Positions 1 through 64,000 of a stretch of DNA of 64,000 nucleotides are shown here, piece after piece. The stretch comes from Acidobacteriota bacterium (lineage in GTDB: Bacteria > Acidobacteriota > Blastocatellia > RBC074). The DNA is taken from the NCBI GenBank assembly GCA_016196035.1, contig JACPYM010000002.1, positions 124,001 to 188,000 on the forward strand, given 5' to 3'. Position numbers and translations under genes: made by a program. The notes below the pieces were generated by a model. That model had not been told where the DNA came from, did no database searches, and worked only from the letters and a program-made list of their open reading frames with translations. Positions within the stretch are counted from its first letter, which is position 1; every line of letters begins with the position of its first letter.

Positions 1-1624
1 AGGCGGGCACTTCGATGTGGCTCCAATTGAGGCGCTTTTCGCCGGTCGTCAAATAGTGTTTGAGTTCAGCGGCGGAATCGCCTTTTTCCTGCGCGGGCAA
101 AAGCAAGGTGAGCGGTTGGCCGGCCAGTTCTTCGGGCGTGTAGCCAAACACCCGTGTCATCGCCGGATTGGCAAATTGGATCGCCACCTGGTCATCCACG
201 GTAAAGATCGCTTCGGCGGCGGTCAGCGCGACATTGCGATAACGCTCTTCGCTCTCGCGCAGTTTGACCTCGATGCGGCGGCGTTCGGTGATGTCGCGGA
301 TGAAGGCGGTATAGAGCACCTGGCCTTGCTGCTTAAACTGGCTGTTCGAGATTTCGACCAATACCTCGCCGCCATCTTTGCGCACCGCCATCGTTTCCTG
401 CCGCGACTCGGCCTGCCGCAATTTGCCCGTGGTGACGGGTTGGCGTCCGGCTTCGGCTTGGCCGTGGTGCGGCAATAACAGGCTGACCGATTTACCGATC
501 AACTCTTCGGGCCGGTAACCGAAGACGCGCAACGAGGCGGAATTGACAAAGCGGATGGTGCGGTCGGCATCCATCGTCAAAATCACATCTTGCGCCGTTT
601 CAGCCAGCGCGCGGTGGCGGCCTTCGCTGTTGTGCAATTCCTGCTGAATGCGCTGCCGCTCGCTGATGTCGCGAATGACGCTCATCAGCAACAACCCGTC
701 TTCGGTGACGATGGGGCGCTGGGTAATCTCGGTCAGGAATTCGCGGCCATGCGCATCCAAGACATAAAATTCGATTTGCTGCGCGCGCTCGTCCGCATTG
801 CGCAAAATCAGCGCGTTGCGATTCTCTTCCTGGGGTTCGAGCAGAGCGCTGAGGTCGCTGAGATTAGCGTCGGCGCCGGAACTGGCGGCTGCTTCTTCGC
901 CAGTTTTTTTGCGGTAGCGTTCGGGTACCAACAACTCTACGCTTTGGCCGAGCAGGGCTTCGCGGTTGTAACCAAACAGCTTTTCGGTTTGCGAATTGAT
1001 CAGCACGATGTTGCCTTCCTGATTGGCCAGCACGATGGCATCCGGCGCAAATTCGAGCAACTCCTGAAAGCGCGTGCGCGCCGAAACCAGGCTGTCAATC
1101 AAATGCCGCTGCTGGCGCATATCGCGCGCCACGGCTAGGACGCCCGTGATTTTGTCCTGTTTGTCGTGCATCAAGGTCAGCGAGAAACTGACCGGAATCA
1201 CCGTGCCTTCAGGTGGCCGCACATCCACATCCAGCGTGACGCTGCGCCAGCCATTGGCCATTTCCATCAGCTTCCAGGGCGTCGCCGGAAGTTCTTCGTT
1301 GTTGCAAACGACCGAGAGCAGACGGCCCAAAATGGCTTCTTCGCTGCACCCCAACAGCGCTGCCGCCGCCGGGTTGGCGCGCACGACGCGGCCCGCGCGG
1401 TCGGTCAGGAATAACGCCTCCGACATCGAAGAGATGATCTGTTGCACCAGATCGCGCGTCTCGGCGATTTCGGAAGCGCGCCGCTCCAATTCAAATTGCG
1501 CATTGGTCAGTTCGGCATACGCGCTTTGCAGATTGGCGAACATATCCGGCCAAGCCGTCTCTTGTTGCAGCTTGTCCTGAATTTCAGTCTCGTTGTTTTT
1601 GAATTTCCAACTGGGCAATCGCAT
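1..1624 (-). CDS. Multi-PAS sensor protein, C-terminus outside the window
   Basis: The reading frame runs open to the left edge, giving about 541 visible residues. It starts at ATG 1624, preceded by a strong GAGGAGG ribosome site. After a Glu/Gln-rich, probably coiled-coil N-terminus (about residues 1-60) there are four successive PAS-like domains (roughly 60-170, 175-310, 320-440 and 445-541). Each has the typical pattern of the family, for example FAPDAIVLANQEG followed by GYNREALLGQ, and VNSASLRVFGYRPEEL followed by a YTAFIRDITERR exit segment. No membrane segment is seen, so it is probably cytoplasmic. PAS chains like this usually end in a histidine kinase or GGDEF output domain. The output lies outside the window, so kinase activity is inferred only. 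Confidence 0.85.
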   Translation of the reverse strand, partial: MRLPSWKFKNNETEIQDKLQQETAWPDMFANLQSAYAELTNAQFELERRASEIAETRDLVQQIISSMSEALFLTDRAGRVVRANPAAAALLGCSEEAILGRLLSVVCNNEELPATPWKLMEMANGWRSVTLDVDVRPPEGTVIPVSFSLTLMHDKQDKITGVLAVARDMRQQRHLIDSLVSARTRFQELLEFAPDAIVLANQEGNIVLINSQTEKLFGYNREALLGQSVELLVPERYRKKTGEEAAASSGADANLSDLSALLEPQEENRNALILRNADERAQQIEFYVLDAHGREFLTEITQRPIVTEDGLLLMSVIRDISERQRIQQELHNSEGRHRALAETAQDVILTMDADRTIRFVNSASLRVFGYRPEELIGKSVSLLLPHHGQAEAGRQPVTTGKLRQAESRQETMAVRKDGGEVLVEISNSQFKQQGQVLYTAFIRDITERRRIEVKLRESEERYRNVALTAAEAIFTVDDQVAIQFANPAMTRVFGYTPEELAGQPLTLLLPAQEKGDSAAELKHYLTTGEKRLNWSHIEVPA

Positions 1625-1639
1625 GGGCAACCTCCTCAA

Positions 1640-1895
1640 AGAAGATGCTGGATGTTAGATGCTAGATGCTAGAGCGGATGCTAGATACTAGACACGGAAG
1701 CGGGATGCCGGAAGCGGGATGCCGGAAGCGGGATGCCGGATGCCGGATGCCGGATACCGGATGCCGGATGCGGATGCCGGATGCCGGATGCCGGATGCGG
1801 ATGCCGGATGCGGATGCCGGATGCCGGATACGGAGGAAACCTGAGTTCTCCGCCATGAGCCTCTTCCTAGCATCTAGCATCTAGCATCTAGCATC
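1640..1895. repeat. Tandem GGATGCC array flanked by inverted GATGCTA repeats
   Basis: A low-complexity block fills the gap between two minus-strand genes. The centre (about 1693-1832) starts with three copies of a 14-mer containing GGAAGCGGGATGCC, then runs as 7-mer GGATGCC and 6-mer GGATGC units. The left flank carries direct GATGCTA repeats (1642-1683). The right flank carries their reverse complement (1868-1895), so the whole block can fold on itself. Short ORFs across it are repeat translations and are not genes. The right flank abuts the stop codon of the hydrogenase-like large subunit. Confidence 0.9.
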
Positions 1896-1899
1896 TTTT

Positions 1900-3756
1900 T
1901 TACGGATCAAAACTGCGGATCGTCCGCATTAAGTCAATGCCGGTAAATTCGTCCGGTTCGGTGAACTCTTCCAGGATGGGCGTATTCAGCAAGGCCGCTT
2001 CGATGGCGCCCAGCGCGCTGTAACAATCGCGCGGCGACGCCAGCCAATTTTGCGGCGTGCTCAGTTGGTAGTTAAGCAACTTGCCCTCAGCAATCAATAG
2101 ATGATGCAAGGCGGGGCCGCGTCCGCTTTCCCAAAAACCCACACCCATCGCCGCTTTTGGCACGTGGTAACGCACAGAAAGTTCGTGCTTGCCGGGGCGG
2201 CGCAAGTAATCGAACCCCTGCAATAACATTTCAAAGGCCGCCATCGCGGTGTAAGCCGTTTGCGCGGCGCGTGCGCGCACGCGCTCCAATGTGTTGGGTT
2301 GCGCCGGAAGCTGCCAGCAAAATTTGAAGGCCGGCAGTTGAAATTTCGGCAATTCGATTTCCAGCCCCTGCTGCGTCACCTGGATAAATTCACTGGTCAG
2401 CCGGTCGGCCAAGGCCGTGATCCACAATTGCGCCAAGGCGCCGGTTTCGACGGTTTCGCGATCCCAACGCGGCGCGGTCAACCAGGAATAACGCCCCAGC
2501 CAGGCGCGCGTCGCCGGTTGCGGCAGGGTCTGTTTGTTCCAGGGATGATAGGGCGACAACGGCGCGCCCGCCGGGTCTGCGTCACAATAATCGCCCGCCC
2601 AGGGCTGGTAATAAGAGTGCTCGACAAACTCCTCCACGCCCAGGTTGAGTTCGGCCAGCCGCGTCGTCCGTAACGCGCCACCGATGACAACGCCAGGCGT
2701 CAGCCAACGGTGTTCGCCCCAGGCGCTACAATTTTCATAACTGGCGTCGTAATGCTGCGGGTTATCCCACAGCCCGGCGCTCAGCAAGTTGGCCCGCGTC
2801 TGGCCCAGACGCTTGAAGCGCGGTTCGCTTTCGAGCAGGAAATTGATGAGGTCATTCCACAGCGCCAGCACGCGCTTGGCAAAATCCACCAATTGATTCA
2901 GCCGGCCTAGCACCTGCGTGAACAGCTCTTTGTCCGCCACAATCCCGATGCCACCCGGATACAGCGTGGTCGGATGCGGGTATTTGCCGAACAGAATGGC
3001 CGTCAGTTCGCGCGCCGTGCGCAGCAATTGCCAGGCCTCGCTGTGCAAATGCCCTTGCAGGCGATTCAAGCCCAGCATAATGCTGGCAATCGTGGGCATC
3101 CCGTGCAGCAGCGCGCCGGGCGCAGCCGACTGCTGAGCCTTGCGCCAGAGCGCCGGATTCGTGCGGCTCATCACGGCCTCTGAATAGTCCGGCCCCGATA
3201 GCATGAAAAGGCTGTAGAGGTTATTGGCGATCAGTTCGGCGCTTTGCCCCAGATTGCGCAGCAGCACCACCAGCGGCGGCGGCACTACGCCGTAAGCCAT
3301 CTCCAACGCCATGATTGAGGCAATCGTTTGCGCGCCGCTGTCACGCCCACAGGCCCGGCTCGCAAAATGCGGCGCATCGGAAGGGTGACGCTGCAACAGC
3401 AGCGGTTCGTATTCGCGCAACAAGTTCATGCTCAGCCGCGCATCCCAGACTTTGCGCTGCACCAGATCAACCACGCTGTAAAGACCCAATCCGCCGCTGG
3501 TTTGCGTCAGCGTAGAAACTTCAAAGGTCTGCACTTCCTGTTTTTGACGAAGTTCCTGAATCACCTGCGCCCGCAGCCGCGCCTGTTCGCGCCGCTCAGC
3601 GCCGTTGGCCACCACGAATGGTTCCGGCCACACGCCTTCGCAAAGCGAGAAACCGCCCTCAGCCGCACTGCGAATGGGCAAGTTGTCGAAGCGCAGCTCA
3701 GACGCCAACCCGCTTACCGTTCCTGCTTTGGTTAGCACTGCTTCGTGAAAACCCAA
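1900..3756 (-). CDS. [NiFe]-hydrogenase-like large subunit with degenerate active site
   Basis: The 618-residue protein has the overall architecture of nickel-dependent hydrogenase large subunits and is encoded 95 bp after a small-subunit gene. In the family, nickel is held by RxCGxCxxxH near the N-terminus and DPCxxCxxH at the C-terminus. Here the first motif reads RACGRDSGAQ: Cys136 is kept, but the second Cys is Asp139 and the His is Gln143. The C-terminus stops at SFDP, exactly before the second cysteine pair. Three of four nickel cysteines are therefore absent and H2 turnover is unlikely. The start is TTG 3756 behind a GGGGGAAGAC site. No maturation genes are seen nearby. It may be a non-catalytic paralogue or a decaying gene. 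Confidence 0.75.
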   Translation of the reverse strand: MGFHEAVLTKAGTVSGLASELRFDNLPIRSAAEGGFSLCEGVWPEPFVVANGAERREQARLRAQVIQELRQKQEVQTFEVSTLTQTSGGLGLYSVVDLVQRKVWDARLSMNLLREYEPLLLQRHPSDAPHFASRACGRDSGAQTIASIMALEMAYGVVPPPLVVLLRNLGQSAELIANNLYSLFMLSGPDYSEAVMSRTNPALWRKAQQSAAPGALLHGMPTIASIMLGLNRLQGHLHSEAWQLLRTARELTAILFGKYPHPTTLYPGGIGIVADKELFTQVLGRLNQLVDFAKRVLALWNDLINFLLESEPRFKRLGQTRANLLSAGLWDNPQHYDASYENCSAWGEHRWLTPGVVIGGALRTTRLAELNLGVEEFVEHSYYQPWAGDYCDADPAGAPLSPYHPWNKQTLPQPATRAWLGRYSWLTAPRWDRETVETGALAQLWITALADRLTSEFIQVTQQGLEIELPKFQLPAFKFCWQLPAQPNTLERVRARAAQTAYTAMAAFEMLLQGFDYLRRPGKHELSVRYHVPKAAMGVGFWESGRGPALHHLLIAEGKLLNYQLSTPQNWLASPRDCYSALGAIEAALLNTPILEEFTEPDEFTGIDLMRTIRSFDP

Positions 3757-3851
3757 GTCTTCCCCCTGTCCCTACTGGTCGGAAGCCGCGCCGAAGCGCT
3801 CGCTTGATGAATGGAGGCCTGCTGTTGTTTACAGCCAGGCCCCGTCAGGCG

Positions 3852-4787
3852 CTACGCCGCCACTACGTCAGGCCGCGCGAACGGCAAAGAATGGTCGGCA
3901 AAATTGCGCTCGGTGCAGGCAATGCAAGCGCCGCCCACCCGCGTGCAACCACCCAAACCGCGCATCCAGCCCTGGTCTGGCACCGGGCACGCCGCTTTGG
4001 CCGGACGCACCGCGTCGTAGGGCACATCCGGGGGATAATCGGCGCGCGGCGGCAGCGGATAGGTCGTTTTGTTGAATAACCAGCGGGGTCGGTGGTGCTC
4101 ATCCAATTCAAGCGGCACCAGATGCGCCAAGTGCAAAAAGACGTACAGCAGCGTTTCCACCATCCACTCGCCAACAGGGGCACAACCCGGCAGGTGCACG
4201 ACCGGCAAATCGCCCCGGCTGCGAAACTGCTTGCCCAAAACGTCGTCAATGCCTTTGACCGCGCCGCCCGGTACCGTCTCTGACGACAGCGCGGCAGGCA
4301 GCCCGCCGAAACTGGCGCAACTGCCCACGGCCAGCACGGCCTCGGCGCGCGGGGCCAGCAATTGCAACCACCCCGCCGTCGTCATCGGCTGGCCCGTGCG
4401 ATCAACGCCAATTTGCGCAAAGCTCCCGTTCAATCCAGCGGGTTCTTCGTGCAAGGCTCCATCCAAGACCAAGAGAAACGGTTGCAATTCGCCGCTCGAC
4501 GCACGCCGCAAGAGCGTTTCGTAGCTCTCGCCCGGCTTCCAGTAATTTTCATAAACGGGCAGCAGCGACCCCGTTGACCGGGATGGATTTTTCATTTGGG
4601 AGAAGTAGTGCGGGCCGAATTGCGGATGAATCAGCGCGAGCCGCGGCGCGTCCGGGAGGTTGCCGAGGAGCAAATCTTCCAGGCTGGGTTCCGCCGCACC
4701 CAATAATGCTTGGGTACAGCCGTCGCAACCCGCACCTGAAAGCCAAATCAGCCAAGCCGTTTCAGAAAAGCCATTCCCTTGTCTCAT
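3852..4787 (-). CDS. [NiFe]-hydrogenase-type small subunit (iron-sulfur protein)
   Basis: The 311-residue protein belongs to the hydrogenase small-subunit family, which passes electrons through Fe-S clusters. Proximal-cluster ligands are complete: GAGCDGC (Cys21, Cys24), GSCASFGG (Cys157) and LPGCAPVGEW (Cys202). A C-terminal group (Cys267, Cys281, Cys288, Cys291) could hold a second cluster. The usual distal-cluster His/Cys set around NKTTYPLPP is not visible, so the electron path looks short. No Tat signal or C-terminal anchor is present, which suggests a cytoplasmic protein. ATG 4787 is preferred, with AGGTGA upstream. A TTG at 4847 would extend it by 20 unconserved residues. It is the first gene of a pair with the degenerate large subunit. 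Confidence 0.85.
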   Translation of the reverse strand: MRQGNGFSETAWLIWLSGAGCDGCTQALLGAAEPSLEDLLLGNLPDAPRLALIHPQFGPHYFSQMKNPSRSTGSLLPVYENYWKPGESYETLLRRASSGELQPFLLVLDGALHEEPAGLNGSFAQIGVDRTGQPMTTAGWLQLLAPRAEAVLAVGSCASFGGLPAALSSETVPGGAVKGIDDVLGKQFRSRGDLPVVHLPGCAPVGEWMVETLLYVFLHLAHLVPLELDEHHRPRWLFNKTTYPLPPRADYPPDVPYDAVRPAKAACPVPDQGWMRGLGGCTRVGGACIACTERNFADHSLPFARPDVVAA

Positions 4788-5318
4788 ACCACCGTCACCT
4801 TGTTCGCAGCCACTATCGGCGTTGAACGAATCCAGAAGCAGGCCCAAACGCTGGCTAACCCACTGGCCAGAATACCTGCACGCCCTTACTTTGGAGAATT
4901 GCCGACGAGAATTGCCGGCGCAGCCCGGGAAAGTCGGGCGCGATTATAGTCCGGTCATTTCCGGCGTGGCAACTTAAACTTTTGCCGCGACTTACTCTTT
5001 GTACAGCGGACGGCCAGTTCGCTGTCGGGCGGGGCACAACGAACGCTGACCGAAATGATAATCTCCCTGCCATGTTCTGAATTGCGCGCCCCCAGCGGAC
5101 TGGCCGTCCGCTGTACAACCCCAATTTGACTGAACTTCCGATTTCATGTCTCATGCAAGTTACGGATTGAGGCGCAGACCTCAACATAGGCACAACGCTA
5201 AACAACATTCCAATCGGGACAGCAAGCAAGGCATAAACGTGGCATCGCACACGGCTTTTGACCCAACACCGAGGTGCGCAAAGGTTCGACGGCTAATCCG
5301 CTGGGCAGGCTTTGCATT
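4788..5318. repeat. Divergent intergenic region with a long inverted repeat
   Basis: About 530 bp separate the minus-strand hydrogenase-like pair from the plus-strand lipid locus and should hold both promoters. The clearest structure is an inverted repeat at 4999-5118. Its arms of about 20 bp read TTGTACAGCGGACGGCCAGT and its near-complement, separated by about 75 bp. I see no convincing promoter consensus and no gene. Confidence 0.7.
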
Positions 5319-7748
<2,430 letters not shown>

Positions 7749-7815
7749 GTGCCGTTTGCCGGGAAGCCAACATTGCGCTGAATAAGCACCAAGGCAAAAT
7801 GACTGGGGCAAAACG

Positions 7816-8061
7816 ATGCCAACGATTAAACGTAGTGGCTCTTACCGGTTCTACTTCTTCAGTCACGAACCCAATGAGCCGCCGCATATTCACATTGACC
7901 GTGACGACCTATCGGCTAAGTTCTGGCTGCAACCGGTCAGCTTGGCTCGCAATTTCGGATTCACTGCGCGCGAGTTGAACAAGTTGCAAGCACTCGTCAC
8001 TCTTAATCAAACTGAATTTTTGGAGGCTTGGAATGGGTATTTTAGCGCTGGCGGCGGATGA
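7816..8061 (+). CDS. DUF4160 protein, likely one half of a toxin-antitoxin pair
   Basis: This 81-residue protein matches DUF4160: YRFYFFSHEPNEPPHIHIDRD near the N-terminus, with the family's conserved EPPHIHI box, then helix-rich sequence. The length is normal for the family. Its last 29 bp overlap the next gene, which encodes DUF2442. That overlapping arrangement is the usual genetic context of this pair and suggests a type II toxin-antitoxin-like module. Function has not been settled for most members. It sits between the two reductase genes of the acyl locus and seems unrelated to their chemistry. Confidence 0.8.
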   Translation: MPTIKRSGSYRFYFFSHEPNEPPHIHIDRDDLSAKFWLQPVSLARNFGFTARELNKLQALVTLNQTEFLEAWNGYFSAGGG

Positions 8062-8305
8062 ACGCGTGGTGAACGTTTCCTTCACCAAAAATGAAATAAG
8101 TGTGCGGTTGCGGGATGGCCGCACTATCACAGTGCCGCTCGTTTGGTATCCGCGTTTACTGCAAGCAACGGTTGCTCAGCGCAAGAATTGGCAGCCTTGC
8201 GCGGGCGGCTACGGCATTCATTGGCCTGACATTGATGAGGATTTGAGCGTGGAAGGACTTTTGCGCGGCGCACCGGCTCCGCACGGGACGCTAACCACCG
8301 CCTGA
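8033..8305 (+). CDS. DUF2442 protein, partner of the DUF4160 protein
   Basis: This 90-residue protein fits DUF2442: a strand-rich start (VSFTKNEISVRLRDGRTI), then VPLVWYPRLLQAT, and the closing IHWPDIDEDLSVEGLLRG, which is diagnostic of the family. It overlaps the upstream DUF4160 gene by 29 bp, indicating translational coupling. TGGAGGCTTGG just before the ATG supplies a ribosome site inside the preceding gene. It is the likely antitoxin or regulatory member of the pair, by gene order and family habit rather than direct evidence. Confidence 0.82.
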   Translation: MGILALAADERVVNVSFTKNEISVRLRDGRTITVPLVWYPRLLQATVAQRKNWQPCAGGYGIHWPDIDEDLSVEGLLRGAPAPHGTLTTA

Positions 8306-8311
8306 ATAGCT

Positions 8312-9469
8312 ATGGCAATTTTCCTGACCGGCTCGACCGGTTACGTAGGCGCGCACGTGGCGGCGCTCCTGCTTGAACAACACCCGGATCACCTCAACCT
8401 GCTGGTGCGTGCCAAAGACGTGCGCGCGGCTGAGCAGCGGCTGTGGCAATCATTGCAACTGCACCTGGATTTCCCGCGCTTTCACGAATACCTGCAAACG
8501 CGCATCAGCATTTTTTGCGGCGACCTGACCAGCACGCAGTTCGGCTTGAATGACGCCGATTACGAGCGGCTGGTCAGCACGACCGATTCGATCATCCATT
8601 GCGCCGCCTCGCTCAACCGCAAGAGCGAAAAGGTCTGCCTCAACACCAACCTGCGCGGCACGCTCGAAGTGCTCAAGCTAGCCCGCGCCGCCCAAGACCA
8701 GCACGGCCTGCGCCGCTTCAGCGATGTCTCGACCGTCGCCGTTGCCGGTCACCGCAGCAACGAAGCCGTCGGCGAAGACGAATCCATTGACTGGAACCGT
8801 AGCGATTACGACCCGTATGCGCGCACCAAAAAGTTTTGCGAACACATGGTCAACGAATTGCTGCCCGATGTGCCGCACACGGTCTTCCGGCCCAGCATCA
8901 TCCTCGGTGATTCACGTCGCGCCGAGACAACGCAATTCGACATGGTGCGCTCGTTCGTCTTTCTGGCGGGCTTGCCGGTGCTGCCCTTTCGCCCGACGGA
9001 CAAGATAGACATCGTCAACGTAGATTTCGTCGCCGAATCCATCGTCACGATTCACCAGAAAGAAAAGCCGCTGCACAACATCTATCACCTGTCATCCGGC
9101 ACCGGCTCACAGACGTTCAAAGAACTGACCGATGCCCTTTCGCAAGCGCGCGGCAAAGGCGGGCCGATTTACTTGCCCGCGCTCGAAAAGCCGTTCGCGA
9201 GTGTGAACAATTGGCTGGCCGACAACATGCGCGGCAATGCCATCGGGTTTGGCGCGACCTTGTTGAAGGTGTTTATTCCGTATCTGGTTTGGAACACGGT
9301 CTTCGACAACACGCGCATCTGCCGTGAGACAGACAAACAACCTGCGCCGTTTTCGGCGTATAGCTATCCCTTGCTGAAGTTCAGCAAGGCGGGCAATTTC
9401 ACGTATCCGTACAAGGAGTGGCCGCACAATGTTGGACAAGCTGCCAGCTTGTCCGCAAGCGTGGCCTAA
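8312..9469 (+). CDS. Thioester-reductase-like extended SDR
   Basis: This 385-residue extended SDR has the nucleotide-binding GSTGYVG at residues 7-13, the IHCAASLN segment, and the catalytic YARTK, followed by VFRPSIILG. It resembles the thioester-reductase/NAD-epimerase group that reduces carrier-bound or CoA-bound acyl chains. It begins 6 bp after the DUF2442 stop and is the second reductase of this locus. The last residues ([11 protein letters not shown]) are encoded by an intergenic palindrome (9434-9454), so the original stop probably lay upstream and the tail was gained by repeat insertion. The substrate is unknown. Confidence 0.82.
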
Positions 9470-9553
9470 GACGCATCACGCGAGGCGGAACTCCCGGCCT
9501 CAGGTTCCAGCGATTAGCTGAATCGCCGGAACCTGAGCAAGCTGGCAGCTTGC
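9434..9553. repeat. Composite palindrome of the GACAAGCTGGCAGCTTGTC family
   Basis: Two copies of a roughly 20-bp self-complementary unit lie in opposite halves: GGACAAGCTGCCAGCTTGTCC at 9434-9454 and GCAAGCTGGCAGCTTGC at 9537-9553. They flank an unrelated stem whose arms are CAGGTTCCAGCGATT and AATCGCCGGAACCTG (9501-9535). The first copy lies inside the 3' end of the SDR gene. Related copies occur at 26059 and at 43753/43811. Confidence 0.88.
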
Positions 9554-9572
9554 CCGACACCGGACATCAACT

Positions 9573-10985
9573 ATGAGCATGGACATCGCTCTCGAAGCCT
9601 GGGTCGCAGGCATCATCGAGTGGTCAAAATTGAAATGGATGCTGGGCGCGGGCCATCGCTGGCAACCTGGCGACAAGCTGAAGCTGCTCTTTGCTGGCTA
9701 TAACGGCACGCGCAACACCGGCTCCGACGTGCGCGTTGAAGAGATGATCCGCCAGATTCGCCACGTGATTGGCGCGGACAAGTGCGAGTTGAGCGTGCTC
9801 ACGCAGGACTTCAACCTGACCGCAGGCTATTTCAAAGACACGCGGCAGGTCTTGCTGCCGCAGATTTTCCCGCCGATGCTGGCGCGCGAAATCCCCAATT
9901 TCGACGGCGTCGTGGCGTGCGAAGGCTCGATGTTCAAGAGCAAATTCGCCAACGCGCTGACGACGATGATGGCGGGCAGTTTGGGCATTGCCGCCGCGCA
10001 AAACAAAATCAGCATCGGGTATGGTGCCGAAGCAGGTCACATGGATTCGCATCTGGCGAAGTTCGTCGCGCGTTACTGCCGCGATTCGCTGATCATCACG
10101 CGCAATCCCGAATCGCAGGAAGTACTGGGCAAACTGGGCGTCTCCACTGAACTGGGCGCGGATACGGCGTGGACATTTGAATCGTTGCCGCTGACTTACG
10201 GCGAAGCTGAATTGCGCAAGCACGGCTGGGACGGCGTGACGCCCGTGCTGGTCGTTTGCCCGGTCAATCCCTATTGCTGGCCGGTGCGCGCTTCGGTAGC
10301 GAAATTTGTCAGCAACAAACTGACCGGCGCGCACCAAGACAGTCACTACCGTTCGATTTATTTCCACGAAGAAGGGCCGGAAGTTGAGCGCAAGTTTGAA
10401 CGCTACCTGACCGCGCTGGCGAACGCGGTGGCGCTCTTCCGCCGCGACAACAACGTCTTCGTCGTGCTGGCCGCGACTGAGAAACTGGACACCGAGGCCT
10501 GCCACAAGATCAGCGCGAGGTTGGGCCAGGTGCCGGTGTTCTCTTCGGCGAATTACAACATGTACGAACTGGTCAGCATCCTGCGCAGTTGCCAAATGAT
10601 GGTATCGTCGCGCTTCCACGGCATCGTGACGTGCATGGAAGCGGGCGTCCTTTCGGCGGGCGTGACGATTGATGAACGCATCCGCAACCTGATGACCGAA
10701 CGCGGCCAGCCGGATTTGCTGTTGACCGTAGACGATCCTGACCTTGAAGAGCGCCTGCTCGTTATCCTGGGCAAACTCAGCAAAGAAGGCGAAGCGATCC
10801 GCGACGGCATTTACAAAACGGTAGCGAAGAATTTGAAGGTGATGGCGCGCATGGGCGTGTACTTTGAAGAGCACCTGCAACGCCGCTATCCTGAATTCCC
10901 GATTCGGCAGGGCGTGCATTCGTGGGAAGAGTATTTGCCGCCGTTGGGTGTAAACTTGCGCAAGTTGCTAGAAACCTACGAATAA
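9573..10985 (+). CDS. Polysaccharide pyruvyl transferase family protein
   Basis: This 470-residue protein resembles the polysaccharide pyruvyl transferase family (COG2327). The N-terminal segment KLLFAGYNGTRNTGSDVRVEEM is the typical GYxGxxNxGD-like opening, and the C-terminal half contains YNMYELVSILRSCQMMVSSRFHGI, the conserved SxRxHG motif. Family members transfer pyruvate from PEP to sugars, giving ketal groups on cell-surface glycans. Some homologues have been co-opted into other pathways. Here it lies between an acyl reductase and an acyl ligase gene, so a lipid-linked glycan or modified lipid head group is possible, by inference. No membrane segment or signal peptide is visible. Confidence 0.78.
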   Translation: MSMDIALEAWVAGIIEWSKLKWMLGAGHRWQPGDKLKLLFAGYNGTRNTGSDVRVEEMIRQIRHVIGADKCELSVLTQDFNLTAGYFKDTRQVLLPQIFPPMLAREIPNFDGVVACEGSMFKSKFANALTTMMAGSLGIAAAQNKISIGYGAEAGHMDSHLAKFVARYCRDSLIITRNPESQEVLGKLGVSTELGADTAWTFESLPLTYGEAELRKHGWDGVTPVLVVCPVNPYCWPVRASVAKFVSNKLTGAHQDSHYRSIYFHEEGPEVERKFERYLTALANAVALFRRDNNVFVVLAATEKLDTEACHKISARLGQVPVFSSANYNMYELVSILRSCQMMVSSRFHGIVTCMEAGVLSAGVTIDERIRNLMTERGQPDLLLTVDDPDLEERLLVILGKLSKEGEAIRDGIYKTVAKNLKVMARMGVYFEEHLQRRYPEFPIRQGVHSWEEYLPPLGVNLRKLLETYE

Positions 10986-10996
10986 GAGGGATGCCA

Positions 10997-11299
10997 ATGA
11001 GTGTAATCTTTGGCTTGCGTGGTAACGAGTTTGAATGGGATGAAACCAAAGCATTCAGCAACGAAGAAAAGCACCAGGTGTCTTTTGAGACAGCCTGTGA
11101 AGTGTTCTTCGATCCATTAGCGCGTTATGGCGACGCTTCGGTGGAACACGAGCGGCGTGAGTTCGTGCTCGGATGCACCTTTGAGCATGACGTGTTATTG
11201 GCGGTTTATGTTGAGCGTGGCTATCGCACGCGCATCATCACTGCGCGAGCAGCAACGCGCGCGGAAAGGAAGCGATACTATGAATCAAACCGAGACTGA
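10997..11299 (+). CDS. brnT: BrnT-family RNase toxin
   Basis: This 100-residue protein matches BrnT, a RelE-fold RNase toxin. It has FEWDETKAFSNEEKHQVSFE near the start, then EVFFDP, and closes with [18 protein letters not shown]. The Arg/His/Lys-rich end carries the likely catalytic side chains. ATG 10997 is preferred because AGAGGG lies six bases upstream. ATG 10991 is in frame but abuts that site. Its 3' end overlaps the next gene by 20 bp, as expected for a toxin-antitoxin operon. Confidence 0.87.
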   Translation: MSVIFGLRGNEFEWDETKAFSNEEKHQVSFETACEVFFDPLARYGDASVEHERREFVLGCTFEHDVLLAVYVERGYRTRIITARAATRAERKRYYESNRD

Positions 11300-11630
11300 A
11301 CAACTGGAAATCCAGCAGGACGAGGACACGTTGGTTACCGAAGAAGGATGGGTCTTGCGCTTTCGCGCACGCGAGGAAGAAATCGTCCCCTTGGCCTTGC
11401 CGGTTGAAGCCTTAGCCAAAGTGGATCGCATCGCTGCACGCCGCTCGATGTCACGTAAGGCTCTTTTACGACTCTATATTGGAAAAGGGTTACGAGAAGA
11501 CCTGGCCCGCACATATACGACTGAATTACTGGCCAACACCAAACAAGTGCTTTCGCAACATCTGAAATCTGAAGAAGAGGTAGCTGCGATTCTGCAAGAA
11601 ATTCAAACTGCTTCCGCCGCAAAAGCATGA
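11280..11630 (+). CDS. Antitoxin partner of BrnT (ribbon-helix-helix-like)
   Basis: This 116-residue protein starts at ATG 11280 behind GGAAAGGAAG, within the end of the BrnT gene. The central part ([23 protein letters not shown]) resembles a CopG/ribbon-helix-helix DNA-binding unit, and an acidic N-terminus precedes it. It does not look like canonical BrnA, but position and overlap make it the cognate antitoxin and probable autorepressor. Its stop overlaps the ATG of the acyl ligase gene (ATGA), so the toxin-antitoxin pair is translationally joined to the lipid locus. Confidence 0.75.
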
Positions 11631-13297
11631 GCTTTCTAGAAATCATTTTCGACCGGCTCAACCAAACGCGGTCCCGCGCGGTCATCCGCGAAGTGCGCGA
11701 CGGACAGTTCGTCACGGCGACTTGTAGCGAGTTCCTCGCACAGATCAAGGCCGCGCGCACCTACATTCGCCAACTTGGCTTGAGCACGGGCGACCGTTGC
11801 GGGTTGCTCGCGCCGAACAGCATCCGCTGGGCCGCGCTCGATCTGGCGTTGATGGCCGAGGGCGTCACAGTCGTGCCGCTCTATGCGCGCCAGGCGCCGA
11901 ATGAGTTGGTCAATATGCTCAAGGATTGTGGCGCGTCGCTGGTCTGTTGCGCCGACGAAGCGTTGCGCAACGGCATCGTCGAGCATTGGCCGGAGATGCA
12001 AGCGCGACTGCCGCTGTTTGGAGAAATCTTCGCCACTGCGCCGGATGCCAACATCGCCGACAAACCCGCTGAATTGAGCGAGAGTCACATCGTCACGATC
12101 ATCTATACGTCGGGCACGTCGGGCGAACCCAAAGGCGTGATGCTGAGCGTCAAGAACCTGAATCACATGGTTCCCTGCACCGGTATGCGGCTAGATCAAT
12201 TGATGGAAGGGGAAACGGAAAAGTCGCCCGATCAGGTCTTCCACTACCTGCCGCTTTGCTTTGCGGGTTCGTGGATTTTGTTGCTGACGGCCTTGTCACG
12301 AAACAGCCTGCTCACGCTTTCGACCGATCTGAACAAGCTGGCCGATGAGTTGCGGCTGGCCGCGCCGAATTATTGCCTGAACGTGCCGACGCTGCTCGAA
12401 CGCATCCGCACCGGCGTTGAAAAGCAAATCAGCGAAAAGCCCGGTTTCGTGCAAACGATCTATCGCAACGGCAAGGCCGCCTGGTTGCGCAAGTATGAAA
12501 ACCAGGTTGGGTGGCTGGACGAGTTTTGGATCGGGTTGGCGCATTGGCTGATCTTCGCCAACATCAAAAAGAAGATTGGGGCAAACCTGCGCTGTTTGAT
12601 TTGCGGCTCAGCACCGCTCAACAAAGAGACGCAGTTGTTTTTCATGATGCTCGGCATTCTCGTGCTGCAAGTGTACGGTTTGACCGAGACAACCGCGATT
12701 TGCACAATGGACGACCCGCGCGATTTCACGCCGGGCCGCGTAGGCCCCACGATTCCCGGCATCGAGATGAAGCTGGGCGAAGACGACGAATTGCTGGTGC
12801 GCGGGCCACACATCTTCGCCGGCTATTGGGACAGGCCCGAAGCAACGGCGGCGGCAATGCTGCCTGATGCGGATGGCGACTGGTTTCGCACGGGCGATCA
12901 GGGCGAAGTGGATGCCAAAGGCAATTGGGCCATCAGCGGACGCATCAAGGCCCTGCTCATTCTGCGTTCCGGCCACAACATCGCGCCGGAACCGATTGAA
13001 GAGAAACTGGCCTTCCGGCTGCCCACCGCGCAGCAATGCGTCGTGCTGGGCAATGATCGCAGCTTCCTGACAGCGCTCATCACAGGCGAAGTCACCCAAG
13101 CACAAGCCGAACAGGCCGTCGCGGCGGTCAACGAAGAGTTGCCGCATTACAAACAAGTGCTGGCGTTTCATCTGGAAAAAGAACCGCTGACGATTGAAAG
13201 CGGTTTGTTGACGGCCAACGGCAAATTGCGCCGCGAGGCGATTGCCAAACACTTCGCGTCCGCGATTGACGCGCTGTATCGCGCGCAGAAAGGTTAG
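11627..13297 (+). CDS. Fatty acyl-AMP/acyl-CoA ligase (first of two)
   Basis: This 556-residue ANL-superfamily adenylating enzyme has the phosphate-binding loop [11 protein letters not shown] near residue 165, YGLTETT near 350, a DWFRTGDQG motif near 418, and the hinge [21 protein letters not shown] near 445. The C-terminal catalytic Lys is in the TANGKLRRE region. Such enzymes activate a carboxylic acid with ATP and pass it to CoA or an acyl carrier protein. With a dedicated ACP gene 2.4 kb downstream, loading onto ACP is an attractive inference. The start codon overlaps the upstream antitoxin stop. Confidence 0.87.
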
Positions 13298-13301
13298 GGG
13301 A

Positions 13302-13403
13302 ATGTTCACGCTCGGATTGGTTTGCGTTTTCGTTTCATTCATTTTGGTGATTATGGGCCTGATGGCCTGGGGCAATACTTCGGACGAGAAGAAGGACGAA
13401 TAA
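13302..13403 (+). CDS. 33-residue single-span membrane peptide
   Basis: A short frame (ATG 13302, TAA 13401-13403) fits between the ligase stop and the crotonase start. It encodes one hydrophobic span (LGLVCVFVSFILVIMGLMAW) followed by a charged tail, NTSDEKKDE. AGGGG lies immediately upstream, with short spacing. The strand, the snug position in an otherwise gap-free operon and the membrane-peptide composition support a real gene. No family is recognised. It might anchor or regulate the soluble enzymes beside it, which is a guess. Confidence 0.6.
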   Translation: MFTLGLVCVFVSFILVIMGLMAWGNTSDEKKDE

Positions 13404-13415
13404 GAACCGCGATTT

Positions 13416-14219
13416 ATGCAAAGCTTCAACGGCGAAACGCTCTCCTGGGAATTAAAAGACGGCTGTATTGAATTGGTCTTGCAGCGCGAACCGGCCAACG
13501 AGATCGGCCTGCAAACGCTGGCCGAGTTGGAGCAGTTCGTCGCCGCGCACGAGACGCTGAAAGACCAAGCCCACGCGCTCATCATTCACAGCACGGTCAA
13601 GGCTGGTTTTAGCGCTGGTGCCGATTTGCGTGATCTGTATCGCGGCGCAAGGGAGCTTGGGTTTGCCCACGCGGAACCGCAGGTGCGCGACTTTCTCACG
13701 CGCATCCACGCGGTGATGAATGCGCTCGACGCCTCGCCGCTCACGACGATGGCGGCGGTGCACGGCGTCTGTTTCGGTGGCGGCTTTGAATTGGCACTGG
13801 TTTGCGATCTGATCATCGCCGACAAAATGGCACGCTTTTGTTTTCCTGAGTTGCGGCTCGGCTTGATTCCAGGCTTTGGCGGCATCCCACGGTTGAAGCG
13901 CGATCTGGGTAATGCTTTGGTGCGCGACCTGCTGTTGACCGGGCGTAGCTTGAATGCGGCACGTGCTCAGGCAGTCGGCTTGGTCAGTCAACTTGTTGGT
14001 GAAGGCGATGCGCTCAAAGTCGCGCGCTTCACCGCCGCACAGGTCAAGAAATTCGACCGTGCGACCAGCGCCGCCGCCAAGCAATTTCTCAAACCGATTC
14101 CCTATGCTGAATTGCAGCAAGAGATCGAGATTTTTTGCAATCTATTCACGCAACCTGCGGTCGAGGCTGGCTTGCGCAAATTTGTCGAAAGTACTGACAC
14201 GCTACCATACTTACCTTAA
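13416..14219 (+). CDS. Enoyl-CoA hydratase/isomerase family protein (catalytic Glu pair kept)
   Basis: This 267-residue crotonase-fold protein has the oxyanion-hole segments GFSAGADLRD and HGVCFGGGFE. Both glutamates used by true hydratases are in place, Glu125 in GGGFELALVCD and Glu145 in FPELRLGLIPGFGG, so water addition to an enoyl thioester is plausible. It may act as a dehydratase or hydratase on the acyl chain handled by this locus. It is followed by a TAATG overlap with the next gene, indicating coupled translation. Confidence 0.85.
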   Translation: MQSFNGETLSWELKDGCIELVLQREPANEIGLQTLAELEQFVAAHETLKDQAHALIIHSTVKAGFSAGADLRDLYRGARELGFAHAEPQVRDFLTRIHAVMNALDASPLTTMAAVHGVCFGGGFELALVCDLIIADKMARFCFPELRLGLIPGFGGIPRLKRDLGNALVRDLLLTGRSLNAARAQAVGLVSQLVGEGDALKVARFTAAQVKKFDRATSAAAKQFLKPIPYAELQQEIEIFCNLFTQPAVEAGLRKFVESTDTLPYLP

Positions 14220-14677
14220 TGAATTGCCTGATGAACCGGTTAAAGCTGGCACAATCTGTTTGCGTGAGCGCGGGGCTGCTTTTGGGCGCACTGAACGCGC
14301 CGCCGCCTGCCAACGCCCAGCAGCGGCATGCCCAGCCGCGCCGTACCGCTGCGTTGCGCGAAGAATTTTCATTCACACTCAAAGATTTCAAAATGGAGCA
14401 TCAGGCTGAAACCAACAGCTTGAACATCCACATTCGTTACATCTACAAAACCGGCCTTGCCGAAAACGAATATCCGAACTTCATTCCGCTGGCCAAGGAT
14501 GTAGAACAATTTCTGACCGCTTATCCGAACGAAAACACTTATTGGGAAATCGTCAATAAGGAGCTGACGAAGCTGGTGCTCGATAAATACAACGCGCTTT
14601 CTTCCATCACTTGCGAAATCGAGGTTGCACCATCCCGTCGTCATCCATACACCCGCGCCAGCCGCGTGACGCGCTAG
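14219..14677 (+). CDS. Secreted protein of unknown function
   Basis: This 152-residue protein starts at an ATG overlapping the crotonase stop. An N-terminal signal peptide is visible (a Lys/Arg start, hydrophobic VCVSAGLLLGAL, then a PPPANAQQ cleavage region), so it is exported. The mature part has the segment YPNFIPLAKDVEQFL and a closing strand, SSITCEIEVAP. This loosely recalls the T-fold pattern of FolB-type enzymes, but the likeness is too weak to name a family. An exported protein coupled to acyl-chain enzymes hints at envelope delivery of the product. Confidence 0.65.
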   Translation: MNCLMNRLKLAQSVCVSAGLLLGALNAPPPANAQQRHAQPRRTAALREEFSFTLKDFKMEHQAETNSLNIHIRYIYKTGLAENEYPNFIPLAKDVEQFLTAYPNENTYWEIVNKELTKLVLDKYNALSSITCEIEVAPSRRHPYTRASRVTR

Positions 14678-14715
14678 CGTCGCACGCGCTAAGGCGGGAA
14701 AAGGAGTTTTAGAGC

Positions 14716-15717
14716 ATGCAACAAAAACGCAGAGCCAAGATCACCGCGCTGGGCACTTATGTCCCGCCGCGCGTGGTCACCAATCACGAGCTGGAAAAGA
14801 TGGTTGAAACCAACCACGATTGGATTGTCGCCCGCACCGGCATTCACGAACGCCACTGGGTCGAACCTGGCACGCCCACTTCCGAACTGGGCGCGCAGGC
14901 CGCTGCCGAAGCGTTAAAACAACGCGGCATCGAAGCCAGCGAAGTCGAATTGATCATCGTTTCGACCGTCACGCCCGACATGTTTTTCCCTTCGACGGCC
15001 TGCATGATTCAGAAAAAGATTCATGCCACGCACGCCTGGGGCTTTGACATTTCCGCCGCCTGCGCCTCGTTTCTATTCGCGCTGACCACGGGCGCGCAAT
15101 TCATCGAAAACGGCACGCACAAAAAAGTCCTGGTCATCGGCGCTGACGTCATGACCAGCGTTCTCAACCCTGAAGACCGCACAACGCTCGTCCTGTTCGG
15201 CGATGGCGCGGGCGCAGTGTTACTTGAGCCTGGTGAAGAAGGCGAAGACTTCGGTCTGTTGGATTACCGGCACGAAATTGACGGCGCGGGCGGCGAGAAT
15301 CTTTACATGCCCGGCGGCGGCAGCCTGCACCCCACTTCGCACGAGACCGTAGACAAGAAGATGCATTACGTCCATCAAAACGGCCAGGCCGTCTTCAAAT
15401 ACGCCGTGCGCAAGATGGAAGAATTGAGCACCGGCATGCTGGCCAAACACAGCCTGACCGGCAATGACCTCGCCTGTTTCATTGCGCACCAAGCCAACCT
15501 GCGCATCATTGACGCCACGGCCCAAAAAACCGGACTCGCGCCGGAAAAAGTCATCAAGAACATTCACAAGTACGGCAATACGACCGCCGCGACGATTCCA
15601 CTGGCAATCAACGATGCGATTGCCGACGGCAAACTGAAGAAAGGCGACCTGGTGTTGTTTGCGGCGGTGGGCGCAGGGTTCACTGCAGGTTCGGTTTTGA
15701 TGAGGTGGGCATACTGA
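14716..15717 (+). CDS. fabH: Beta-ketoacyl-ACP synthase III
   Basis: This 333-residue thiolase-fold condensing enzyme is of normal length. It has the opening [14 protein letters not shown], the catalytic Cys in ISAACASF near residue 116, His in AHQANLR near 256 and Asn in GNTTAA near 286. FabH joins an acyl-CoA starter to malonyl-ACP to start a fatty chain. AAGGAG lies nine bases before the ATG. Its stop overlaps the ATG of a dedicated ACP gene, and it is surrounded by acyl ligases and reductases. It may therefore be a pathway-specific copy rather than the housekeeping one, though no other copy can be checked here. Confidence 0.9.
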
Positions 15718-15962
15718 TGATGCGAACACAGGAACAAATCATTGACGAAATTCTTGCGCTGGCCGCCACGCACTTCAAAGTTGACCGTGCGGCGCTCACC
15801 GCTGACGACGACTTTTTCAAGGTGCTGAAGATTGACAGTCTACAGGCGCTGGAATTGCTGACGCGACTCGAAAACCATTTCAGCGTTGAGTTGCCTGATT
15901 ACGAAGTGCAGGGTGTCAGCGATTTCCGCACGCTGGCGGATCGCATCGAAGCGCGACTTTGA
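15717..15962 (+). CDS. Acyl carrier protein
   Basis: This 81-residue ACP has a phosphopantetheine site at Ser41 in KIDSLQALELL, where canonical ACPs have DSLxxVEL. Four-helix spacing and acidic composition fit the family. The TGATG overlap with fabH fixes the start and implies stoichiometric coupling. It would carry the chain between FabH, the crotonase, the reductases and the two ligases of this locus. The motif differs slightly from the standard GxDSL, consistent with a specialised carrier. Confidence 0.9.
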   Translation: MMRTQEQIIDEILALAATHFKVDRAALTADDDFFKVLKIDSLQALELLTRLENHFSVELPDYEVQGVSDFRTLADRIEARL

Positions 15963-15971
15963 GCACGCAAT

Positions 15972-16060
15972 GCAGTACCGGGAGCGGTAGCGACCGGGTT
16001 AGATTCGGCCTGAAGTTCTTTGCCTTAAGCTAACCCAGTCGCTACCGCTCCCGGTACTGC
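15972..16060. repeat. Long inverted repeat between ACP and second ligase genes
   Basis: Arms of about 31 bp (15972-16002 and 16030-16060) read GCAGTACCGGGAGCGGTAGC on the left and the near-complement on the right, with a 27-bp loop. It lacks a T-run, so it is not a typical intrinsic terminator, although it may end or slow transcription inside the operon. Confidence 0.9.
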
Positions 16061-16078
16061 GTCGGCGGCCCCATCCTT

Positions 16079-17815
16079 ATGCCCAATTCCCAAGTCAAAA
16101 TGATCAGCCTTGCCGAGCAGCCTTCGCTCGGCTCTGCCCTGCGCGCAGCTTTGGATCGGTTTGCCAACGAGACCTGCCTGATTGAAGCCGACCGTGAGCG
16201 CGAGAACCAGCGCTGGACTTACGCCGAATTCAAAGCACGCGCATTGCCGTTGGCAAAATACCTGCAAGCGCGCGGCGTCCGGGCCGATTCGCGCTGCGCC
16301 ATCATCATGACCAATCAGTCGCGCTGGCCGCTCGCGGCCTACGCGATCTTTTACTGCGGCGGCGTAGTCGTGCCGCTCGATTACAAACTCTCTGCCACTG
16401 AACATGTCGCGCTGCTCAAACACTCGCAAGCCGCAGTCCTCATCACCGAATTCCATTTCTGGCGCGCGATCACGCAGGCCGCAGGCTTTGACGAACTGAC
16501 GCATCTGAAAACCGTCATCGTCACCGATCCGCCCAAACGCGGCGACTTGCTCAACGCCGTGCCTTTTGACGAAGCGCGTGCGGAAGGCGAACCGCAATTC
16601 GTCGAACGCCGGCGTGACGATTGGGCCTGCATCGTGTATTCGTCCGGCACTGGCGGGCGTCCGAAAGGCTGCGTACTCACACACCACAACTATCTGGAGC
16701 AATGCGCGTCGCTCACGGCGCTCTATCCGTTTTGGCCGGGCGTGCGTTACTTGAGCATCCTGCCGTCGAATCACGCGATTGATTTTATGGTCGGCTTCCT
16801 TGGCCCGTTCGTCTGCGGTGCAGCGGTCGTGCACCTGCGCACGCTGCGGCCAGAGTTCGTCCGCGAAGCCTTTACGCGCTTCAAGATTACCTATGTCGCG
16901 CTGGTGCCGCTGATCCTGAAAAACCTGCAGGCGGGCTTGCAGCAACGCTTCGACGAATTGCCGCCACTCAAGCGCTTTGTCTTTGATCGCTTGCTCGCGC
17001 TCAACAAGGCGTTGACGAAAAAGCAGCCAAACCTGGCGCTCAGCCGCAAGCTGCTCAAACAGGTTCACGCGGCCTTTGGCGGCGAGTTGCGCGCGATCTT
17101 CACCGGCGGCGCGTTTTCGGATCCGCAGATGCTGCAATTCTTTTATGACTTGGGCCTTCAGGTCGGCAACGGTTACGGGTTGACCGAAGCGGGCACCGCG
17201 ATCACGCTCAACGACTTCAAACCGTTTCGCGCCGATACCGTCGGCAAGCCGCTGCCCGGCATGCAAGTGGAGATTCGCCATCCCGACAGCGACGGCATCG
17301 GCCAAGTCGCCGTGCGTAGCAACACCGTAATGTCGCACTACCTCGACGACCCCGAACAGACGGCAGAGACGATTGTGGCTGGCTGGTTGTTGACGGGCGA
17401 CCTGGGGCGCTTTGACAGTGACGGCCATTTACAACTGGTTGGCCGCGCCAAAAACATGATCGTCACCGCAGAAGGCAAGAACGTTTATCCCGAAGACATC
17501 GAGCAAGCGTTCGAGGGCCTGCCGGTCAAAGAGTTCTGTGTGTTTGCAGCCAATTACATCTGGCCCGAACGTTCGCTGCTGGGCGAAAAGCTGGTCATCG
17601 TCTTGCGGCTGAACGAAGGCCAGGAATTCAGCGAGGAATTGAAACAGGAGCTAGTCAAACGCAATGCGAAGCTGCTGAATTTCAAACGCCTCAGCGGCTA
17701 CGTGCTTTGGAAGGCTGATTTCCCGCGCACGACCTCGCTGAAAATCAAGCGGATTGTGTTGGCTGAGGAAATACGCCAACGCTTTGAGCGGCAGGCGGCG
17801 TTGCGGGAATTATGA
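16079..17815 (+). CDS. Acyl-AMP ligase (second of two)
   Basis: This 578-residue ANL-family ligase has the P-loop [11 protein letters not shown] near residue 185, GYGLTEAG near 365, a [11 protein letters not shown] motif near 440 and the hinge [28 protein letters not shown] holds the C-terminal Lys. It differs clearly from the first ligase of the locus, so the two probably act on different acids or carriers. It is the last gene of the plus-strand run. The downstream DNA holds a decayed gene on the other strand. Confidence 0.86.
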
Positions 17816-17849
17816 AGGCTGGCTACCTTTTTTATAGCTCAAATGCGCC

Positions 17850-18085
17850 TCACGGAAAGAGCGGAGTCCGATCGAAGAGGTGGTGCGGCTTGAGCATGAA
17901 TTCCAACCACATCAAGTGGGCTTCCCTTTCCAAAGGCCGCCGCTGACGATTTCGCCGTCCTCATCCCGCACCAAGTGATGCGCCGAACTGGTGTATCACA
18001 CAACCACATCTGTGTTTGCTACCGGCTCCGGCGGCGTGCTGAAGATAGGCAGGTTGACCGCGAAGATTTCTCCCGGCTGCTAGTA
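17850..18085 (-). pseudogene. Decayed copper amine oxidase-like C-terminal fragment
   Basis: Conceptual translation of the minus strand gives QPGEIFAVNLPIFSTPPEP, then NTDVVV, a TGA (17998-17996) where the family has Trp, then YTSSAHHLVRDEDGEIVSGG. After a frameshift near 17905-17930 it reads MWLEFMLKPHHLFDRTPLFP and stops at 17850. The DVVVWYT...HH...LKP...FDRTP spacing resembles the C-terminus of copper-containing amine oxidases. An in-frame stop plus a frameshift mark it as a remnant. It lies directly downstream of the tyrosinase-like/haem lipoprotein pair and may have belonged to the same copper-oxidase unit. Confidence 0.55.
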
Positions 18086-18098
18086 ATCGCAGCACTCT

Positions 18099-21000
18099 TT
18101 ATTTCTGACACACACCACCAATGAGACCGAGGCCCGTCCCTGGATCAGCCAGGAGTTTCGGGCTATGCGGGTCGGTGCTGAACCAGAACGTCTTGAACGG
18201 CACTTCGCCGTGGGGCATGTAGTGGTTCCGGAAAGTACTCGTCGAAGGATCGCAGACGTTCTGCTGGATTGAGAACTTGAACCCGCCAGTCATCTGGCTG
18301 AGGCTGGTCCAATCAAGATACGACGGCTGCGCCACGTGACAGGTGCGGCAATCCTTACGCACCACGTTCTGGTACAGGTCAGTGTTGCTCGACCAGCCAG
18401 ACAGCCAGACGGGCGGCGTATCCGAGGCAATGCAGCCTGAGTTGTTGACGCCGCACGGGTACAGGCCGTTGATAAGTCCAACAATCGGGTCGTTCGCATT
18501 CGTGTTGTTCGGATGCGTGGCGGCGATGATGGCGTTCAACTGCCGGAATTGCTCCTGCTGATTGCTCAGGGTATACCCATCCACTAGGTCGTATACGAAC
18601 GAAAACACGTCGAACGGCAGGAACGAGGCACCTTCAACCTTATTCGTGGAGGAATTGTAGCCTCCCCCGTGACAAGCGAGGCAGAGTTGCGGGAGTTCCT
18701 TGTTGAGTTCGCTGTCGAGCGCCGGATTCTTGAAAAGCGTGCCATCGGCCTTGTACGCGTAGAACTGCACTGCGTCGTCATTGGACGTGCCGTCGTACTC
18801 CATCGCCACAGTCGCGAGCACACTCGACAACTTGTTGTGGATCGCGTCGTAGATGGCGCTGGCGGCCGGGCCTGCAGGGCCTGTCCCATAGTTGCTGACG
18901 TAGCAGGCCGCTTTCCCGGTGGCCGCATTCTGCTGGCGGCAATGCATGTCGCGGCCAAATTGCAGGTCGCCATTGTTGTAGTAGACAGCGTTAGCTTCGC
19001 CAGCGACGGGGGGTATTGTCGGGTCGTCGTTGAATCCGTTGGTGGCTTTCCAGTGGCTGAACGTATCACGCTGAGTCGCACCAATCGCCCCAAGACTCGT
19101 GTAGTACGCGGTGGCGACCGGTGTCGGGTCAAGTGGGTCACTCCCTAGTGGCGGCGGGATGATCGGGAGGCCGAGATACGGCACGTCGTGTGGAGGCAGA
19201 TCAACCGACAGGATGACCGGTTGGCCGGTGGTGGTGCTTGCCGGATCGAACCCCCTACAGGCGCCGTACGGAAAAGGCGGGAAGCCATCACTCGATCCGT
19301 CGGGTAGACCGGAATTCACGGTCAGCGTTTGCAAGATGGCATCGGGCCCGCTGTTTGGGTGAATCTCCAGCGTCACGGCTGTATTCGGCGGAAGCCTGAA
19401 CAGACCATTGATCTTTTCCGTCACCTGGAAGTCATTATGGTTCGGCCCGCCGCTCGAACTGGTATAGCTCACGTGCAGCTTGAACGGAAACGCCGGCGCG
19501 CCTTTGAGGGCATTGGTCGGATCGTCGAACACGGTCAGCTTGATGCAAGCCGTGTTGCTGAAGACCGTGTCGGCGTTGAACGCGCTAAAGTGCCGCACTT
19601 TCCCGCGATACCGGTTGCCGACTTTTGTCAGCGTGCCGTCCTCCAGCCAGATGCCCCTCGCCTCGTCGAACGTGAAAAGTGGGATGGTCGCCGGCGCGGT
19701 CGCCAGGGCCGGCGGGTGAATCGTCAGCTCAATGTCAGCCGTGGTGCCCGGCGCAAGGCGCAACGGTTGGCCGCCGCCATCCGTGAGCGTGGCATCAATC
19801 GCGCCATAACTCACCATCGTGGCGTTCCGCCCTCGATAGACCGCGGCGCCGTCGCCGGGAATCGCGTTCGACTGGTTGAGGTCATAGGCGAACAGATACG
19901 AATGGACCGGCCCCGAGGCCGGGTTGCCCCTGGCATCCACCAGCGTATTTGGTCCAATCGTGACCTGCGCGCCGTTATTGCGCTCGAAGACCGCTCGCCC
20001 ACCGGCGCCGGCATCGAAGGTCGCGTGCTGCGCCTGGTCGAGTTTCAGGCTCAACCCGGCAGCCGGCCCATATACGGCGCGTGAGAGCAGCGCAAAGGCA
20101 GCCTTCTTGACATTGATGACGTAACGCTTGCTTTCCGGGACGCTGGCTAAGAACGCGCCAGCGGGGTTGGTCTTCACCAGTGTGCCGTTCACGCTGACCG
20201 CTGCCTGGTCAATAGGCGCGCCGGTCGCGCGATTGGTCACGCTGCCGCTGATGCGCACCTGGTTGGGGCCAGTCCGGATGGTGAGCCGACTCGTCGCGAA
20301 CCCGCCTTTCCCATCCGTGACCTGCACCGAGATGATATACGTGCTCGGCGCCGACGGCAGCTTCCAGTCAATCGCCGGGGCATCCACGGATTTCAGGCTC
20401 GCGTTGCTATCGGCCCACTTGAAATGCAGTCTGTTGCGGTCGCTGTCCGTCGCCGTGACCGTCACCCTGAGGACTTCACCAGGGCTCGCGCTACGCACAT
20501 CCTGACCGCCGCGCGTCGCCCGCAGACCGAGGATTACCGGTAAAGAGTTGGTTGAGGTAATGTCGAAGGCGCTCGTTCCCAACAGATCGGCGGCCGCCAA
20601 CGACACCGTCCGCGTAATGACACCGCCGCCAAAGGCCGCGCTGAGCCGATAGTTGCCGGCAGCCGGCACTTTCGGCAGCACATATTGTCCGAAGCTGTTG
20701 CCGGTGACAGGTCCCGCGACCACGGCGCCGCCGGAATTGACCAGCGAGACCTTGGCCGCCTCGAGCGTTCCGAACTGCTGGCTTTCCTGGTAACACCAGC
20801 GGGCGGGTTTGCCCATCAGCACCGTCCCGCGCAGCGTGCCAGGCTCGGGGGCGATCAGCGCATCGTGGTCGAGCACGATTGTCTCGCCCGCAATCGAAAT
20901 GATCGCCGGATCGCAGGCAGAGATGAAACCGTCACCCTCCAGGCACAACTGGTAACGGCCCGGCTGTTGGCGCGGTATCGCGAAATAGCCGTGCGTGTTC

Positions 21001-21305
21001 GTGGCCACCTTGGGAGTCGCGGTGTTCTGCGTCAGGTTCTTGAGGAAAACGCGGATGTTCGGCAATCTGATCGGCGGGATTTTCAAATCCTGGCGACCGG
21101 CGCCAATAGCGGCAAAGCCGTGAACCTCGCCGCCGCGCAGCACGCGTAGTTGCGCGGCTTGCCGCGCGTTCTCGGGGCTAGCCAGCTTCTGACAACTCAG
21201 GATGGCTAACGCGAACAGAAGCGTTAGCGCGACAAGCAGCCTCTTCGCAGGCACGAGGGCTTTTATCGAAGTGCGAGTGTCAGACGCTGATGTTCCTGTC
21301 TTCAT
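18099..21305 (-). CDS. Large lipoprotein with carboxypeptidase-regulatory-like repeats and two c-type haem motifs
   Basis: This 1068-residue protein begins with a signal peptide ending in AILSCQK, giving lipid-modified Cys38 and an outer-face or periplasmic location. The N-terminal half holds beta-sandwich domains: a carboxypeptidase-regulatory-like segment (ATNTHGYFAIPRQQPGRY), a PKD-like part (KWADSNASL to VQVTDGKGG) and another regulatory-like repeat. The C-terminal third carries two haem attachment sites, CLACH near residue 875 and CRTCH near 985, plus further cysteines. It probably transfers electrons. AAGGAGACC precedes the ATG. It starts 48 bp after the tyrosinase-like gene, so the two are probably co-transcribed and functionally paired. 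Confidence 0.8.
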   Translation of the reverse strand: MKTGTSASDTRTSIKALVPAKRLLVALTLLFALAILSCQKLASPENARQAAQLRVLRGGEVHGFAAIGAGRQDLKIPPIRLPNIRVFLKNLTQNTATPKVATNTHGYFAIPRQQPGRYQLCLEGDGFISACDPAIISIAGETIVLDHDALIAPEPGTLRGTVLMGKPARWCYQESQQFGTLEAAKVSLVNSGGAVVAGPVTGNSFGQYVLPKVPAAGNYRLSAAFGGGVITRTVSLAAADLLGTSAFDITSTNSLPVILGLRATRGGQDVRSASPGEVLRVTVTATDSDRNRLHFKWADSNASLKSVDAPAIDWKLPSAPSTYIISVQVTDGKGGFATSRLTIRTGPNQVRISGSVTNRATGAPIDQAAVSVNGTLVKTNPAGAFLASVPESKRYVINVKKAAFALLSRAVYGPAAGLSLKLDQAQHATFDAGAGGRAVFERNNGAQVTIGPNTLVDARGNPASGPVHSYLFAYDLNQSNAIPGDGAAVYRGRNATMVSYGAIDATLTDGGGQPLRLAPGTTADIELTIHPPALATAPATIPLFTFDEARGIWLEDGTLTKVGNRYRGKVRHFSAFNADTVFSNTACIKLTVFDDPTNALKGAPAFPFKLHVSYTSSSGGPNHNDFQVTEKINGLFRLPPNTAVTLEIHPNSGPDAILQTLTVNSGLPDGSSDGFPPFPYGACRGFDPASTTTGQPVILSVDLPPHDVPYLGLPIIPPPLGSDPLDPTPVATAYYTSLGAIGATQRDTFSHWKATNGFNDDPTIPPVAGEANAVYYNNGDLQFGRDMHCRQQNAATGKAACYVSNYGTGPAGPAASAIYDAIHNKLSSVLATVAMEYDGTSNDDAVQFYAYKADGTLFKNPALDSELNKELPQLCLACHGGGYNSSTNKVEGASFLPFDVFSFVYDLVDGYTLSNQQEQFRQLNAIIAATHPNNTNANDPIVGLINGLYPCGVNNSGCIASDTPPVWLSGWSSNTDLYQNVVRKDCRTCHVAQPSYLDWTSLSQMTGGFKFSIQQNVCDPSTSTFRNHYMPHGEVPFKTFWFSTDPHSPKLLADPGTGLGLIGGVCQK

Positions 21306-21353
21306 AGTGGTCTCCTTGTTTGCAAGCGTTACGGCAACCTGAATGACTGCTTA

Positions 21354-24300
21354 TCAGGCTCGTTCAATGCGGTACCAGACCTTCCAGTCTCCCAGATTCT
21401 CCGGTTCGATCTGTTCGTCGCCCGGCCCGTAGCTGCCGAGCCAGGACTCCGGCGGGCCGGTGAAAATGCGCCGGTAGGGGCAGAGTTCGTCGTCCGGGTC
21501 GAAGGTGTCCAGTTCGATACCCATAATCTCAACTGCCAGATGATCCTCGACGAAATCCTCGAACAGGGGCAGGTTCAAATGAATCGTGTTGTGCCCGGGC
21601 GCGTCGGAAATGCTGAAGTGCCCTTTGCCCGGCAGGCGCAGTTCCCGGAGCAGTCCGCCATTGTTGCGAGAATGGACTCTGGCGTGGAAGCGGAATTCGC
21701 CTGCGCCTTTGATGAAAGGGTCGTGGTCATCCAGGATCTGAATCCGCTCCAGCACCAACCGAACTTTCTGTCCCTGCTCCCGTTCAGTCGGGTCTTCCCA
21801 CTTTACATTGGGATCATTGGCCAACTCGACAAAGCCGCGCGCGCGCTGCCGCAGAAACTCGACCTGACGTTCCAACACCGGACGCCAGCGGCTGAGCTTC
21901 GGCGTCAGGTTCAGGCGTTGATGGAAGAGCGAGAGCAATCGCCGCTCAGGTTCGTGCAGGCGGGCGGCCTTGCTGACTTGAATGTTGATCTGGAATCCGC
22001 CCAGCACGCGGCGCTGGTCGGTGCGCACCTGGTTGACGTCCACGATGAACTTCTGCCCTTCCTTGATGCCCGCCGGCAGCGTGACGGTGACCAGCCCGGC
22101 CAGGTTGTCGCCCCAGAAAGGCGGGATCGGCAGATAGGTCGGCCCCGCGACAAACAGTCTCAGCGTGTGCGAATCGCGGATGCCCACGCTGCCGGGCGCA
22201 TGCCGCAGATTGCGATAGTTGACGATCTCTTCGACATTGGCGCCGGGCAGGTAAAGCTCCACCACCGACTGGCGCGGCAGGTTGTTCCAGAAGAAGACCA
22301 ACTCGTCCAGGCCTTCGGTTGACTTCCAACGTTCGGCATCGAATTGCCAGCGGGCGGTCTCGCTGGCTTCAGCCTCGCTGCGTTTGATCAGGCCTTCAAC
22401 GACACCCGGCGCCTGAGCCAGCCAACTGCTTCTCAGGTGTTCAAAGCCGTGCCCGCCTCCGTGTTCGTGGCCGTTGCCTTTATCGCCTACGCAGCAGACG
22501 GCGGGCCGGGCTGGGCGCGGCGTTGGCCTTTCAAGCTCGTCTTCTTTCTCGTGGTGTCCCGCGTGTGCGCGCTGTGGCGTGGGTTGCTGGTTGGGCTGCC
22601 GGCGGCGCGCGCGTGTGAGATTGATGTCGAAGCTGTGTTGAATGGCGCGCGTGATCTCAGACCCCGGATTGGCTGTCCTGAGAATCAGCAGATTGCGTTG
22701 CGACAGATTGTCAGATGTGCCCGGCGTGGAGCCGTTGACCGTCGGGTCGGGCGGATACCAGACCTCGACCACCATGCATTGGTGTTGGCTGATGAGCAGA
22801 TCGCGAATCGGAAACAGACCGCTTCCGAATCCGCCATCGCCGGTGAAGGTTTGCGGGAATCTGGGCGCGCCCTGGTTGATGTCCAGGTACGCGCCGAAGA
22901 AGCTCGGCAATTCGCCGCCGCCGGTGGGCGGGAAATGCGTTAAGTTTTTCGGGTCGGTCTGCGTCGTCATCGCGGCGCTAGTCGCCACGCGCGGCTCGGC
23001 AAAGAACGGAATCGAAGCCAGTTCGTTGGTCGCGGTTCGCCCCAACAGCGCGATGCCGCTGGCGGCATCAGTGCGATAGGTCAGCGTGTTGTCGAACTCG
23101 ACGTTCGCCGTGCCCCAGCGCAACAGTCTGAACGAGGCGCGCACTTTCGGCGCCGTCGGGCTGGTGTCGGTGCCGGTGACGCTCTGCATCCGCACTTTGG
23201 CCAGCGCGAAGTTGTGGACGTTGACCCCGCTGACCTGAGTCGAATATTCCAACACCGACTGCTCCTGGTCGGGCGTCAGAGAGTCGAAGTTGTCGGCGCC
23301 GGCAGTGCCGTCGCGCAGGTTGTCTATCGCCTGCTGGATGAAAACATTTGGGTCTGTCCAACCCGCCGGCACGCCGAACCGGGCCACGCCCTGATTCACC
23401 TTGAGAACGCGCGTGTCAATGCTGAGCCAGGAAGTTGTGCCGTCGAGCATGTAGGGGTTCGAGTCGATCTGCAGGCGCACGCGCGAGGCATCGTCCATCG
23501 CCTCGTTGCCCGAACGGTCGCGGGTTTTAATGACAAGCTTGAGGTCTTTGAAGTCGCCAGCGTTCATTCCGGCGAATGTGGCATTGCCGCTGAAAGTCAC
23601 GCGGTAACTCCAGGTCACGCGCTGCGGCGCGCTGGGATGCAGCGACGGGTCTTCGGGCAGACCGTTGCCAATCGCGGCGACGTCCACCAGCCCGGCCAGC
23701 GAGACGTCGGTAATCGCATCCCGCAATTCGAGCGCGGGCGCGTGGGCGTTGTCGGTGTAAAGCCCGGCGGCGCGCACCGGCGGCGCGATCAATCCCTGCA
23801 ATTGCGGTTCGACCTCCGGCGGCCAGACGATGGGCGCGGCCCGCGCCGTGCGATCCTGCACCAGCACGTAAAAAGCATTGTCGAACACGCTCTGCCCGCT
23901 CAATGCAATCGCATCAACTTGATCCTGCGAAAAGCTGCTGCGATCCAGATAAACGGTGATCTCCGGCGCTTGTTTTTCCTGAAGCAGCGGAATCTCGATG
24001 ATCTCCTCGTGGTCGAAGCCGTCCAGCCGTTCGTAGGTCGTTCCCGCCGGAAGAGCGGCGGCGAAGGCGTCGAGCAGCGTCAGCGTGGTGTTCGAGCCGA
24101 TCAGGGCAATCATCCGCACCTGCCCCGCCGCTCGAATCAGATCGCCCTGTCGGAAGAAGGTTTGGAAACTCGTGCCGCTGCCGGTAATCGTCGTGCCGCT
24201 GCTGGAGACGGTTCCGGCGGCAGCCGGGATTGAGCCGTCAGGTTTGTGTTTGCAGGTCAGATGGCCGGTCACGCGAATCAGGCTGTTCTTGAAGCCAGTG

Positions 24301-25955
24301 GCAGTCGGCGTGAAGCTGAGATTGTCCGAAGCGAACGGCCCCTCCGGAACTGTGTCAACGTCAACTGTTCCCGCGCTGCCATCGAAGACGAAGTCTTCAA
24401 TGAAATTCACACCCTGTTGCCGCTCGTTCGGATTGATCGGCGCGCCGGTTGTGATGATCAGATTGCGCGGCGGTAACGCGATGACCGGAGCAGCGCCGCC
24501 CGCTTCGCGCAGCACTTCACATTGCAGCATCAGTTCAAGCGGCCGGCCAAACGGCGGGTTGAAGGAGGTGGGATCGGGTCGCACATTTATCTTGACGCGC
24601 AGAGTGCCGTTGCCGTCCGTAAGGTTGATGCCCTGAATGGCGTTGGCAGGTTCGACGCTGTCGGTGCTAGTCGAGAATTCGCGCAGGATGGTCAGAATCT
24701 GCGGTGACGGGTATGCCGATCCGTCGGCTTGAACCGGCGCGAAGGTTACGAAACGCGGTTCGCGTTTCGCCCACACGTCGTCAATGAAGCCATGCCAGGC
24801 AAAGAAGCGTGGGACGTGGTTATTCGTGACGGGCGGTGCCAGGTCGCCGTTCAGGTAGTGCCCCGGACCGTGGTAGCCGGAATCGGATGCGCCAGCTACC
24901 GGGATCATCTGACCAGAGCTCGAGGTCGCGGGTGTGTCTAAGATAAAAGGGTTGAAGTCCCTGGCGAAGAACTGCCCCATCTCGCCGGCGTTTGCGAATT
25001 CGCCCAGGTCCCCATTCCAAAAAGTGGTGTGGACTGGGGCGATATCCACTGTCGGCGGCGTGTTGCTCCAATCAACGACCGGGTGGCCGGGGCCTTGAGC
25101 ATTCCATACCACATCCAGATTGGCAGGTGGGGGAGGATTGGAGGGAGTGTCGTGCGCACACGTGTTGAGGGATTGCACTGCGTCCTGGCCCGTGCGCGCC
25201 AGCCAACGGTCGAACAACACCAGGTGATCGCGATGGAAAGTGAAGAATTCAGCGCCGACCTGTGTGCGGCTGATCTGCTTTTTGCGCCGATGCTGCCCGA
25301 CGCCAGTCTTGAAAAACGGCGTGGCCACCGTCCACGACGCCGCTCCGCTGTTCGGATGCCAGACGTGATGCACCTGATGAAAGATGTCGGTGAAGTCCTT
25401 TTCCGAAAGGATCGTGCCATCGCGGTCATAAATGGGCGGCACGGGGAAGACCGGCTGGCCGAGCAGCCGTTTGCGCAGATCGAGCACCCAGCGCATGAAC
25501 GCCCAATAGCGATAGCTGAATGGAGCTTTGATCTCGTCATCCAACTCCATCCCATTGCCCGAGCTGACGTAATTGCGGAGAGTGTTGTAGTAGTTTCTCG
25601 CCGCAGTACCCAGATCGTTTGTTGTCCAGGTACCGGGGAACGGGCTGCCGTTCAACGCCGCTGGCACGCCCGGCCCGACCGGAAGTGTCAACGAATCGTT
25701 GTCGGGGAAGACATCCCAGCCGTCCCACGGGCGCACCGGCGGCAGCAGGTACAAGCTGCGCCAGGCTTCATAGCGGCTGAGCATCACATTGAGGTGGTGA
25801 TCGAGAAAGGCGTTCCCGGCCACGTTCGAGGTGGGGCGATTGTCGAACGTCCAGACGAGGTGATTCTTAGTTCCGCCGGGCGGCGGGCCCAATTCCGCCG
25901 TCCCCAGGTCTCCATAAATCAGCGAAGTGACGAAGTTGATGTTATTGGCTCCCAT
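21354..25955 (-). CDS. Giant tyrosinase-like type 3 copper protein
   Basis: This 1533-residue protein has an N-terminal domain carrying tyrosinase signatures. The CuA region has His192, His196/197 and FFTFHRDHLVLFDRW (His241, His244), matching the family's WHR box. The CuB region has YHGPGH (His362, His366) and FFAWHGFIDDVW (His388), matching HNxxH and the DPIFWLHH-like box. Known members oxidise phenols with O2. About 1100 further residues form beta-rich domains, including a His/Cys-rich stretch near 1125-1170 (AVCCVGDKGNGHEHGGGHG) that may bind copper. No signal peptide is visible, so its export is unexplained. AAGGAGCACC precedes the ATG. The next gene encodes a di-haem lipoprotein. Confidence 0.75.
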   Translation of the reverse strand: MGANNINFVTSLIYGDLGTAELGPPPGGTKNHLVWTFDNRPTSNVAGNAFLDHHLNVMLSRYEAWRSLYLLPPVRPWDGWDVFPDNDSLTLPVGPGVPAALNGSPFPGTWTTNDLGTAARNYYNTLRNYVSSGNGMELDDEIKAPFSYRYWAFMRWVLDLRKRLLGQPVFPVPPIYDRDGTILSEKDFTDIFHQVHHVWHPNSGAASWTVATPFFKTGVGQHRRKKQISRTQVGAEFFTFHRDHLVLFDRWLARTGQDAVQSLNTCAHDTPSNPPPPANLDVVWNAQGPGHPVVDWSNTPPTVDIAPVHTTFWNGDLGEFANAGEMGQFFARDFNPFILDTPATSSSGQMIPVAGASDSGYHGPGHYLNGDLAPPVTNNHVPRFFAWHGFIDDVWAKREPRFVTFAPVQADGSAYPSPQILTILREFSTSTDSVEPANAIQGINLTDGNGTLRVKINVRPDPTSFNPPFGRPLELMLQCEVLREAGGAAPVIALPPRNLIITTGAPINPNERQQGVNFIEDFVFDGSAGTVDVDTVPEGPFASDNLSFTPTATGFKNSLIRVTGHLTCKHKPDGSIPAAAGTVSSSGTTITGSGTSFQTFFRQGDLIRAAGQVRMIALIGSNTTLTLLDAFAAALPAGTTYERLDGFDHEEIIEIPLLQEKQAPEITVYLDRSSFSQDQVDAIALSGQSVFDNAFYVLVQDRTARAAPIVWPPEVEPQLQGLIAPPVRAAGLYTDNAHAPALELRDAITDVSLAGLVDVAAIGNGLPEDPSLHPSAPQRVTWSYRVTFSGNATFAGMNAGDFKDLKLVIKTRDRSGNEAMDDASRVRLQIDSNPYMLDGTTSWLSIDTRVLKVNQGVARFGVPAGWTDPNVFIQQAIDNLRDGTAGADNFDSLTPDQEQSVLEYSTQVSGVNVHNFALAKVRMQSVTGTDTSPTAPKVRASFRLLRWGTANVEFDNTLTYRTDAASGIALLGRTATNELASIPFFAEPRVATSAAMTTQTDPKNLTHFPPTGGGELPSFFGAYLDINQGAPRFPQTFTGDGGFGSGLFPIRDLLISQHQCMVVEVWYPPDPTVNGSTPGTSDNLSQRNLLILRTANPGSEITRAIQHSFDINLTRARRRQPNQQPTPQRAHAGHHEKEDELERPTPRPARPAVCCVGDKGNGHEHGGGHGFEHLRSSWLAQAPGVVEGLIKRSEAEASETARWQFDAERWKSTEGLDELVFFWNNLPRQSVVELYLPGANVEEIVNYRNLRHAPGSVGIRDSHTLRLFVAGPTYLPIPPFWGDNLAGLVTVTLPAGIKEGQKFIVDVNQVRTDQRRVLGGFQINIQVSKAARLHEPERRLLSLFHQRLNLTPKLSRWRPVLERQVEFLRQRARGFVELANDPNVKWEDPTEREQGQKVRLVLERIQILDDHDPFIKGAGEFRFHARVHSRNNGGLLRELRLPGKGHFSISDAPGHNTIHLNLPLFEDFVEDHLAVEIMGIELDTFDPDDELCPYRRIFTGPPESWLGSYGPGDEQIEPENLGDWKVWYRIERA

Positions 25956-26348
25956 GATGGTGCTCCTTCCGTGTTAGTGATGAAATGAAATTCAGGCTGC
26001 TTGTAATTGTGTGTAGAACCCGCAATCGAAGTGTCAGTTGCTGGCAAACCAACCGCTATCCGACAAGCTGCCAGCTTGTCGGATGACTCTAAAGCGCATG
26101 CATTCGGACAGGGGTTTCGAACACGCTCTTAGTCTGTAGCGCCGCGTTCGTATCACCTCGGCGCCCTGCGGCTGCTTTCAACTACATATGGGTTGAGACA
26201 CAAAATCATTTCGGCCCTGCGCATCTAAATTTCCAGTGGCCTGCGCAACCGTGTGACTTTCCGAACGCACGCCAACCCAACGCGCGCATTGAGAACCCTG
26301 CCCCCCTGTGCCAGAATCCCCCGCACTTCACCAACCAACGCAACACTG
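25956..26348. other. Divergent intergenic region with one palindrome
   Basis: This 393-bp gap lies between the divergent tyrosinase-like and lipid kinase genes. It contains a 25-bp palindrome at 26059-26083 (TCCGACAAGCTGCCAGCTTG and so on), a member of the same family as 9434 and 43753. Promoters for both genes should be here, but none is convincing by eye. The in-frame extension upstream of the kinase start (from 26253) has no family likeness and is not counted as coding. Confidence 0.6.
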
Positions 26349-27251
26349 ATGAACAAAGCAACGCTCGCCATCGTCAATCCCGCCGCCGGCTTCGGCAAAT
26401 GCGCCACGCTGCTCGGCCCCGCGCTCGACCGTCTGCACCGGGCGGGCGTTCGCTTCGAGGTCGCTGAAACCAAACACGCCGGGCACGGCGCCGCACTTAC
26501 GAAAGAAGCCTACGCCGCCGGCTATCGCCGCTTTCTCGCTGTCGGCGGCGACGGCACTTCGTTCGAGATCGTGAATGGGTTGTTTCCACAGGCCCACGAC
26601 GAAGGCGAGATTCCCACGCTCGGTTTTTTGCCGCTCGGCACCGGCAATTCGTTTCTCAAGGATTTCACTAACGAGGGCGTCGAGTACTCCGCCCAAGCCA
26701 TTATTGCGGGCCGCACACGCCCGTGCGATGTCATTCGCATCAACCATCGTGACGGCGCGGTACATTACATCAATATTCTCAGCTTAGGCTTTGTCTCTGA
26801 AGTCTGCGTGCTGGCGAATCGCCGTTTCAAATGGCTGGGCGCGGCGAGTTATGGCTTGGCCGTCGTGCTTTGCCTGGCGCGATTCAACAAACAAATCTAC
26901 CGGCTGAAACTGGATGGGACGGAACAACCCAATCCGCCCGCCACGGCGCTGCTGATTTTCTGCAACAGCAAATATACGGGCGGCCATATGATGCTCGCGC
27001 CGAATGCCGACATCGCCGACGGCAAAATCGAAATCGTGCGCTGGTCGGCTGATCGCTTCGATTTCATCTTCAATTTCAAAAAATGCTACGACGGCTCGCA
27101 CATCCGTCATCCGCTGATTTGGCAGGGCCGCGCCAAACGCATCGAGTTGAATTTCGACCAGCCAATTGATGTGATGGTGGATGGCGAGGTGCTGACGTTG
27201 CAGATGGATTCGCTGGAAGTGTTGCCGTCGGCGTTGCGGGTGATGGTCTAA
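26349..27251 (+). CDS. Diacylglycerol/lipid kinase family protein
   Basis: This 300-residue protein of the DAGK catalytic (YegS/BmrU-like) family has NPAAGFGK at the start, the nucleotide-binding [23 protein letters not shown], and a C-terminal VDGEVL segment typical of these kinases. It phosphorylates a lipid such as diacylglycerol or a sphingoid base using ATP at the membrane surface. ATG 26349 is chosen because homology begins directly there ([11 protein letters not shown]). No strong ribosome site is seen. Its neighbour is a convergent glycosyltransferase gene. Confidence 0.87.
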
Positions 27252-27312
27252 ATCGAACCACACAACATTGAGACAGCGCTCCCGGTTCCGTACCAATGTT
27301 GCGTGTTCCGAT

Positions 27313-28254
27313 TTAGGCGCTCTTGTGCTCTTCTTCTTTCTGATTGAATTCTTCCGGCGGCACTCCCCGCACTAAATTTTTCAGTTTGGTTGCCGCGTGG
27401 GTGGGAATGGCTTGCGGATAGTAACGCGCCAGGGTCAATACGCCCCCCACAACCTGCCGCCACTGCCCCGCGCGTAAATTCAGCCGGATGTCTGTCGTCA
27501 ATCGCTCGCCGTAATAGCTCCGCGCCCGGTGTAAACCTGCCCGATACGCCGTCGTGAGCTCAGGATGGGCGCGCACGAAGTCTGCTTGCGCGGCAAACAC
27601 CGCTAACGCATCGCGCAACATCGCCGCCGAATTGCGCGACATGCTGGGCAGATGCTGGCGGTATTCGGCGACGACTTCGGCGTGACAACAGATCGGATAA
27701 CGCTGGGCGAGGCGCAAATACAGTTCCCAATCCGCACAGCCACTGCGCGCTTCATTCCAGCCGCCCACAGCTTCCAGTTCGGCGCGACGATACAGCACGG
27801 CGGCAGGCAACCAGACGCAAGCGCCGCCGCCCAACAAGGTCGCATAATGATCGCTGGTCACACAACGCTGCTGCGGTATACCCAGCACTTTCCCATCGCC
27901 CGCAATTTCGCGGTAATGTCCAGTGGCGATGACGCAAGCGGGCCGTGTTTGAAGCTGCTGCAAATGCGCTTCGAGTGCGTTCGGGGTTAACCGGTCATCC
28001 GCATCCAGAAACATCAGAAATTCGCCTTGGCTTGTGCGCATGCCGTGATTGCGGGCGGCTGAGACGCCCCGATTGGATTGCTGAATGAGTTTGACGCCGG
28101 GATAACGCGCGACAACCGAGGCGGGGTCGGCGCGCGAACCATCATCCACCACGATGATTTCGCGGTGCGGCCAAGTCTGGGCCAGCACGCTCGCAATCGC
28201 GTCGCCGACGAAATGCGCCTGGTTGTAACAAGGGATGATGACGGAAACGAGCAT
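27313..28254 (-). CDS. Family 2 glycosyltransferase
   Basis: This 313-residue GT-A fold glycosyltransferase has the opening VSVIIPCYNQAHFVGDAIAS, the nucleotide-sugar site VVDDGS, then SAARNHGM, and the metal-binding FLDADDRL. CADWELYLRL marks the acceptor-side ED-like region. It probably adds a sugar to a cell-surface polymer, with unknown specificity. ATG 28254 is selected because the fold starts immediately there. The 60-codon extension upstream is a translation of the palindromic repeat at 28332-28427. No membrane anchor is visible. Confidence 0.85.
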   Translation of the reverse strand: MLVSVIIPCYNQAHFVGDAIASVLAQTWPHREIIVVDDGSRADPASVVARYPGVKLIQQSNRGVSAARNHGMRTSQGEFLMFLDADDRLTPNALEAHLQQLQTRPACVIATGHYREIAGDGKVLGIPQQRCVTSDHYATLLGGGACVWLPAAVLYRRAELEAVGGWNEARSGCADWELYLRLAQRYPICCHAEVVAEYRQHLPSMSRNSAAMLRDALAVFAAQADFVRAHPELTTAYRAGLHRARSYYGERLTTDIRLNLRAGQWRQVVGGVLTLARYYPQAIPTHAATKLKNLVRGVPPEEFNQKEEEHKSA

Positions 28255-28331
28255 GGGCAGTTGGTAGTTGTCGGGTGGCAGCGGCGATTTAGATCGGTTT
28301 TCACATCGGTGTAGGGGAAAAGTCGCACAGC

Positions 28332-28427
28332 GGGACAGTACCGCGCGCGTGAGCAAGCGGCGCGTCAAGCTTTCGCCATTGGTTGAGCCGCCCACCCTCC
28401 GCTTGCTCACGCGCGCGGTACCGTCCC
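28332..28427. repeat. GTACCGCGCGCGTGAGCAAGCGG palindrome, copy 1 of 3
   Basis: Arms of about 29 bp (28332-28360 and 28399-28427) surround a 38-bp loop of unrelated sequence. The same arms recur at 62097-62184 and 63836-63930 with different loops. The copies share only the arms, which is typical of dispersed REP/BIME-like elements and unlike gene duplication. Confidence 0.92.
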
Positions 28428-28494
28428 GGCACAACGCGCTCCCGTAAACGCAATTGCAAACCGCTCTAAGTCAGGTAACTGCCAACCGCCAACC

Positions 28495-28965
28495 CTATTT
28501 CCACAACCGTGGGTCGAATTGAAAAGGCACCGCGACGTGCCGCACGATCCGGATGAAATCTTTGTGTTCGGGGTTGAGCAGATAATTTTCTTCTTGCGGA
28601 ACAACAACGGAAGGCACCGCCAGCACGGCGGTTTTGCCTGCGCGCAACCAATCGGAACCGATGCGACGCAAGACATCCGGCGCGGGGTAACGCCGCCAAT
28701 CCACTGGCAAGTCAGCGAGCAAAATGCGCGTTAGGCGCAATTGGCCGGGCAAATCGGCGGCGCTGGCGACGTAATCGGCGGGCAGTAATTCGGGATCGAG
28801 ATGCACAAACGTTTCCAGCGCCGCCAGCGCCAGACTGTCTGCCGTATACACCATCGCCGCGCCTTCTTCATTCCAGCGACCGCCATATAGCTTTGCGCCG
28901 AGACCCGTGAAGGCTTGTGCCGCGTACTTCCGATTGCACAAGCGCCAAACCCTTCTCAACTCCAA
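28495..28965 (-). CDS. RES-domain toxin
   Basis: This 156-residue RES-family protein begins VWRLCNRKYAAQAFTGLGA and has the characteristic GGRWNEEGAAMVYTADSLALAALE block that names the family (Arg, Glu, Ser). It closes with NPEHKDFIRIV before the last hydrophobic strand. RES toxins degrade NAD+ and are held in check by an Xre-type antitoxin. The gene starts inside the last 10 bp of such an antitoxin gene, so the two are translationally coupled. Confidence 0.9.
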   Translation of the reverse strand: MELRRVWRLCNRKYAAQAFTGLGAKLYGGRWNEEGAAMVYTADSLALAALETFVHLDPELLPADYVASAADLPGQLRLTRILLADLPVDWRRYPAPDVLRRIGSDWLRAGKTAVLAVPSVVVPQEENYLLNPEHKDFIRIVRHVAVPFQFDPRLWK

Positions 28966-29387
28966 ACTCCGTGCGCGATGCGACCCAGCACGGCTTCGAC
29001 CTGGCGCGTGCCTTCGTCGGTATCGAGCAATGACAGCGGCGTCACATGCGCCAAGGCGCGGTTGGGCCGCAACAGCCAGGCGCGCGCCCTTTCGACCTCA
29101 CCCAAGACAGCTTCAGCCAACGCGACGACGCGGGCCAAGCGATACACGCGATCCGATTCGGCGGCAGACAGGCGTTGCTCGCCTTTGCGCCGCGCAATCG
29201 TGCGCGTCGGCAGGCCGAGCGCGACCAGCACAGCCTCACGTGAAATACCGATGGCGCCGATGATGGATTCCAACGCGCTGTAATCCAGCCCGCGGCGCAC
29301 CACCGGAATCATATCGGACGCCGAAGCGACTTTGGCGCCGAGCGCTTTTTCACCACCCAACATTTTGACGACTCTGGCAGTCTCCAT
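28956..29387 (-). CDS. Xre/MbcA/ParS-type antitoxin paired with RES toxin
   Basis: This 143-residue antitoxin has an N-terminal helix-turn-helix-like part and a C-terminal domain typical of the group: RLSAAESDRVYRLARVVALAEAVLG, then ARAWLLRPNRAL and PLSLLDTDEGTRQVEAVLGRI. The C-terminal part plugs the toxin active site in known pairs. ATG 29387 is supported by GGAGGT upstream and by the promoter at 29437-29466. An upstream TTG (29426) would lie too near the expected transcription start. Confidence 0.9.
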   Translation of the reverse strand: METARVVKMLGGEKALGAKVASASDMIPVVRRGLDYSALESIIGAIGISREAVLVALGLPTRTIARRKGEQRLSAAESDRVYRLARVVALAEAVLGEVERARAWLLRPNRALAHVTPLSLLDTDEGTRQVEAVLGRIAHGVWS

Positions 29388-29427
29388 CCTGAAACGCACC
29401 TCCCAAAATGGATTGTGTACCGGCAAT

Positions 29428-29466
29428 CTGGCCGGGATTATCCGGCCATCTGGCCAGAGCCGTCAA
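29428..29466 (-). promoter_or_regulatory. Promoter and overlapping palindromic operator of the RES/Xre module
   Basis: Reading the minus strand, TTGACG (29466-29461) is followed after 18 bp by GATAAT (29442-29437), a good sigma-70-type pair about 50 bp before the antitoxin start. The -10 hexamer sits inside an inverted repeat, TGGCCGG-6 bp-CCGGCCA (29429-29448), next to a third half-site (TCTGGCCAG, 29449-29457). This layout suits autorepression by the Xre antitoxin. Function is inferred. Confidence 0.6.
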
Positions 29467-29509
29467 TGCACGTGGAATAAATCAATTGCGCCGCGCACAA
29501 AGACGTCGC

Positions 29510-31222
29510 TTAATTTCCCGAATACTGCGCGGGCAACGGTTTGTCCACTTTCACACGCGCGCCCCGATTCGCCAGTTCCCACAGCGTGGCATAAACGGTG
29601 CGCGTGACTTTTTCCATCTTACCGAAATCAATCTTCTCAACTTGATCGCTCACCTTATGGTAATCCTCGTTGATGCCATCAAAATAAAAGATGATCGGGA
29701 TGCCTTTGCGGGCGTAATTGAAATGGTCGCTGCGATAAAACAGCCGCTGCGGATCATTCGGCTCGTCATACATATAATTGAATTTGAGCTTGAGGTAAGA
29801 GTCGTTGACGGCTTCACTGAGCGCGCCTAATTCGCTGCTCATCATCTTGGAACCGATGACGTAGATTTCATCTTCCAGCGTGACACGATCACGCTTTTTG
29901 CTATCAACCTCTTTAGCACTGCGGCCAATCATATCTATGTTGAGTTGCGTGGCGATTTGATTGAGGGGCACCGGCGGATTGTTGGTGACGTATTCCGAAC
30001 CCCAGAGTCCTTTTTCTTCGCCCGCGTGCCAAACTAGCAGGACTGAACGTTTCGGACGCGGAGCCTTGGCCAGGGCTTCGGCAATGGCCAGCACTGCCGT
30101 GGTGCCCGAACCGTCATCGTCAGCGCCATTCGACAAGCGGTCATCGTTGCCGAGCACACCGGCTGATTCCAAAAACAGTTTGTAGCGTGACCAGCCATCG
30201 GTCTTGCCTTCATCGGATTTGGGCCGCACGCCGACGTGGTCGTAATGCGCGCCGACGGCGATGTATTCATTTTTCAGGATCGGATCGCTGCCTTCCCAAA
30301 TGGCCACGACGTTCTGGGTCGGCAGGGCGTCCAGCTTGCCCAGCACGCTCAAGCTGAGTTGCTTGTCGCTGTTGAGCGCAAAGCCAGGGGAGTATTCATT
30401 GGTCGCCGCCTGTTTCAAGATGGCTGCGCCATCCGTGGCTTCGCCTTGAAAGATAGCTGTCAATAACTTTGCCGAAGCCGTCACCGTGGGCAGCCCGTTC
30501 GGATCTTGCGCGCTGCCGAGCGTGGCGCGTCCGCCGCCTTGGGCTGAACGAGCCAACATTTCCCAGCGGCCCAGCACCGTCGGATTGGGCACCAGCACCA
30601 GCCCTTTCGCCCCGTGCGTGCGGGCATAGTTGGCGGCGGTGTCGTAATCCTCGCCCAGCTTGCCTTTCAGATCGCCGGGCTGCACGCCTTTGGGATAGCC
30701 TTCGGCAACGACCACGATTTTGTCTTTCACGTCCAGCCCGGCGTAGGGGTTGACGTTTTTGGCTTTGACCAAATAGCCGTGGCTTACATACACCAATTGG
30801 CCTTTGGCCGTGCCCTGCACCGCGCGCGGGATGAAGTCTTCGCCGAGTTTGAAGCTCTGCCCGCCCAATTCAACTTTGGTTTGGCTGCCATCCAACTGGC
30901 CGCGCTGCAAGGTGAAGCCTTGAAAGAACGTGCCGTTGTCGCCGGCGGGTTTGAAACCCCAGCGCGACAGATTGAACGCCAGGAACTTCGCCGCGACGTT
31001 CAAACCGCGCGACGGCGTGTCGCGGCCTTCCAATTCATCAGCGGCGATGAAGGTCAGGATTTCGCGCATCTGCTGGGCGGTGATCGTTTCGATACCGGCA
31101 GGCGCACCCGTCGTTTTAACAGACGCCGCTGCTTTGTTGTCTTTGCGCTGCGCGTGGGACAGCGGTTGCAACGTCAGACAAGCCAGCAATACTGACAAAC
31201 CGAATAGACTAACTCTTCTCAC
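29510..31222 (-). CDS. Secreted M28-family zinc aminopeptidase
   Basis: This 570-residue protein starts at GTG 31222, just after a GGAGG site, which places a signal peptide (RRVSLFGLSVLLACL to LSHA) at the very N-terminus. A PA-type insert follows (about 160-300). The M28 peptidase domain has paired zinc ligands in GAHYDHVG, GADDDGSGT, HAGEEKGLWG, NIDMIGR and YRSDHFNYA. It should cleave N-terminal residues from peptides outside the cytoplasm. It lies downstream of zapA on the same strand, with about 125 bp between them. Confidence 0.9.
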   Translation of the reverse strand: MRRVSLFGLSVLLACLTLQPLSHAQRKDNKAAASVKTTGAPAGIETITAQQMREILTFIAADELEGRDTPSRGLNVAAKFLAFNLSRWGFKPAGDNGTFFQGFTLQRGQLDGSQTKVELGGQSFKLGEDFIPRAVQGTAKGQLVYVSHGYLVKAKNVNPYAGLDVKDKIVVVAEGYPKGVQPGDLKGKLGEDYDTAANYARTHGAKGLVLVPNPTVLGRWEMLARSAQGGGRATLGSAQDPNGLPTVTASAKLLTAIFQGEATDGAAILKQAATNEYSPGFALNSDKQLSLSVLGKLDALPTQNVVAIWEGSDPILKNEYIAVGAHYDHVGVRPKSDEGKTDGWSRYKLFLESAGVLGNDDRLSNGADDDGSGTTAVLAIAEALAKAPRPKRSVLLVWHAGEEKGLWGSEYVTNNPPVPLNQIATQLNIDMIGRSAKEVDSKKRDRVTLEDEIYVIGSKMMSSELGALSEAVNDSYLKLKFNYMYDEPNDPQRLFYRSDHFNYARKGIPIIFYFDGINEDYHKVSDQVEKIDFGKMEKVTRTVYATLWELANRGARVKVDKPLPAQYSGN

Positions 31223-31348
31223 ATTTCCTCCAATAGTTGGCAATAATTGGGCGCTCAGTCCCTGTTGACAGTCTGGCAGGAGATCAGGCCAGCGGGTATT
31301 TATGAAACTATGCCAGGATTGCTTGCGTGCTGCTACGGGCAGAAACAC

Positions 31349-31663
31349 TCAGCGCTGATTTTTCAACGCCTGGTCGAGCACATCGGCGCATTCGGCGCTG
31401 CGCTCGGCAATGCGGCGGTTCAAGGCTTCGTAACGCTCATTCGCCTTGTCCAACTCATCCGCGATATGCAGTGCAGCCAGGATGGCAATTTTCAAGGAAT
31501 CAGCCGTCGCCGCGCTACGCGCGATGTCGCGCATGTGCTGATCCACCTTGGCGGCCAGCGCCTGCGTGCGGTGCACTTCGCCATCTTCAGGGCGAATCAG
31601 ATAGCTTTGGCCGAAGATTTCAACCTTGACCGGGTGACGCGGATTCAATTCATTACTCGCCAT
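31349..31663 (-). CDS. zapA: Cell division protein ZapA
   Basis: This 104-residue ZapA-family protein begins [15 protein letters not shown], then has VDQHMRDIA and a long C-terminal coiled coil ([20 protein letters not shown]). ZapA binds FtsZ filaments and stabilises the division ring. ATG 31663 is preferred: GAAAGG lies six bases upstream, whereas the in-frame ATG 31669 overlaps that site. Its place downstream of pheT and a ZapB-like gene matches the common pheST-zapA order. Confidence 0.9.
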
Positions 31664-31677
31664 CTGCATCCTTTCAA

Positions 31678-31780
31678 GAAAGTCCTGAGAAGTCCTGAGA
31701 AGTCTTGAGTGACAACAATCATTCTTTCGACGCAAGGGGAGCGACTTTTCAGGACTTCGCTGGACTTCCCCAGACTTACT
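31678..31780. repeat. Imperfect inverted repeat between zapA and the zapB-like gene
   Basis: Direct AAGTCCTGAG units on the left (31678-31710) face complementary CAGGACTT/GGACTTCC units on the right (31743-31780). The right arm touches the stop codon of the zapB-like gene. A stem of about 30 bp with mismatches can form. Confidence 0.7.
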
Positions 31781-32052
31781 CACCGCTTCATCTCGTTTTC
31801 CATTTCCAGCACCGCCACGGCATCGAGCATCGCTTCGACTTTCAACCGCAGCGAATCGCGCTCGGCTAAGAGCTTCTGCAACTGTCCTTCCGCGCGTTCT
31901 TTCTCGCCAATCAATTTCGCCATCTCGGCGCGCATCAAAACGTTGTCGCGTTCGAGTTGCTCTTTCTCCATGCGCAACCGGCAGCACAATTCGACCGTGC
32001 GATAGATTTTGTCTTCCAAATGCGAAAACTTCTCCATTCCAGCGGTGGTCAT
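31780..32052 (-). CDS. Short coiled-coil protein, ZapB-like
   Basis: This 90-residue protein is almost wholly predicted coiled coil, with heptads through [25 protein letters not shown] and [19 protein letters not shown]. It resembles small division-associated ZapB-type proteins and often lies between pheT and zapA. ATG 32052 is preferred, with GGAG about ten bases upstream. Longer in-frame starts run into intergenic sequence. Assignment rests on composition and context, because coiled coils give weak homology signals. Confidence 0.7.
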
Positions 32053-32144
32053 CTTTGTGAAGCTCCCGATTGATTGCGGATTGCGGATTGTTGAATCTCC
32101 AATTTCAAATCCCGGCGGCATAACTCAAAATCCACACACTGCCC

Positions 32145-34253
32145 TCATCTGATTTCTGCGCCAAACGTCTCGCGCAACACCTGCACCACGCGTTCGTGCG
32201 CGGCATTCACTTCTTCGTCCGTCAAGGTGCGGTTGGCCGCGCGGTAACTCAGCGAGAGCGCCAGCGAATGTTTGCCCGCCGGCAATTCCTTGCCCGCATA
32301 CAAATCAAACAGGCGCACGCCGGTCAATTCAGGAATTTGCAACGCGTGAATCGCCGCTTGCAGCGCGGCAAAATTCACCGTGGTATCTATCAACAACGCC
32401 ACGTCGCGTTGGGCCTGCGGGAACTTCGGCAAGGGACGATAGCGCGCTTCGGTGCGTTCGCTGGCGAGGAACGCGCCGAAATCCAGTTCCGCCACGAAGA
32501 CCGGTTGTTTGAATTTGTACCTCGTTGCAATGCGCGGATGAAGCTGGCCCACGCGCCCGAGCGTGTGACCGGCGTGCATTATTAGGGCAGCGCGCCCGGT
32601 ATGCAAATATCCGGGCGATTTGGCCGCGCTCTCTACCGACGCGAATTCCAGACTCTGAATTGACAGCACCTCGGCCAATGTTTCGAGCACGCCTTTCACG
32701 TCGTAAAAATCCAACCGCCCTCCGGTTGGCAAAGCGGACGCCTGCCAATCATCGGCATTGCGCACACCCGTCGCCACCAGGGCCAGTTTCTCTGCTTCGA
32801 TAGGCCGTTCAGCATCTGCATGGGCAAAGCATTTGCCAAACTCAAACAGCCGCACGTTGCGCGTGCCTTGATTGAAATTGCGGGCCAATGCTTCCAGCAA
32901 ACCGCCCAGTAAATTCGTGCGCATCTGCGCTAACTCGACATCAATCGGATTGCTCAAGCCCACGCGCCCAGTTTCGCTGATCTCGCTGAACAGCGCGTCA
33001 TTCGCCGCATTCACAAAACTGAAACTCACCGCCTCGTGATAGCCCGCCGCCGTCAACGCCTGCCGCACGCCGCGCCGTTCGCGTTCGCCCGGCAAGAGCG
33101 AACCCGCACCCGCGCTGCCCGGTAAGGTCGTTTGCAATTTATCGTAACCCTCGATGCGCGCGACCTCTTCGATCAGGTCTTCTTCGATCTTGATGTCAAT
33201 GCGCCACGGCGGCGCAACTGTCGTCAGCGCTTGCGCGGCTTCATCAACTTCCGCAGGCATGCCCAACGCGCCCAAAATGCGCGCCGCCGTGTTCAATTCG
33301 ACATCCAACCCGGTCAACGCCTGATAGCGCGCGCGCCGGAACGGAATCGGCTGTCGCGCAGCGTGAATCGCGTCTCTGCCCTCTTGCCTGCCCGGATAAA
33401 TGTCCAGCAATTCATCCGAAATCACCCCGCCCGCAAGCTCTGCAATCAACGCTGCCGCGCGGTCGGACGCTATCGCCGCAATTTCAGGATCAGTGCCGCG
33501 CTCAAAGCGATAAGACGCCTCGGTCGCCAAACCCAGCGCTTTGGATGTCGCGCGAATCTGCGCGGGGGTGAAGTAGGCGGCTTCGAGCAACACATCCACA
33601 GTTTTGTCGGTAATGCCTGAATCCTCGCCGCCCTTGATGCCGCCCAACGCCACCGGACGCTCGGCATCGGCAATCACCAGCATCGCACTGGTCAGCGTGC
33701 GCTCTTCTTTATCGAGCGTGACGATCTTTTCGCCCTCGCTCGCCCGGCGCACGATGAGGCGTTGGCCGCGCAGCATATCGAAATCAAAGGCATGCAGCGG
33801 CTGCCCCAACTCCAGCATCACGTAATTGGTGATGTCGGCCACGTTATTCACGCTGCGCTGCCCCATTACTTCCAACCGCTTGACCAGCCAATCCGGCGAA
33901 GGGCCAATCTTCACACCCTTGATCAAGCGGGCCGTATAACGCGGGCACAACTCCGGCGCGGTGATTTTCACTGAGGTCAAGGCAGCCGTGTTAAGCGATT
34001 CATCCCCCCGCCCCCCCGTCGCCACGTCTTTCTTTAACGGTGCATCCAAAATCGCCGCGACCTCGCGCGCCACACCCAAATGCGACAGACAATCGGGTCG
34101 GTTCGATGTCAGGTCAATTTCCAGCACTGCATCGCCGCCGTGTTCTTCAACGGCATCCACCGCCAACCCCACCATCGTCAACCGCTCAGCCAATTGGCGT
34201 GGCGGGATAGCGATGTCCACGAATTCTTTGAGCCAGTTGTAGCTAATTTTCAT
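32145..34253 (-). CDS. pheT: Phenylalanyl-tRNA synthetase beta subunit
   Basis: This 702-residue PheT has the opening [14 protein letters not shown]. It lacks the EMAP/tRNA-binding insert found in about 800-residue versions, so it is the shorter bacterial form. Visible landmarks include the B3/B4 domain ([39 protein letters not shown]), the B5 domain near 290-400, and the C-terminal anticodon-binding FDX-ACB domain ending in [15 protein letters not shown]. With PheS it charges tRNA-Phe. It is detached from pheS by a 1.5-kb insert. Its start overlaps the upstream small membrane-protein gene by 11 bp. Confidence 0.95.
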
Positions 34254-34545
34254 TTGTGTAAATTTCAGGCCAAGCTTGCTTGGCTTGCTTGTGAACGTAG
34301 CCCTTGAGGACTGACGACAAAAGTAAGATCAGGACGAACCCACTGAACAACAACGCGAATTCGAGCAGCGCCTCGGCTTTATGCGCCGCCTTCCAGGCAC
34401 TCAGCAGCACGGGGGTAAGCACGGCACCCAGCAAGCCGATGTAATAGCCCTTATCCCCAAGTTGCCAAAGCCAGCCAAGCTGACGGCTCCGCGCTCTGAT
34501 CTGTGCATATTGCGGATAATCAAGTGACACTGCGCCAGACCTCAT
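34243..34545 (-). CDS. Small membrane protein inserted before pheT
   Basis: This 100-residue protein has two hydrophobic spans ([18 protein letters not shown] and [20 protein letters not shown]) and a basic C-terminal tail, [12 protein letters not shown]. It overlaps the start of pheT by 11 bp, which suggests coupling. No family is recognised. It belongs to the insert that separates pheS from pheT. Confidence 0.65.
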
Positions 34546-34563
34546 CTGTATTTGGTGCGTCGT

Positions 34564-35004
34564 TCAGCCCAAAATCTGCCGCAAATGCATCTGCAAGTGC
34601 CGCACGTAATCTTCGACCAGAAAACCCAACGTTACTGGTTCGCCCCCGCCAATTCGCACCGTCCGCGCCAAGTTCTCAGCGGGCATCAATGCCGTGACCC
34701 GCGCTAAGTGCTCGTTGTAGCACTTCCAGAACAGCAACAACTCCGCCCAGGCCGTCTGCTGGTAACCTTGCACAACCACCCAGCGTTCCTGCTCGTAGCC
34801 CGGCAACTCCAGGTCGTCGTAAAACTGCCCGCGCACGAAGCGCTGATGGTTGTTCGAGGCCGAATCAATCAGATGACCGATGATCTCTTTCGGCGACCAT
34901 TTGTCAGACGCAGGTTTGACAGCGCTGTCGTCTTCGCTGATCTGAACGAGGCGGTAGTGACTGTCCGTAATTGTTTGGCGGAATTCTTCCAGCAAGTTGT
35001 GCAT
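34564..35004 (-). CDS. DinB-like four-helix protein
   Basis: This 146-residue protein of the DinB/YfiT-like superfamily has a helix-rich start, KWSPKEIIGHLIDSASNNHQRF with the conserved HLID histidine, and a C-terminal VEDYVRHLQMHLRQIL giving two more histidines. The three histidines typically bind a divalent metal. Such proteins include thiol-dependent transferases and many of unknown function. GAGGTGATCC precedes the ATG. It lies 9 bp downstream of the HEPN gene on the same strand. Confidence 0.85.
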   Translation of the reverse strand: MHNLLEEFRQTITDSHYRLVQISEDDSAVKPASDKWSPKEIIGHLIDSASNNHQRFVRGQFYDDLELPGYEQERWVVVQGYQQTAWAELLLFWKCYNEHLARVTALMPAENLARTVRIGGGEPVTLGFLVEDYVRHLQMHLRQILG

Positions 35005-35013
35005 GGATCACCT

Positions 35014-35400
35014 CTAAACCGGCAAACCGAAGGACTGCCGAATTGTCTTGCGAACGGCCTTGCAATCTTTCAGCGCGTGTTGAGCGTTGAGTTTGCTAGC
35101 GGTCTGTCCCGGATAGCGAGTTGCGACCGAATAAGCATTCAGGCCTGTCAATTCGGGCTGCAAGCCACTCCAGCTTGGTTCGACTGACTGCACCTGGGTC
35201 AGCAACAAAATCAGGTTATGAGTTTTCTGAATCGGCAAGCCTGCTTCTTCAAGCCGTGCTTTGAGATACTTCTCGGCGCATTGCTGCGCGTGAAAACAGA
35301 CGAGGCCATAATTTGGACGTGTGCGGGCGCGCTGCAACCGTTGCGCCGCATCCCAATCGTCTTCGGCGCGCTCGATCCATTCAAGCGATAGGGGCTTCAT
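35014..35400 (-). CDS. HEPN-domain protein of a MNT/HEPN toxin-antitoxin pair
   Basis: This 128-residue HEPN protein has ERAEDDWDAAQRL, then YGLVCFHAQQCAEKYLKA, the hallmark of PF05168-type HEPN domains, and a later SVATRYPGQ. The RNase-type Rx4-6H motif is not clear, since the His lies nine residues after the nearest Arg. Toxicity by RNA cleavage is therefore uncertain. ATG 35400 lies inside the 3' end of the nucleotidyltransferase gene, a 20-bp overlap typical of these pairs. Confidence 0.87.
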   Translation of the reverse strand: MKPLSLEWIERAEDDWDAAQRLQRARTRPNYGLVCFHAQQCAEKYLKARLEEAGLPIQKTHNLILLLTQVQSVEPSWSGLQPELTGLNAYSVATRYPGQTASKLNAQHALKDCKAVRKTIRQSFGLPV

Positions 35401-35725
35401 ACAAGACCTTTCCCCGCTCAATGATTTCGCGCATAAACCGATCGCCCAGGGTCAATCGCTGCTGAACCTGTTCAGGGGTTTTGACCAATAGATCAATCGG
35501 CAGCATCAAATTCAGCTTGCGCAAGATGGTCACAGCCTGTTCCAGCGGGTCGCCGGTAAAATGCATCACGACCAGCAAGTCCAGGTCGGAACCCGGCGTC
35601 GGTTTGCCATACGCCTGTGAACCGAACAGGATGATCCGCTCCGGCTGAAATTCCCGCGCAATCAGCGCGCAGATTTGTTTGAGTTGCGCTTTGACGGTTT
35701 GACTGACTTTGGCTCTGGCGGCCAT
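35381..35725 (-). CDS. MNT-type minimal nucleotidyltransferase (antitoxin)
   Basis: This 114-residue minimal nucleotidyltransferase has the signature GS-x11-DxD, Gly35-Ser36 in [20 protein letters not shown] with Asp48 and Asp50. In characterised MNT/HEPN pairs this enzyme adenylylates and silences the HEPN toxin. It begins 26 bp after the pheS stop and is the first gene of the insert between pheS and pheT. Confidence 0.9.
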
Positions 35726-35751
35726 TGCATTCGCTCCTTTCAGCTACGGCT

Positions 35752-36798
35752 TCAACTAAACTGCTCCAAAAACCGCACATCATTCTCATACAACAACCGA
35801 ATGTCATCCAGCCCGTACATCAGCGCGCACAACCGATCCAGCCCCAACCCGAAGGCGAAACCGGAGAACTCCTGCGGATCAATGCCGACGCCGCGCAGCA
35901 CATTCGGATGCACCATCCCTGACCCGCCCATCTCGATCCAACCGGATTGTTTGCAGACGCGGCAGCCACTGCCGTGGCATTTGAAGCAGGTGTAATCAAT
36001 CTCTGCGCCCGGTTCGACAAAGGGAAAGTACGACGGGCGGAAGCGCGTTTTGGTGTCCGGCCCGAACAGGCGGCGCACGAACTCTTCGACCGTGCCTTTC
36101 AAATCGCCGAGCGTGATGCCGCGATCCACGAGCAGCCCTTCGACCTGATAGAACATCGGGTTGTGCGTAGCGTCGGGCGTATCGCGACGGAACACGCGGC
36201 CGGGCGCGGCGATGCGCAGGGGCGGGCCTTTCGCTTGGCGCTTTTGCATGGCGTGAATCTGCATCGTCGAAGTCTGCGACCGCAGCGAGAGCCGTTCGCC
36301 GTGTTCGCCCGCCAGATAGAAGGTGTCTTGCGGGCTGCGCGCCGGATGATTGGCCGGGATGTTGAGCGCCTCGAAGTTATAAAACGCGGTCTCAATCTCC
36401 GGCCCGTCTTCGATCTCGTAGCCCATCGAGACAAAGATGTCTTCGATACGCTGGCGCAAGAGCGTAATCGGATGCAGATGCCCGGCGGCAATGCGGCGGC
36501 CCGGCAAGGTCACGTCAATGCGCTCTTTGATCAACTGTTCGGCTTCGCGCTGGGCGGCGAACTGGGCGAGCAGTTTTTCGATGTCGGCCTCGACCGCATC
36601 TTTCAATTCGTTGAGTTGCGCGCCGAAAGTCTTGCGCTCTTCGGGCGCAAGCTTGCCGAGCGTTTTCATTTCGGCGGTGATGCGGCCCGCTTTGCGCCCG
36701 ACCCAACGGTCGCGCAAGGCGGCGGCGCTCGCTTCAGCGGTTACGGCCTGCAACTCTTGTTGGAATTCGGCGCGGAGTTGTGCGAGACGATCTGACAT
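35752..36798 (-). CDS. pheS: Phenylalanyl-tRNA synthetase alpha subunit
   Basis: This 348-residue protein, of normal length, has an N-terminal coiled coil that contacts tRNA (about 1-85). Class II motifs follow: [21 protein letters not shown], then [18 protein letters not shown] (motif 2 region) and [22 protein letters not shown] (motif 3). An inserted [17 protein letters not shown] zinc-knuckle-like segment (four Cys, near residue 275) is seen in some bacterial PheS. Together with PheT it charges tRNA-Phe. About 195 bp separate it from rplT. Confidence 0.95.
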
Positions 36799-36923
36799 AG
36801 GTTTTTGCAGTGAATGCGTGCCCGTCGCCTGACCGTGAGGGAGGCGGCAAATTTCAAATTCGCAATTTGAAATGGGAGATTACAACCTCCTTCAGGGTCG
36901 GGCTTCTGACACGTACTAAACAA

Positions 36924-36967
36924 ATACCCAGGGCTGCGGTCAGCGCGCCGCGCGAAGCCCTGGGTAT
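36924..36967 (-). terminator. Strong hairpin after rplT, possible terminator or attenuator
   Basis: The arms ATACCCAGGGCT and AGCCCTGGGTAT (36924-36967) form a perfect 12-bp stem with a GC-rich loop just downstream of the rplT stop on the minus strand. No long T-run follows, so it may attenuate read-through into pheS rather than end transcription fully. Confidence 0.6.
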
Positions 36968-36994
36968 CACGAATTCAACTCGGCGGCGTGCCGC

Positions 36995-37999
36995 TTAGTG
37001 GCTAATCACGCGCGGCAATTCCTTGGCCTGCGCGACCCAATTTTCGACTTCCTCGACGGCCGGGACAGCTTCGACCAGGTTCTGCGCGGCGTTGGTCTCG
37101 GTTAGCTTGGCGTGCAGATTGGCGGGCACGCGCGCCGCCAATTCGACGACTGTGTCCACGCCGGCGGCTTCGAGCAGATTCGCCAGTTGTTCCGTGATGC
37201 CGTTGACGCGGCAAAACAGGTCGGCCTGATTGACCCAGCGCAAGACGCTCTTTTCTTCGACACCAGCTTTGGCGGCGAGGGCGGCGCGCCCACTCTTGCT
37301 CGCGCCTTTTTCGAGCAATTCAGTGCACTGCCAGATGCCGCTGGCGTTCAGCTTCTGATCGTCGTCGGCAGTCAGGTCAGCGATGCGTTGCAGATCGGAC
37401 AGCCGTCCTGTATCCACACCTTCTTCCGCACCTGCCGCGACTTCAGCCTCAGGCGCCGCCGCTGCTTCAGCCACTTCCACTGCCGCTGCTTCAACAGGCG
37501 CTGCTGCTGCTTCAGCCACTGGCACAGCTTCCACCGGTGCTGCTTCCGGTTGCGGCGCGGGTGCCGCCTTTGCCGCAGGCGCGCTGGGTGCGGGCGCGGC
37601 AGTGGCTGCCGTGCGGGCAACTTTCACGGGCTGTCCGTCACCCTTGGTCAAGGCCTGTTTCGCTTGCGCCGCCAGATCGGCAAACGCTGCCGGTTGGTTG
37701 ACGGCTAGGTCGGCCAGAATCTTGCGATCCAATTCGATCTCAGCCAGTTTCAGCCCGTGCATGAATTGGCTGTAGTTCAACCCATTCAAGCGCGCCGCCG
37801 CGCCGATGCGAATGATCCAGAGCGAGCGATAGTCGCGCTTCTTGATCTTGCGTCCGACATAGGCGAACTTGAGCGCGCGTTGCACTGATTCGCGCATCGA
37901 ACGATACAGTTTGCTCTTGGTCCCACGATACCCACTCGACAGTTTCTCTAGTTTTTTGCGCTTCTCTAGGCGCTTATTTCCGCGTTTTGCGCGAGGCAT
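36995..37999 (-). CDS. rplT: Ribosomal protein L20 fused to a DUF4332-like domain
   Basis: This 334-residue protein compares with about 118 for ordinary bL20. Residues 1-117 are a complete L20 ([20 protein letters not shown] to QAKQAL). An Ala/Pro/Glu linker (about 120-198) leads to a C-terminal domain (about 199-334) resembling DUF4332, a helix-hairpin-helix-like fold ([40 protein letters not shown]). L20 is needed for early 50S assembly. The extra domain might bind nucleic acid at the ribosome surface. GGAGGGG precedes the ATG. The frame is continuous, with no sign of a split gene. Confidence 0.93.
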
Positions 38000-38073
38000 A
38001 ATCCCCTCCGGTAAAAAAACACAATCTCAAGGTTCCGCACGCTTTTGGTCGCTGGCGGCACCGCCTACACAAC

Positions 38074-38277
38074 TTAGCTGCGCCCATAAGGCAGCATGCG
38101 TTCGACACGCTTTTTATCGCCATCCGAAACCAGCACGTCAATGTCGAGCATGCGTTTCCGCTTAGCGGTCTTCTTGGTCAGGATGTGGCGCGCGTGCGAA
38201 TGTCCACGCTTGATTTTGCCGGTCGCGGTGGTACGAAACCGCTTGGCCGCGCCTTTATGAGTTTTGAGCTTAGGCAT
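38074..38277 (-). CDS. rpmI: Ribosomal protein L35
   Basis: This 67-residue bL35 reads [20 protein letters not shown] and then the basic [16 protein letters not shown], all standard for the family. It lies between infC and rplT as in the conserved infC-rpmI-rplT operon. GGAGGA precedes the ATG. It is a structural component of the large ribosomal subunit. Confidence 0.97.
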
Positions 38278-38307
38278 AAATCCTCCGTTAATGAATAAAT
38301 TGGCAGG

Positions 38308-38967
38308 CTATTGATTGCCGTGTTTCGGCTCGCCTGCCGGACGGTTGTCTGCTTGTTTCTCTGGTTGCCGTTCGGGGCGTTTCTCTTTCGGTTTCTCGTT
38401 GTGCGGTTTGTCCTGCTTTTTGGCGGCGAAGATCGCGGTCATCTGCATGCCTTCGACACGCGGGCGGACTTCAATGATGCCGCTTTCTTTTAAGTCCTGT
38501 TCCAGGCGTTGCAGCAACTGCATACCCAGTTCCTTGTGCGTGATTTCGCGGCCCCGGAAGCGGACGGTCGCCTTGACCTTGTTCCCTTCCTGCAAAATCT
38601 CTTTGGCATGCTTCATCTTGAAGTTGTAGTCGTGATCGTCGGTCGCGGGACGGAACTTGATCTCCTTGACCTCGATGACGACCTGCTTGCGCTTGGCCTC
38701 GTGCGCGCGCTTCTTCTGCTCGTATTGGTACTTGCCGAAATCAATGATGCGGCACACGGGCGGCTGCGCTTGCGGCGCGACCTCGACCAAATCCAGGTGA
38801 CGCTCACGCGCAATTTTGACCGCTTCTTGCGGCGACATGACTCCGATCATCTCGCCTTCTTCGTCAATGACACGAACTTCACGAACGCGAATGCGTTCGT
38901 TGATGCGCACGCTGGGGCCGCGATCCCGCCGCTGCCAGCCACCGCCACGATTGAAACCAGTGTTAAT
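38308..38967 (-). CDS. infC: Translation initiation factor IF-3, AUU start codon
   Basis: This 219-residue IF-3 has an N-terminal domain ([20 protein letters not shown], then [23 protein letters not shown]), a basic linker and a C-terminal domain. A charged tail of about 35 residues ([18 protein letters not shown]) follows. The best start is ATT 38967-38965, eight bases after AGGAGG (38980-38975). No ATG is available nearby, and a TTG at 38991 lies upstream of that site. AUU starts on infC are the known basis of IF-3 autoregulation. IF-3 prevents subunit joining and checks the start codon. Confidence 0.93.
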
Positions 38968-39012
38968 AGAAACACCTCCTACGAATTTCAAATCTCAAGT
39001 TTGAGATTTCCG

Positions 39013-41001
39013 TTAAGTTTGCAAAGCGCGCGCGCTGACCAATTCTTTCAGCTTCGCACTAAACTCTGCCACCGGCACCGCGCCCGTGTCCCCTTTGACG
39101 CGGTCACGTACAGCGATGGTGCCGCTTTCCGCTTCGCGCTCGCCAATGACGAGCATGAAGGGAGTCTTTTTCAACTGCGCATCGCGAATTTTGGCGCCGA
39201 TTTTTTCGCTGCGTAAATCCGCCGCGATGCGATGCCCGGCGGCTTTCAACTCGGCCTCGACCTTTTGCGCCTGTTCGTTGAAGCGATCCGAAATCGGCAG
39301 CACGACCGCCTGCACAGGTGCCAGCCAAACCGGGAAGGCGCCTGCGTAATGCTCGATCAAGATGCCGAAAAACCGCTCGAACGAACCCAGAATCGCGCGG
39401 TGCACCATAATCGGCTGGTGCCCTTTGTTATCCGAACCGATGTATTCCAGGCCGAATCGTTGCGGCAGATTGAAATCCACCTGAATGGTGGAAAGCTGCC
39501 ACGTCCGCTTGATCGCATCCACGACCTTGAAATCAATCTTCGGCCCGTAAAACGCCGCTTCGTCTTCCATCCGCTGGTATGGCAAGCCATATTGATTCAG
39601 TGCATCGGTCAACGCCGCTTCGGCCATCACCCAGACTTCATCCGCACCCATGTACTTGGAATGATCTGTTGGATGACGCACGGACAACTCGGCTTTGTAT
39701 TCAAAGCCGAAGGCTTTCATCACAAAGTCCACCAAGTCCAAACAGGCAATGACCTCGTGTACCAACTGCTCCGGCGTGCAAAAGAGATGCGCATCGTCTT
39801 GCGTAAAACCGCGTGCCCGCATCAAGCCGTGCGTCACGCCCGAACGCTCGTAGCGATAAACCATGCCGTATTCCGCATACCGCTGCGGCAGCTCACGGTA
39901 CGAACGCTGCCGTGACTTAAAGATCTGAATGTGGAACGGGCAGTTCATCGGCTTCATCCGATATTCGATCTCCTCGTTCTCTTTGTCCTTCATCGCCGGA
40001 TAAAGGCCTTCCTGATAATTTTCGAGGTGACCGGAAATACGGAAGAGTTCGGACTGCGTCACATGCGGCGTATTCACAAAGCTATAGCCACGCCGGTAAA
40101 GTTCATCATTAAGGAACTGCTCGATACCTTTGCGAATCAGCGCGGCGTTTGGATGCCATAACACCAAGCCTGGCCCGATCGCATCGCTGAAGCTGAACAG
40201 ATCAAGCTCAACGCCCAACTTGCGATGATCGCGCTTTTCGGCCTCTTCCTTCTGCTTGACCCACTCATCCAACTCTTCCTGCGAGAAGAAGGAGGTACCG
40301 TAAATGCGCTGCATCTGCGGGCGCGCTTCGTCGCCCTTCCAATGCGCGCCAGCAATCGAGAGCAGCTTGATCGCCTTGATCTTGTTCGTCGAAGGGAGAT
40401 GCGGCCCCAAGCAGAAATCTACAAAAGGCGTGCCCTCGATGGTGTAGCAACTGACGACCGCGCCCGCTTTCTGTTCAATCAACTCGCACTTGAGCGGCTC
40501 GCCCAGCGCGGCGAACTTTTGTTCAGCCTCGGCTTTGGGCATTTCGATGCGCTTGTACTCCAGGTTGCGCTTGATCAAGTCGCGCATGCGTTTCTCGATC
40601 TTCTGCAAATCTTCCGGCGTGAAGCGGCCATCCTCACGGTGAAAGTCGTAATAAAACCCGCCCTTCGGGTCATCCAGCAACGCCGGGCCGATGCCCAGCT
40701 TCGTGCCGGGAAACAAATCCAACACCGCCGCTGCCAAGAGGTGCGCCGTCGAATGGCGGTACACTTCCAACGCCTCGTTACCGGCTTCCGGCGTCAGTGC
40801 CTCAACGGTCTCGCCATCTTTCAGTTGATAGCTCAAATCCACCAGCTCGTCCTGTTTGACGCCCTGGCGGAACAGCCGCGCAGCGATGGCCTTTTTGGCC
40901 GCCTCGCGGTCTTGTTGTTTGATCGCTTCAAACGCCGAGAGACCGGCGCCTACTTGTGCTACTGCTTGATTTTGTATTTCGCTCACTGCTGTCTCACTCA
41001 A
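39013..41001 (-). CDS. thrS: Threonyl-tRNA synthetase
   Basis: This 662-residue ThrS has an N-terminal TGS/editing region ([28 protein letters not shown]). The class II catalytic core includes [14 protein letters not shown] with the zinc-binding Cys, [27 protein letters not shown] (motif 2) and the motif 3 region [21 protein letters not shown]. An anticodon-binding domain ends it. It heads the thrS-infC-rpmI-rplT order common in bacteria. Only about 45 bp separate it from the infC start, with a small AATCTCAAGTTTGAGATT hairpin between. Confidence 0.96.
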
Positions 41002-41318
41002 AAATGATGGGCTTGGCCTTGCACAACCGGCAAAGCCTAAGCATGAAAGCTGAAGCTTCAGCTTTCAAATCTCATATTTGCTGACGGACAGTCCCAAAAG
41101 CTTCCGAACAAACGGGAATTACTGCTTCAGGTAAGGTCCTACGCCAGCGGTTGCCATACAGAAACTTGCCACGCGGATCGTTTGGGGTGGTCCATCTAGG
41201 ATGATCCGGCGCGGCTACTTAGTTCGATTTGTCGTAAAGCGCTTCTGCATATTAGCGGCAACTCTTCGGGAGCTGACGTTGAACAAATGAATCGCACCCT
41301 TGCGGGCACATCAGAGAA
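41002..41318 (-). other. thrS upstream region without a recognised gene
   Basis: About 317 bp lie between the Val tRNA gene and thrS. A short palindrome (AAGCTGAAGCTTCAGCTT, 41047-41064) could form a leader hairpin. A 48-codon open stretch on the minus strand (about 41090-41236; it includes PRGKFLYGNRWRRTLPEAV) has protein-like composition but no start codon and no recognised family. It may be a gene remnant. No T-box consensus was found. Confidence 0.45.
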
Positions 41319-41390
41319 TAGGCTGGAGCGGATTTGAACCGCTGACCCCTACAGTGTCAATGTAGTGCTCTACCCCTGAGCTACCAGCCT
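41319..41390 (-). tRNA. tRNA-Val (GAC)
   Basis: Reading the minus strand, the acceptor AGGCTGG pairs with CCAGCCT. The anticodon arm is CTACA-TTGACAC-TGTAG, giving anticodon GAC, and the T-arm is GCGGTTCAAATCCGC. CCA is not encoded. Confidence 0.93.
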
Positions 41391-41463
41391 AAAAGTCGTT
41401 TTCAAGAGCGGGCAAAATAACAAGCGGCGTGCAAAGGTGTCAAGCCGGACTTCCGCAAAACCA

Positions 41464-42255
41464 TCAACGCCCTTGAAACCGTGGGGGGCGTTTCGCCAAA
41501 AACGCCTCTAAGCCTTCGCGGTGATCGGCGCTTTCATAACAGCGTTTGATGGCGGCCAGACAGGCCGCGCGGTCACGCTCGTCCGCTGCCAACTGCGCCT
41601 GCTGAATTGCCAGTTTGTGTGCAGCCAGTGAAAGCGGCGCCGTTTCGGCCAGCCGCAACGCATATTCCCGCGTGTGGGCTTCCAACCCTGCGGCGGGCAA
41701 GACGCGATTGATCAATCCCATCTGCCGCGCCTCATCCGCATCAAAGGCGCGGCCCGACAACAGCACATCCGCCGCATTGGCGGGGCCAATCAAATTGACC
41801 AGGCGCAGCACGCCTTCTTCAAATGGATACGCCAGCCCCAATTTGCCCGCCGGGATGCCGAATTGCGCCGTCGCGCTGGCAAAGCGCAAATCGCAAGTCG
41901 CCGCGACTAAAACCCCGCCGCCAAAACATGCGCCATTGATCATCGCAATGACCGGTCTGGTCGCGGCGGTGATGGCGTTCAATCCGGTCAATGATTCGCG
42001 GATGTTCGTTTCAATCAGTTCGGCGTTTGCGGTCTGCGCTTTCAATTCGGCAATGTCCGCACCCGCGATGAACGCCTGCTCGCCCGCGCCGGTGACAATG
42101 ATGACGCGCACTCCATCATCCTGCGCCAATGCATGCACGGCTTCGCCTAACGCCTGCCACATCGCCGCGTTCAGCGCATTGCGCTGTGCCGGACGATTCA
42201 CAATCACCCAACCCAGCGGCAATTCACGGCGCACAACAATCAATTCTTCACTCAT
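41464..42255 (-). CDS. Crotonase-superfamily protein lacking both hydratase glutamates
   Basis: This 263-residue enoyl-CoA hydratase/isomerase family member has AFIAGADIAEL and NGACFGGGVLVAATCDLRFA. The two glutamates of true hydratases are absent: the first position reads Leu116 (GGGVL) and the second Ala136 (GIPAGKLG). It is therefore unlikely to be a classic hydratase. Isomerase, decarboxylase, hydrolase or other crotonase chemistry is possible. It is a single gene between the Val tRNA and a terminator, with no pathway partners beside it. Confidence 0.83.
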   Translation of the reverse strand: MSEELIVVRRELPLGWVIVNRPAQRNALNAAMWQALGEAVHALAQDDGVRVIIVTGAGEQAFIAGADIAELKAQTANAELIETNIRESLTGLNAITAATRPVIAMINGACFGGGVLVAATCDLRFASATAQFGIPAGKLGLAYPFEEGVLRLVNLIGPANAADVLLSGRAFDADEARQMGLINRVLPAAGLEAHTREYALRLAETAPLSLAAHKLAIQQAQLAADERDRAACLAAIKRCYESADHREGLEAFLAKRPPRFQGR

Positions 42256-42330
42256 CGTGTTCTGCTTTCAGATAAAGGTTGACCACGGCGGACTCTTGTA
42301 CCTGCGCCGCGCGCAAGCTTTCAACCAACA

Positions 42331-42371
42331 AAAGACGCTGGCGCAGCAGTCATCGCCGCGCCAGCGTCTTT
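42331..42371 (-). terminator. Rho-independent terminator downstream of the HNH gene
   Basis: A 14-bp stem (AAAGACGCTGGCGC and its complement, 42331-42344/42358-42371) with a 13-base loop is followed on the minus strand by TTTTGTT. It lies 28 bp after the HNH stop. The plus-strand side also has a T-rich tail (CTTTCTTC), so it could work in both directions. Confidence 0.8.
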
Positions 42372-42398
42372 CTTTCTTCTTTTCAGTTTTGCCCTGAC

Positions 42399-42947
42399 TT
42401 ACGCGCGCAACGCTTCGCGCTCGTCTTCCAGGAATAGATATTTGCGCCATTCGGGCCGACGTTCGGCGGCCTGTTGCAAGGCGGTGCGTTCCAGGCCATA
42501 AAACAGGGCCGCCGGGTTCATCAGCATCGGCATGCGCGCTTCTTCCGGCGTCCGGTCGCCTTTGCGGTTGTTGCAGATTTGGCAAGCCGTGACCAGGTTT
42601 TCAGCCACCATCTTGCCCCCGCGCGAACGCGGCATGATGTGATCGAGCGTCAAATCGAAGGGCGTGCCTTTCTTGCCGCAATACTGGCAACGATGCCGGT
42701 CACGCGCCAGAATGCGATGGCGCTGCGTCGCGCGATTCTGCCGCGTGCGCACGTTGACGTAAGTCATCAACCGAATCACCGACGGCACGTCAAACACGAA
42801 ACGCGGCGAACGCAAGATGTGGCCGGGGTCTTTCTCAACGACTTCGGCCACCCGCCGCCAAACCAGCGTCAGCGCTTTGGGCGCGCCCACAACGCTCAAC
42901 GGCTCATACGAAGCATTTAACAGAAGCACTTTGCGAGAATGAACCAT
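42399..42947 (-). CDS. HNH endonuclease family protein
   Basis: This 182-residue HNH protein has the N-terminal KVLLLNASYEPLSV typical of a conserved stand-alone bacterial group. The core has a CQYC/CQIC zinc pair around LDHIMPRSRGG (first His) and ENLVTACQICNNRKGDR (Asn and final HNH region). It is probably a DNA nuclease acting in an unknown housekeeping or defence role. ATG 42947 is chosen because the longer frame would run into the Arg tRNA gene at 43002. Confidence 0.87.
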   Translation of the reverse strand: MVHSRKVLLLNASYEPLSVVGAPKALTLVWRRVAEVVEKDPGHILRSPRFVFDVPSVIRLMTYVNVRTRQNRATQRHRILARDRHRCQYCGKKGTPFDLTLDHIMPRSRGGKMVAENLVTACQICNNRKGDRTPEEARMPMLMNPAALFYGLERTALQQAAERRPEWRKYLFLEDEREALRA

Positions 42948-43001
42948 AGACTTGCTGTCTCCGCAGCGCCTGCTCCCACACGAGAAGAGCACACGCGATA
43001 A

Positions 43002-43076
43002 AGGGTCTGGCAGGACTCGAACCTGCATTGAACTCGTTTAGAAGACGAGCGCCTCTTCCATTTCGACCACAGACCC
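43002..43076 (-). tRNA. tRNA-Arg (TCT)
   Basis: The acceptor is GGGTCTG/CAGACCC. The anticodon arm is CTCGT-CTTCTAA-ACGAG, anticodon TCT. The T-arm is GCAGGTTCGAGTCCTGC. It is the last gene of the minus-strand tRNA cluster in transcription order. Confidence 0.93.
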
Positions 43077-43211
43077 GACGAACTTATCAATCTCACCTGA
43101 AACCGGTGTTAGCACCAAGCAACTTTGTCAAAAGCGCCGGGATAATAACAAAATCTGGGACAGTTGCCCACCCCAGCCCCAATTCATAGTGACCCGAAGC
43201 TTTCTTGACAG

Positions 43212-43299
43212 AGCCAGCAGCCGGAATCGAACCGGCGGCCACTCGCCTATCAAACGAGTGCTGCCACTAATAAGCCAAGGTAGGCTGAGCTATGCTAGC
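43212..43299 (-). tRNA. tRNA-Ile-like (GAT) with an enlarged D-loop
   Basis: The acceptor GCTAGCA pairs with TGCTGGC. The anticodon stem CTCGT/GCGAG encloses TTGATAG, anticodon GAT. The T-arm is GCCGG-TTCGATT-CCGGC. The gene is about 88 nt instead of 74-77, because the D-loop holds roughly 12 extra bases able to form AGCC-TACCTT-GGCT, and the D-stem has a C/C mismatch. A normal Ile (GAT) tRNA lies at 44634. This one may be a modified or decaying copy. Confidence 0.6.
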
Positions 43300-43310
43300 C
43301 GATAACGTTA

Positions 43311-43387
43311 AGGTGATGGTGAGACTCGAACTCACGACCTCTGGCTTCGGACACCAGCGCTCTCGATTTCCGCTGAGCTACATCACC
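43311..43387 (-). tRNA. tRNA-Arg (CCG)
   Basis: The acceptor is GGTGATG/CATCACC. The anticodon arm is CTGGT-GTCCGAA-GCCAG, anticodon CCG. The T-arm is GTGAGTTCGAGTCTCAC. Confidence 0.92.
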
Positions 43388-43390
43388 ACG

Positions 43391-43422
43391 CCCCAATCTC
43401 AAATCTGAGATTTGAGATTGGG
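43391..43422. repeat. Perfect 32-bp palindrome between Arg and Phe tRNA genes
   Basis: CCCCAATCTCAAATCT is followed directly by its reverse complement, without a loop. Related AATCTCAAA/TTTGAGATT stems occur at 36850 and between infC and thrS. It may be a processing or pausing element of the tRNA transcript. Confidence 0.85.
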
Positions 43423-43424
43423 AA

Positions 43425-43499
43425 TGGTTGGGGTTGGCCTCGAACCAACGGCCTCCGGCTCTTCAGACCGGCGCTGCTACCAAACTGAGCTACCCAACC
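43425..43499 (-). tRNA. tRNA-Phe (GAA)
   Basis: The acceptor is GGTTGGG/CCCAACC. The anticodon arm is CCGGT-CTGAAGA-GCCGG, anticodon GAA. The T-arm is GTTGGTTCGAGGCCAAC. Confidence 0.93.
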
Positions 43500-43506
43500 A
43501 GATGCA

Positions 43507-43582
43507 TGTCCGTGGAGAGACTCGAACTCCCGACCTCCGCGTTCGTAGCGCGGCGCTCTGATTCCAACTGAGCTACACGGAC
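43507..43582 (-). tRNA. tRNA-Arg (ACG)
   Basis: The acceptor is GTCCGTG/CACGGAC. The anticodon arm is CCGCG-CTACGAA-CGCGG, anticodon ACG (normally edited to ICG by TadA). The T-arm is GGGAGTTCGAGTCTCTC. Confidence 0.93.
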
Positions 43583-43593
43583 AAAGTCAAAAG

Positions 43594-43665
43594 TCAGGAT
43601 GGCAGGATTCGAACCTGCGTCAGCCAGTTCCCAAGACTGGTGGGCGACCACTGCCCCACATCCTG
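43594..43665 (-). tRNA. tRNA-Pro (TGG)
   Basis: The acceptor is CAGGATG/CATCCTG. The anticodon arm is CCAGT-CTTGGGA-ACTGG, anticodon TGG. The T-arm is GCAGGTTCGAATCCTGC. Confidence 0.93.
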
Positions 43666-43673
43666 AAAGCGAA

Positions 43674-43746
43674 TGGAATCGGCGGGATTTGAACCCGCAA
43701 TAGCTGGTTTGCAAGACCAGTGCCTTCCCAATTTGGCTACGATCCC
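43674..43746 (-). tRNA. tRNA-Ala (TGC)
   Basis: The acceptor GGGATCG/CGATTCC includes the G3-U70 wobble pair that identifies alanine tRNAs. The anticodon arm is CTGGT-CTTGCAA-ACCAG, anticodon TGC. The D-arm is TAGCC...GGCA rather than the more usual TAGCTC...GAGCA. Confidence 0.9.
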
Positions 43747-43752
43747 AAGAGT

Positions 43753-43835
43753 TGTCCGACAAGCTGCCAGCTTGTCGAGGCTTTCCCACAGGACGAATTG
43801 CGGGAAACTGCGACAAGCTGGCAGCTTGTCGGACA
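43753..43835. repeat. Paired palindromes of the GACAAGCTGGCAGCTTGTC family
   Basis: Two 25-bp copies (43753-43777 and 43811-43835) face each other across 33 bp, each self-complementary, and together they form a large inverted repeat. The element separates the Ala and Val tRNA genes. Confidence 0.92.
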
Positions 43836-43840
43836 TTTCA

Positions 43841-43913
43841 TAGGAGCGGTGGGAGTCGAACCCACGACCCTCTGTTTGTAAGACAGACGCTCGTTCCGCT
43901 GAGCTACGCTCCC
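43841..43913 (-). tRNA. tRNA-Val (TAC)
   Basis: The acceptor GGGAGCG/CGCTCCT has a G-U first pair. The anticodon arm is TCTGT-CTTACAA-ACAGA, anticodon TAC. The T-arm is GTGGGTTCGACTCCCAC. Confidence 0.92.
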
Positions 43914-43918
43914 AAACA

Positions 43919-43990
43919 CTGGGAGACGAGGGCTCGAACCTCGATAGACGGAGTCAAAGTCCGCCGTCTTGCCGTTTAGACGATCTCCCA
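43919..43990 (-). tRNA. tRNA-Gln (TTG)
   Basis: The acceptor is TGGGAGA/TCTCCCA. The anticodon arm is GCGGA-CTTTGAC-TCCGT, anticodon TTG. The T-arm is CGAGGTTCGAGCCCTCG. The overall sequence is close to canonical bacterial Gln tRNA. Confidence 0.93.
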
Positions 43991-43993
43991 AAA

Positions 43994-44066
43994 AGCTGGC
44001 GGTGAGAGTCGAACTCACAACCGATCGCTTACGAGGCGATTGCTCCAGCCGTTGAGCTACGCCAGC
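43994..44066 (-). tRNA. tRNA-Thr (CGT)
   Basis: The acceptor is GCTGGCG/CGCCAGC. The anticodon arm is ATCGC-CTCGTAA-GCGAT, anticodon CGT. The T-arm is GTGAGTTCGACTCTCAC. Confidence 0.93.
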
Positions 44067-44070
44067 ACAG

Positions 44071-44143
44071 AGTGAGCGACGGGAATCGAACCCGCTATCT
44101 CCAGTTTGGAAGACTGGCGCGCAGCCAGTTGCGCTCCGCTCAC
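44071..44143 (-). tRNA. tRNA-Gly (TCC)
   Basis: The acceptor is GTGAGCG/CGCTCAC. The anticodon arm is CCAGT-CTTCCAA-ACTGG, anticodon TCC. The T-arm is GCGGGTTCGATTCCCGT. Confidence 0.92.
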
Positions 44144-44224
44144 AAATGCGGCGACGAGGAATGATGAAACGTCAACATTTTCCAGAATGTAGTTCCATCA
44201 GCATTCGCCGCGTTTTCAAACAAG

Positions 44225-44297
44225 CTGTGGGGGCGGGACTCGAACCCGCGCTGGCTCGCTTAACAGGCGAGTGCCTTGCCAACTTGGCTACCCCACA
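44225..44297 (-). tRNA. tRNA-Asn (GTT)
   Basis: The acceptor is TGTGGGG/CCCCACA. The anticodon arm is CTCGC-CTGTTAA-GCGAG, anticodon GTT. The T-arm is GCGGGTTCGAGTCCCGC. About 80 bp of unexplained sequence separate it from the Gly tRNA. Confidence 0.93.
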
Positions 44298-44337
44298 AAA
44301 CCCTAATGGCTTCGAACAAAATCAGCGCGCCCCTCGC

Positions 44338-44380
44338 AGCCGGACGGCAACATCCGTTCTCTGCGCCGTCCGGCTTTTTT
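44338..44380 (+). terminator. Intrinsic terminator on the plus strand inside the tRNA cluster
   Basis: An 11-bp stem, AGCCGGACGGC/GCCGTCCGGCT (44338-44348/44365-44375), is followed by TTTTTT on the plus strand. All tRNA genes here lie on the minus strand, so a plus-strand terminator has no obvious client. It could serve an unannotated plus-strand transcript starting after 44297. Confidence 0.65.
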
Positions 44381-44452
44381 GCGCGTTGCAGTTGTCACGT
44401 TCAACCAGATGGCTGTCCCATTCAACCATCATTCCGCCGCAAAAGAATGGAT

Positions 44453-44535
44453 CGGGAGAGACTCGAACTCTCAGCATCGCAGCAAAGAGGCCGCTTAAGA
44501 GGCGGGCACTCTCGCCGTTTGAGTTATCGCTCCCC
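44453..44535 (-). tRNA. tRNA-Lys-like (CTT), degenerate or class II-like
   Basis: The anticodon region CCGC-CTCTTAA-GCGG gives CTT (Lys), and the T-arm is a clear GAGAG-TTCGAGT-CTCTC. Two features are abnormal. The region between the anticodon and T stems is about 17 nt rather than 4-5, and the acceptor strands GGAGCGA/CCGATCC have two mismatches. It may be a decayed tRNA gene or an unusual isoacceptor. Confidence 0.5.
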
Positions 44536-44548
44536 TTACACAAAATGA

Positions 44549-44621
44549 CGGGAGCGAAGGGACTCGAACCCTCGATCTCTCGCGCGACAAGCGAGTGCAT
44601 TCGCCGCTTTGCTACGCTCCC
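44549..44621 (-). tRNA. tRNA-Asp (GTC)
   Basis: The acceptor is GGGAGCG/CGCTCCC. The anticodon arm is CTCGC-TTGTCGC-GCGAG, anticodon GTC. The T-arm is GAGGGTTCGAGTCCCTT. Confidence 0.9.
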
Positions 44622-44633
44622 AAACTTTTCCGA

Positions 44634-44708
44634 TGTACCTGAAAGGAATTGAACCTTTGCCCTCACGCTTATCAGGCGTGCGCTCTCATCCATCTGAGCT
44701 ACAGGTAC
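44634..44708 (-). tRNA. tRNA-Ile (GAT)
   Basis: The acceptor is GTACCTG/CAGGTAC. The anticodon arm is CACGC-CTGATAA-GCGTG, anticodon GAT. The T-arm is AAAGGTTCAATTCCTTT. It is the first gene of the cluster in transcription order. CCA is not encoded. Confidence 0.93.
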
Positions 44709-44988
44709 AACAACCCGCTGCCGTTTGCGCCGCTGGACATCAGCGTCTCGCCCGGCCTTAGTGCAGCCCGCGTGCCACGGCTGAGCGCACCGCTTAACTT
44801 GTTGAAAAGCCAGCAAGTCGGTATTCGCCGCCCGCTGTTCAGACGCGACTCCCCTAGCCAATTCGCTAGCGATCTAGCCAATTGGCTAGCCACCGCCACC
44901 AGCCATCCGGCTTGGCATTTCGGTTGCTCTCGCCAACAATCAGGCGGAATTTTCCGCGCACCAAAGGAGCCCCCGAAAGGAACAGAGG
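44709..44988. other. Divergent intergenic region with CTAGCCAATT repeats
   Basis: This 280-bp gap between the tRNA cluster and the alcohol dehydrogenase gene has no gene. At 44853-44893 a compact block of CTAGCCAATT, GCTAGCGATCTAGC and CTAGCCAATTGGCTAG forms nested palindromes. It may be an operator for either side, or another repeat element. No clear promoter hexamers were picked out. Confidence 0.5.
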
Positions 44989-45993
44989 ATGAAAGCCTGT
45001 CTGCTCACTCGCAACGCCCCCATCGAAACCAATCCGCTCGAACTGACCGAAGTACCGACGCCAGTGCCGCAACCACATCAAATTCTGGTCAAAGTCAGCG
45101 CCTGTGGCGTTTGCCGCACCGACTTGCACGTCATCGAAGGCGAATTGCCCCTGCAATACCTGCCCGTCATCCCCGGCCACCAGATCATCGGGCGTGTGGC
45201 CGCGTTGGGCGCTGAAGTCACGCGCTTTCAACTGGGCGTCCGCGTCGGCATCGCCTGGTTGCACGAAACCTGCGGCCAGTGCGAATACTGCCGCGCAGGC
45301 AAAGAGAATCTCTGCGAAGCGGCGATCTTCACCGGCCATCTGGTCAATGGCGGCTATGCCGAATACGTCGTCGCGCCCGCCGCGTTTGTCTATGCGATTC
45401 CCGCAGTCTTCACAGATGTTGAAGCCGCGCCGTTGCTGTGCGCAGGCATCATCGGCTTTCGTTCGTTGCGGCTGGCAGGCATTGCGAGGCCGAGTCCAGG
45501 CCAGCGGCTGGGTCTGTATGGCTTTGGCAATGCGGCGCACATCGCGATTCAAATTGCACGGCATTGGGGCGTAGACGTTTACGCCTTCACCCGTGACACC
45601 CGGCATCAATCGTTAGCGCGGCAACTTGGCGCAGTCTGGGCGGGTAACAGCCAGGATCAACCGCCGCACAAACTCGACGCCAGCGTTATCTTTGCGCCAG
45701 CAGGTGAATTGGTGCCACCCGCCTTGCAAGCCTTGAAGAAAGGCGGCACGCTGGCGCTGGGCGGAATTCACATGAGCCAGATTCCGCCGCTTGATTATCA
45801 ATGGCTGTATCACGAGCGCGTCATCCGCAGCGTCGCCAACAACACGCGGCAGGATGGCGCAGATTTTTTGCGCGTGGCGGCAGAGATTCCGCTGCGCCCG
45901 CAAGTCGAATTGTTCCCGCTGGCCGAAACCAATCGCGCCTTGAACGCGCTTAAACACGACGCGATTCGCGGGGCAGCGGTCATTCAAATCTGA
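44989..45993 (+). CDS. Zinc-dependent alcohol dehydrogenase (MDR family)
   Basis: This 334-residue medium-chain dehydrogenase has catalytic-zinc ligands in [12 protein letters not shown] (Cys) and IPGHQIIG (His). Structural-zinc cysteines lie in [18 protein letters not shown], and the nucleotide-binding loop is [10 protein letters not shown], where the usual GxGxxG is changed to GFGNAA. It should oxidise alcohols or reduce aldehydes with NAD(P)H. GAACAGAGG precedes the ATG. It stands alone on the plus strand, ahead of a palindromic element. Confidence 0.88.
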
Positions 45994-46097
45994 CCTGGGT
46001 ACGCACCGCTTCCAGCGTGCAGGCTTGGCGAGTGGCGCAGTGGAATTCATTGCGTCTTTGAATCAGTCCCGCACGCTGGAAGCGGTGCGTACCCAGG
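45994..46097. repeat. GGTACGCACCGCTTCCAGCGTGC inverted repeat, copy 1 of 2
   Basis: Arms of 27 bp (45994-46020 and 46071-46097) surround a 50-bp loop. Related arms occur at 59841-60011. It begins right after the dehydrogenase stop and ends 12 bp before the next start, filling the entire gap. Confidence 0.92.
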
Positions 46098-46109
46098 CTG
46101 CAAACCCAA

Positions 46110-47348
46110 ATGGAACTTTCCTATCTCTTTCAACAACTCGGCATCGCGCTCGGCCTGGGGCTGCTGGTCGGCCTGCAACGCGAAAGCGCCGCGTCATCAT
46201 TGGGCGGCGTGCGCACCTTTCCGCTCGTGACGTTGTTTGGCGCGCTCTGCGGACTGTTGGCGTTGCCTTACGGCGGCTGGATCATCGGCTTCGGCTTACT
46301 CGCGCTGACCGGCTTGATCGCGCTGGGCAAGCAGGCGGAGTTGCATAAGCAAAAGCCGGATTCCGGCCTCACGACCGAAGCCGCGATGCTGCTGATGTTC
46401 GCGGTCGGCGCGTATCTCATCAGCGGCCAACGCGCCATCGCCATCACCGTCGGCGGTTGTGTCGCGGTGCTGCTGCATTACAAAGGCCAATTGCATAACG
46501 CCGTCGCCCATCTGGACGAGAACGATCTCAAGGCGATTATGCAATTCGCCCTGCTCTCGCTGGTCATCCTGCCGGTGTTGCCCAATCGCACCTATGGGCC
46601 TTATGCCGTGCTCAACCCGCGCCAGATCTGGTGGATGGTGGTGCTGATCGTCGGCATCAGCCTGGGCGGCTACATCGTCTACAAATTCTTCGGCACCCAG
46701 GCGGGCATCCTGTTGGGCGGCATTCTGGGCGGAATGATTTCGAGCACGGCGACGACGGTCAGCTATGCCAAACGCACGCGCGCCACGCCGAATCTGGCGA
46801 ATCTGGCGGCCATTGTGGTGATGATCGCGTCGGCAGTCGTGTATGCGCGCTTGCAGTTGGAGATTGCCGCCGTCGCTCCGCAGTTCCTAAGCGCGGCAGC
46901 AGTGCCGCTCTCGGCGATGCTGGTCGTTCTGGGGCTTTGTTCAGCCGCGCTTTGGTTTCTCAATCGTAACGAAGCCAGCGAGATGCCGACGCAGGAAAAC
47001 CCTTCGGAATTGAAATCGGCGCTATTTTTTGGGCTTCTATATGCCGCGATTCTTTTTGCCGTCGCCGCTGTCAAACAGCACTTCGGCAATCGCGGCCTGT
47101 ACGTCGTCGCCGTGCTTTCTGGCTTGACCGATGTGGATGCGATTACGCTTTCGACTGCACAACTGGTACACACGGCGCGCATGGGCGCGGAGGAAGGCTG
47201 GAAGATCATTCTGACCGCGACGCTTTCCAACTTGGTTTTCAAAGCAGGCTCTGTTGCCGTGTTAGGCAGCCGTGCCTTGCTGTTGAAAGTCGCCGTTTGT
47301 TATGGCGTCGTAATGGTGGCCGGGATATTGCTGCTGTTTCTGCGCTAA
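46110..47348 (+). CDS. MgtC/SapB-DUF4010 membrane protein
   Basis: This 412-residue polytopic membrane protein has an N-terminal MgtC/SapB-like domain ([26 protein letters not shown] is the family signature) with about four spans. A DUF4010 domain follows ([35 protein letters not shown], then [16 protein letters not shown]) with about eight spans. MgtC relatives take part in magnesium homeostasis and virulence, while the fused form has no settled function. It sits in the inner membrane. No neighbour suggests a pathway. Confidence 0.87.
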
Positions 47349-47689
47349 GTCACAAAATCTATTCAAGCCCAGCCACAGAGGCACAGAGCTTTTATGACTG
47401 TCGCAAGCTTCATTGCACAGACAGAAAGTCGTTTCTGCCAACCTCTCAATACATCTCGCGCCTGGCTCTGTGACTCCGTGCCTCTGTGGCAATCATCTCT
47501 GTCATTGCGCGCCTGTTGGCTGAACAAACGGTTGACAGCCTTCGGCGCAACCCCCTACCATCTCGCTTCGTTCGCACAGTGTTCTTGCAAGGATTGAGTT
47601 GTCACGCTCACCTTCCGCGCCCGCCCAAACCAAGCGCAGCGAACTCACTCCGAACGAAGATCCCAATCAAATACGAAGTAGAAGGAGCA
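47349..47689 (+). promoter_or_regulatory. asd upstream region: palindrome plus a sigma-70-like promoter
   Basis: This 341-bp gap has two parts. Positions 47372-47490 form an inverted repeat of the CCACAGAGGCACAGAG family. After it, TTGACA (47532-47537) and TACCAT (47556-47561) are separated by 18 bp, making a good promoter for asd about 130 bp upstream of its ATG. Upstream in-frame extensions of asd cross this region and are not counted as coding. Confidence 0.6.
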
Positions 47690-48748
47690 ATGAAAAAACT
47701 AGCCAAAAGACGTGTAGGCATTCTCGGCGCGACCGGCACCGTCGGTCAGCGCGTGATCCATATGTTGCGCAATCACCCATATTTCACGGTGACTGCGTTG
47801 GCCGCTTCCGACCGCAGCGAGGGTAAGCGTTTCGCGGACGTGTGCAAGTGGAAGCTGCCTTTTGAGATGCCTGACGCCGTAAAGGATATTAAGGTTTTCG
47901 GCTGCAAACCGCCGCTTGATTGCGACGTAATCATTTCCAGCCTGCCCTCTGATATCGCGGTCGAAGCCGAAAGCGCATTCGCTGCTGCGGGCTATCCGGT
48001 CATCAGCAATTCGTCTTCGTACCGCATGCCCGACGACGTGCCACTGGTCGTGCCGGAGATCAACCCCGACCACCTCGACATCATTCCGTATCAACAAAAG
48101 AAACGCGGCTATGGCAAAGGCTACCTCGTGACCAATCCGAACTGCACAACTATCGGTTTGGTGATGATGCTCGCGCCTTTGCACAAAGCGTTCGGCGTGG
48201 AAGCCGTGATGATGACTTCGATGCAAGCGATTTCCGGTGCGGGCTACCCCGGCGAGCCTTCGATGGACATCATTGACAACGTCATCCCGCACATCGGCGG
48301 CGAAGAAGAAAAGGTCGAAATGGAGCCGCAAAAGATTCTGGGCAAACTGACGCGCACCAAGATCGTCTCCGCGCCCTTCCTGGTCAGCGCGCAATGCAAC
48401 CGCGTGGCCGTACAGGACGGCCACCTCGAATCCGTGCGCATCAAGCTGAAAAAGAAAGCCACCGTCGAACAGGTCATTGCGGCTTTGGAATCGTTTACCG
48501 GCTTGCCGCAGGAATTGAAACTGCCGACCGCTCCGGCACGCCCGATCATCGTGCGCAGCGAAAAAGACCGCCCGCAACCGCGCCTGGATCGTGACGCTGG
48601 CAATGGCATGGCGACGGTCGTAGGCCGCATCAGCAAAGACACGATCTTCGATTTCAAGCTGACGCTGATCAGCCACAACACCGTGCGTGGCGCGGCGGGA
48701 GCGGCGTTGTTGAACGCGGAGTTGCTGGTCGCCAAAGGGCTGTTATAA
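47690..48748 (+). CDS. asd: Aspartate-semialdehyde dehydrogenase
   Basis: This 352-residue NADP-dependent dehydrogenase has the Rossmann loop GILGATGTVGQRV at the start, NSSSYRMPDDVPLVVPEIN, the catalytic Cys in LVTNPNCTTIGL, and MQAISGAGYPGE. It follows the archaeal/fungal-like branch of the family. It reduces aspartyl phosphate to the semialdehyde, the branch point to lysine, methionine and threonine. GAAGGAGCA precedes ATG 47690. It is followed by a small membrane-protein gene, lysC and thrC on the same strand. Confidence 0.94.
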   Translation: MKKLAKRRVGILGATGTVGQRVIHMLRNHPYFTVTALAASDRSEGKRFADVCKWKLPFEMPDAVKDIKVFGCKPPLDCDVIISSLPSDIAVEAESAFAAAGYPVISNSSSYRMPDDVPLVVPEINPDHLDIIPYQQKKRGYGKGYLVTNPNCTTIGLVMMLAPLHKAFGVEAVMMTSMQAISGAGYPGEPSMDIIDNVIPHIGGEEEKVEMEPQKILGKLTRTKIVSAPFLVSAQCNRVAVQDGHLESVRIKLKKKATVEQVIAALESFTGLPQELKLPTAPARPIIVRSEKDRPQPRLDRDAGNGMATVVGRISKDTIFDFKLTLISHNTVRGAAGAALLNAELLVAKGLL

Positions 48749-48774
48749 ATACCTTGCACAATGACTGAGGTTTT

Positions 48775-49086
48775 ATGCCGGGTTTCAGAGAAGTACTGGC
48801 TAGCTTGGTATTGTTCGCATCCGGTTGGATTGCGATCACTCCTTATCTTGTTTTTCTGACCCGCGCGTATAAAGCCTACAAAGGTAATCCCGACACTAGC
48901 GGATATGCCTTTTTGCCCGAAATCATCATGCCCTTGATTGTCCTGGGCATTTCTTATCCGTTGTATGCGAAATTCCCTTGGGCGAGAAGTTGCGCACTTA
49001 TCATTGTTCTCATTGATTTGAGCTTCGTTACGCTCGCCTTTGTTTGGACGTGGTTGACCCAACGTTTCGACAAACAGCGAACGTAG
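48775..49086 (+). CDS. Small three-span membrane protein of unknown function
   Basis: This 103-residue protein has three hydrophobic stretches (LASLVLFASGWIAITPYLVFL, IIMPLIVLGISYPLYA and ALIIVLIDLSFVTLAFVWTW) and a charged C-terminus. It lies 26 bp after asd and 12 bp before lysC on the same strand, so it is probably co-transcribed with the threonine-pathway genes. No family is recognised and no link to amino acid synthesis is evident. Confidence 0.6.
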   Translation: MPGFREVLASLVLFASGWIAITPYLVFLTRAYKAYKGNPDTSGYAFLPEIIMPLIVLGISYPLYAKFPWARSCALIIVLIDLSFVTLAFVWTWLTQRFDKQRT

Positions 49087-49098
49087 AAGTCCTTCAAC

Positions 49099-50511
49099 AT
49101 GCTTATCGTTATGAAATTCGGCGGCACTTCCGTTGGCAGTGCCGAACGCATCGCCCAAGCCGCAGACCTCGCCGTCCGCAGCGCCCGGCAAGGCCACCAG
49201 GTCGTCGTCGTCACCTCAGCGATGAGCGGCGTCACCAATAAGCTAATCGCTGCGGCGGAAAATGCCGCCCAGGGCCATTGGCACAAAACGGTCAGCGATG
49301 AGCTTTACGAACCGCATCGCCAGGCCGCGCACATCCTGATGCCCGATGATGGCACGCGCCGCCGGCAGGCGTTGGACACCTTGCGCCAGCGCATCGAACG
49401 TTTCGAGACGTTGTGCAAGGGTTTGACGATGGTGCACGAGTTGACGCCGCGTTTGCTGGATGTGATTTCTGGCATGGGCGAACGGCTCTGCGCGCCCTTG
49501 CTGGCCGGGGCGATTGCCGCGCGCGAGGTTGAATCCGAAACCATCGAAGCCACCGAGTTGATCGTCACCAACGATCAGTTCGGCGCGGCGGAACCGTTGA
49601 TGGAACAGACGCGAGTCAAGACACGCGCGCGCTTGTTGCCGTTGTTGGAAGCGGGCGCGATCCCAGTCATCACCGGCTTCATCGGCGCGACCGAAGACGG
49701 CGTGCAGACTACGCTGGGGCGCGGCGGTTCGGACTACTCTGCCTCGATCATCGGCGCGGCGCTGGATGCCGGCGAGGTTTGGATTTGGACGGATGTGAAC
49801 GGCGTGATGACCGCCAATCCCAACGACGTTCCCGAAGCCCGCACGATGCGCGAGATCAGTTACAGCGAGGCTTCGGAACTGGCCTACTACGGCGCAAAAG
49901 TGCTGCACCACAAAACGATTCTGCCGGCCTTCAAGCAAAACATTCCTGTCTTGATCTTGAATAGCTTTCAACCCGGAGACCCCGGCACGCGGGTATCGGT
50001 GGAAGGGCACCCTTCGTCGCGCGGCGTCAAGGCGGTGACTTCGATCCGCAACGTCAGCCTGATTTCGATCAGCGGCAAAGGCATGCAGGGCATTCCGGGC
50101 ATCGCGGCCAAGACCTTTGCCGCCGTCGCCAACGAACGCGCGAGCCTGTTGATGATTTCGCAGGCATCGTCCGAGAACAATCTCTGCTTCGTCGTCGGCG
50201 CAGGTGAAGCCGCCCGCGTGGTCAAAGCCTTGCGCGCCTCGCTCGAATTGGACTTGCTGCAAGGCCACATCGAAGACATTTCGGTTGATGATTCGATTGC
50301 CGTCGTCGCGGCGGTGGGCGACCGCATGCAAGGTTCGCCTGGCATCGCGGGCAAAGTCTTCGGCGCGTTAGGCACGGTGGGCGCAAACGTCATCGCCATT
50401 TCGCAAGGCTCCTCCGAACGCAACATCTCGTTGATTGTGCACGAAAACCAGGCCGCCGATGCGGTGCGCGCGATTCACCGGGCGTTTGAGTTGGATCAGC
50501 CCTCGCAATAA
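49099..50511 (+). CDS. lysC: Aspartate kinase
   Basis: This 470-residue monofunctional aspartokinase has the KFGGTSVGSAERI nucleotide-binding start, VVVVTSAMSGVTN, then GRGGSDYSASIIGAALDAGEVWIWTDVNGV and the PEARTMREISYSEASELAYYGAKVLH block. The C-terminal about 160 residues form two ACT domains (VSLISISGKGMQGIPGIAAK, VAAVGDRMQGSPGIAGKVF), the usual sites of lysine/threonine feedback. It phosphorylates aspartate, the step before Asd. ATG 49099 is used. The in-frame ATG 49111 is the alternative and starts directly at the kinase motif. Confidence 0.94.
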   Translation: MLIVMKFGGTSVGSAERIAQAADLAVRSARQGHQVVVVTSAMSGVTNKLIAAAENAAQGHWHKTVSDELYEPHRQAAHILMPDDGTRRRQALDTLRQRIERFETLCKGLTMVHELTPRLLDVISGMGERLCAPLLAGAIAAREVESETIEATELIVTNDQFGAAEPLMEQTRVKTRARLLPLLEAGAIPVITGFIGATEDGVQTTLGRGGSDYSASIIGAALDAGEVWIWTDVNGVMTANPNDVPEARTMREISYSEASELAYYGAKVLHHKTILPAFKQNIPVLILNSFQPGDPGTRVSVEGHPSSRGVKAVTSIRNVSLISISGKGMQGIPGIAAKTFAAVANERASLLMISQASSENNLCFVVGAGEAARVVKALRASLELDLLQGHIEDISVDDSIAVVAAVGDRMQGSPGIAGKVFGALGTVGANVIAISQGSSERNISLIVHENQAADAVRAIHRAFELDQPSQ

Positions 50512-50536
50512 TTCGCGGTTCGCAACAGCCAATAAA

Positions 50537-50643
50537 GAGAGATTACGGAACAGACGGAAATAACAGAACAAACGGAAGAAGAACCGAACCAACCCAAAAA
50601 CTTTCCGTGTGTTCCGTTATTTCCGTCTGTTCCGTAATCTCCT
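50537..50643. repeat. Inverted repeat of GGAACAGACGGAAATAACAG type
   Basis: Arms of about 40 bp (50537-50578 and 50601-50643) match with a few mismatches around a 22-bp centre. It lies between lysC and thrC. Similar TTCCGTTATTTCCG palindromes are not seen elsewhere in the window. Confidence 0.88.
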
Positions 50644-50791
50644 TCTGCCCTATCTCATTTCCTGCCCGCGCAACGACTCGCGCAGATTCCAAAGATCGCT
50701 TTTGTCATGCCCCTTCGCAGTCTAAACTGTGTGCGCGGCTATAGCCGTTCACGATCAAAACACTACTCTCGATTCATGGTTTCCTATTTTT

Positions 50792-52096
50792 ATGCCTTCA
50801 CTGAAATGTATTCACTGCCAAACCGAATTCCCTACGACCGAACACCTTTACACCTGCCCGCAATGCGCGGGCTTACTGGATGTCGCCTATGACCTGAGCG
50901 CCGTCTCTGGCGAACGCTTGATCAGCGGCTGGGACTGGCGGCGCGCGTCGCCCAAAGCGATTGACCAGAGCGGCGTCTGGCGCTTCCGCGAATTGCTGCC
51001 CGAAGCGAGCGAGGACGAAGTCGTCACGCTGACCGAAGGTAATACGCAAATCTGGGATGCGCCGCGTTCGGCGGCCTACGCCGGGATGGAGCGGCTGGCC
51101 TTCAAACATCTGGGGATGAATCCGACCGGTTCGTTCAAGGATTTGGGCATGACGACCGGCATCACGCAGGCGCGGCGTTTGGGGGCGACCGCGGTCGCCT
51201 GCGCCAGCACGGGCAATACGTCGGCTTCGATGGCAGCGTATGCGGCGCGCGCGGGGATGAAGGCGTTCGTATTCATTCCCTCCGGGCAAATTGCATTGGG
51301 CAAGCTGTCGCAGGCGCTCGATTACGGCGCGGAGGTCTTGCAGATCGAAGGCGATTTTGACGATGCGATGCGGCTGGTGCGCGAGGTAGCGAACGAGACG
51401 CCGATTTACCTGCTCAATTCGGTCAACCCGTTCCGGCTGGAAGGCCAAAAGACCATCGCCTTTGAATTACTGCAACAACGCGGCTGGCAACTGCCAGATC
51501 GCATCGCCGTGCCGGGCGGCAACCTCGGCAATTCGTCGGCGATTGCCAAAGGGCTGCACGAATTGCAGCAGTGCGGCGTGATCGAACGCTTGCCGCAACT
51601 GACGATCATCCAGGCCGAGGGCGCGAATCCGCTTTATCGCATGTGGCAGGCACAGGCCGAAACGCTGACGCCGGTTGCGGGCGCGGCGACATTGGCGACC
51701 GCGATCAAGATCGGCAATCCGGTCTCGTGGCCCAAAGCCGTGCGCGGCTTGCGTTGGTGCGACGGCCTGGTCGAACACGTAACAGAACAGGAAATCGCCG
51801 ACGCCAAAGCAATGATCGGGCGCGACGGCATCGGTTGCGAACCGGCTTCGGCAGTCACGCTGGCGGGGATCAAAAAGCTGGTCGCTGCGGGCGAGATTAA
51901 ACCCAACGAAGACGTCGTCGCCATCCTGACCGGGCACGTCTTGAAAGACCCTGATTACACCGTCAGCTATCACGGCGGCACGCTTGGATGCACAGACAAG
52001 GCAGGCCAGCGGCACGCACTGACCTCGCAATTCGCCAATGCCTTTGTCAAAGTGCCCGCCGAGCGTGCAGCGATTTTGCGGGCGTTGGCGCTTTGA
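50792..52096 (+). CDS. thrC: Threonine synthase
   Basis: This 434-residue PLP enzyme has an N-terminal zinc-ribbon-like CIHCQTEF...CPQC segment. It also has NPTGSFKDLGM with the PLP-binding Lys, STGNTSASMAAYAARAGM and the glycine loop PGGNLGNSSAIAKG. It converts O-phosphohomoserine to threonine, completing the pathway fed by asd and lysC; thrA and thrB are not in the window. ATG 50792 is chosen because the zinc-ribbon domain starts there. An earlier in-frame start (50729) adds unconserved sequence. No strong ribosome site is visible. Confidence 0.93.
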   Translation: MPSLKCIHCQTEFPTTEHLYTCPQCAGLLDVAYDLSAVSGERLISGWDWRRASPKAIDQSGVWRFRELLPEASEDEVVTLTEGNTQIWDAPRSAAYAGMERLAFKHLGMNPTGSFKDLGMTTGITQARRLGATAVACASTGNTSASMAAYAARAGMKAFVFIPSGQIALGKLSQALDYGAEVLQIEGDFDDAMRLVREVANETPIYLLNSVNPFRLEGQKTIAFELLQQRGWQLPDRIAVPGGNLGNSSAIAKGLHELQQCGVIERLPQLTIIQAEGANPLYRMWQAQAETLTPVAGAATLATAIKIGNPVSWPKAVRGLRWCDGLVEHVTEQEIADAKAMIGRDGIGCEPASAVTLAGIKKLVAAGEIKPNEDVVAILTGHVLKDPDYTVSYHGGTLGCTDKAGQRHALTSQFANAFVKVPAERAAILRALAL

Positions 52097-52107
52097 CGCG
52101 CAGCGTC

Positions 52108-52209
52108 TTTGGAGTGCGGGCGGCACAGGCCGTCGCTTTAGTAATCCTTCGGCGCTTAGTCAATCAAGGGCATACCAAAGCGGCGGCCTGTGCCGCCCGC
52201 ACTCCAAAG
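52108..52209. repeat. GGAGTGCGGGCGGCACAGGCCG inverted repeat
   Basis: Arms of about 25 bp (52108-52132 and 52184-52209) face each other across 51 bp between thrC and the NmrA-like gene. No T-run is present. Confidence 0.9.
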
Positions 52210-52250
52210 GCTTCGCCAAGCCAGGTGTTTAGTCGAACAGGAAAATACTT

Positions 52251-53099
52251 ATGCAAACTGTCCTCGTTGCCGGAGCCACGGGCCAGCTTGGCCGTTGTGT
52301 CGTGCATGAACTCAAACAGCAAGGCCACCGCGTGCGCGTCTTGGCCCGCAACCCTGCCAACATTGAAGCCGATGAAACGAAGCAGGCCGATCTCACCAAG
52401 CCGGAGACGTTGGACGGCGCTTGCGCAGGCGTGGATGCAATCATTTCGTGCGCGGGCGCTGCGATGACGATGGGCGGCTTTGGCAATCGGCAGTCGTTTT
52501 ACCAAGTGGATTGGCAAGGCAACGTCAATTTGCTGACCGAGGCGCAACGGCAGCGCGTGCCAAAGTTTGTTTATGTCTCGCTGGCGCACGCCAATACCAT
52601 ACGACAGGTCGAATACGCCGATGCGCACGCGCGCTTTGCCGAAGCCTTGCAAGCTTCGGGCCTGCCGCACACCGTCGTCAGCCCGACGGGCTTTTTTGGT
52701 TTCATGCTGGAGATTTTGAAATACGCCAAACAGGGGCGCGGCGTGCTGATTGGCGACGGCAGTTGCCGCACCAACCCGATTCACGAGGCCGATGTCGCGC
52801 GCGCTTGTGTCGAAGCCTTGACGAGCAACGAACGCGAAATGCTGGTTGGCGGGCCGGAGGTTTTCACTCGCAAAGAAATCACCGAACTCGCGTTTGACGT
52901 GCTAGGCCGTCCGCCCAAACTGATGAAAGTCCCGCCGGGCTTATTCAAAGCGTTGATCACGCCGCTCAAACTCATCAACCCGCGTCTGCACGCGCTGATG
53001 GATTTCGGCGTCGCGGTGACGCAGGTTGATTGCGTCGCGCCCGCGTATGGCCAGCAACGTTTGCGGGATTATTTCAACGCCGCCCTGCCCAGTTTGTAG
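52251..53099 (+). CDS. NmrA-like atypical SDR
   Basis: This 282-residue NAD(P)-binding protein has the loop VLVAGATGQLGRCV at the start, then RVRVLARNPANIEA, AIISCAGAA, VSLAHANTI and PTGFFGFMLEIL. The canonical YxxxK is missing, as in NmrA/HSCARG-type atypical SDRs that sense redox state or act as unusual reductases. The substrate is unknown. A palindromic element precedes it and another follows, so it is probably transcribed alone. Confidence 0.85.
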   Translation: MQTVLVAGATGQLGRCVVHELKQQGHRVRVLARNPANIEADETKQADLTKPETLDGACAGVDAIISCAGAAMTMGGFGNRQSFYQVDWQGNVNLLTEAQRQRVPKFVYVSLAHANTIRQVEYADAHARFAEALQASGLPHTVVSPTGFFGFMLEILKYAKQGRGVLIGDGSCRTNPIHEADVARACVEALTSNEREMLVGGPEVFTRKEITELAFDVLGRPPKLMKVPPGLFKALITPLKLINPRLHALMDFGVAVTQVDCVAPAYGQQRLRDYFNAALPSL

Positions 53100-53110
53100 C
53101 CGGAAGCGTT

Positions 53111-53208
53111 GCCACAGAGGCACGGAGGCACAGAGAAAAGACACGCAGGCGGGCAGTTTGGACACACTCTCTCGTTTCTTCTCTCTGTGTCTCCGTGCCT
53201 CTGTGGCA
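53111..53208. repeat. CCACAGAGGCACGGAG inverted repeat, copy 2 of 4
   Basis: Arms of about 25 bp (53111-53135 and about 53182-53208) surround a 45-bp loop. It belongs to the family also found at 47372, 56003 and 57018. It starts 11 bp after the NmrA-like stop. Confidence 0.92.
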
Positions 53209-53330
53209 ATCCTCTGCTGTGTGATTTAGAATCCGCCCACCTCTTAATCCCCCACACCGCAATTTTCCCTGAGTTGTTCCACCGGCGTGGCCGTCGTCCC
53301 AACCGGCTGCGAGTTTTGTAAGGAGATGTT

Positions 53331-54599
53331 ATGCGTAACTGGATTCGCTGCCTGGCCTTCGCTCTGTGCGGCTTTGGCTTATTGCAATCACCCAACGCCA
53401 CGGCGCAACAGGCCGCGTTCACCGGACCGGGCCGCTATCGCATTGAAAATGTCGCGTCGGGCAAATCGCTCGACGTGAAACAGGAAGACAAACGCACCGT
53501 GCAGCAATGGGCCACGCACGGCGCAGCCCATCAGCAGTGGGATGTCGAAGACGCGGGCAACGGCTATTACTGGCTGCGTTCGGCTGCCGATGGCAAGCTG
53601 TTGGATTTCGCCGAGAACCGCACGCGCGACGGCGTCAACCTGATCGTGGCTGATAAACGCGACAGCGATTATCAGTTGTGGAAGCTCAACGACGCGGGCA
53701 ATGGGCAATACACCATCGTCAGCAAAACCGGCAAAGCGATTGACGTGCCCGCGACGGCACGCATGCAGGACGGCGCCAAATTGCAAGTGATGGGCGAGCA
53801 CGGCTTGGAAAATCAGCGCTTCCGGTTTTATCGCCTGGGCGATTTGCCAGCCGTGGCGGGCGGCATCCGTCCGCGTGATCGCGAACTGGTGATGCGTCCG
53901 ACGCCCACGCCGACGCCTGCGTTGGGACAGTACAGCGGGCCGGGTCGTTACTCAGTGCAAAGCGTGCACAGCGGCAAATACCTCGATCTGAAGCTGGAAG
54001 ACCAAGAGACCTTACAACAATGGTCGCCGAGCGGCGCGCGTAATCAGCAGTGGGAAATCGAAGACGCGGGCGGCGGTTATGTTTACCTGCGCTCCGGCGA
54101 AAACGGCAAAGCGCTGGAAGTCGCCAACAGCCGGCCTACGGATGGCACGGCGGTGTTCGTGCGCAACAACCGCAGCAACACCGACACGCAAAAATGGCGC
54201 ATTGTGGAGCAGGGCAACGGCGAATACGCCATCCTTTCGCGCACGGGCCGCGTACTCGACCTGGCCGAATTCAATCAGAACGACGGCGCGAAGCTTTACG
54301 TTTGGAAGGAAACGCGCGCGGCCAATCAACGCTTCCGATTCGCGCGCGTCACGCAAGGCGAAACATACACCGGTGGCCGCGTGCGCGGGCCGCAACCCAC
54401 GCCCACACCAGCGCCGACACCTGCTCCCTATACGCCAGGCAAACTGGTTTGGCGGGGCCGCGTGGACATCGAAATCCTGCTCGATGTGCGCGGCGGCGTA
54501 GTGACTGAACGCAGCGTCGCGGGGCAATCTTTCAACAACGGGCGCATTCTCTCTTCAACCGGCGCAATGCCGTTGGTAACGCTGTTTCGGGCCGGGTAA
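53331..54599 (+). CDS. Secreted protein with two ricin-type beta-trefoil lectin domains
   Basis: This 422-residue protein has a signal peptide (RCLAFALCGFGLLQS, cleavage near NATAQQ). Two ricin-B-like lectin domains (about 30-170 and 198-345) each show three QxW-type repeats, for example QQWATHGAAHQQW, and QQWSPSGARNQQW in the second copy. Pro/Thr linkers (RPTPTPTPALGQ and PQPTPTPAPTPAP) join them to a C-terminal 60-residue strand-rich part of unknown type. It is probably an exported carbohydrate-binding protein. GTAAGGAG precedes the ATG. Confidence 0.87.
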   Translation: MRNWIRCLAFALCGFGLLQSPNATAQQAAFTGPGRYRIENVASGKSLDVKQEDKRTVQQWATHGAAHQQWDVEDAGNGYYWLRSAADGKLLDFAENRTRDGVNLIVADKRDSDYQLWKLNDAGNGQYTIVSKTGKAIDVPATARMQDGAKLQVMGEHGLENQRFRFYRLGDLPAVAGGIRPRDRELVMRPTPTPTPALGQYSGPGRYSVQSVHSGKYLDLKLEDQETLQQWSPSGARNQQWEIEDAGGGYVYLRSGENGKALEVANSRPTDGTAVFVRNNRSNTDTQKWRIVEQGNGEYAILSRTGRVLDLAEFNQNDGAKLYVWKETRAANQRFRFARVTQGETYTGGRVRGPQPTPTPAPTPAPYTPGKLVWRGRVDIEILLDVRGGVVTERSVAGQSFNNGRILSSTGAMPLVTLFRAG

Positions 54600-54612
54600 A
54601 ACGGCGCGCCGC

Positions 54613-54775
54613 CAGGTTCTTCAACCAGGTTTTTCAACCAGGTTTTTCAACCAGGAGTAGTGTCCTAAAGTTGTGTGGCCGGCGAGTGCAAAGCTTTTTC
54701 CCACGAAGCCACACGAAGAAAACACGAAGATGCTTGACGTTCTTCGTGTTTTCTTCGTGTGGCTTCGTGGGAAAA
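54613..54775. repeat. TTCAACCAGGTTT tandem repeats and a perfect 35-bp-arm palindrome
   Basis: Downstream of the lectin gene, three to four direct TTCAACCAGGTTT units (54613-54658) are followed by an inverted repeat with perfect 35-bp arms (54696-54730 and 54741-54775) around a 10-bp loop. The arms contain CCACGAAGCCACACGAAGAA. The palindrome lies between two convergent genes and could terminate transcription from both sides. Confidence 0.93.
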
Positions 54776-54854
54776 CATCTTTATTTTAGGCAGCAACACA
54801 GGGACAGGACACAACTCAACCTCGCGGCGCGCCGTTTTGCGTTGGGCAGGAGGG

Positions 54855-55829
54855 TTACAATTCGGGCATCCGTCCGCTGTCAGTGCCGCCATCAGCCATC
54901 ATCAAGCTTCCGCGCTGCGGCGACACGTGCAAAACCGCCGCTTCGGTTTGTTGCTTCAGCGCCGGTTTCAAGGGCCGCGTAATCAGCACCGGGCAAGATG
55001 CCTGGCGCAAGACGCGGTCGGCGTTGGACCCAAACAGGGCGTGCATCGAGAAACCCGCGCCTTGGGCGCCCAGGCAGATCAAGTCCATTTCGTGATCTTC
55101 GGCATACGTCAGAATCTCGCGGTAGGGCTGGCCCGAACGCACGACCTGTTTGATCTGGCACCACAAAAACGCTTCGGCGGGCACGGCGGATTGCAAACGG
55201 CGCGCGGCCTGGTGAAAGGCAGCGGCCTCGCTGTTCGGCATCACCGCCAAGGCCGGCACAGGTTCATACGGCAGCACGTGCATCAGATGCACTTCGGCTT
55301 GATACTCCTGGGCCAGCAGCAACCCGTAGGACAACGCTAATTCCGAATCGTTGGAAAAATCGTGCGCGATTAGCAGCCGCCGCAACTTGAGGTCGCCCTC
55401 TTGCAAGCCCTCCCATTCGTGTTCGTTTGAATGCGTGACGAAGACCGGGCAAGGCGCTGTCCGGCAAATCGCCTCAGCGGTCGAACCGAGTAACGCTGCG
55501 GCGAGGGGGCGGCGGCGCGAACGCATCACAATCAAATCCACGCGGCGCTCAGCGGCGGCAGCCGGGATTTCTGACACCGGATCGCCTTCGATCAACAAGA
55601 CCTGGCAAGCAATCGGCCTAGGCCCATTCAACTCGTGCAAGAGCGCTTCAAAGGTCTGCCGCAAATGCGCCGCGTGCTCTGCGGTGAGCGGGTCTGAAGT
55701 GCAATGACAGACAAACAACTCAGCCTCGTATGCGGCAGCTAAGGCGACGGCATAACGCAACGCCTCCACCGCGTCTGCCGCCGTGGGCAAATGATTTAGC
55801 GGACAAAGAATGCGTTTGACATCAACCAT
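54855..55829 (-). CDS. Tandem universal stress protein
   Basis: This 324-residue protein holds two UspA-type domains. Domain 1 (about 1-135) has RILCPLNHLPTAADAVEAL, VDLIVMRSRRRPL and TAEAICRTAPCPVFV. Domain 2 (about 150-290) has RLLIAHDFSNDSELALSYG, MDLICLGAQGAG and ADRVLRQASCPVLI. The ATP-binding GxxG-x9-GS pattern is clear in domain 2 (LGAQGAG...FGSNADRVL) and weaker in domain 1. It is a cytoplasmic stress protein. The next gene upstream on the same strand is an Hsp20, consistent with a stress-linked neighbourhood. Confidence 0.88.
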   Translation of the reverse strand: MVDVKRILCPLNHLPTAADAVEALRYAVALAAAYEAELFVCHCTSDPLTAEHAAHLRQTFEALLHELNGPRPIACQVLLIEGDPVSEIPAAAAERRVDLIVMRSRRRPLAAALLGSTAEAICRTAPCPVFVTHSNEHEWEGLQEGDLKLRRLLIAHDFSNDSELALSYGLLLAQEYQAEVHLMHVLPYEPVPALAVMPNSEAAAFHQAARRLQSAVPAEAFLWCQIKQVVRSGQPYREILTYAEDHEMDLICLGAQGAGFSMHALFGSNADRVLRQASCPVLITRPLKPALKQQTEAAVLHVSPQRGSLMMADGGTDSGRMPEL

Positions 55830-56234
55830 GGCAACACCGCCTTTCGGAGAAAACCGCCCACACTTGCGTAACCTTGCGCGTGGGCTGAATGCTGCCGTCC
55901 TTCTGGCAACGCCCGTGCCGTGCGGCCAACAACGGGCGGAGCAGGATCAGCGTGGAATATGGCTCAACCATTAGCGGGAATTTGCTCAGACCATAAAAGA
56001 TAGGGCTTACGCAGAAGCATTGCCACAGAGGCACGGAGACACAGAGGAAAGCCTTGCCAGACCGGAAACCTAGCTCTCTGGCTCTGTGTCTCCGTGCCTC
56101 TGTGGCAATGTTTCCGGCTTTTGCGTAAGTCCTAAAAGAGAAATGCCGCAGAAAGCGCCTTCAACGGCTTCTTTCTGCGGCATTGGGCTGCGGCATCGCG
56201 TTGCTGCGGTGAATCTGGCCGGCTCAGAGAAAGC
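55830..56234. repeat. Intergenic region with CCACAGAGGCACGGAG palindrome (copy 3) and hairpin
   Basis: This 405-bp gap has no gene. A long inverted repeat spans 56003-56132: outer arms GGGCTTACGCAGAAGC and the reverse (GCTTTTGCGTAAGTCC), inner arms CCACAGAGGCACGGAGACAC and the complement. It directly precedes the hairpin at 56142-56184. The outer TTACGCA arms are shared with the copy at 57018-57150. Confidence 0.85.
56142..56184 (-). terminator. Terminator of the Hsp20 gene
   Basis: A 14-bp stem, AATGCCGCAGAAAG/CTTTCTGCGGCATT, lies about 50 bp after the hsp20 stop. On the minus strand it is followed by TCTCTTTTAGG, a T-rich tail. It is a good intrinsic terminator. Confidence 0.75.
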
Positions 56235-56795
56235 CTAGGCCGTCTTCACCGCGACTTGCACTGGCGCTGGCGTGGCGATTTTGGTCAGGGTGAGTTCCAG
56301 CACGCCTTCCTTGATCGTCGCGGCAGCGCTAGCCGGGTCAACTTCACCCGGCAATGTGAGGGCGCGGCAAAACTGATTCGCGCGCCATTCCGAATAAACC
56401 GTCTGCGCTTCCTGTTTTTCTTCCTGCGTGGTGGTCTTGCCGCTGATGACGAGGCGTTGCGGTTCGACGCTCACCTTGATTTCTTCCGCCTTGAAGCCCG
56501 GCACTTCAGCACGCACGATCAACTTGCCGCTCTCTTCTTTGATCTCGACGGGCACGCGCCGCGCCATCTCGGCTTCGGCCCGGAACCAGTCGTCCAATTC
56601 GCGGCCAAACTCACGCCCCCGCGCTTCAAAGAAATCATAAGCGCGCTTGGCGATATTTTGGGTCAACTCTTTCATCTGCTCGAACAACTGTTCGGCTTCG
56701 ACAAAGAGCGGTTTGGATTCCGCCGCTGTCACCGCCTTGGGTTTCGCTGCGGCCAGCGGTTCAGGTTGTTTCGCAACTGCTTGAGACGTTTGCAT
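56235..56795 (-). CDS. Hsp20 small heat shock protein with N-terminal DUF2934-like segment
   Basis: This 186-residue protein has a C-terminal alpha-crystallin domain (about 82-180: VPVEIKEESGKLIVRAEVPG, VSVEPQRLVISGK, FCRALTLPGEVDPASAAATI). The usual IxI/V tail is replaced by an Ala/Val-rich end. Upstream, NIAKRAYDFFEARGREFGRE with DDWFRAEAEM (about 47-77) closely fits the DUF2934 pattern. Small heat shock proteins bind unfolding proteins. AAGGAG precedes the ATG. The fused short domain is unusual and might mediate oligomer or partner contacts. Confidence 0.9.
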   Translation of the reverse strand: MQTSQAVAKQPEPLAAAKPKAVTAAESKPLFVEAEQLFEQMKELTQNIAKRAYDFFEARGREFGRELDDWFRAEAEMARRVPVEIKEESGKLIVRAEVPGFKAEEIKVSVEPQRLVISGKTTTQEEKQEAQTVYSEWRANQFCRALTLPGEVDPASAAATIKEGVLELTLTKIATPAPVQVAVKTA

Positions 56796-57285
56796 AGTCT
56801 TTTCTCCTTATCTCATGGGAATAACGATCTGTTGAGTATTCACCTCGAATGACTCGCCCAAGCAGAGAGGTGCAACAGATGTGCCAGCCACTGCACAGGT
56901 ATTTTCAGATGATTGTTGCGGAAGCCTGCCCAACGGCTGAGCAAAAGCGCGCAAGCAAGACTGTACAGCAGGCTGCCAGCCTGCTGCGGCCTGCGCCCGG
57001 GACGGAATGAAGGTGATCAGGACTTACGCAAAGATTTGCCACAGAGGCACGGAGACACAGAGGAAGACCGCGATCTCCGGCAGAACTGTAACAAAGCTCT
57101 GTGTCTCTGTGCCTCTGTGGCTATCGCGCGCGCGTTTTGCGTAAGTCCTGGTGATTTCGGCATTCATGCTATCGTCATCCGCATTGAGCTTGTTGCGACC
57201 TGCACGCAGGACCGAGGGAAAGTGATTGCGCCCTTACCGCCAAGCCGCAGCAGGCTCCCCAGCCTGCTGCGCACCGACACCGAAA
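56796..57285. repeat. 490-bp intergenic region with nested inverted repeats
   Basis: No gene is seen. A CCACAGAGGCACGGAG-family element (copy 4) occupies 57018-57150, with GGACTTACGCAAA outer arms. It is itself bracketed by GCAGGCTGCCAGCCTGCTGC (about 56963-56982) and GCAGCAGGCTCCCCAGCC (about 57246-57263), giving nested palindromes. The hsp20 promoter should lie in the first part but was not resolved. Confidence 0.8.
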
Positions 57286-59709
57286 TTATTCGCTGCGCAG
57301 CGCCACCAACGGATCAACCGCTGTCGCGCGCCGCGCGGGCAGCCAGCACGCCAGGAACGCCACGCCCGTCAGCAGCAACGCAATCAAAGCAAAGGTCAGC
57401 GGATCGGTCGCGCTGACGCCAAACAACATGGCTTTCAACACGCGGGTCAACGCCAGCGCAGCCGCCACGCCCAGCGCTACGCCCAGCAACACCAGCTTCA
57501 TGCCCTGCCCCAGCATCAACCGCAACAGCGCCCCCGGTTGCGCGCCCAGGGCCAGACGCAAGCTCAGTTCGGGCGTGCGTTGCGCGACGTTGTAACTCAT
57601 CACGCCATAAATCCCGACAGCGGCCAGCGCCATGCCAAGCAGAGCGAACAGGCCCAACAAAGCCAGGTTGAAGCGTTCGCCCGCGACCGAACGATCCACG
57701 ATCTCTTCCAGCGAACGCAGCGCCGTCACCGGCAAGGCGGCATCCACTTCGCGCAGTTGTTGCTGTACGGCGGCGCTCAACGCCAGCGGGTCGCCTGTCG
57801 TGCGCACCATAAACTTCACTGACAAAAACTTGCGCATCATCAGCGTGAGATCAGCGGGCGCTTGCGCGGCGGGGATGAACATCATCGGCGGCGCCGCTTC
57901 GTTCAAGCCGAAGTGTTTGGTGTCGCCGACGACGCCGACGATGCGGTGTTGCAGGGCGTTTGGCCCGCGCCCTATCTGCAACGGCTGGCCCAGCGGCTCA
58001 ACGTTCGCCAGGAATTTCCGTGCAAACGCCTCGTTGACAACAGCGACGTGTTCCGTGCCCGTGTCATCAGTCGCCGCGAACGCGCGCCCTTGCCGCACGG
58101 GCACGCGCAACACGTTGAAATAATCGGCGGAGATCAACCGAAACTGCACCGATTCGCGCCGGGCGGGTTGGCCCGCAATCGCAAAAGGCATGCGGAATTG
58201 CGCGGAGAGCGGCAGGTTGCTGGTGACAGCGGCGGATTCGACGCCGGGCAAGGCGCGCAACCGTTCGAGCGCGCGGTCGTAAAAGGCCGCCGTCTTTGCC
58301 GTCGTGTCATAATTCGCGCCGTTGGGCGAGAGTTGAAAGGTCAGCACGTTGTGCGCATCAAAACCCGGCTTGACCTCGCGCAGATTGACGAAGGTGCGCG
58401 AGGTCAAGCCCGCGCCAACCAGCAGCAACAATGACAACGCAACTTCGGCGACGACCAACGCGGCGCGCAAACGCCCCTGGCTGGCGCTCGCCATCCCACG
58501 GTTCGCGCCGTCTTTGAGCGCCTGATTCACATCCACGCGCGACACTTGCCAGGCTGGCGCGAGGCCGAATAGCAAGCCCGTCGTGACCGCCGCCGCCAAC
58601 GCGAATAGCAGCACGCGCCAATCCAGCGTGATGCCGCCCAGATAAGCCAAGCGTCCTTCTGGCACGCGCGCGGCTAGCCAATCCACGCCCCAGACGGCGA
58701 GCAGCAAGCCCGCCGCGCCGCCGCATAACGCTAACAACAGGCTTTCGGTCAGCAACTGCCGTAAGACGCGCGACCAGCCCGCGCCCAGCGCCTGCCGCAC
58801 GGCCAATTCACGCTGCCGCGCCGTCGCGCGCGTCAATTGCAGGTTCGCCACATTCGCGCAGGCAATCAACAAGACGAAACCGACCGCGCCCAGCAACAAC
58901 CACAACAGACCGCGCGCATCCGCCGTCATCGCCTGTTGCCAAGGCTCGACGCCGACAGTTTCATTCGGCTGCATGCGGCGCGGAAACTGGGCGCGATACT
59001 TTTCGCCGACCAACTGCATTTCGGCCTTGGCTTGCGCGGGCGTCACGCCGATTTTCAACCGGCCCAGCGCGCCGTAATTGGGGTCGCTGTCGCCTTTGAG
59101 CGAAGGACGTAGCGGCACATAGACATCGGATTCGGGCAGGAATTGGAAACCGCGCGGCAACACGCCGATGACGGTGTGAGGTACGCTGTCAATCAGCACG
59201 GTGCGCCCGATCAAATCAGCGCTTCCGCCAAAACGCCGCCGCCACAGACTTTCGCTCAACACCGCGACGGGTGTGCCGCTGGGCTGGTCTTCTGCGTTGA
59301 CGAAGCTGCGGCCCAGTTGCGGCGCGACGCCGAGCACGCGGAAAAAATCTTGCGAGACTTTGAGCGCGGGCACGAATTCGGCTTCATTACCGCCCGCCAG
59401 ATTGACGCCGGAACCGATGGATTGATAAAGCGCCAACGCCTCGAACGCTTGCTGGTTTTCGTGCCAGAAGAGGAACTTGGGTTCGCCCACCGAACCATCA
59501 TCGCCGCCGGTGCCGCTCTGTCCCAGTTGCATCAACCGCTCCGGCTGCGGATAAGGCAGCGGACGCAGCAACACTGCGTTGACGACGCTGAACAGCGCCA
59601 CATTCGCGCCGATGCCCAAGGCGAGTGAAAGCACCGCGACCACTGTCAAGCCGGGGCTTTTCAGTAGCATACGCGCACCGTAGCGTAAGTCGTGCAGGAT
59701 GGTTTCCAT
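57286..59709 (-). CDS. MacB-like permease with duplicated FtsX domains (ADOP type)
   Basis: This 807-residue permease has two MacB-periplasmic-core plus FtsX units. The first opens DLRYGARMLLKSPGLTVVAV, and the first FtsX spans include GLLWLLLGAVGFVLLIACANVANL. A second unit begins near 450 (RAALVVAEVALSLLLLVGAGLTSRTF) and ends with AVGIYGVMSYNVAQRTPELSLRLALGA and the closing ARRATAVDPLVALRSE. This about-800-residue duplicated orphan permease is greatly expanded in Acidobacteria. Its ATPase partner is usually elsewhere, and none is nearby. ATG 59709 is chosen, with GGAGGAAC upstream. The longer frame crosses a repeat. Confidence 0.92.
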   Translation of the reverse strand: METILHDLRYGARMLLKSPGLTVVAVLSLALGIGANVALFSVVNAVLLRPLPYPQPERLMQLGQSGTGGDDGSVGEPKFLFWHENQQAFEALALYQSIGSGVNLAGGNEAEFVPALKVSQDFFRVLGVAPQLGRSFVNAEDQPSGTPVAVLSESLWRRRFGGSADLIGRTVLIDSVPHTVIGVLPRGFQFLPESDVYVPLRPSLKGDSDPNYGALGRLKIGVTPAQAKAEMQLVGEKYRAQFPRRMQPNETVGVEPWQQAMTADARGLLWLLLGAVGFVLLIACANVANLQLTRATARQRELAVRQALGAGWSRVLRQLLTESLLLALCGGAAGLLLAVWGVDWLAARVPEGRLAYLGGITLDWRVLLFALAAAVTTGLLFGLAPAWQVSRVDVNQALKDGANRGMASASQGRLRAALVVAEVALSLLLLVGAGLTSRTFVNLREVKPGFDAHNVLTFQLSPNGANYDTTAKTAAFYDRALERLRALPGVESAAVTSNLPLSAQFRMPFAIAGQPARRESVQFRLISADYFNVLRVPVRQGRAFAATDDTGTEHVAVVNEAFARKFLANVEPLGQPLQIGRGPNALQHRIVGVVGDTKHFGLNEAAPPMMFIPAAQAPADLTLMMRKFLSVKFMVRTTGDPLALSAAVQQQLREVDAALPVTALRSLEEIVDRSVAGERFNLALLGLFALLGMALAAVGIYGVMSYNVAQRTPELSLRLALGAQPGALLRLMLGQGMKLVLLGVALGVAAALALTRVLKAMLFGVSATDPLTFALIALLLTGVAFLACWLPARRATAVDPLVALRSE

Positions 59710-59840
59710 CGTTGTTCCTCCTGCCGAGCGAGCTACCAACTCGCGTGCCAGGGCTAAATGACTGTTATGCAAAGCAAAGTTTTGACAAGGTTGTGGATGG
59801 CTGTTCGGAAGTGGGAAGGCGTGATCCCAAAAGTGAAGCT

Positions 59841-60011
59841 CCTGGGTACGCACGCTTCCAGCGTGCGAGCGCGCACATCGTGAGCCAGTCACAGAAACTA
59901 TAGACTACAGTGTGCGCATGACCTTCAGCCTAAACAAAATGCCACGCTACGACCTCTCGGTCACAAGCTCGCGGCGCTCGCGTTCGCACGCTGGAAGCGT
60001 GCGAACCCAGG
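59841..60011. repeat. GGTACGCACGCTTCCAGCGTGCG inverted repeat, copy 2 of 2
   Basis: Arms lie at about 59841-59873 and 59974-60011, with a loop of about 100 bp, between the divergent permease and WD40 genes. It shares its arm sequence with 45994-46097. Both upstream in-frame extensions of the flanking genes translate this element (RSHAGSVRTQ appears in each), which helps reject those longer starts. Confidence 0.88.
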
Positions 60012-60052
60012 TGGCACGCAGTTTGGATAGTCTTGGCTGGAAAGGAACCAAC

Positions 60053-62086
60053 ATGAACTTGCTGGATGTTTACGAAGGCCGCCTGGCGTGGACGGATTAC
60101 TTGCGGCAACAGCCCCAACTCGCCGCCACGGCTGAAACACCTTCGCTCAAGCTGGCGTTGAGCGAAGCGGTCTATCAGACCGCGTTGACCAGCGGCCTGG
60201 GCGGCGCGCGTATCGAACCACCAACCGTTGAACACACGCGCGAATTTGAACTGGCGGGCGCGCTGGCGCAACTCAACGCCGATTTTACGCCGCTGTTGGG
60301 CGATGCCGTGTGGCGGTTGGAATTGCAGCACGCGGCGCTGCTCGAAGTCTTGCAAGAGATTCGGCTGGCCGAATTCGAGCGCGCGGCCCGCGCCTATCGC
60401 ACGCGGGCCGAACGCGCCTATCTGAATGGCTGGTATGCCGAGGCGCTCAGCGACTTCCTCAAAGCCGAACGGCGCAACTATCCCGATTTTGCCGTGCTGC
60501 GTTCCATCGCCAACATTTATCTTTATCATTCGATCAATCTGCCCAGGGCGCTCGAATACTTTCGCAAGGCCGCTAAGTACGCGCGTCCCGCCGATGCGCG
60601 GCAGGCCGCCGAGGCGCATTACTTCGCCGGGCTGGTCTGTTTGATCGAACAGCAGCCTGAACCCGCTTTGACCGAATTGCGCGAAGCGGTCGAGTTATTG
60701 CCGCAATTTTACGAGGCGCATTACCAGCGCGCCGCCGTGGCCGCCTTGCTCGGACAAAGCGACGAAGCCATCGCCAATCTGGAACAGGCGATCAGCGGCG
60801 ATGCGCGGTATTACGAGCGTGTCAAAGGCGACGCTTGGTTTAACGGATTGCGCGCGGAAGTGCAGGCGCTGCTCGAACGTTTGGTCGAACCGGTGCAGGC
60901 GCGCGTCGCCCAGGTCAAACAGGATGCGGCGCAGTTGCAGGGTTATGTGATTGCCGTGGCCGAGCAGGAAAAACTCACGCGCGTGCTGCAAGAGTTAGAG
61001 CAGAAAGCGGCGCACGAAACGACCTATCACGACCGGTTAAAGCTGTTGGAACGGCTGACGCAGTTGCAGGAAGACTTGCAGCACATTCACGAACGTTTCG
61101 ACAAACGCTATGCGATTGACCCGCGCGATTATGTGCGGGCGATTGCCTTCAGCCACGATGGGCGTTCGTTGGCGGCGGGTTTCTTGCACGGCGGCGTGCA
61201 ACTTTGGGAAGTGGATTCGATGTTGCAACAGCACACGTTCACGGGCCATTACGCCAGTGTCAATTCGGTCGCCTTTAGCCCCAACGATCTGTTGCTGGCG
61301 ACGGCCAGCCGTGATCGCGCGATCAAAATCTGGGAGGCCGACACCGGCAAGGAATTGCAAATACTGCACGGCCACAGCGCCGAGGTGCGCGCCGTCACGT
61401 TCAGCCCCGACGGTCAATGGCTGGTGTCGGGCAGCCACGACAAAACGATTCGCATCTGGCGCGCCGCCACCGGGCACGAAGTCGAAACGCTGCGCGGCCA
61501 CACCCGGCCTGTGACCTCGGTGGTTTTTGCGCCCGACGGACAAATGCTGGCGTCGGGTAGTTGGGATCACACGATCATGCTGTGGGATTTGCATTCAGGC
61601 CGCGCCAGCAGCTTGCTCAGCGGTCACAGCAACGGCGTGGCGGCGCTGACCATCAGCCCCGACGGGCGCTGGCTGGCGTCGGGCGGCGAAGGCGGTGAGG
61701 TCAAGCTATGGGATTTGCAGGCCGGGCGCGAGGTGCGCAGCTTCACCGGCTTGCGCAACAGCGTCACGTCGGTGGCCTTCAGTCCGGATGGCGCGTTGTT
61801 GGCGGCGGGCAGTTTGGGCGTCAAAATCATGGTCTGGAAAACGGTGACCGCCGAAGTCGTGCGGAAACTGCAATACGAAAACATCAGCTACAACTCGGTG
61901 GCGTTTAGCCCGCGCGGGCACTGGCTGGCGCTGGGCAGCCGCGATTTGCAACTGTGGTTGAAAGCCATTCTGACCGAAGAGGAATACGCGGCGGTCAAAG
62001 CGGGCGAGGAACGCGCGGCGCGGGCGGCGCGCGAAAAAGAAGAGAAGCTGTTGCCCACGTATGTTTCGATTCTCACGGGCGCTTGA
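60053..62086 (+). CDS. TPR and WD40 repeat protein
   Basis: This 677-residue protein has an N-terminal TPR-like helical part (about 110-300: RAERAYLNGWYAEALSDFLKAE, RALEYFRKAAKYARPADA, YEAHYQRAAVAALLGQSDEA). A coiled coil follows (about 290-355). The C-terminal beta-propeller of seven WD40 repeats (about 355-650) has repeats such as VNSVAFSPNDLLLATASRD with IKIWEADTG. It ends in a charged helix. It is a scaffold for protein complexes, probably cytoplasmic. AAAGGA precedes ATG 60053. No enzymatic domain or kinase is fused to it, unlike many bacterial WD40 proteins. Confidence 0.87.
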   Translation: MNLLDVYEGRLAWTDYLRQQPQLAATAETPSLKLALSEAVYQTALTSGLGGARIEPPTVEHTREFELAGALAQLNADFTPLLGDAVWRLELQHAALLEVLQEIRLAEFERAARAYRTRAERAYLNGWYAEALSDFLKAERRNYPDFAVLRSIANIYLYHSINLPRALEYFRKAAKYARPADARQAAEAHYFAGLVCLIEQQPEPALTELREAVELLPQFYEAHYQRAAVAALLGQSDEAIANLEQAISGDARYYERVKGDAWFNGLRAEVQALLERLVEPVQARVAQVKQDAAQLQGYVIAVAEQEKLTRVLQELEQKAAHETTYHDRLKLLERLTQLQEDLQHIHERFDKRYAIDPRDYVRAIAFSHDGRSLAAGFLHGGVQLWEVDSMLQQHTFTGHYASVNSVAFSPNDLLLATASRDRAIKIWEADTGKELQILHGHSAEVRAVTFSPDGQWLVSGSHDKTIRIWRAATGHEVETLRGHTRPVTSVVFAPDGQMLASGSWDHTIMLWDLHSGRASSLLSGHSNGVAALTISPDGRWLASGGEGGEVKLWDLQAGREVRSFTGLRNSVTSVAFSPDGALLAAGSLGVKIMVWKTVTAEVVRKLQYENISYNSVAFSPRGHWLALGSRDLQLWLKAILTEEEYAAVKAGEERAARAAREKEEKLLPTYVSILTGA

Positions 62087-62096
62087 GCTATGGAAC

Positions 62097-62184
62097 GGTG
62101 CCGCGCGCGTCAGCAAGCGGGCATCCGAGTATTGCCCATTCGTAAATGTCGGCGCCACCGCTGGCTGACGCGCGCGGTACTGCC
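62097..62184. repeat. GTACCGCGCGCGTGAGCAAGCGG palindrome, copy 2 of 3
   Basis: Arms of about 25 bp (62097-62120 and 62158-62184) contain GCCGCGCGCGTCAGCAAGCGG. It begins 11 bp after the WD40 stop and ends 10 bp before the convergent Uma2 stop. Compared with the other copies, GTGAGC is changed to GTCAGC with the complementary change in the other arm, so the stem has been maintained. Confidence 0.9.
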
Positions 62185-62193
62185 ACGGCTGGC

Positions 62194-62868
62194 TCAATCG
62201 AGGATGTCCGCCAGTTTCAAGGTGAACCCCGGCAGTAATGGTTCGCCGGAAAGCTCGGTGGGCTTGTCCGGAATTTCGACCGCCGTATTAGGGCGGTAAA
62301 TGTGCACCTGCTTTTTCAATGGATCAATCAACCAGCCCAATTGCGCGCCGTTCGCCATGTACTCTTCCATTTTCCGTTGCAACGGTTTCAGCCGGTCTGA
62401 GGACGAACATAATTCGACGACAAAATCGGGGCAGATGCGCGCAAAAGTTTGGCGCTGCTCCGGCGATAAGGCGTCCCAACGTTCGCGCCGCATCCACGAA
62501 ACATCAGGGGCGCGTTTGGCCCCGTTGGGCAAGGTGAATCCGGCAGAGGAGTCAAAACCTTTGCCTGTGCCATCGGCTTCGACCCAAATTGCAAAACGGC
62601 CGGTCAACAAAAAATTGCGGCCACCACCTTCGGAAACAACTGGCAGTTGAATAATCATTTCGCCCTCGCTGGTCATTTCGGTGCGGGGTTCAGGATGCGC
62701 GGCACAAAATTGCGCGTAGTCCTCATCGGTGCAGCGGTCGTGCTCGGCATCCGGCTGGAGGATGATGGCGCCCAGACCGGCGGGCCATTCAAGCGAAGAC
62801 CAGAAGCTTTGGCTTGCACTTTTCGGGGCTTTTTTCGGTACCGTGGCAAATGCGGCATTGACAGTCAT
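62194..62868 (-). CDS. Uma2 (DUF820) family putative endonuclease
   Basis: This 224-residue Uma2 protein has the family opening EDYAQFCAAHPEPRTEMTSEGE followed by the PD-(D/E)xK-type core. Core motifs are RAPDVSWMRRERW (Asp), CPDFVVELCSSSDRL (Glu-x-Cys/Ser) and KMEEYMANGAQLGWLIDP. It is found widely, often in many copies, in cyanobacteria and Acidobacteria. Nuclease action is inferred from the fold, and the biological role is unknown. It stands alone between two palindromes. Confidence 0.88.
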   Translation of the reverse strand: MTVNAAFATVPKKAPKSASQSFWSSLEWPAGLGAIILQPDAEHDRCTDEDYAQFCAAHPEPRTEMTSEGEMIIQLPVVSEGGGRNFLLTGRFAIWVEADGTGKGFDSSAGFTLPNGAKRAPDVSWMRRERWDALSPEQRQTFARICPDFVVELCSSSDRLKPLQRKMEEYMANGAQLGWLIDPLKKQVHIYRPNTAVEIPDKPTELSGEPLLPGFTLKLADILD

Positions 62869-63266
62869 AAAGCGGTTCCTCCCTGCTAGTACTCCATCAA
62901 GCTGAAAATGAGGGATGTAGGGCGGGATTTAATCCCGCCCTACATCCCGGATGCGCTCTCAGCATCCATCACTTACAGCTTGATGGAGTACTAGGTCGTG
63001 CGTGAGGCCGCAGCATAGCCGCTCACCGCAACACGGGCAAGACAGGCTGACAGGCAATGGCGACTGTGCGCGGCTTTCAGACAATGCGTAACCACTCGAC
63101 AGAACTCAGCGTCTGACATATTGTGCGGCAAGCAATCGCTGCTGGAATTGCACTTCAATCCAAAAATACACTGACAATCTGGCGACTCTTGCGAGTCAGT
63201 CGCCCAACTTGTCCGCCGCTTGCCGTTTGAGCTGCGGGCACAATCGCAACTCACAAGGAGCTACCT
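62869..63266. repeat. Intergenic region with nested palindromes
   Basis: This 398-bp gap has no gene. Outer arms CTAGTACTCCATCAAGCTG and complement (62885-62904/62976-62994) enclose a perfect inner palindrome at 62912-62948 with 16-bp arms (GGGATGTAGGGCGGGA) around TTTAA. The remainder (62995-63240) shows no recognised structure and presumably holds the promoter of the DinB-like gene. Confidence 0.88.
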
Positions 63267-63818
63267 ATGAAACTTTATCCATCCATTCTGCTGATCGTGG
63301 CGTTGGCCGTCACGGCCTTTGCTCAAAACGCCGCGCCCGCAGCCGCCGCGCCGCAAGCCGCCCCGTCCAACCCGCTCAGCGCCGAGGCCAAACAGATGTA
63401 CAACGGCGTCAAAACCAATCTGATCAAGATGGCCGAAAAGATGCCGGAGGAAAACTATGCGTTCAAAGCCACGCCGGACGTGCGCACCTTTGGCGAACTG
63501 ATCGCGCACGTCGCCGATTCGCAAGCGCGCACGTGTTCGACGGTGAATGGCGCGGCCAAAGCCGTCAACGCCGGTCAAAAGAAAACCAAGGCCGAATTGG
63601 TCGCGGCGCTCAAAGAGTCCTTCACGCTGTGCGATCAGGCGTTTGAAGGATTGACGACTGATGCCAAAGCCGTCGAATTGGTCACGATGGGCCAGCGCCA
63701 GCGCACGCGCATCGGCGCCTTGCTCCAGACTGTCTCGCACTCGAATGAAGAGTACGGCTATATGTGCGTTTACATGCGGCTCAAAGGCGTCGTGCCGCCC
63801 TCAAGCGAAGGACGCTAA
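63267..63818 (+). CDS. Secreted DinB-like protein
   Basis: This 183-residue protein has a signal peptide (MKLYPSILLIVALAVTAFAQ) and an Ala-rich linker. A DinB-like four-helix domain follows: EENYAFKATPDVRTFGELIAHVADSQARTCS, with the first conserved His, and EEYGYMCVYMRLKGVVPPSS at the end. Family metal ligands are partly present (AHVAD, QTVSHSNEE). Exported DinB-family proteins are frequent in Acidobacteria and have no known role. CAAGGAGCT precedes the ATG. Confidence 0.87.
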   Translation: MKLYPSILLIVALAVTAFAQNAAPAAAAPQAAPSNPLSAEAKQMYNGVKTNLIKMAEKMPEENYAFKATPDVRTFGELIAHVADSQARTCSTVNGAAKAVNAGQKKTKAELVAALKESFTLCDQAFEGLTTDAKAVELVTMGQRQRTRIGALLQTVSHSNEEYGYMCVYMRLKGVVPPSSEGR

Positions 63819-63835
63819 ATCAATTGGGACACTGG

Positions 63836-63930
63836 TACAGTACCGCGCGCGTGAGCAAGCGGCGCCACAGGTTTGGCGCTGCTTGGGTATGAGGTGACAA
63901 CCGCCGCTTGCTCACGCGCGCGGTACTGTA
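63836..63930. repeat. GTACCGCGCGCGTGAGCAAGCGG palindrome, copy 3 of 3
   Basis: Perfect 29-bp arms (63836-63864 and 63902-63930) beginning TACAGTACCGCGCGCGTGAG surround a 37-bp loop, between the DinB-like gene and the final partial gene. Confidence 0.92.
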
Positions 63931-63950
63931 AAAATTCTGGATAACCACTG

Positions 63951-64000
63951 ATGAAAAGATTTCTCTGCACAATTCTTTTGCTCACGTTGACGGTGTTGGC
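63951..64000 (+). CDS. Start of a secreted protein, cut by the window edge
   Basis: Only 16 complete codons are visible, reading MKRFLCTILLLTLTVL. The basic start and hydrophobic run look like a signal peptide. No strong ribosome site is seen (GGATAACCACTG before the ATG). The mature protein lies outside the window, so its function cannot be judged. Confidence 0.55.
   Translation, partial: MKRFLCTILLLTLTVL

Follow-up and report, generated by a model that had tools for sequence, protein, structure and literature searches.

Layout of the locus

The window, by which we mean the whole stretch of 64,000 nucleotides analysed here from an Acidobacteriota bacterium (contig JACPYM010000002.1, positions 124,001 to 188,000), contains two large adjoining genes, the upstream one encoding a giant protein and the downstream one a lipoprotein (Table 1). 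A previous reading of this DNA, made from sequence only, had placed the giant open reading frame 48 bp upstream of a lipoprotein with CxxCH motifs, and both reading frames and their spacing are as described; the two genes share a strand and each has a good Shine-Dalgarno sequence. The genes immediately on either side lie on the opposite strand and have no evident relation to copper or haem; one encodes an AMP-binding enzyme of the acyl-CoA ligase type and the other a protein of the diacylglycerol kinase family.

Directly downstream of the lipoprotein gene lies the decayed amine-oxidase-like gene that had been included in the oxidase unit. The remnant itself is real, with internal stops, a frame change and a match to PF01179 (E 0.12 in one frame and 0.0017 with two frames joined by hand), but it amounts to about 80 broken C-terminal codons from which the intact enzyme domain is absent, and nothing was found to tie it to the unit. 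Upstream of the giant gene, at a distance of 103 bp, a 27-bp palindrome (TCCGACAAGCTGCCAGCTTGTCGGA) occupies 26058-26084. A second, diverged copy is present at 43808-43834; the pair, which far exceeds chance expectation, looks like a dispersed repeat. Overall, the previous observation on this locus is largely real and requires one correction, which concerns the first copper site.

Table 1. Features of the copper/haem locus, with positions in the window
Feature	Positions	Strand	Basis
Giant protein gene, 1533 aa	21354-25955	-	ATG start, AGGAG upstream
Putative type 3 copper core, residues 190-400	24756-25388	-	Motifs, Pfam, profile comparison
Predicted first copper site, H196-x3-H200 ... FxFHR H241	25233-25370	-	CuB-type spacing; canonical CuA second His missing
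Predicted second copper site, H362-x3-H366 ... PRFFAWH388GFID	24780-24872	-	CuB motif, profile alignment
Chassis, residues 665-1400	21756-23963	-	Common to proteins with other N-terminal heads; HQC...SDNLSQRNL...NPG motif
His/Cys-rich linker, residues 1129-1170	22446-22571	-	Composition
Lipoprotein gene, 1068 aa	18099-21305	-	Lipobox C38, carboxypeptidase-regulatory and Ig-like domains, C-terminal di-haem domain
Haem c motif 1, CLACH 875-879	18669-18683	-	CxxCH
Haem c motif 2, CRTCH 986-990	18336-18350	-	CxxCH
Copper amine oxidase C-terminal fragment, decayed	17850-18098	-	PF01179; internal stops and frame change

The putative copper core and the chassis of the giant protein

The giant protein is built from a putative type 3 copper core, a beta-rich chassis, a His/Cys-rich linker and a C-terminal domain. 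Of the CuA and CuB histidine sets that had been assigned to it, the CuB set (H362/H366/H388) is convincing, but the canonical CuA motif, defined for tyrosinases as H-xn-H-x8-H (PMC11608171), is absent: position 232 is a glutamine, the nearest upstream histidine is H222, and the first predicted site instead comprises H196/H200/H241, so that both sites have the form H-x3-H-xn-H. By sequence, insect prophenoloxidase, arthropod hemocyanin and PvdP likewise have two sites of this form, and the double-CuB arrangement has been described for the insect enzymes and, among bacterial ones, for PvdP, the only bacterial example named (PMC11608171).

Several lines of evidence bear on the identity of this core. 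First, PF00264 (tyrosinase) matches residues 344-396 with E 0.0064 and 17.3 bits, which is below the curated cut-off of 22.6 bits and thus sub-threshold. Second, profile comparison with hhalign aligns the CuB segment with the bona fide tyrosinases of genome G376 (E 4e-4) and the first site with a secreted tyrosinase encoded in genome G036 (E 0.003). Third, H196, H200, H222, H241, H362, H366 and H388 are all kept in a homologue of about 62% identity from Chryseolinea serpens, a member of another phylum. Finally, in 200,000 shuffles of the domain, relaxed patterns for the sites, which were composed after the sequence had been seen, occurred 7 times for the first site, 35 times for the second and never for both. 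Motif order, profile comparison and conservation therefore support the prediction that the giant protein carries a tyrosinase-like type 3 copper core. Like the bacterial tyrosinases (PF00264; the Streptomyces MelC2, Bacillus and Verrucomicrobium enzymes), it has a CuB H-x3-H-xn-H with PxFxxxHxxxD, FxFHR at the third histidine of the first site and the same site order; unlike them, it has no second CuA histidine at -9, a sub-threshold Pfam score and a giant leaderless chassis, and the unit in the window includes a haem partner and no caddie gene.

All PDB profile matches of the copper domain were insignificant, and they included arthropod hemocyanin and AsqI, which is described as a metal-free relative. 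The giant protein has no significant match to the PDB or Pfam entries for hemocyanin, and it differs from insect prophenoloxidase, hemocyanin and PvdP in the fusion of its copper domain to an unrelated body. AlphaFold models built from two sequences had a pLDDT of 28 (residues 1-465) and 31 (residues 164-409), and Foldseek found no fold match for the latter low-pLDDT model. A further, degenerate copper domain at residues 30-165 (the H32/H54 segment) was also considered and rejected, its weak AsqI match being not significant.

The His/Cys-rich region noted near residues 1125-1170 is borne out, with 8 His and Cys within the 40 residues of 1130-1169, a count that was reached by 10 of 2000 shuffles. 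Several other proteins with the same chassis have His/Cys-rich stretches toward their C-terminal ends. In the C. serpens homologue, a frame change near the His-rich linker (L002:13381-13636) splits the gene in the deposited genome. Residues 578-660 (23976-24224) contain a GTVSSSGxxVTGxGTxF beta module that also occurs in a phage-structural-like protein (L004) and in two proteins of the haem family described below (L044, L043). The phage-structural-like protein (genome G010) was rejected as a relative of the giant protein, given that the match is confined to this short module.

No Pfam or PDB family was matched by the chassis, and NCBIfam gave nothing useful. The chassis recurs in a plasmid protein of Paraburkholderia sprentiae, which was the only match in a scan of plasmids, in a protein of genome G600, which belongs to the order of Chryseolinea, and in five further Acidobacteriota; HxC is invariant in the alignment, which also shows a QRN motif. 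Viral contigs scanned with the giant protein and the lipoprotein gave no matches. The N-terminal heads of these proteins differ. In genomes G600 and G402 the chassis is fused to copper-radical oxidases of the galactose/glyoxal-oxidase type (PF09118, E 4e-19 and 2e-20), which are complete in their FC, RWYP, YHS and VTH motifs, that is, the Cys-Tyr pair, the axial tyrosine and two histidines, and which differ from the head in the window in both fold and copper centre. The protein of G340 has a kelch propeller head, that of P. sprentiae has a HEIAE peptidase-like head, and those of G215, G378 and G227 have unassigned heads. On the P. sprentiae plasmid (NZ_CP017565.2), a gene for a PQQ-dependent methanol/ethanol dehydrogenase lies two genes upstream of the chassis gene (L006:7999-14313). 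Beside the chassis protein of G227 are a small CYASGG-repeat protein and a protein kinase-LanC fusion, an arrangement like a lanthipeptide-type cassette (L019:3419-7740).

The giant protein has no signal peptide, as previously reported, and an in-frame stop lies a few codons upstream of its ATG, so that no leader is hidden there. This property is not peculiar to the gene, because by inspection none of the chassis proteins found has a leader sequence. That a single leaderless chassis appears to bear chemically unrelated copper oxidases was the unexpected part of this analysis.

The di-haem family and its tyrosinase neighbours

The lipoprotein has a hydrophobic leader and, by inspection, a lipobox (LSC38), from which export and a lipid anchor are predicted, and the CxxCH motifs that had been placed near residues 875 and 985 are present. 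No Pfam or PDB family matched its haem domain. A search of samples of 396 genomes from the phylum and 149 from one class gave a haem family of six loci, namely the window and G036, G085, G376, G394 and G755. Both CxxCH motifs and three methionines are invariant among the five members aligned, and the sixth member also has both CxxCH motifs. The lipoprotein resembles the exported c-type cytochromes found in outer-membrane electron conduits in its predicted lipid anchor and export, two CxxCH motifs and conserved methionine, whereas it differs from them in its long N-terminus of carboxypeptidase-regulatory and Ig-like domains and in that no porin partner was seen next door.

Whether the two genes are paired elsewhere depends on the side from which the question is approached. 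Relatives that match the giant protein over most of its length occur in Chryseolinea serpens and SZUA-115; neither genome was found to encode the haem protein, and from these relatives alone the pairing appeared not to be conserved. That conclusion was abandoned once the haem family had been surveyed: a tyrosinase gene of another architecture lies just upstream of the haem gene, on the same strand, at two of the five other loci (G036 and G376). In G036, a short same-strand cluster encodes a secreted tyrosinase-VWA protein, a 537-residue protein and the haem protein, the last of which is split by a frame change. The tyrosinase has a double-CuB layout like that of the giant protein and is the product of the only PF00264 gene of this 6.8-Mb genome, and the 537-residue protein has an HxC...AQKNL motif resembling the chassis, although the match is weak (hhalign E 0.023). 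In G376, a clear classical tyrosinase (E 3.7e-25) is followed directly by the haem gene, and two more tyrosinases are encoded elsewhere in the genome. Both paired tyrosinases carry Sec-type leaders, unlike the giant protein. Contig C32 of G376 (L052:5888-9046) also encodes a 1052-residue chain in which a laccase-type multicopper oxidase (HTHG, WYHPHVHG, HPFHIH and HCHILDH motifs) is fused to a complete tyrosinase domain.

The remaining three haem loci (G085, G394 and G755) have no adjoining tyrosinase, and G085 and G394 have none genome-wide. The haem proteins are 24-44% identical over long stretches. The three tyrosinases themselves (window, G036 and G376) give no mutual BLAST match at E 0.01, and those of G036 and G376 have no detectable full-length similarity to that of the window. 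In the tree of haem proteins, the paired members are scattered among the unpaired ones instead of grouping in a single clade, a pattern that suggests gain or loss on more than one occasion. We found no description of a tyrosinase and di-haem protein pair in the literature. That the same two kinds of gene adjoin in two distant relatives, with tyrosinases that are otherwise unrelated, hints at an undescribed partnership between a phenol-oxidising copper enzyme and a cytochrome. The proposed coupling of a phenol oxidase to c-type haems gains support from these two loci and loses it with the close relatives of the giant protein.

A candidate copper/haem oxidation unit

We propose that the two genes may form a small copper/haem oxidation unit in which a copper phenol-oxidase module works together with an exported di-haem protein, and we assign this reading, which we consider the most likely, a probability of slightly under one half (about 0.48). 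Its basis is the motifs, their conservation, the adjacency in the window and the recurrence of a tyrosinase with a di-haem protein in two other lineages. Type 3 copper enzymes are known to oxidise phenols and catechols with O2. The double-CuB centre of the giant protein, with its presumed copper, would most likely use O2 to convert phenols or catechols into o-quinones. The di-haem protein would join the same redox chemistry, either taking electrons from the catechol or semiquinone products or feeding the copper site or the quinones; it could also cycle quinones, and electrons may flow in either direction. The main difficulty is one of compartment, given that the haem protein is predicted to be exported whereas no known signal is present in the giant protein; to meet the lipoprotein, the latter would need a non-classical route into its compartment. 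Since leaders are missing from all chassis proteins found, a dedicated export route or release by lysis is as possible as a function in the cytoplasm.

Of the other explanations, the one that fares best, although we consider it unlikely, is that the type 3 copper domain is just one of several interchangeable heads in a family of modular, leaderless proteins, where a shared body serves to display or deliver the head, and that the adjoining haem gene is incidental. The variety of heads joined to this body and the uniform lack of leaders are consistent with such a family, as is the finding that no di-haem protein is encoded near the other chassis genes inspected, but the two other haem loci that lie beside tyrosinases of a different architecture are left unexplained. 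Those loci also argue against a neighbourhood due to chance, or to an insertion hot spot shared by large exported proteins, with no functional link. The unit is indeed patchy, with the copper head in one and the full-length haem protein in five of the 396 phylum genomes, and it is flanked by the decayed amine oxidase and the dispersed palindrome. Nevertheless, the probability that two of the five other haem loci would have a tyrosinase within 5 kb is approximately 4e-6, a rough estimate that assumes one tyrosinase per ~8 Mb and ignores the clustering of exported proteins, and given the recurrence upstream and on the same strand in two other lineages we regard this explanation as quite improbable. 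Least probable of all is a non-catalytic copper domain with a structural role, either a hemocyanin-like binder of O2 or copper or a metal-free relative: the double-CuB layout, the hemocyanin and AsqI matches and a His-rich linker that could store metal are compatible with it, but the retention of all six candidate ligands in the homologue from another phylum counts against a metal-free relative, though not against an O2 carrier.

The proposed copper/haem unit can be extended into a more speculative picture, which we think rather doubtful. The leaderless beta-rich chassis, with its metal-binding linker, might carry interchangeable copper-oxidase heads of the double-CuB type 3 and copper-radical kinds out of the cell, and the tyrosinase version might be wired to the lipid-anchored di-haem cytochrome, linking phenol oxidation to extracellular electron transfer. 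To our knowledge, bacterial tyrosinases are O2-dependent enzymes without a cytochrome partner, and we found no paper to the contrary. A recurrent association with an exported di-haem protein, if true, would provide a possible electron-transfer partner for bacterial phenol oxidation together with a testable gene pair. The sharing of one leaderless body by chemically unrelated copper oxidases likewise raises a question of export, which could be tested in a cultured strain.
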